Below, in pieces: positions 1 through 14,404 of a stretch of DNA of 14,404 bases (position 1 is the first letter of the stretch; the number at the start of each line of letters is the position of its first letter). A program made the translations under genes and the position numbers. The notes beneath the pieces are model-generated. The model did no database searches, was not told the DNA's origin, and saw only the letters and a list, made by a program, of their open reading frames with translations. Source of the DNA: Gemmatimonadota bacterium (GTDB lineage: Bacteria > Latescibacterota > UBA2968 > UBA8231); the NCBI GenBank assembly GCA_028875335.1, contig JAPPEF010000134.1, forward strand, positions 1 through 14,404. The letters are read 5' to 3'.

Positions 1-562
1 CAAGGATCTTTTCGTCGCCAACGGCCATGTCTATCCGCAGGTCGACAGGGCGAACCTAGGCATCAGCTATGCCCAGACAAATCAACTGTTCGAGAATAGG
101 GGGGATGGCACCTTTGCCGAGGTGTCCCTGACCTCGGGCGCGGGACTGCAGATCGAGAAGGTAAGCAGGGGCGCTTCCTTCGGGGATTACGACGAGGACG
201 GCGACCTCGACATATTCGTCTTGGAGCTCAACGATCTCCCGACGCTGCTGCGCAATGACGGGGGTGATCAAAACAACTATCTGATAGTCCAGACGGAAGG
301 CACCGAGAGCAACAGGGACGGCATCGGCGCGCGGGTAAAGCTCCGCTGCGGGGACGTGACGCAGGTCAATGAGGTGCGGAGCGGTTCGAGCTATCTATCG
401 CAGAACGACTTGAGGGTCCACTTCGGCCTGGGCGAGTGCACTATTGTAGACCGGCTGGAAGTACTCTGGCCGAGCGGTCTGGTCGAGCGCTTTGCAGACC
501 TGTCTTCCAACAGGGTGCTGGTGATTCGCGAGGGAAGCGGAATCGTTCAGCCGAGCCAGTGA
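1..562 (+). CDS. ASPIC/UnbV (CRTAC1-like) FG-GAP repeat protein, 3' end only
   Basis: The reading frame is open from base 2 to the TGA at 560-562, so the 5' part lies outside the window. The first visible residues are KDLFVANGHVYPQVD, the hallmark preceding the last FG-GAP repeat in this family. An FG-GAP calcium-binding loop follows (DYDEDGDLDIF, about bases 187-219). The C-terminal ASPIC/UnbV domain comes next, with GIGARVKL, EVRSGSSYLSQND and the closing LEVLWPSG. Members are secreted or surface beta-propeller proteins and are very numerous in FCB-group and planctomycete genomes. Their ligands are mostly unknown, and no enzymatic residues are visible. The gene ends normally. The next gene on this strand is more than 600 bp away, so it is the last gene of its unit. 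Confidence 0.9.
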   Translation, partial: KDLFVANGHVYPQVDRANLGISYAQTNQLFENRGDGTFAEVSLTSGAGLQIEKVSRGASFGDYDEDGDLDIFVLELNDLPTLLRNDGGDQNNYLIVQTEGTESNRDGIGARVKLRCGDVTQVNEVRSGSSYLSQNDLRVHFGLGECTIVDRLEVLWPSGLVERFADLSSNRVLVIREGSGIVQPSQ

Positions 563-581
563 CGGCGGCCTGACGTGTATG

Positions 582-609
582 GACACTACCCGACCTAACG
601 GACAGTGTC
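582..609 (+). terminator. Stem-loop just after the ASPIC gene, possible terminator
   Basis: GACACT (582-587) pairs with AGTGTC (604-609). Inside a symmetric ac/ac internal loop, CCG (590-592) pairs with CGG (599-601), leaving a 6-nt loop. It lies 20 bp after the stop codon, where a terminator is expected. No T-run follows, so it may instead be a Rho-dependent or RNA-stabilising hairpin. Confidence 0.3.
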
Positions 610-1191
610 AGCCCCGGCATTGATCAGCAGATGGGGTTTTAGTCGTTATAGGGGGGATTATGGTGAAAATGCCAGTGTGACAGGGGTGTTCGAGTTATGA
701 GAAAGACGGTCCATTTGCATTAAAAAAACTAATAGATCTTTCTCTGATTATTCACAAATCAAGCGGGCTACGGATAGCTAACCCTCCTCGATTGAGCACG
801 TGGGTATAGATCATCGTCGTGCTGACATCTGGACATATTTTCGCTCACTCATTAAGTTAAGCATCTAGGGAAAATTTGTGACACGAGCCGAAACGCACAG
901 GTGCGTCTCTCAGGGATAGCCTCTTGAGACTGATGATGGCAGGCTGTGTCTACGTGGTTGCTGGTCCAACTGGATTCTGGTCGGGGTTCTTGATCTCCGA
1001 AATCATCGCAATCACCGCTCGATTGTCTTCAATCGGAAAGGAGGATTTGCTTATGGGCAAAATCATTTCGTTACTAGAGGCCTCCCTCCCTTACGGGCTC
1101 AGCCCGCTGAAGAGCTTGTGAGATCCAAGCGAAAAGGGAAGCTGTCAGTGCGATTACTTATGGCACAATATATACCTGTGGGAGAGCGATA
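610..1191. other. Intergenic stretch with no convincing gene
   Basis: No long open frame has coding character here. The stretch from about 715 to 770 is distinctly AT-rich (a run of seven A at 722-728), unlike the GC-rich genes on both sides. A TTG-started frame at 924-1121 shows no recognisable family. Only its last 22 codons have a good ribosome-binding site and are listed separately. The 3' end should hold the toxin-antitoxin promoter: TATATA at 1169-1174 is -10-like, but no good -35 lies at the right distance. Confidence 0.5.
1053..1121 (+). CDS. Possible 22-residue small ORF with a strong Shine-Dalgarno
   Basis: AAAGGAGG at 1037-1044 is close to an ideal Shine-Dalgarno, and an ATG follows 8 nt later at 1053. 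The frame encodes a 22-residue peptide starting MGKIISLLEASL and ends with TGA at 1119-1121. The N-terminal half could form a short amphipathic helix. The ORF ends 70 bp upstream of the antitoxin gene. No family is recognised. The ribosome-binding site is the only real support, and the start also lies inside a longer open frame without coding signs, so chance is quite possible. Confidence 0.2.
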   Translation: MGKIISLLEASLPYGLSPLKSL

Positions 1192-1422
1192 ATGCGCGAA
1201 TCGGATCTCTTCGCCCGTATCACAATTGATCCAAAACAATGTGGAGGACGTCCCTGCATCCGGGGAATGCGCATCCGCGTCAACGACGTACTCGAACTCC
1301 TCGCCGCTGGCGAGACGCCTGAGCAAATCCTAGCAGACTATTCCTATCTCCAGCCGGATGATATTGCCGCTAGTCTTCTGTACGCGGCGCATCAGCTTGA
1401 TCACCCCATTCTAGCCGCCTAG
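1192..1422 (+). CDS. DUF433 family antitoxin
   Basis: This 76-residue protein matches the DUF433 (VapB-like) family over nearly its whole length. It has RITIDPKQCGGRPCIRG, then MRIRVNDVLELLAAGETPEQ, then a helical segment with the ADYSYLQPDDI motif. DUF433 proteins carry a winged or helix-turn-helix fold and are thought to act as antitoxins that bind their partner and repress the promoter. The ATG at 1192 is preceded by GTGGGAGAG (1178-1186). The gene ends 16 bp before the DUF5615 gene, which is the standard pairing. Length is normal and nothing is truncated. Autoregulation is expected from the family, but no operator could be defined. Confidence 0.9.
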   Translation: MRESDLFARITIDPKQCGGRPCIRGMRIRVNDVLELLAAGETPEQILADYSYLQPDDIAASLLYAAHQLDHPILAA

Positions 1423-1438
1423 GATTGGGGGCGTCACA

Positions 1439-1828
1439 GTGGGCGATGAGTCGAATCGCGCCGAGACGCTCCAATTCTGGATCGACGCTCAACTGCCGCC
1501 CGCTCTGGCACAATGGCTACAGCGGGCACACGGCACCGAGGCGAGGCATGTCGAAGACCTTGGGCTCCACCGTGCGGAGGACACGAAGATCTTCACCGAG
1601 GCGCGAGCAACGGACCGCCCGATTGTAGTCGTTACAAAGGACGACGACTTCTCAAAGCTACTCGGCCAGCATGGGCCGCCACCGCAGGTCGTTTGGGTAC
1701 GGTGCGGCAATATAACGAACCGAGAACTCCATCGCATCATGATTGAGACTTGGGCGAACGCGGTCGCGCTACTCGCAGCGGGTGAAGCACTTGTCGAGAT
1801 CCGGCGACGCAGTGATGGGGCTAGCTAA
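1439..1828 (+). CDS. DUF5615 PIN-like toxin
   Basis: This 129-residue protein has the DUF5615 PIN-like layout. FWIDAQLPPALAQWL contains the first acidic residue (D16). It is followed by HVEDLGL (D40), ED at 47-48 and the strand IVVVTKDDDF (D68-D70), then VVWVRCGNITN. PIN-like folds use clustered acidic residues to hold Mg2+ for RNA cleavage, so a ribonuclease toxin is inferred and not shown. The start is GTG at 1439, with GGGGG (1427-1431) 7 nt upstream. No ATG lies before the catalytic FWID motif, so GTG is the only sensible start. It is co-transcribed with the DUF433 gene 16 bp upstream. All acidic motifs appear intact, so the pair may be functional. Confidence 0.87.
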   Translation: MGDESNRAETLQFWIDAQLPPALAQWLQRAHGTEARHVEDLGLHRAEDTKIFTEARATDRPIVVVTKDDDFSKLLGQHGPPPQVVWVRCGNITNRELHRIMIETWANAVALLAAGEALVEIRRRSDGAS

Positions 1829-1997
1829 CGAAGCGCTGTTGGAAGGTGGGCTCAGCCCTTTCGCGGACTTGGAGGTGCCTTTAGCGCACTTAAGCGACAA
1901 CGTAAAAGAGCCGTGCTACCCTGTCGAGGATTTTTCGTTGATGGAGGGCCCGCCCAATATCTCTACCGACCTACAATCCCAACGTCCCGCCGGGGTC

Positions 1998-4283
1998 TCA
2001 ATAGACGATCAACACCATTCGGTTGACGCTCTGGCTGTGGGCGTCGCTTTCCACTTTGAGCCGTAGAAAGTAGTGACCGGGCGGCACCAGATCGCCCGAT
2101 TGGTCTCGCCCGTCCCAGACCAGTTCCTGGGCGCCGGCCAGCGCTTGTCCCGAAATCTGGCGCACCCGGCGACCGGCTAGGTCGAAAAGCTCCAGTTTCA
2201 GCGGTCTGTGCTCCAGCACGTTGATCAGGTTCAGGCTGATAAAGAGGCGGTCACCTATGCCGTCGCCATTGGGTGTGAGCACTCTGGGGTACACGGAGAG
2301 ATGGGCGAAGAGGGCGCGGTCCAGGGGCAACTCGACGATATTGGTACTGCTTTCGACCTGTGGGTTGGCGTCACCCGGTTCGACCCGCTGGCGCACGTCC
2401 GGACCCAACTCGCTGTCTTCGAGAAAGAGGTCAAAACGCGTGGCCTGCAGGAAAGCGGCGGCCTCAAAGCGCATCTCCACCAGTTCGCCGCTCTGCACCC
2501 GGCGGGGGAACTGCAAACGGAAGCCGACGCTGTCCTCTCGCGCTTGGACCTCGATGGGCGCGCCATCGAGGCGGGTGTCGACAAAGCGCAGGGGCGTGGA
2601 GGCCTCTATGGCCAGCCGATCAAAGCCTGCGCGAGTAGCAGGGGCGCGCAGCCAGTAGGAAAAGGTCACCATGGTGCCCGGCTCGACTTGGAAGGGGTAG
2701 ACCTCGGCGCTGACGCGTTCGGCGATGGGATCGGCGAAGTCCAGGCTCACCCAGTCTAGGGAGGGCGCCCGCAGGGGGGAGTCGCTCACCAGACGCGCGT
2801 CGAGCTGGACGAAGCGCCTGAGCGAGGGCGAGAGGAAGGTCTGGCCGGAGGTCGCGTAGATATTGCTCCAGGGACTCCAGTCGCCGCCGGGCGTAGAGGT
2901 CGTATCGATGGGGCCGCGGAAAGAGGGAATGAGCTTGTCCCACCTCCTTGCGGTGACTTCTTTGAGATTCTTGTCGTAGTAGGTGAAATTCTGCTCCAGT
3001 TCGTTGCCCGAGCGGCTGCGCAGTTCGAGCCTGGTGCCGACGGGCACATCGGCGCCCCAGCGAAGGGCGTTGACATTCTTCCGGCCTCCGAGGTCGAGGA
3101 TGGGGGAGTGGAAGCGCACCTCGCGCGGAAAACCCTCGCTGAAGACCATGATCTCCGCAGTGTGGCCACTGGAGTAGCAATCGGGCGCGCTAGTGCCGGA
3201 TGCGGTGGTACAACTGGCGTCCCAAGTCTTGAAGAGGATGCGCAGGAAACGCGTGGGGATGGGGGCGAAGTGGTGCGCGACCATGCCCTGGCGCCGGGTG
3301 GCACGCGGCAGGACGCCGGAAAAGTGCTTGGTCCAGTGCAGTGAGCCGTCCGCGGCCAGCGAGCCGTCCGAGGTCATCATCTCGTGGAAGTTCATACTGA
3401 AATGCCGCCCGCGATCGATATGGCCGATGTGGTGCACCTGGTCGACCCAGTAGACGGCGCCCAGGTCCAGGATGATCCAGGCCCAGACATCGTTGGAGGC
3501 GCGCGGGACTCGGCCGCTGCGCCACCAGGTGTTGATCCGGCCGTCGATCAGCAGCAGGGCATTGGTCAGCGTCGCTTCGACGAAATCTGTGCCGCCGGTG
3601 CCGATGATGATCTCGACGGCTCCGCCCCGCTCGCGCAAGTCTGAGACCAGGTTGTCGCCCAGGGCTTCCACTTCGATTTCGACCAGCCGCGCCTCGGCCT
3701 CGGCCTTGAGCGCTTCGAGACGCACGAACTGGATCGGCGTCGGGGGTATGGCGGGAATGGCGAAGTCGACTCGGTGGGCGCTGTTTGCGCCGAAGCGCTC
3801 GGCGATGCGGTAGGTCAGGGTGCCGGGGACCGGGACATCGGCTACGTCGATGAACTGCTCCCCGGTGGACAGCAGCAGGTTGAAAATCTCAAAAGGGGGT
3901 GCAGCGTCGTCGAAGACCAGGGAGACACGGCTAGCCGGCACGCCGCGGCCCAGGTCCACCTCGACCCAGCCCGTCTTTTCGAGGTCGCCCGAGGCGGGCT
4001 GCCAGCCGGTCGCGGGGTCGCCGTCAAAGACTAGGGCTGCGGTGGCGCGGTTGGACCCGGCGTCGCGGAGGCCGCCGCCATGGTCTAGGGCATCGAGTGC
4101 GGCATTGATTTTTTTGCGAACTGCCAAAGGGCGGACGACCCCTTGGGGCGTCAGTTCGACGATCCCCAAGGGCAGGGTCCACTGGCGCCACTGGGCGGCG
4201 TTGTCAAAGCGCAATTCCTCGGCATTGAGCGGAGCAGCCGCAACGAGTGCCAACACGGCGCAGCGCAGATGTTTGGGTTTCAT
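1998..4283 (-). CDS. Secreted discoidin-like protein with FlgD/CHU_C-type C-terminal domain
   Basis: The 761-residue product starts at ATG 4283, with AAGGA 9 nt upstream. A TTG codon directly before it extends the open frame by one residue. A short signal peptide (LRCAVLALVAAAPLNAEE) marks export. Two F5/8-type-C (discoidin)-like sandwich regions follow at about 75-205 (ATAALVFDGDPATGW, VEVDLG) and 235-385 (LLIDGRINTWW, IILDLG). A spacer with SPWSNIY is next, then a block at about 523-640 (SYWLRAP, AGFDRLAI, VEPGDANP). The C-terminus is an Ig-like domain starting LTPNGDGIGD (670-679) and including FDLAGRRVR, WDGRDQSGDLVPPG. Discoidin domains usually bind carbohydrate or other surface ligands. 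The C-terminal domain resembles FlgD-Ig and gliding/T9SS-associated domains. The architecture matches the protein at 12258-14003. Exact ligand and anchoring are unknown. Confidence 0.85.
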   Translation of the reverse strand: MKPKHLRCAVLALVAAAPLNAEELRFDNAAQWRQWTLPLGIVELTPQGVVRPLAVRKKINAALDALDHGGGLRDAGSNRATAALVFDGDPATGWQPASGDLEKTGWVEVDLGRGVPASRVSLVFDDAAPPFEIFNLLLSTGEQFIDVADVPVPGTLTYRIAERFGANSAHRVDFAIPAIPPTPIQFVRLEALKAEAEARLVEIEVEALGDNLVSDLRERGGAVEIIIGTGGTDFVEATLTNALLLIDGRINTWWRSGRVPRASNDVWAWIILDLGAVYWVDQVHHIGHIDRGRHFSMNFHEMMTSDGSLAADGSLHWTKHFSGVLPRATRRQGMVAHHFAPIPTRFLRILFKTWDASCTTASGTSAPDCYSSGHTAEIMVFSEGFPREVRFHSPILDLGGRKNVNALRWGADVPVGTRLELRSRSGNELEQNFTYYDKNLKEVTARRWDKLIPSFRGPIDTTSTPGGDWSPWSNIYATSGQTFLSPSLRRFVQLDARLVSDSPLRAPSLDWVSLDFADPIAERVSAEVYPFQVEPGTMVTFSYWLRAPATRAGFDRLAIEASTPLRFVDTRLDGAPIEVQAREDSVGFRLQFPRRVQSGELVEMRFEAAAFLQATRFDLFLEDSELGPDVRQRVEPGDANPQVESSTNIVELPLDRALFAHLSVYPRVLTPNGDGIGDRLFISLNLINVLEHRPLKLELFDLAGRRVRQISGQALAGAQELVWDGRDQSGDLVPPGHYFLRLKVESDAHSQSVNRMVLIVY

Positions 4284-4373
4284 CAAGGCCGATCCTTTGC
4301 GTTGGGAGGCAATCCCAAGGAATAGACAGCTTGGTTTTCTAACCGCCTTGTCGAAACACCCTCTGTTGTCCGT

Positions 4374-4402
4374 ATTATACGCCCTCTGCGCTCGGGGGAC
4401 AA
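4374..4402 (-). promoter_or_regulatory. Sigma70-type promoter for the discoidin/FlgD-like gene
   Basis: Read on the minus strand, TTGTCC (4397-4402, -35) is separated by exactly 17 bp from a perfect TATAAT (4374-4379, -10). It lies about 90 bp upstream of the ATG at 4283, in the only non-coding gap before that gene. The -35 matches consensus at 4 of 6 positions. This suggests the gene is transcribed on its own rather than by read-through from the PhyH gene. Confidence 0.6.
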
Positions 4403-4485
4403 GCGCGCCTTCGCCTTATTCACTCATGCCGCCGTCCTATTGCTGACTTCCCATTCGCCCGCATCAACGACCGGCCGCCAAGAGT

Positions 4486-6123
4486 TCACAGTTTGCTCGA
4501 GGGCCATGCAAAAGGGCGCCGGCCGTCGTGCCCGTACGTGAAGAGCGCGGTCCGCCTCGGTGACTCAGCCTCCCAGCGGTACGCCCCGTGACAGACCGTC
4601 CCTCCCAAAAAGAAGAGAACAGACCCGCGACGCATTGGAATGTGGCGGATCGGCGCGCGCTCGTTGCAGGTCCGCACCGAATGCGGCAAGGGGTAGCACG
4701 ATTTGTGACTGCCCGGCACTACGACAAATCCGCCATCGTCGGGCCCGACGTCGTTGAGCTGCCAGGCGACGTTGATGCCCGACCTCGTGTGCACGCGCCC
4801 GTTTACTATCTCGTAGTGCTTGCCGATGCAGGTCGGGTTGGCGTTCCCCGAGTGCAGCATCTGCCCGCTCGAGCCTTTGACGTGGCACAGGGCCGTGTTC
4901 TGAGTTACCCTGTACCCTGGTCCAATCATCCAGTTCAAGCGCTGGATGACGGCCGGATGCGCCAGCATTTTGAGGAAAGGCGCATTGTGCGGTGCCGGTA
5001 GCTGAAACAAGTCCTTCAGGTCCGGCCGGCCCGTGCCCGAAATCGTCGGTGCCCCAGGGATGTCGGCAAGCGTCACGTCCCCGTCGAGCTTGTTGTCGCC
5101 TACGCCCCGGTACACTAGGCGGTCGAGGTTGGCGTCGATGCCCACCACGGCCGCATCGACCCAATCATCGTCCATGACGCCCTCGACCAACAGGAAGCCC
5201 TGAGTGTCAAACGCCCAGCGCTCGGCGTGATCATCTCGGCGTTCGGACTCGAGGGCAGAGGAGGCCCTCTGCGCCGCGTCGGCATCGTCGGCGGAGGTGA
5301 GCCAAGTGGTAGCGCCGTCCGATAGGAGCAGGCGACGCGAGTCGCCGCCCGCCAGCACGGTTTGCTCAGCCTCGCCCAGCCCTTCCGCCCATGCGGGCAG
5401 GGGCTGCTTGTCTTGCTGGTCAGGTGGCCCCTGTGGCCGAGCCGTGCGCGAGATGAAATTTACCACGAGTAGCTCGCCCCCATCACCCTGCGGGCAGACC
5501 CCGTGCAGCGTGCTAGCGGCGCACAGCAGCACGTCGCCCGCCGCCAGCGCCGGGCGCTCGGCGAAGCGACTGGAGGATGGAAGCGGTGGGTCAGGTAGCC
5601 CGCTCTTGTGCGAGGAGGGCACGACCACCAACGGGCACTTGCCTTCTGCCGAGTCCGTGAGGGCGATGGCCACCACCAGCCCCTGGCACTGCCGGATGCG
5701 GACTTCTTCCCAGGCACCGCCGGCCCGCGTAAGCTGAGTTCCGTCGGCGTTGCGGCCATTCCACCCCGCTAGGTTGATGTACGCCCGGTCCAGCGTGTGC
5801 GCCCCGCCTTCCAGTGGCAGCGAGGCTTCGTCGTACCCTCCTGCGGCGGCAGCAGGGACATGCCTCGCAGGGCCGTCTTGGCGAAAGCCATCGCCGCATA
5901 GCTCGCGCACGTAGCGTCCGACGGCACCGGCCTCGCTGCAGAGATCGCCCAGCCCATCGCCGCTGTCGCGGCACGCGGACAGCTCGGCTTGGCTGAGGAG
6001 TTGCGGCAGCACGACGAACCCGAGCGCGTCGAAGGTGAAGTTCTGCTCTATGGTAAGGATCGATGGCTCGTGTACGTGCGTCGCCTCGTTCCAGTGGTTC
6101 ACGGCGTAGGTGTCGATGCCCAT
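4486..6123 (-). CDS. Two-domain phytanoyl-CoA dioxygenase (PhyH)-like protein
   Basis: The 545-residue protein appears to be two PhyH-like cupins in tandem. The N-terminal half (about 25-230) opens with FDALGFVVLPQLLSQAEL and has PSSHKSG (169-175) and TLHGVCPQ (H207). The C-terminal half (about 300-540) has FDTQGFLLVEGVM, VAWQLNDVGPDDGGFVVVPGSHKS (split here as VAWQLNDV and VVVPGSHKS), VCHGAYRW (distal H512) and RRTALFTY (R524). PhyH enzymes are Fe(II)/2-oxoglutarate oxygenases that hydroxylate small molecules. The canonical HxD iron ligands are not evident: the C-terminal half has LHSGN (H424), as in a subgroup with LHGG, and the N-terminal half has only its distal His. ATG 6123 has GGAG 8 nt upstream. 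No signal peptide is seen, so it should be cytoplasmic. Substrate unknown. Confidence 0.8.
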   Translation of the reverse strand: MGIDTYAVNHWNEATHVHEPSILTIEQNFTFDALGFVVLPQLLSQAELSACRDSGDGLGDLCSEAGAVGRYVRELCGDGFRQDGPARHVPAAAAGGYDEASLPLEGGAHTLDRAYINLAGWNGRNADGTQLTRAGGAWEEVRIRQCQGLVVAIALTDSAEGKCPLVVVPSSHKSGLPDPPLPSSSRFAERPALAAGDVLLCAASTLHGVCPQGDGGELLVVNFISRTARPQGPPDQQDKQPLPAWAEGLGEAEQTVLAGGDSRRLLLSDGATTWLTSADDADAAQRASSALESERRDDHAERWAFDTQGFLLVEGVMDDDWVDAAVVGIDANLDRLVYRGVGDNKLDGDVTLADIPGAPTISGTGRPDLKDLFQLPAPHNAPFLKMLAHPAVIQRLNWMIGPGYRVTQNTALCHVKGSSGQMLHSGNANPTCIGKHYEIVNGRVHTRSGINVAWQLNDVGPDDGGFVVVPGSHKSCYPLPHSVRTCNERAPIRHIPMRRGSVLFFLGGTVCHGAYRWEAESPRRTALFTYGHDGRRPFAWPSSKL

Positions 6124-6186
6124 AAGAAAGTCTCCAGGGGACTGTCGCCTTTAGGCGACGGGGGAACGGAGACCGGCTTGAGCGAT

Positions 6187-6228
6187 GGGCGCGTAGCGCC
6201 CTGAGCTTGAGCCAATCTACGATAGATT
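6187..6228. repeat. Palindromes between the PhyH gene start and the mobile-element remnant
   Basis: Two perfect inverted repeats with 3-nt centres lie 60-105 bp upstream of the PhyH start codon. GGGCGC (6187-6192) pairs with GCGCCC (6196-6201) around GTA, and AATCTA (6214-6219) pairs with TAGATT (6223-6228) around CGA. An 8-bp direct repeat GCTTGAGC occurs at 6176-6183 and 6205-6212, bracketing the first palindrome. These could be operator sites for the PhyH promoter or subterminal structures of the IS200/IS605-like remnant. The sequence does not decide between the two. Confidence 0.4.
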
Positions 6229-6296
6229 TAGCCTATGAATCGACGCGGACTCATAGGAAAGATTGATTTTACGCGGTTTGGCATAATCGAGAGTCT

Positions 6297-6584
6297 TTCT
6301 CTTGTAGGATGCGCTCTTTGACAAGAGAATAGGTAGGAGGTTCCAGCACCGAACCGCGTGCTGGGTAAAACCTGTTGCGTGGTCAACCTTACAGGAGCGT
6401 TCGGCAAGGCTGAAAGTGCCGGCCGCGAAACCGCAAAGCGGCAAACGCTGGCGGTGGGTTGTCCTACTAAAGTCTCAACTCCGGTTGAGCATCCGGCCCG
6501 GTGCGGGCCTGCGGGGCGTAACGCAGAGGTAGTCAACTCATGCGTGCCCCGCGAAGCTGTCTGCTTTAGCTGACGGTAGTTCAC
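6297..6584 (+). ncRNA. Candidate TnpB-type guide (omega) RNA / highly structured RNA
   Basis: Successive perfect stems cover this stretch: 6297-6305/6321-6329 (9 bp); 6343-6349/6358-6364 (7 bp) inside 6338-6342/6369-6373; a three-way junction closed by AGCGTT (6396-6401)/AACGCT (6444-6449) that holds CGGCA/TGCCG (6402-6421) and GCCGC/GCGGC (6422-6442); CTCAAC/GTTGAG (6474-6489); GGCCC/GGGCC (6495-6509); GCGGGGC/GCCCCGC (6511-6517/6546-6552) stacked on ACGCA/TGCGT (6521-6525/6541-6545); and the terminal TTTA hairpin. In TnpB systems the omega RNA overlaps the end of tnpB and stops at the element's right end, with the guide read from flanking DNA. The layout here fits that: the scaffold ends at 6584 and the flank starts AGTTAGACCTCGATGG. 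The 5' end is uncertain. Confidence 0.5.
6337..6573 (+). pseudogene. tnpB C-terminal tail remnant
   Basis: An open frame runs from just after a TAG at 6334-6336 to the TGA at 6571-6573 inside the right-end hairpin, the usual place for a tnpB stop. It reads ...GRETAKRQTLAVGCPTKVSTP..., then PAGRNAEVVNS, and ends CVPREAVCFS. This resembles the low-conservation tail that follows the DRDxNAAxNI motif in IS1341-type TnpB proteins. The RuvC-like catalytic residues and the CxxC zinc finger that would precede it are absent, so nothing active can be made. A 148-codon frame on the opposite strand (6228-6674) is a mirror of this structured region and is not taken as a gene. Confidence 0.45.
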
Positions 6585-6615
6585 AGTTAGACCTCGATGG
6601 ATTCTGGAGGGTGGA

Positions 6616-6676
6616 CGGTGTTTTCTGGCATCTCTCCGTCCCACATCCACGGCGATGCTACCTACCGAAAACACCG
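6616..6676. repeat. 10-bp inverted repeat with an alternative pairing upstream of the GDPD gene
   Basis: CGGTGTTTTC (6616-6625) is perfectly complementary to GAAAACACCG (6667-6676) across a 41-nt spacer. A competing stem, GTGGACGG (6611-6618) with CCGTCCCAC (6636-6644, one bulge), shares bases 6616-6618, so the two cannot coexist. The structure ends 77 bp before the GDPD start codon. It could be a leader switch, a protein-binding site or another decayed insertion end. No ligand class is recognised. Confidence 0.35.
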
Positions 6677-6753
6677 CTACGGCGGCAAACTAAACAAAGT
6701 TCGCGTATCTTACAACTACGGCTCCTATTGAGCAAACTCGTAAGGAAAATGCA

Positions 6754-7674
6754 ATGAGAAATATACTCTTGGGACTCCTGTTTCTCTCTGTAGGATTCTA
6801 CAAATCGTATGGAGAAGCAGAGCAAAGTAATGACAAGATAGTAAAAGTATATCAGAATCCAGGAGCATACCCTCAAGCAGTACTGGTAGCAGCTCACAGA
6901 GGGAATTGGCGTAACGCTCCAGAGAATTCTCTGCTAGCAATGGATTTTTGCATCAAGTATGGTATAGACATTATGGAAACGGATCTTAAGATGACCAAAG
7001 ATGGAGTCCTAGTTCTGTTCCATGACTCTACTTTAGATCGGACAACGACAGGTTTTGGTAACGTCGCGGACTGGACATTGGATTCTCTGAAAACACTATA
7101 TCTGAAGAACGGTCTGGGGGTCCCCACATCGCAACGAATACCTACTTTTGAGGAAGGGTTGAGACATGCAAAAGACAGGATAATGTTGGATTTGGATAAG
7201 AGCTATCCGTACTTCAGAGAAGCGTACGATATGGTGAAACAAGAGGGCATGTTAGATCAGGTAATTTTTCGGATCAACGATTCCTATGAAGATTTCTCCA
7301 TGAAGTACGGTGAGCTCATAAAGGGCATAAACTACATGCCCTTACTTTGGTGGAATACAGAGGATCCTAAAGGATTTGTAGATAGCTATATACATGTTCC
7401 ATATCCTCCAAAAGTAATTGAAATCATCTTTGGAGAAGATCGTACTGACCTGTTAGATCAGGTGGATAGGATAAAATCCAAGGGGATAGGTATCATGATG
7501 AATCCTATCTATCCACACATTGCTGCTGGTCGTCTGGATGACCTAGCTCTGTCAAATCCAGATGATAACTGGGGCTGGGTCATAGAGAATGGGGCCACGG
7601 TGATTGGGACAGACCGGCCTGTACTCTTAATGGACTATCTTGAAGATACACACAAAAGGGGATTCAGAGACTGA
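6754..7674 (+). CDS. Secreted glycerophosphodiester phosphodiesterase family protein
   Basis: The 306-residue protein has the GDPD TIM-barrel signature: AAHRGNWRNAPENS (H48, R49, E57), METDLKMTKDGVLVLFHD (E75, D77, H90) and STLDRTTTG. Later barrel strands include IMLDLDK and the closing GATVIGTDRP. These residues form the metal site and the acid-base histidine pair that hydrolyse glycerophosphodiesters to glycerol-3-phosphate and an alcohol. An N-terminal hydrophobic stretch (ILLGLLFLSVGF) predicts export to the periplasm. ATG 6754 has AAGGA (6742-6746) 7 nt upstream. The gene is clearly AT-rich, with many ATA, AAA, GTA and TAT codons, unlike its GC-rich neighbours, and it sits next to a mobile-element remnant. 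This suggests horizontal acquisition, perhaps from a Bacteroidota-like donor. Confidence 0.9.
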   Translation: MRNILLGLLFLSVGFYKSYGEAEQSNDKIVKVYQNPGAYPQAVLVAAHRGNWRNAPENSLLAMDFCIKYGIDIMETDLKMTKDGVLVLFHDSTLDRTTTGFGNVADWTLDSLKTLYLKNGLGVPTSQRIPTFEEGLRHAKDRIMLDLDKSYPYFREAYDMVKQEGMLDQVIFRINDSYEDFSMKYGELIKGINYMPLLWWNTEDPKGFVDSYIHVPYPPKVIEIIFGEDRTDLLDQVDRIKSKGIGIMMNPIYPHIAAGRLDDLALSNPDDNWGWVIENGATVIGTDRPVLLMDYLEDTHKRGFRD

Positions 7675-7801
7675 CTATAAACAGCGTACTCATTGATCAA
7701 AGAACTATCAGAATCGGCTCTATTGAACAGCAAATTGAGGCTAGATCAGACATTGTCCAACAGGTCAAGTTTTGGCAAGTACACCTGACGACACAGGACC
7801 C

Positions 7802-9463
7802 CTACCGCACGGCAAACGCTGCCTCGAGCCTGTCTTCGTGGATTGACACCTCTGACTCGTAGCGGTTGTGCAGTTCCTCCATGTACTCGTTGAACGCGTT
7901 TCGGTGTCTCTTGCGTCTGAGCTGAGATCTGATACTCATCTCAGCTTCGGCGAAGGTCTCGCGCTTGCGTTCCCGGGAGAGCACCTTGAAGATGGAGTAG
8001 CCCTCCTGCACCTTGACCGGTCCCGTGAGCTCGCCGATTGCGGCCTCAACCGCAGCTTCCACGAAACCGCCGAACTGGGGCGATTCGTAACGGTGCACGT
8101 GGAATCGACCCTCGTCATCCCGCACCTCGAGCGATCGAACCGAATGTCTCCTCGCCAAGTCGCCAAAGGCGGCGCCGTCCTCGATCATCCCTTTCAACCG
8201 CAGTGCTTCTATTTCTGTTCTTACGAGGATCTCCTGCACCTCGGTCTGTTCGGGATGCAGGAATCTCTCAGCGTTGGCCTCGTAGTACTGGCGCAGGTCG
8301 TCTTCTGCGATAGTCACTCTCTCCTTTAACACCTTGGACCTGAGGACCCGTACCAGCAGCTGTTTTCCCTGCTCTTCGAGCCATTGGGCCACGGCCTCTT
8401 CGCGATCGATCCCTTGGCGCACAGCCGCCTCCTGAATCATCACATCTGGGACGATGTACTGCTCGGCGAAGGAAACCACCTGCTCGGCGTCGCGGAGTGT
8501 CTCCAGGACATTGCCCTTGCGGCTCTTGGCCGCGCCGATGAGGTCGGCAGCGGTAATCTCTCCGCCGTCGTACTGGTAGAGTACAATCGCAGATGGGGCG
8601 TGGCCGACGTCCGCCGCACCGGGGCGCAGTGCCTCGACGGCAGCAGCTATGCCGTCTCGGACTGGCTCGAGGCGGTATTTATCCCTCAATTCTGCCACCA
8701 ACTCGGCCTTCGCGATTCCATGCTTCTTTCGTTGGAGTTCTTCAGCGATTTTTATCCGCTGCCGCGGATTGAACTGAACGGTCGTCTCATCGAGGATCTT
8801 GAAGATGGCGTATCGGTCGCCGATTCGAATTGGATCCGACACCGAGCCTACCGCGAGCCCGAACAGCTTGTCGGCGAGGCCGGGAATCATCTCGTACCTA
8901 GTGGTGAACCGACCTGTGTCCCCGCCCCGGGCCGCGGTCTCTTTGTGCATCGACCGCTTCCTCGCGACGTCCGCAAAGCTCGTCCCTCCCTCGATCTCCC
9001 TCGCGGCCTTCTCTGCCGTCTCGCGGTCGGCGACTAGGATGTCGCCCAGTCTGATCGCGCGGTCGAGCCTCTCCCGGTCTATGTACTCTTCTACTTCACC
9101 GTCTTCTACCGTCGCGTCGATCGTCCTTCGCTCGTACTCACCGAGGAGCTTCGCCTTCCTGATCTGGATCACCCTAGTCAGGTAGGGGGAACTCCTCTCG
9201 AGGCCCTGGCTTCGGGCTTCCAGCAGCAGCAGTTCCATGTCGATCATGGTCTGCAGATGGACCCTCAACGGCACCTTCCCAGCTTCTTCGTCCTTGGCGT
9301 GCTCGGGCAGTTTGGCGAGGAAATCCCGCACGTCCCGTACAGTGATCGTCCGGTCTCCAACCTCCGCGACCGTGGGATTTTCATCCTGCGGTCCGCAGCC
9401 TGTGCAAATTAAAAGGAGCGCTAGGCAGCCTAGCGCTCCGCAGGTTATAGAAAAAGCGCGCAT
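7802..9463 (-). CDS. Two-domain parvulin-type peptidyl-prolyl isomerase lipoprotein
   Basis: This 553-residue protein begins with a hydrophobic signal ending LLLICTGC. The cysteine at 23, followed by Gly, makes it a likely lipoprotein, although Cys at -3 is an unusual lipobox. A SurA/PrsA-like N-terminal region (VAEVGDRTITVRDVRDFL) is followed by two rotamase domains at about 137-226 (SFADVARKRSMHKETAARGGDTGRF split as SFADVARKRS and ARGGDTGRF) and 406-497 (EILVRTEIEAL, FGDLARRHSV, EGRFHVH). Such proteins catalyse prolyl isomerisation and chaperone outer-membrane or exported proteins in the periplasm. It is the last gene of a minus-strand run, 32 bp after the large outer-membrane gene, which fits a role in folding that product. 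ATG 9463 is the only good start. Its 5' coding region carries a terminator-like hairpin. Confidence 0.87.
   Translation of the reverse strand: MRAFSITCGALGCLALLLICTGCGPQDENPTVAEVGDRTITVRDVRDFLAKLPEHAKDEEAGKVPLRVHLQTMIDMELLLLEARSQGLERSSPYLTRVIQIRKAKLLGEYERRTIDATVEDGEVEEYIDRERLDRAIRLGDILVADRETAEKAAREIEGGTSFADVARKRSMHKETAARGGDTGRFTTRYEMIPGLADKLFGLAVGSVSDPIRIGDRYAIFKILDETTVQFNPRQRIKIAEELQRKKHGIAKAELVAELRDKYRLEPVRDGIAAAVEALRPGAADVGHAPSAIVLYQYDGGEITAADLIGAAKSRKGNVLETLRDAEQVVSFAEQYIVPDVMIQEAAVRQGIDREEAVAQWLEEQGKQLLVRVLRSKVLKERVTIAEDDLRQYYEANAERFLHPEQTEVQEILVRTEIEALRLKGMIEDGAAFGDLARRHSVRSLEVRDDEGRFHVHRYESPQFGGFVEAAVEAAIGELTGPVKVQEGYSIFKVLSRERKRETFAEAEMSIRSQLRRKRHRNAFNEYMEELHNRYESEVSIHEDRLEAAFAVR
9405..9439 (-). 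terminator. Terminator-like perfect hairpin inside the parvulin 5' coding region
   Basis: On the minus strand an 11-bp perfect stem, GGAGCGCTAGG with CCTAGCGCTCC (9429-9439 and 9415-9425), closes a 3-nt loop. TTTTAATTT follows immediately (9414 down to 9406). This is the form of an intrinsic terminator, placed over codons 9-17, which encode the hydrophobic signal segment. It could attenuate transcription between the outer-membrane gene and the parvulin gene, or hinder early translation. Confidence 0.45.
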
Positions 9464-9495
9464 CGTGTACCTCCACTCAAGCTCGCGTCTATGCT

Positions 9496-12204
9496 CTAAT
9501 CTAGACCGGCGTACATCGTGGCAAAGGACACGCTGCCCGTCTCGGTCTCATCATCTATCGATCTTCTGGTCAATCTCATACCCATGTTCGTCAACAGCCG
9601 GTAACCCAGGTAATTGGTGACGTTCGAGAACTGCACCGCTCCGACGATCTCGGTGAAATCGTCGAGCAGTCCGTCCTTGACCGCGGTCTCCGATTGGCGT
9701 AGCTGGTTGAAGATCGTGTACTCCACACCGGCCTGCATGGTGGAAGAAGAGAACAGCGGCCATCGCGCCAGCAGGGAGAGTTGCAGCGTGTTTTCCCTGC
9801 GCTTGGGATCAGACTTGAGCGCCGGAGCCTCCAGCCTGAGCTCGTTCTTTATTCTCGGCACAAGATCGACATAGGCGACCTTGCGCTCGAGGTCCACCTT
9901 GTTGATGAGACCAAAGAAGGTGTAGTCCTCGCGCAGATCGGGCTGTCGTTCGTTCTGGTGCCAGCGATCGTATTTGAACTTACTCACGAAATTCACATCC
10001 TCGATCTTGGTGTACTTGAAGCTCATGAAGGTGGAGTTTATCCACGTGTCCTGAGCCGCTAGGGGATCGACGGTTGGAACGTTCCGCCGCTCGAACTCGT
10101 TCCACTGGCGAAGATCGTTCTCAATGTTGTCCTTGGCGATTCTGAAGTTCTCGTAGATCGTCAGCCTGCCAAGACCCGGATAGTCCCGTTCCAAGGTGAA
10201 GAGCACGTAGTTAGTCGTGTTCTCCCCGTCGCCTGCAATCAGTCTCTCATCCGTTCGTCCGACGGTCAGCCTGATGCCCGGAAGCAGGTCGCCGCCGCCG
10301 TAGATGTTGTATCCTGCGTGGTCCCTCGGGTAGGGAAAATCCGGCTCATCGTCGTTTTCGAACCGATCTACCCAGATGTTGTTGTTCATGTCTAATCCGA
10401 ACAAGTACTCCGGCCGGTCTGTTCCGTATCTCAAGAACGGCTCGTCGTAGTCCGGGACGAGATTGGGAAGGTCTTCGCTGTCGTTCTGGTTGAAATCGGA
10501 TATGAAGTCGAGGTTTTCGTCGTACCCGGGAAACACCTCGACGTCTATGTTTTGGAATATCCTCTGCCAGTCGGGGAATCTGTCCTGATCGTCGTTGTCG
10601 TCGACGAGCTCGTAGAAGAACCTCCCCTCGTCCGAGTAGTCTATGTTGGTCTCGCCTCTGGCCAGTATGGCGCTGGTGTTGTAGTCGTGGGCCATGCTGT
10701 AGGCTTCGCTAAAAAAGAAGAACGGATGGGCGACCTTCGACAGATTCAACATCCAGCCATCGCCTTGGTCAGAGGCCCCCAGGTGCTTGGTGTGGGCCCT
10801 GTTGGGGTACTTCCTGTAACTCACGCTGCGGTCCCATTCTCCGTATAAGTCGAATCCCCAGAGGCGGGTCGCCTCCAGCGTAAATCCGAATATCTCGGTG
10901 GCCGTCGGCAGACCATACGGGATCTTCAGGACGGTCAGGTTGGAGCCATCCTTGACGTTTTCATCAGCCCTGGCAGCCAGCAGGTAGACGTTGGCCAACT
11001 GCCTGTCGAACTGGCGGTCCGAGGTCATCTCGATTCTGTAGTCGTTGGCAACTGCCAACTCGAATGTCACCATTCTTATCTCTGATGGATCCGGGCCTGT
11101 GTACGTCGCCACCGAGAAGTCGTAGACCAGTTCGATCTGCTCGGAGCCGTTCGCCTCCCAGAACCCCAGCCTCTGAAAGCCGCCCTGGGGCGCGGGAATC
11201 AGCCCGACTTCGCTGGCCCGGACGGTCTCCCTTGCGAAACTCACATCCCCCGCTTCATCGATTGTTTCGACGTCGGCCTCTATGATCATGTCCCACGCAA
11301 ACAGCGTGGCACCGCCTTCGTTGTCCTCTGGCGAGTCGTCCGAGAGTCGCACGAAGACTTGGGTGACGTTCTCCGCGTTCTGACTGGAGGTGATCGAACC
11401 GCTTCGCGGGCTGCCCTCGAAGGCGTCGAGGAGCTGAGAGGAGTTGTGGGCGCTCACGTGGTTGGCACCGAGTTTGAGATAATCTCCAATCTGGGTCGTC
11501 GCACGTCGGCCGGTCAGGGTCGTCGAGCTCGTCTGCTGGTTATTAGGGCTTCGCGAGCCAGCGGCACCCGGCGAGCTGATCCGCGAGAGGAGCGCCGTCA
11601 CTTCGTACTTGTCGGACTGATAGTCGATCTGAATGCCGTCGAACGCCGGCTTGGAGAAGGTCATCGGGGTCAGGGTCGACCGGATCTCGTCGCCTATAGT
11701 GATGGCCAGATTGTGCTGTCCCTTCTGATCGGAGGCTATGACCAGATTGCTGAAGAAACTCTGGAACCGTCCGGTCTTGAACAGATTGCTTCCCCCCTGC
11801 TGGGGCTGGGTCTGGCTCCAGTCGTAGATCAGCCATCCTCTGGTGATGTACGAACCGTAGATGTCGTAGAAGTAGTCCCCCTCGAGATTGGTCGATACAT
11901 AGCGCTGGTAGTGATCTCTCGCGTAGTTGCTGTACTCCCACTGCTTCCACTGATATTCGCGAAACAGCTCCTGTGGGACGTACCACTTCTTGACTGCGGG
12001 GTCTAGAGCGCCGAACAGGACGCCGGGGCCCGTCGGTTCGAACGTGAGTTCGCCGCCGCGGCGAAACCCCTTTATCCGATCTCGCTCGGAACCCTGGGCT
12101 TCCGAGCGAGTACTGTGCAGCAGAATTGCCGAGACGATGGTACACCATATGGCCAGCGTACCGACTAGACGCATCGTTCCTTTGACTGTACGACCTGTCA
12201 CCAT
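9496..12204 (-). CDS. Large predicted outer-membrane beta-barrel protein
   Basis: This 902-residue protein has a signal peptide (MRLVGTLAIWCTIVSAILLH, ending near AQG at 38). ATG 12204 has AGGAG about 6 nt upstream. Met11 is an alternative start, with AAGGA close by. The N-terminal part (about 50-135) is rich in Trp and Tyr. From about 430 onward, alternating hydrophobic/polar strands with aromatic girdles suggest a barrel. Residues about 533-625 are highly acidic (DDNDDQDRFPDW, PDYDEPF, ENDDEPDFPY) and include GLDMNNNIWVDRF, which looks like a calcium-type loop region. The segment HAGYNIYGGGDLLPG then leads back into strands. It lies between a discoidin/FlgD-type gene and a parvulin, suggesting a surface or secretion role. 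No named family is recognised. It could be a porin-like, adhesin-anchoring or secretion-channel protein. Confidence 0.7.
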   Translation of the reverse strand: MVTGRTVKGTMRLVGTLAIWCTIVSAILLHSTRSEAQGSERDRIKGFRRGGELTFEPTGPGVLFGALDPAVKKWYVPQELFREYQWKQWEYSNYARDHYQRYVSTNLEGDYFYDIYGSYITRGWLIYDWSQTQPQQGGSNLFKTGRFQSFFSNLVIASDQKGQHNLAITIGDEIRSTLTPMTFSKPAFDGIQIDYQSDKYEVTALLSRISSPGAAGSRSPNNQQTSSTTLTGRRATTQIGDYLKLGANHVSAHNSSQLLDAFEGSPRSGSITSSQNAENVTQVFVRLSDDSPEDNEGGATLFAWDMIIEADVETIDEAGDVSFARETVRASEVGLIPAPQGGFQRLGFWEANGSEQIELVYDFSVATYTGPDPSEIRMVTFELAVANDYRIEMTSDRQFDRQLANVYLLAARADENVKDGSNLTVLKIPYGLPTATEIFGFTLEATRLWGFDLYGEWDRSVSYRKYPNRAHTKHLGASDQGDGWMLNLSKVAHPFFFFSEAYSMAHDYNTSAILARGETNIDYSDEGRFFYELVDDNDDQDRFPDWQRIFQNIDVEVFPGYDENLDFISDFNQNDSEDLPNLVPDYDEPFLRYGTDRPEYLFGLDMNNNIWVDRFENDDEPDFPYPRDHAGYNIYGGGDLLPGIRLTVGRTDERLIAGDGENTTNYVLFTLERDYPGLGRLTIYENFRIAKDNIENDLRQWNEFERRNVPTVDPLAAQDTWINSTFMSFKYTKIEDVNFVSKFKYDRWHQNERQPDLREDYTFFGLINKVDLERKVAYVDLVPRIKNELRLEAPALKSDPKRRENTLQLSLLARWPLFSSSTMQAGVEYTIFNQLRQSETAVKDGLLDDFTEIVGAVQFSNVTNYLGYRLLTNMGMRLTRRSIDDETETGSVSFATMYAGLD

Positions 12205-12257
12205 GTGACTCTCCTACCTTGCGGCCCCAATGCTGAGGCCGGACTGCGCGAGAAAAA

Positions 12258-14003
12258 TCAATAGACCAAAGACGCGATCGCAGTCTTGCTCTTCTTACCT
12301 GTATCTGCAGCGACTTCCACGCGCACGAGGTAGATTCCCGGCGCTAGCATTTGTCCGTTGTCGTCCGCGCCGTCCCAAACTCTCTGATATCTTCCACCTA
12401 TGTCGAGGTCGGAGTAGATCACCCTTCTGAGGCTGCCGGCGAGGTCGTAGACTTGTACCGACACCGGAGAGCCACCCGTCAGGTTGACGATATCGTAGGT
12501 GACGATGGTCTGGTCGTTAACTCCATCGCCATTGGGCGTAAACGGAGCCGGGGCAACCTCGAGGAAGTGGATGCGGTTGTCGGCGACCCGGGTGGTGACC
12601 GACAGGTCGTCGCCCTCGGCGACGGGGTCAGCGTCCACGTCTCCCGGGACGAGCGTCTGCGGTAGGTTCTGCGGTCTCTGGGTGTCGAAGACCCTGCCGA
12701 CAAAGACGGTGTTGTAGTGCAGCGCGATGCTCTCGAACACGACGCGCAGCAGCCGGTCGTCACCGGTGATCCTCGGGAAGTTGATTCGGACGCCGACGAT
12801 GTTGCCGTCTTCGTCTTCGGTGTCCTCCTTGTCCCACGCCACGTCGGTCCCGTCGATCTGGACCGATCGGATGACCTCCACCGGTGCCTGCGTTTTGATG
12901 TCGAGCTGGTCGAAGCCGCTGCTGTTGTAGCTACGCACCCAGTAGGTCAGCTCGGTCGCCTGCCCGATCACGGCGTCTTGGGGCCACACCTCCCCCACCA
13001 CGGAATCGGCCAGCGCTGGCGAGACCTCCACGGCGATCGAATCGACCGTCGCGGCCGAAAGGATGTCGCTGCTCTGGAACAGAACGCGAAACTGCCAGTA
13101 CTGGCGGGGTGCAGGTGATGCGATTTGTGTACGGACTCCGGCCGGATAGGGAAGAGACCATCCGCTCCACTCTAGGCTATCACTCGGGTCCGGCGTGTGG
13201 CCACTCCGGGTGGAGACGGTAGCAGATACCTTGGCAGGTTCTCCTATCGTCTCCTTTGCCCACGTTATACCGCCGAAGACGGCGGGCCGATCCTCATCGA
13301 ACACATTCGAAGTGTACGCAGCAGCAGATGTGAAACCTTCGCCGAAGATCTCAAACTCGTCAATCTCCCATTCCCCTCGAACGAGCTGTTTCACTTCTAT
13401 GAAACGCACGAACTGCAGCGGCACAGCTAGGTCGACGACCGGGTCGAGATTGCGCTCGACTGTCTTGAAGAGTCTGAGATCGGGATTTCCGGAAACGGTC
13501 TGCTGCTCCTCGCTGCCGTCGTTTAGCCTCACTAGGTAACCCTTCAGGAAGAACTCCTCGAATCCTTCGCGGGGGAAAAATCTGATCCTGTTGACTCCGA
13601 AACGCTCGCCCAGATCAAATCTCAGTATGATTCCTGTGGCTGACGGGATCTTGATTTCGAAGGCCGTGTTTCTGCCGTCCACCATGTTGTCCAACAAGTT
13701 CTCGAATTCACTCTGGGTGACTTCGAGAACCGTGCGCGCATTTGGCGACGTTATTTGCCCCCCCCTTTCGATCAACTTCAGGGAAATATTGTCTTCAGGA
13801 TCGTTCTGTAAAGGTTGAATGGAACCGGGATTGGTTTCGAAATCGATGACCGCTATCTCGGAATACTCCTGATCCCAGGCGCGGGAACCCGGCCCACCTC
13901 CGAAGATGATCGTCTCTCCATTGCCTGTAGCCGCAAGTCCGAGGAGAACGATGGATAAAACGGGCAGGGCCACTGCTCTATGAGGTGATGTCCCGATTGG
14001 CAT
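12258..14003 (-). CDS. Secreted discoidin-like protein with FlgD/CHU_C-type C-terminal domain (paralogue)
   Basis: The start at ATG 14003 gives 581 residues and puts a signal peptide (VALPVLSIVLLGLAATGNGE) at the N-terminus. A longer frame opens at 14084 but overlaps the upstream gene and carries a non-signal leader. AGGAG lies 13 nt upstream of the ATG, a rather long gap. A discoidin-like domain covers about 80-222 (LLDNMVDGRNTAF, ILRFDLGERFGVNRIRF, LQFVRFIEVK). A middle region with WSGWSLPYPAG is next, then the block at about 335-460 (LTYWVRS, SGFDQLDIKT, LVPGDVDADP). It ends in an Ig-like domain with FTPNGDGVND (488-497), VYDLAGSLRR and WDGADDNGQMLAPG. Architecture and motifs follow those of the protein at 1998-4283. 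It is the second gene of the visible operon, 19 bp after the previous stop and 53 bp before the outer-membrane gene. Confidence 0.85.
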   Translation of the reverse strand: MPIGTSPHRAVALPVLSIVLLGLAATGNGETIIFGGGPGSRAWDQEYSEIAVIDFETNPGSIQPLQNDPEDNISLKLIERGGQITSPNARTVLEVTQSEFENLLDNMVDGRNTAFEIKIPSATGIILRFDLGERFGVNRIRFFPREGFEEFFLKGYLVRLNDGSEEQQTVSGNPDLRLFKTVERNLDPVVDLAVPLQFVRFIEVKQLVRGEWEIDEFEIFGEGFTSAAAYTSNVFDEDRPAVFGGITWAKETIGEPAKVSATVSTRSGHTPDPSDSLEWSGWSLPYPAGVRTQIASPAPRQYWQFRVLFQSSDILSAATVDSIAVEVSPALADSVVGEVWPQDAVIGQATELTYWVRSYNSSGFDQLDIKTQAPVEVIRSVQIDGTDVAWDKEDTEDEDGNIVGVRINFPRITGDDRLLRVVFESIALHYNTVFVGRVFDTQRPQNLPQTLVPGDVDADPVAEGDDLSVTTRVADNRIHFLEVAPAPFTPNGDGVNDQTIVTYDIVNLTGGSPVSVQVYDLAGSLRRVIYSDLDIGGRYQRVWDGADDNGQMLAPGIYLVRVEVAADTGKKSKTAIASLVY

Positions 14004-14022
14004 TGCCAAGCACTGGCTCCTG

Positions 14023-14404
14023 TTAGTAGGCGACGTGCACCAATCGATGGACCGAGGTGTTCTTCTTGGATGTCGAATCCACATCTAGGTCAATGCGCAT
14101 CAGATAGATCCCCGGTGGCACGATCGCTCTCGACTGATCAACTCCCGTCCACGCCACCGTATGACGACCCGCCGTTATGGTCTCCTCAGCTATTCGCGTC
14201 ACCAGTCGGCCGCTCAGATCGTACACTGCCACCTGAACCGGTGCCGAACTGAGTACCCGCAGCAGCGAAAAACTGACCTCCAGCTCGTCGTTGACGCCGT
14301 CGCCATTGGGCGTAAAAACGCGATCGACCTGTAGATCCCCCAGCAACTCGCCGCGCTCCAGCGCCAACACCACCGTCGTCTCGCTGTCCACAACCCCGTT
14401 GGCA
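14023..14404 (-). CDS. FlgD/CHU_C-type C-terminal domain protein, 3' end only
   Basis: The frame is open to the window edge and stops with TAA at 14023-14025, so about 126 C-terminal residues are visible. They contain VFTPNGDGVNDELEV, VAVYDLSGRLVTRI, VAWTGVDQSRAIVPPGIYLMRI and end LVHVAY. The first residues, ANGVVDSE, fit the continuation of the PGDAN-type motif seen just before the same domain in the two complete paralogues. The missing N-terminal part is therefore probably discoidin-like too, which is an inference. It ends 19 bp before the start of the next gene, and the two are presumably co-transcribed from a promoter outside the window. Confidence 0.8.
   Translation of the reverse strand, partial: ANGVVDSETTVVLALERGELLGDLQVDRVFTPNGDGVNDELEVSFSLLRVLSSAPVQVAVYDLSGRLVTRIAEETITAGRHTVAWTGVDQSRAIVPPGIYLMRIDLDVDSTSKKNTSVHRLVHVAY

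Follow-up and report, generated by a model that had tools for sequence, protein, structure and literature searches.

The question raised by this locus is whether a compact and strongly structured RNA belongs to a TnpB system although no nuclease gene accompanies it, and how it might persist in that state. The DNA analyzed here (the window) comprises 14,404 nucleotides, and an earlier note, made from the sequence alone, had proposed a stand-alone omega RNA with a chromosomal guide at 6297–6600. The host is a Latescibacterota-like genome, as a 902-aa protein encoded at 9496–12204 on the minus strand is, in the best segment, 95, 93, and 90% identical to its counterparts in the metagenome-assembled relatives p16x43bins.30 (locus L032 of genome G001), IRC4_bin_45 (L043 of G003), and PNGco_C_bin1 (L033 of G002), respectively, with G001 being the closest genome to the window. 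All genome searches covered up to 64 genomes of one phylum, complemented by viral, phage, and plasmid collections.

Two of these relatives, L032 and L033, carry the corresponding site without an insertion. Their sequence runs from ...GATGCCCAT directly into AGTTAGACCTCAATGG, and the window holds 461 bp in between, so that the insertion can be assigned to positions 6124–6584 (plus strand) and described as a non-autonomous IS200/IS605-type element without tnpA or tnpB. The left end that had been placed at 6297 therefore moves to 6124, while the proposal that scaffold and element share their right end was confirmed at 6584, as both relatives resume at 6585. One base of play exists at this boundary because A6124 and A6585 are identical, and it is settled by the related copy L128, which reads CCAT followed by AAGAAA. 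According to the empty sites, the window element and L128 were both inserted without target duplication 3′ of a short target motif (TAM), which for the window is GCCCAT (6118–6123, plus strand), located left of the element and containing on the minus strand the ATG of a PhyH-domain gene. The empty site of L128, GTCCAT-CAGAACC, was read in G001, G005, and G007. CCAT was found at six of the seven left junctions read (window, L122, L123, L124, L125, and L128) and CAAT at that of L121, with the junctions of L121 to L125 placed by eye and without an empty site. Before the right junction of a further copy, L127, G003, G006, and G007 read CCCAT, and G002, G004, G005, and G009 read CCTAT; compared with these seven genomes, L127 apparently no longer has its left end or its native left flank. 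The third relative, L043, lacks the whole stretch 565–7785, which is a variable region: L033 lacks approximately 565–4481, and in L032 a different sequence replaces the GDPD-domain gene at 6754–7674. A type II hammerhead ribozyme, the only Rfam match of the window at the gathering score, was found at 886–948 (plus strand, 42.9 bits at a gathering score of 37), in a stretch that L033 and L043 lack in their orthologous regions.

The putative guide is the chromosomal flank at 6585–6600 (plus strand), and it matches the empty sites of L032 and L033 in 15 of 16 positions, where it directly follows CCAT. The empty alleles thus restore the target motif together with the guide, which bears out the suggestion that the 3′ flank serves as guide. 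The excerpts of PMC8612924 describe for ISDra2 a donor joint composed of target motif and guide, and the layout in the window equals this arrangement. A scan of the window for a second copy of the 16-nt flank gave two matches in all compared to 0.12 expected, with nothing below three mismatches and one match with three mismatches at 2542–2557.

Both ends of the element carry palindromes that are related to the ends of full-length elements. On the left, the sequence reads GTCGCC-TTTA-GGCGAC (6144–6159), and similar palindromes occur in L121, L122, L125, and L128; the left end of L114/L125 is 76% identical to that of the window over 58 nt. On the right, sequence and predicted fold indicate a hairpin at 6557–6584 (plus strand) with a UUUA loop at −20 to −17 (6565–6568; −1 is position 6584) and the terminus GGTAGTTCAC. 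Similar ends flank the tnpA-tnpB elements L121 and L122 in G001 and the tnpB element L125 in G003, and also L123 and L124 in G003, but with an enlarged right-end loop. L121 codes for both an IS200-type transposase (PF01797, NF033573) and a guided TnpB (PF07282, PF01385, NF040570). Inspected by eye, six kin TnpBs show the expected D, E, and D residues. Among five genomes searched for the Y1 transposase, G001 gave two matches, G006 one, and G002 two partial matches within larger frames, with no match in G003 or G050; candidate TnpAs are present in G001 and G006. The window element itself, at 461 bp, is too short to hold a tnpB, and the only listed frame of at least 80 aa that lies largely within it (6228–6674, minus strand) runs opposite to the tnpB homology. 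An element without protein genes may depend on enzymes from related elements. A further palindrome, CCTATGA...TCATAGG, is located at 6232–6257, and L128 has CCTATA...TATAGG at this place, which is a compensatory change.

The right part of the element (6469–6584, plus strand) can be delimited as a 116-nt omega RNA scaffold by analogy to ISDra2, with homology to tnpB 3′ ends established for 6495–6584. The stretch 6290–6600 reached a minimum free energy of −134.2 (z −3.72), and none of 100 dinucleotide shuffles was as good, in favor of the folding proposed earlier; for 6470–6584 the z value was −3.93, with 0 of 200 shuffles as good. The proposed 7+5-bp stacked stem at approximately 6511–6552 was recovered in both the minimum-energy and the consensus fold. 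Comparison of 6495–6584 with five tnpB loci at their 3′ ends yielded z values of 18.2, 11.4, 13.6, 9.4, and 6.6 (0 of 100 shuffles each), whereas two tnpA controls gave −0.6 and −0.3. In an alignment of six sequences, three without and three with tnpB, 11 of 30 pairs were changed on both sides and 95.6% of the cells were paired (0 of 500 shuffles), further pair types were matched by 6 of 500 shuffles, and slid controls were only 31 to 42% paired; these figures are flattered because the tested structure was drawn from the same alignment. The covariation of stems that had been named as a check was hence found, and together with the homology it indicates that the structured RNA is a stand-alone omega RNA of the TnpB type, as the earlier note had supposed. 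A model of this RNA (R1) gave 12 matches in 7 of 64 genomes, five of which had served to build it. Seven of the nine strong matches lie with tnpB (L121 to L125, L145, and L146, the last with a frame interrupted by a stop) and two without (L127 and L128). The three weak ones are in G004, G017, and G030, that of G004 being a decayed tnpB.

The characteristic motifs support this assignment in their spacing, with GAA at −32 to −30, UUUA at −20 to −17, and GUUCA at −6 to −2. The excerpts of PMC10097598 place GAA, UUUA, and G-U-C-A (−6, −5, −3, −2) of the ISDra2 omega RNA at the same distances and describe a 116-nt scaffold, with the part from −231 to −117 being dispensable. For GAA at −105 to −103, the pseudoknot partner of the 3′ end in ISDra2, no counterpart was seen by eye in the window. 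A simple scan of 6100–6760 for sigma-70-like promoters gave no hit. By analogy, the RNA of the window would bind TnpB and guide its cleavage.

Upstream of the scaffold lies a second folded RNA, which the earlier note had missed as a separate unit and which we call domain A (6303–6468, plus strand). Positioned after the left end and before the omega RNA, it ends at −117 and is closed by GUAGGA/UCCUAC. Its core (6313–6398, plus strand) consists of GCUCUUUGACA, a long hairpin with a UAAAAC internal loop, and GAGC. The domain folds with a z value of −3.49 (1 of 200 shuffles as good), and in the comparative fold CGCTC (6312–6316) pairs with GAGCG (6395–6399), with a compensatory change in L128. The three-way junction formerly read at 6396–6449 is absent from the minimum-energy folds of both 6290–6600 and 6303–6468. 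Across four copies without tnpB, 12 of 47 pairs were changed on both sides (0 of 500 shuffles), and in the closing helix all cells were paired with two double-sided changes, although the structure was tested on the alignment it came from and four sequences are few. No Rfam family was matched by domain A at the gathering score; below threshold, the DUF2693 RNA appeared over 6313–6467 (E 5.6) and RAGATH-13 on part of the copy in G050 (E 2.8), and elsewhere over 6100–6800 all matches were sub-threshold as well.

A model built from the window, L127 of G001, and L128 of G006 (R2) matched 3 of 64 genomes, two of which contributed its own building sequences; the one new copy is located in G050 (L143, E 1.3e−9). 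After rebuilding with this copy (R3), a chance-level match in G045 (E 0.76) was added and not counted. R3 found nothing in the eight loci with tnpB or its remains (L121 to L125 and L145 to L147), and no genome among up to 64 held two copies of domain A. By eye, the copy in G050 differs at both ends, its right end (GGGAGTCGTCAC) being of a different kind, and in G043 the two flanks of this copy lie 82 bp apart instead of 561. Judged from the sequences, domain A hence recurs across two types of IS605-like ends. A divergent copy in G042 retains GCTCTTTG.CA, the UAAAAC internal loop, and the stems; it is recognized by motif and fold and escapes R3. The motif pattern occurred in 8 of the 64 genomes, with two hits in a backward control. 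Domain A copies were accepted in four of them (G001, G006, G050, and G042), and the matches in G019, G027, G046, and G048 were rejected, as no IS end was seen. In G050, loops at a tnpB end (L143, 690–805, plus strand) and in the element without tnpB (L143, 1435–1500, minus strand) may pair with the right end; by eye, GGCUAC/GUAGUC and GGCGA/UCGUC form a possible pseudoknot with compensatory change. The left end of the G050 element (L143, 1880–1917, minus strand) gave a COG2908 RNA match of 21.3 bits (cut-off 58.7, E 0.0042).

With regards to the origin of domain A, its 5′ half showed no similarity to tnpA or tnpB, and its 3′ half may contain bits of tnpB, judging from comparisons in which, at best, 3 of 100 shuffles reached the score of the window and 1 of 100 that of L127, with L128 and G050 unremarkable. 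A 17-nt stretch within 6405–6422 corresponds to tnpB codons for KAESAG, and a similar match exists with local tnpB genes. The 17-mer of the window, AAGGCTGAAAGTGCCGG, matched 26 viral stretches, most of which encode the TnpB motif KAESAG by eye.

Searches beyond the close genomes were carried out by blastn with 6240–6620 (E up to 1). No match was obtained among phages, and the plasmids gave one 45-base match in Jiella (E 0.03), which was taken as chance; it lies in a stretch without annotated features, and no IS end was seen. Further viral scans returned 0, 3, 1, 0, 0, 0, and 4 stretches, the last four being free of domain A. By eye, an apparent tnpB fragment is fused to the same right end in L028 and L029. 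With the G050 copy as query, neither plasmids nor phages gave a match. A literature survey of titles and abstract beginnings, which covered few subscription papers, returned nothing on domain A or on TnpB guide RNAs without tnpB.

One rival explanation is a dying relic, in which a deletion derivative keeps the omega RNA only through its overlap with the right end needed for transposition, and the RNA itself is inert. Such derivatives are common according to the excerpts of PMC3119063 and PMC7290912, G004 contains a degraded tnpB whose right end is of the same type, and the possible tnpB bits in the 3′ half of domain A would fit. However, the omega RNA and domain A are kept paired by double-sided changes among copies without tnpB, and L127 keeps domain A, omega RNA, and guide despite the apparent loss of its left end together with the native flank on that side; both observations weaken this explanation. 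As decay would also leave unexplained why domain A occurs with two types of ends, we consider an inert relic unlikely. Far less probable is a HEARO/IscB omega RNA or an intron-bearing IStron, which would have in its favor a resemblance of the hairpin near 6402–6421 to HEARO. No such model was among the Rfam matches up to E 10 over 6100–6800, tnpB genes share homology with the 3′ end, and the empty sites put the guide on the 3′ side, so that we regard this possibility as almost negligible.

The surroundings of the element suggest another alternative, namely a regulatory RNA co-opted between two divergent genes and acting, for instance, on the PhyH-domain gene or, via a nuclease-dead TnpB, on the empty alleles. 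The element directly abuts the ATG of this gene (4486–6123, minus strand; PF05721, E 3.5e−18), the left end provides GGAG eight nucleotides before it (6132–6135, minus strand), read from the sequence as a possible ribosome-binding site, and in the empty alleles the guide spans the stretch immediately before the start codon. On the other side, the D, E, and D residues are, by eye, preserved in kin TnpBs, and nothing favors retention at this site, as copies are found at unrelated sites and the site is empty in L032 and L033. What speaks for co-option is position, and we therefore judge it highly improbable. Four insertions (window, L128, L124, and L125) each lie directly before an opposite-strand ATG, which belongs to the PhyH-domain gene, a 635-codon frame, a DUF2231-like frame, and a ureF-like frame, respectively (all names except PhyH assigned by visual reading). 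For the window and L124, GGAG in the left end is at ribosome-binding distance, as if replacing the Shine-Dalgarno site of the gene.

We return to a guide-only element that is moved by TnpA and whose transcript is loaded into TnpB, both supplied by related full-length elements, and consider this the probable explanation. The sequences show the ends, the insertion site, the empty alleles, the homology and covariation of the omega RNA, and the conservation of domain A, and we infer transcription, TnpB loading, cutting, and mobilization in trans. TnpA of the related elements would recognize the two palindromic ends and move the window element, and a transcript of approximately 6303–6600 would be loaded into their TnpB. 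This nuclease may then cut the empty site that excision leaves behind, or the empty allele of another cell, whereby the element would be retained. According to the excerpts of PMC8612924, elements of this kind are mobilized by TnpA in single-stranded form, and cleavage of the donor joint by TnpB and its omega RNA promotes restoration of the element. A trans action of the window omega RNA is plausible. As a guess, domain A would most likely serve as a folded 5′ cap or handle substituting for the absent tnpB message. With both TnpA and TnpB coming from related elements, the window element would be a guide-only transposon. More tentatively, and with doubt prevailing, it may represent a class of guide-only IS200/IS605 transposons without tnpB, in which domain A, as a dedicated RNA, replaces tnpB before the omega RNA and turns the latter into a trans-acting guide for TnpB of other elements. 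Counting against the guide-only explanation are the lack of a promoter hit in the simple scan, the lack of Y1 transposase matches in G003 and G050, the pseudoknot partner without a counterpart by eye, and the fact that no genome among up to 64 had two copies of domain A; in addition, the matches of R1, R2, and R3 are mostly sequences used to build the models, and the tested structures were drawn from the alignments themselves, which comprise six and four sequences. If this holds, a guide RNA of TnpB type would be a selfish unit in its own right, exploiting both the transposase and the nuclease of related elements. Domain A, as a concrete RNA, could be added or removed to test its role in guide supply, and the empty alleles with target motif and guide allow a direct test of the retention model.

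In comparison with known systems, Altae-Tran and colleagues reportedly found in 2021 standalone IscB omega RNAs in Ktedonobacter, which have no adjacent nuclease gene and may act in trans. The window RNA likewise lacks an adjacent nuclease gene, but it belongs to the TnpB type and has a 3′ guide. With the reRNA of ISDra2, as described in the excerpts of PMC8612924 and PMC10097598, it shares the right-end location within an element of the IS200/IS605 type, UUUA and GAA at the distances given above, and the guide in the 3′ flank. It differs from the ISDra2 described there in that no tnpB is present in cis, domain A and not tnpB coding sequence lies upstream of −116, the target motif ends in CCAT instead of TTGAT, and the pseudoknot partner was not found by eye. 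The PATEs (palindrome-associated transposable elements) of Haloquadratum and Halanaerobium are, like the window element, transposase-free IS605 derivatives with near-terminal palindromes, and a PATE-like sequence of Halanaerobium also retains a tnpB end and the right end (excerpts of PMC3119063 and PMC7290912). Neither a guide nor a conserved RNA is mentioned there for the PATEs; the window element carries an omega RNA and a further RNA domain, both conserved with covariation. Judged by its sequence, it is a PATE-like non-autonomous IS200/IS605-type element; transposase-free elements of this kind are already known, and what is new is the evidence for conserved RNA structure together with domain A.
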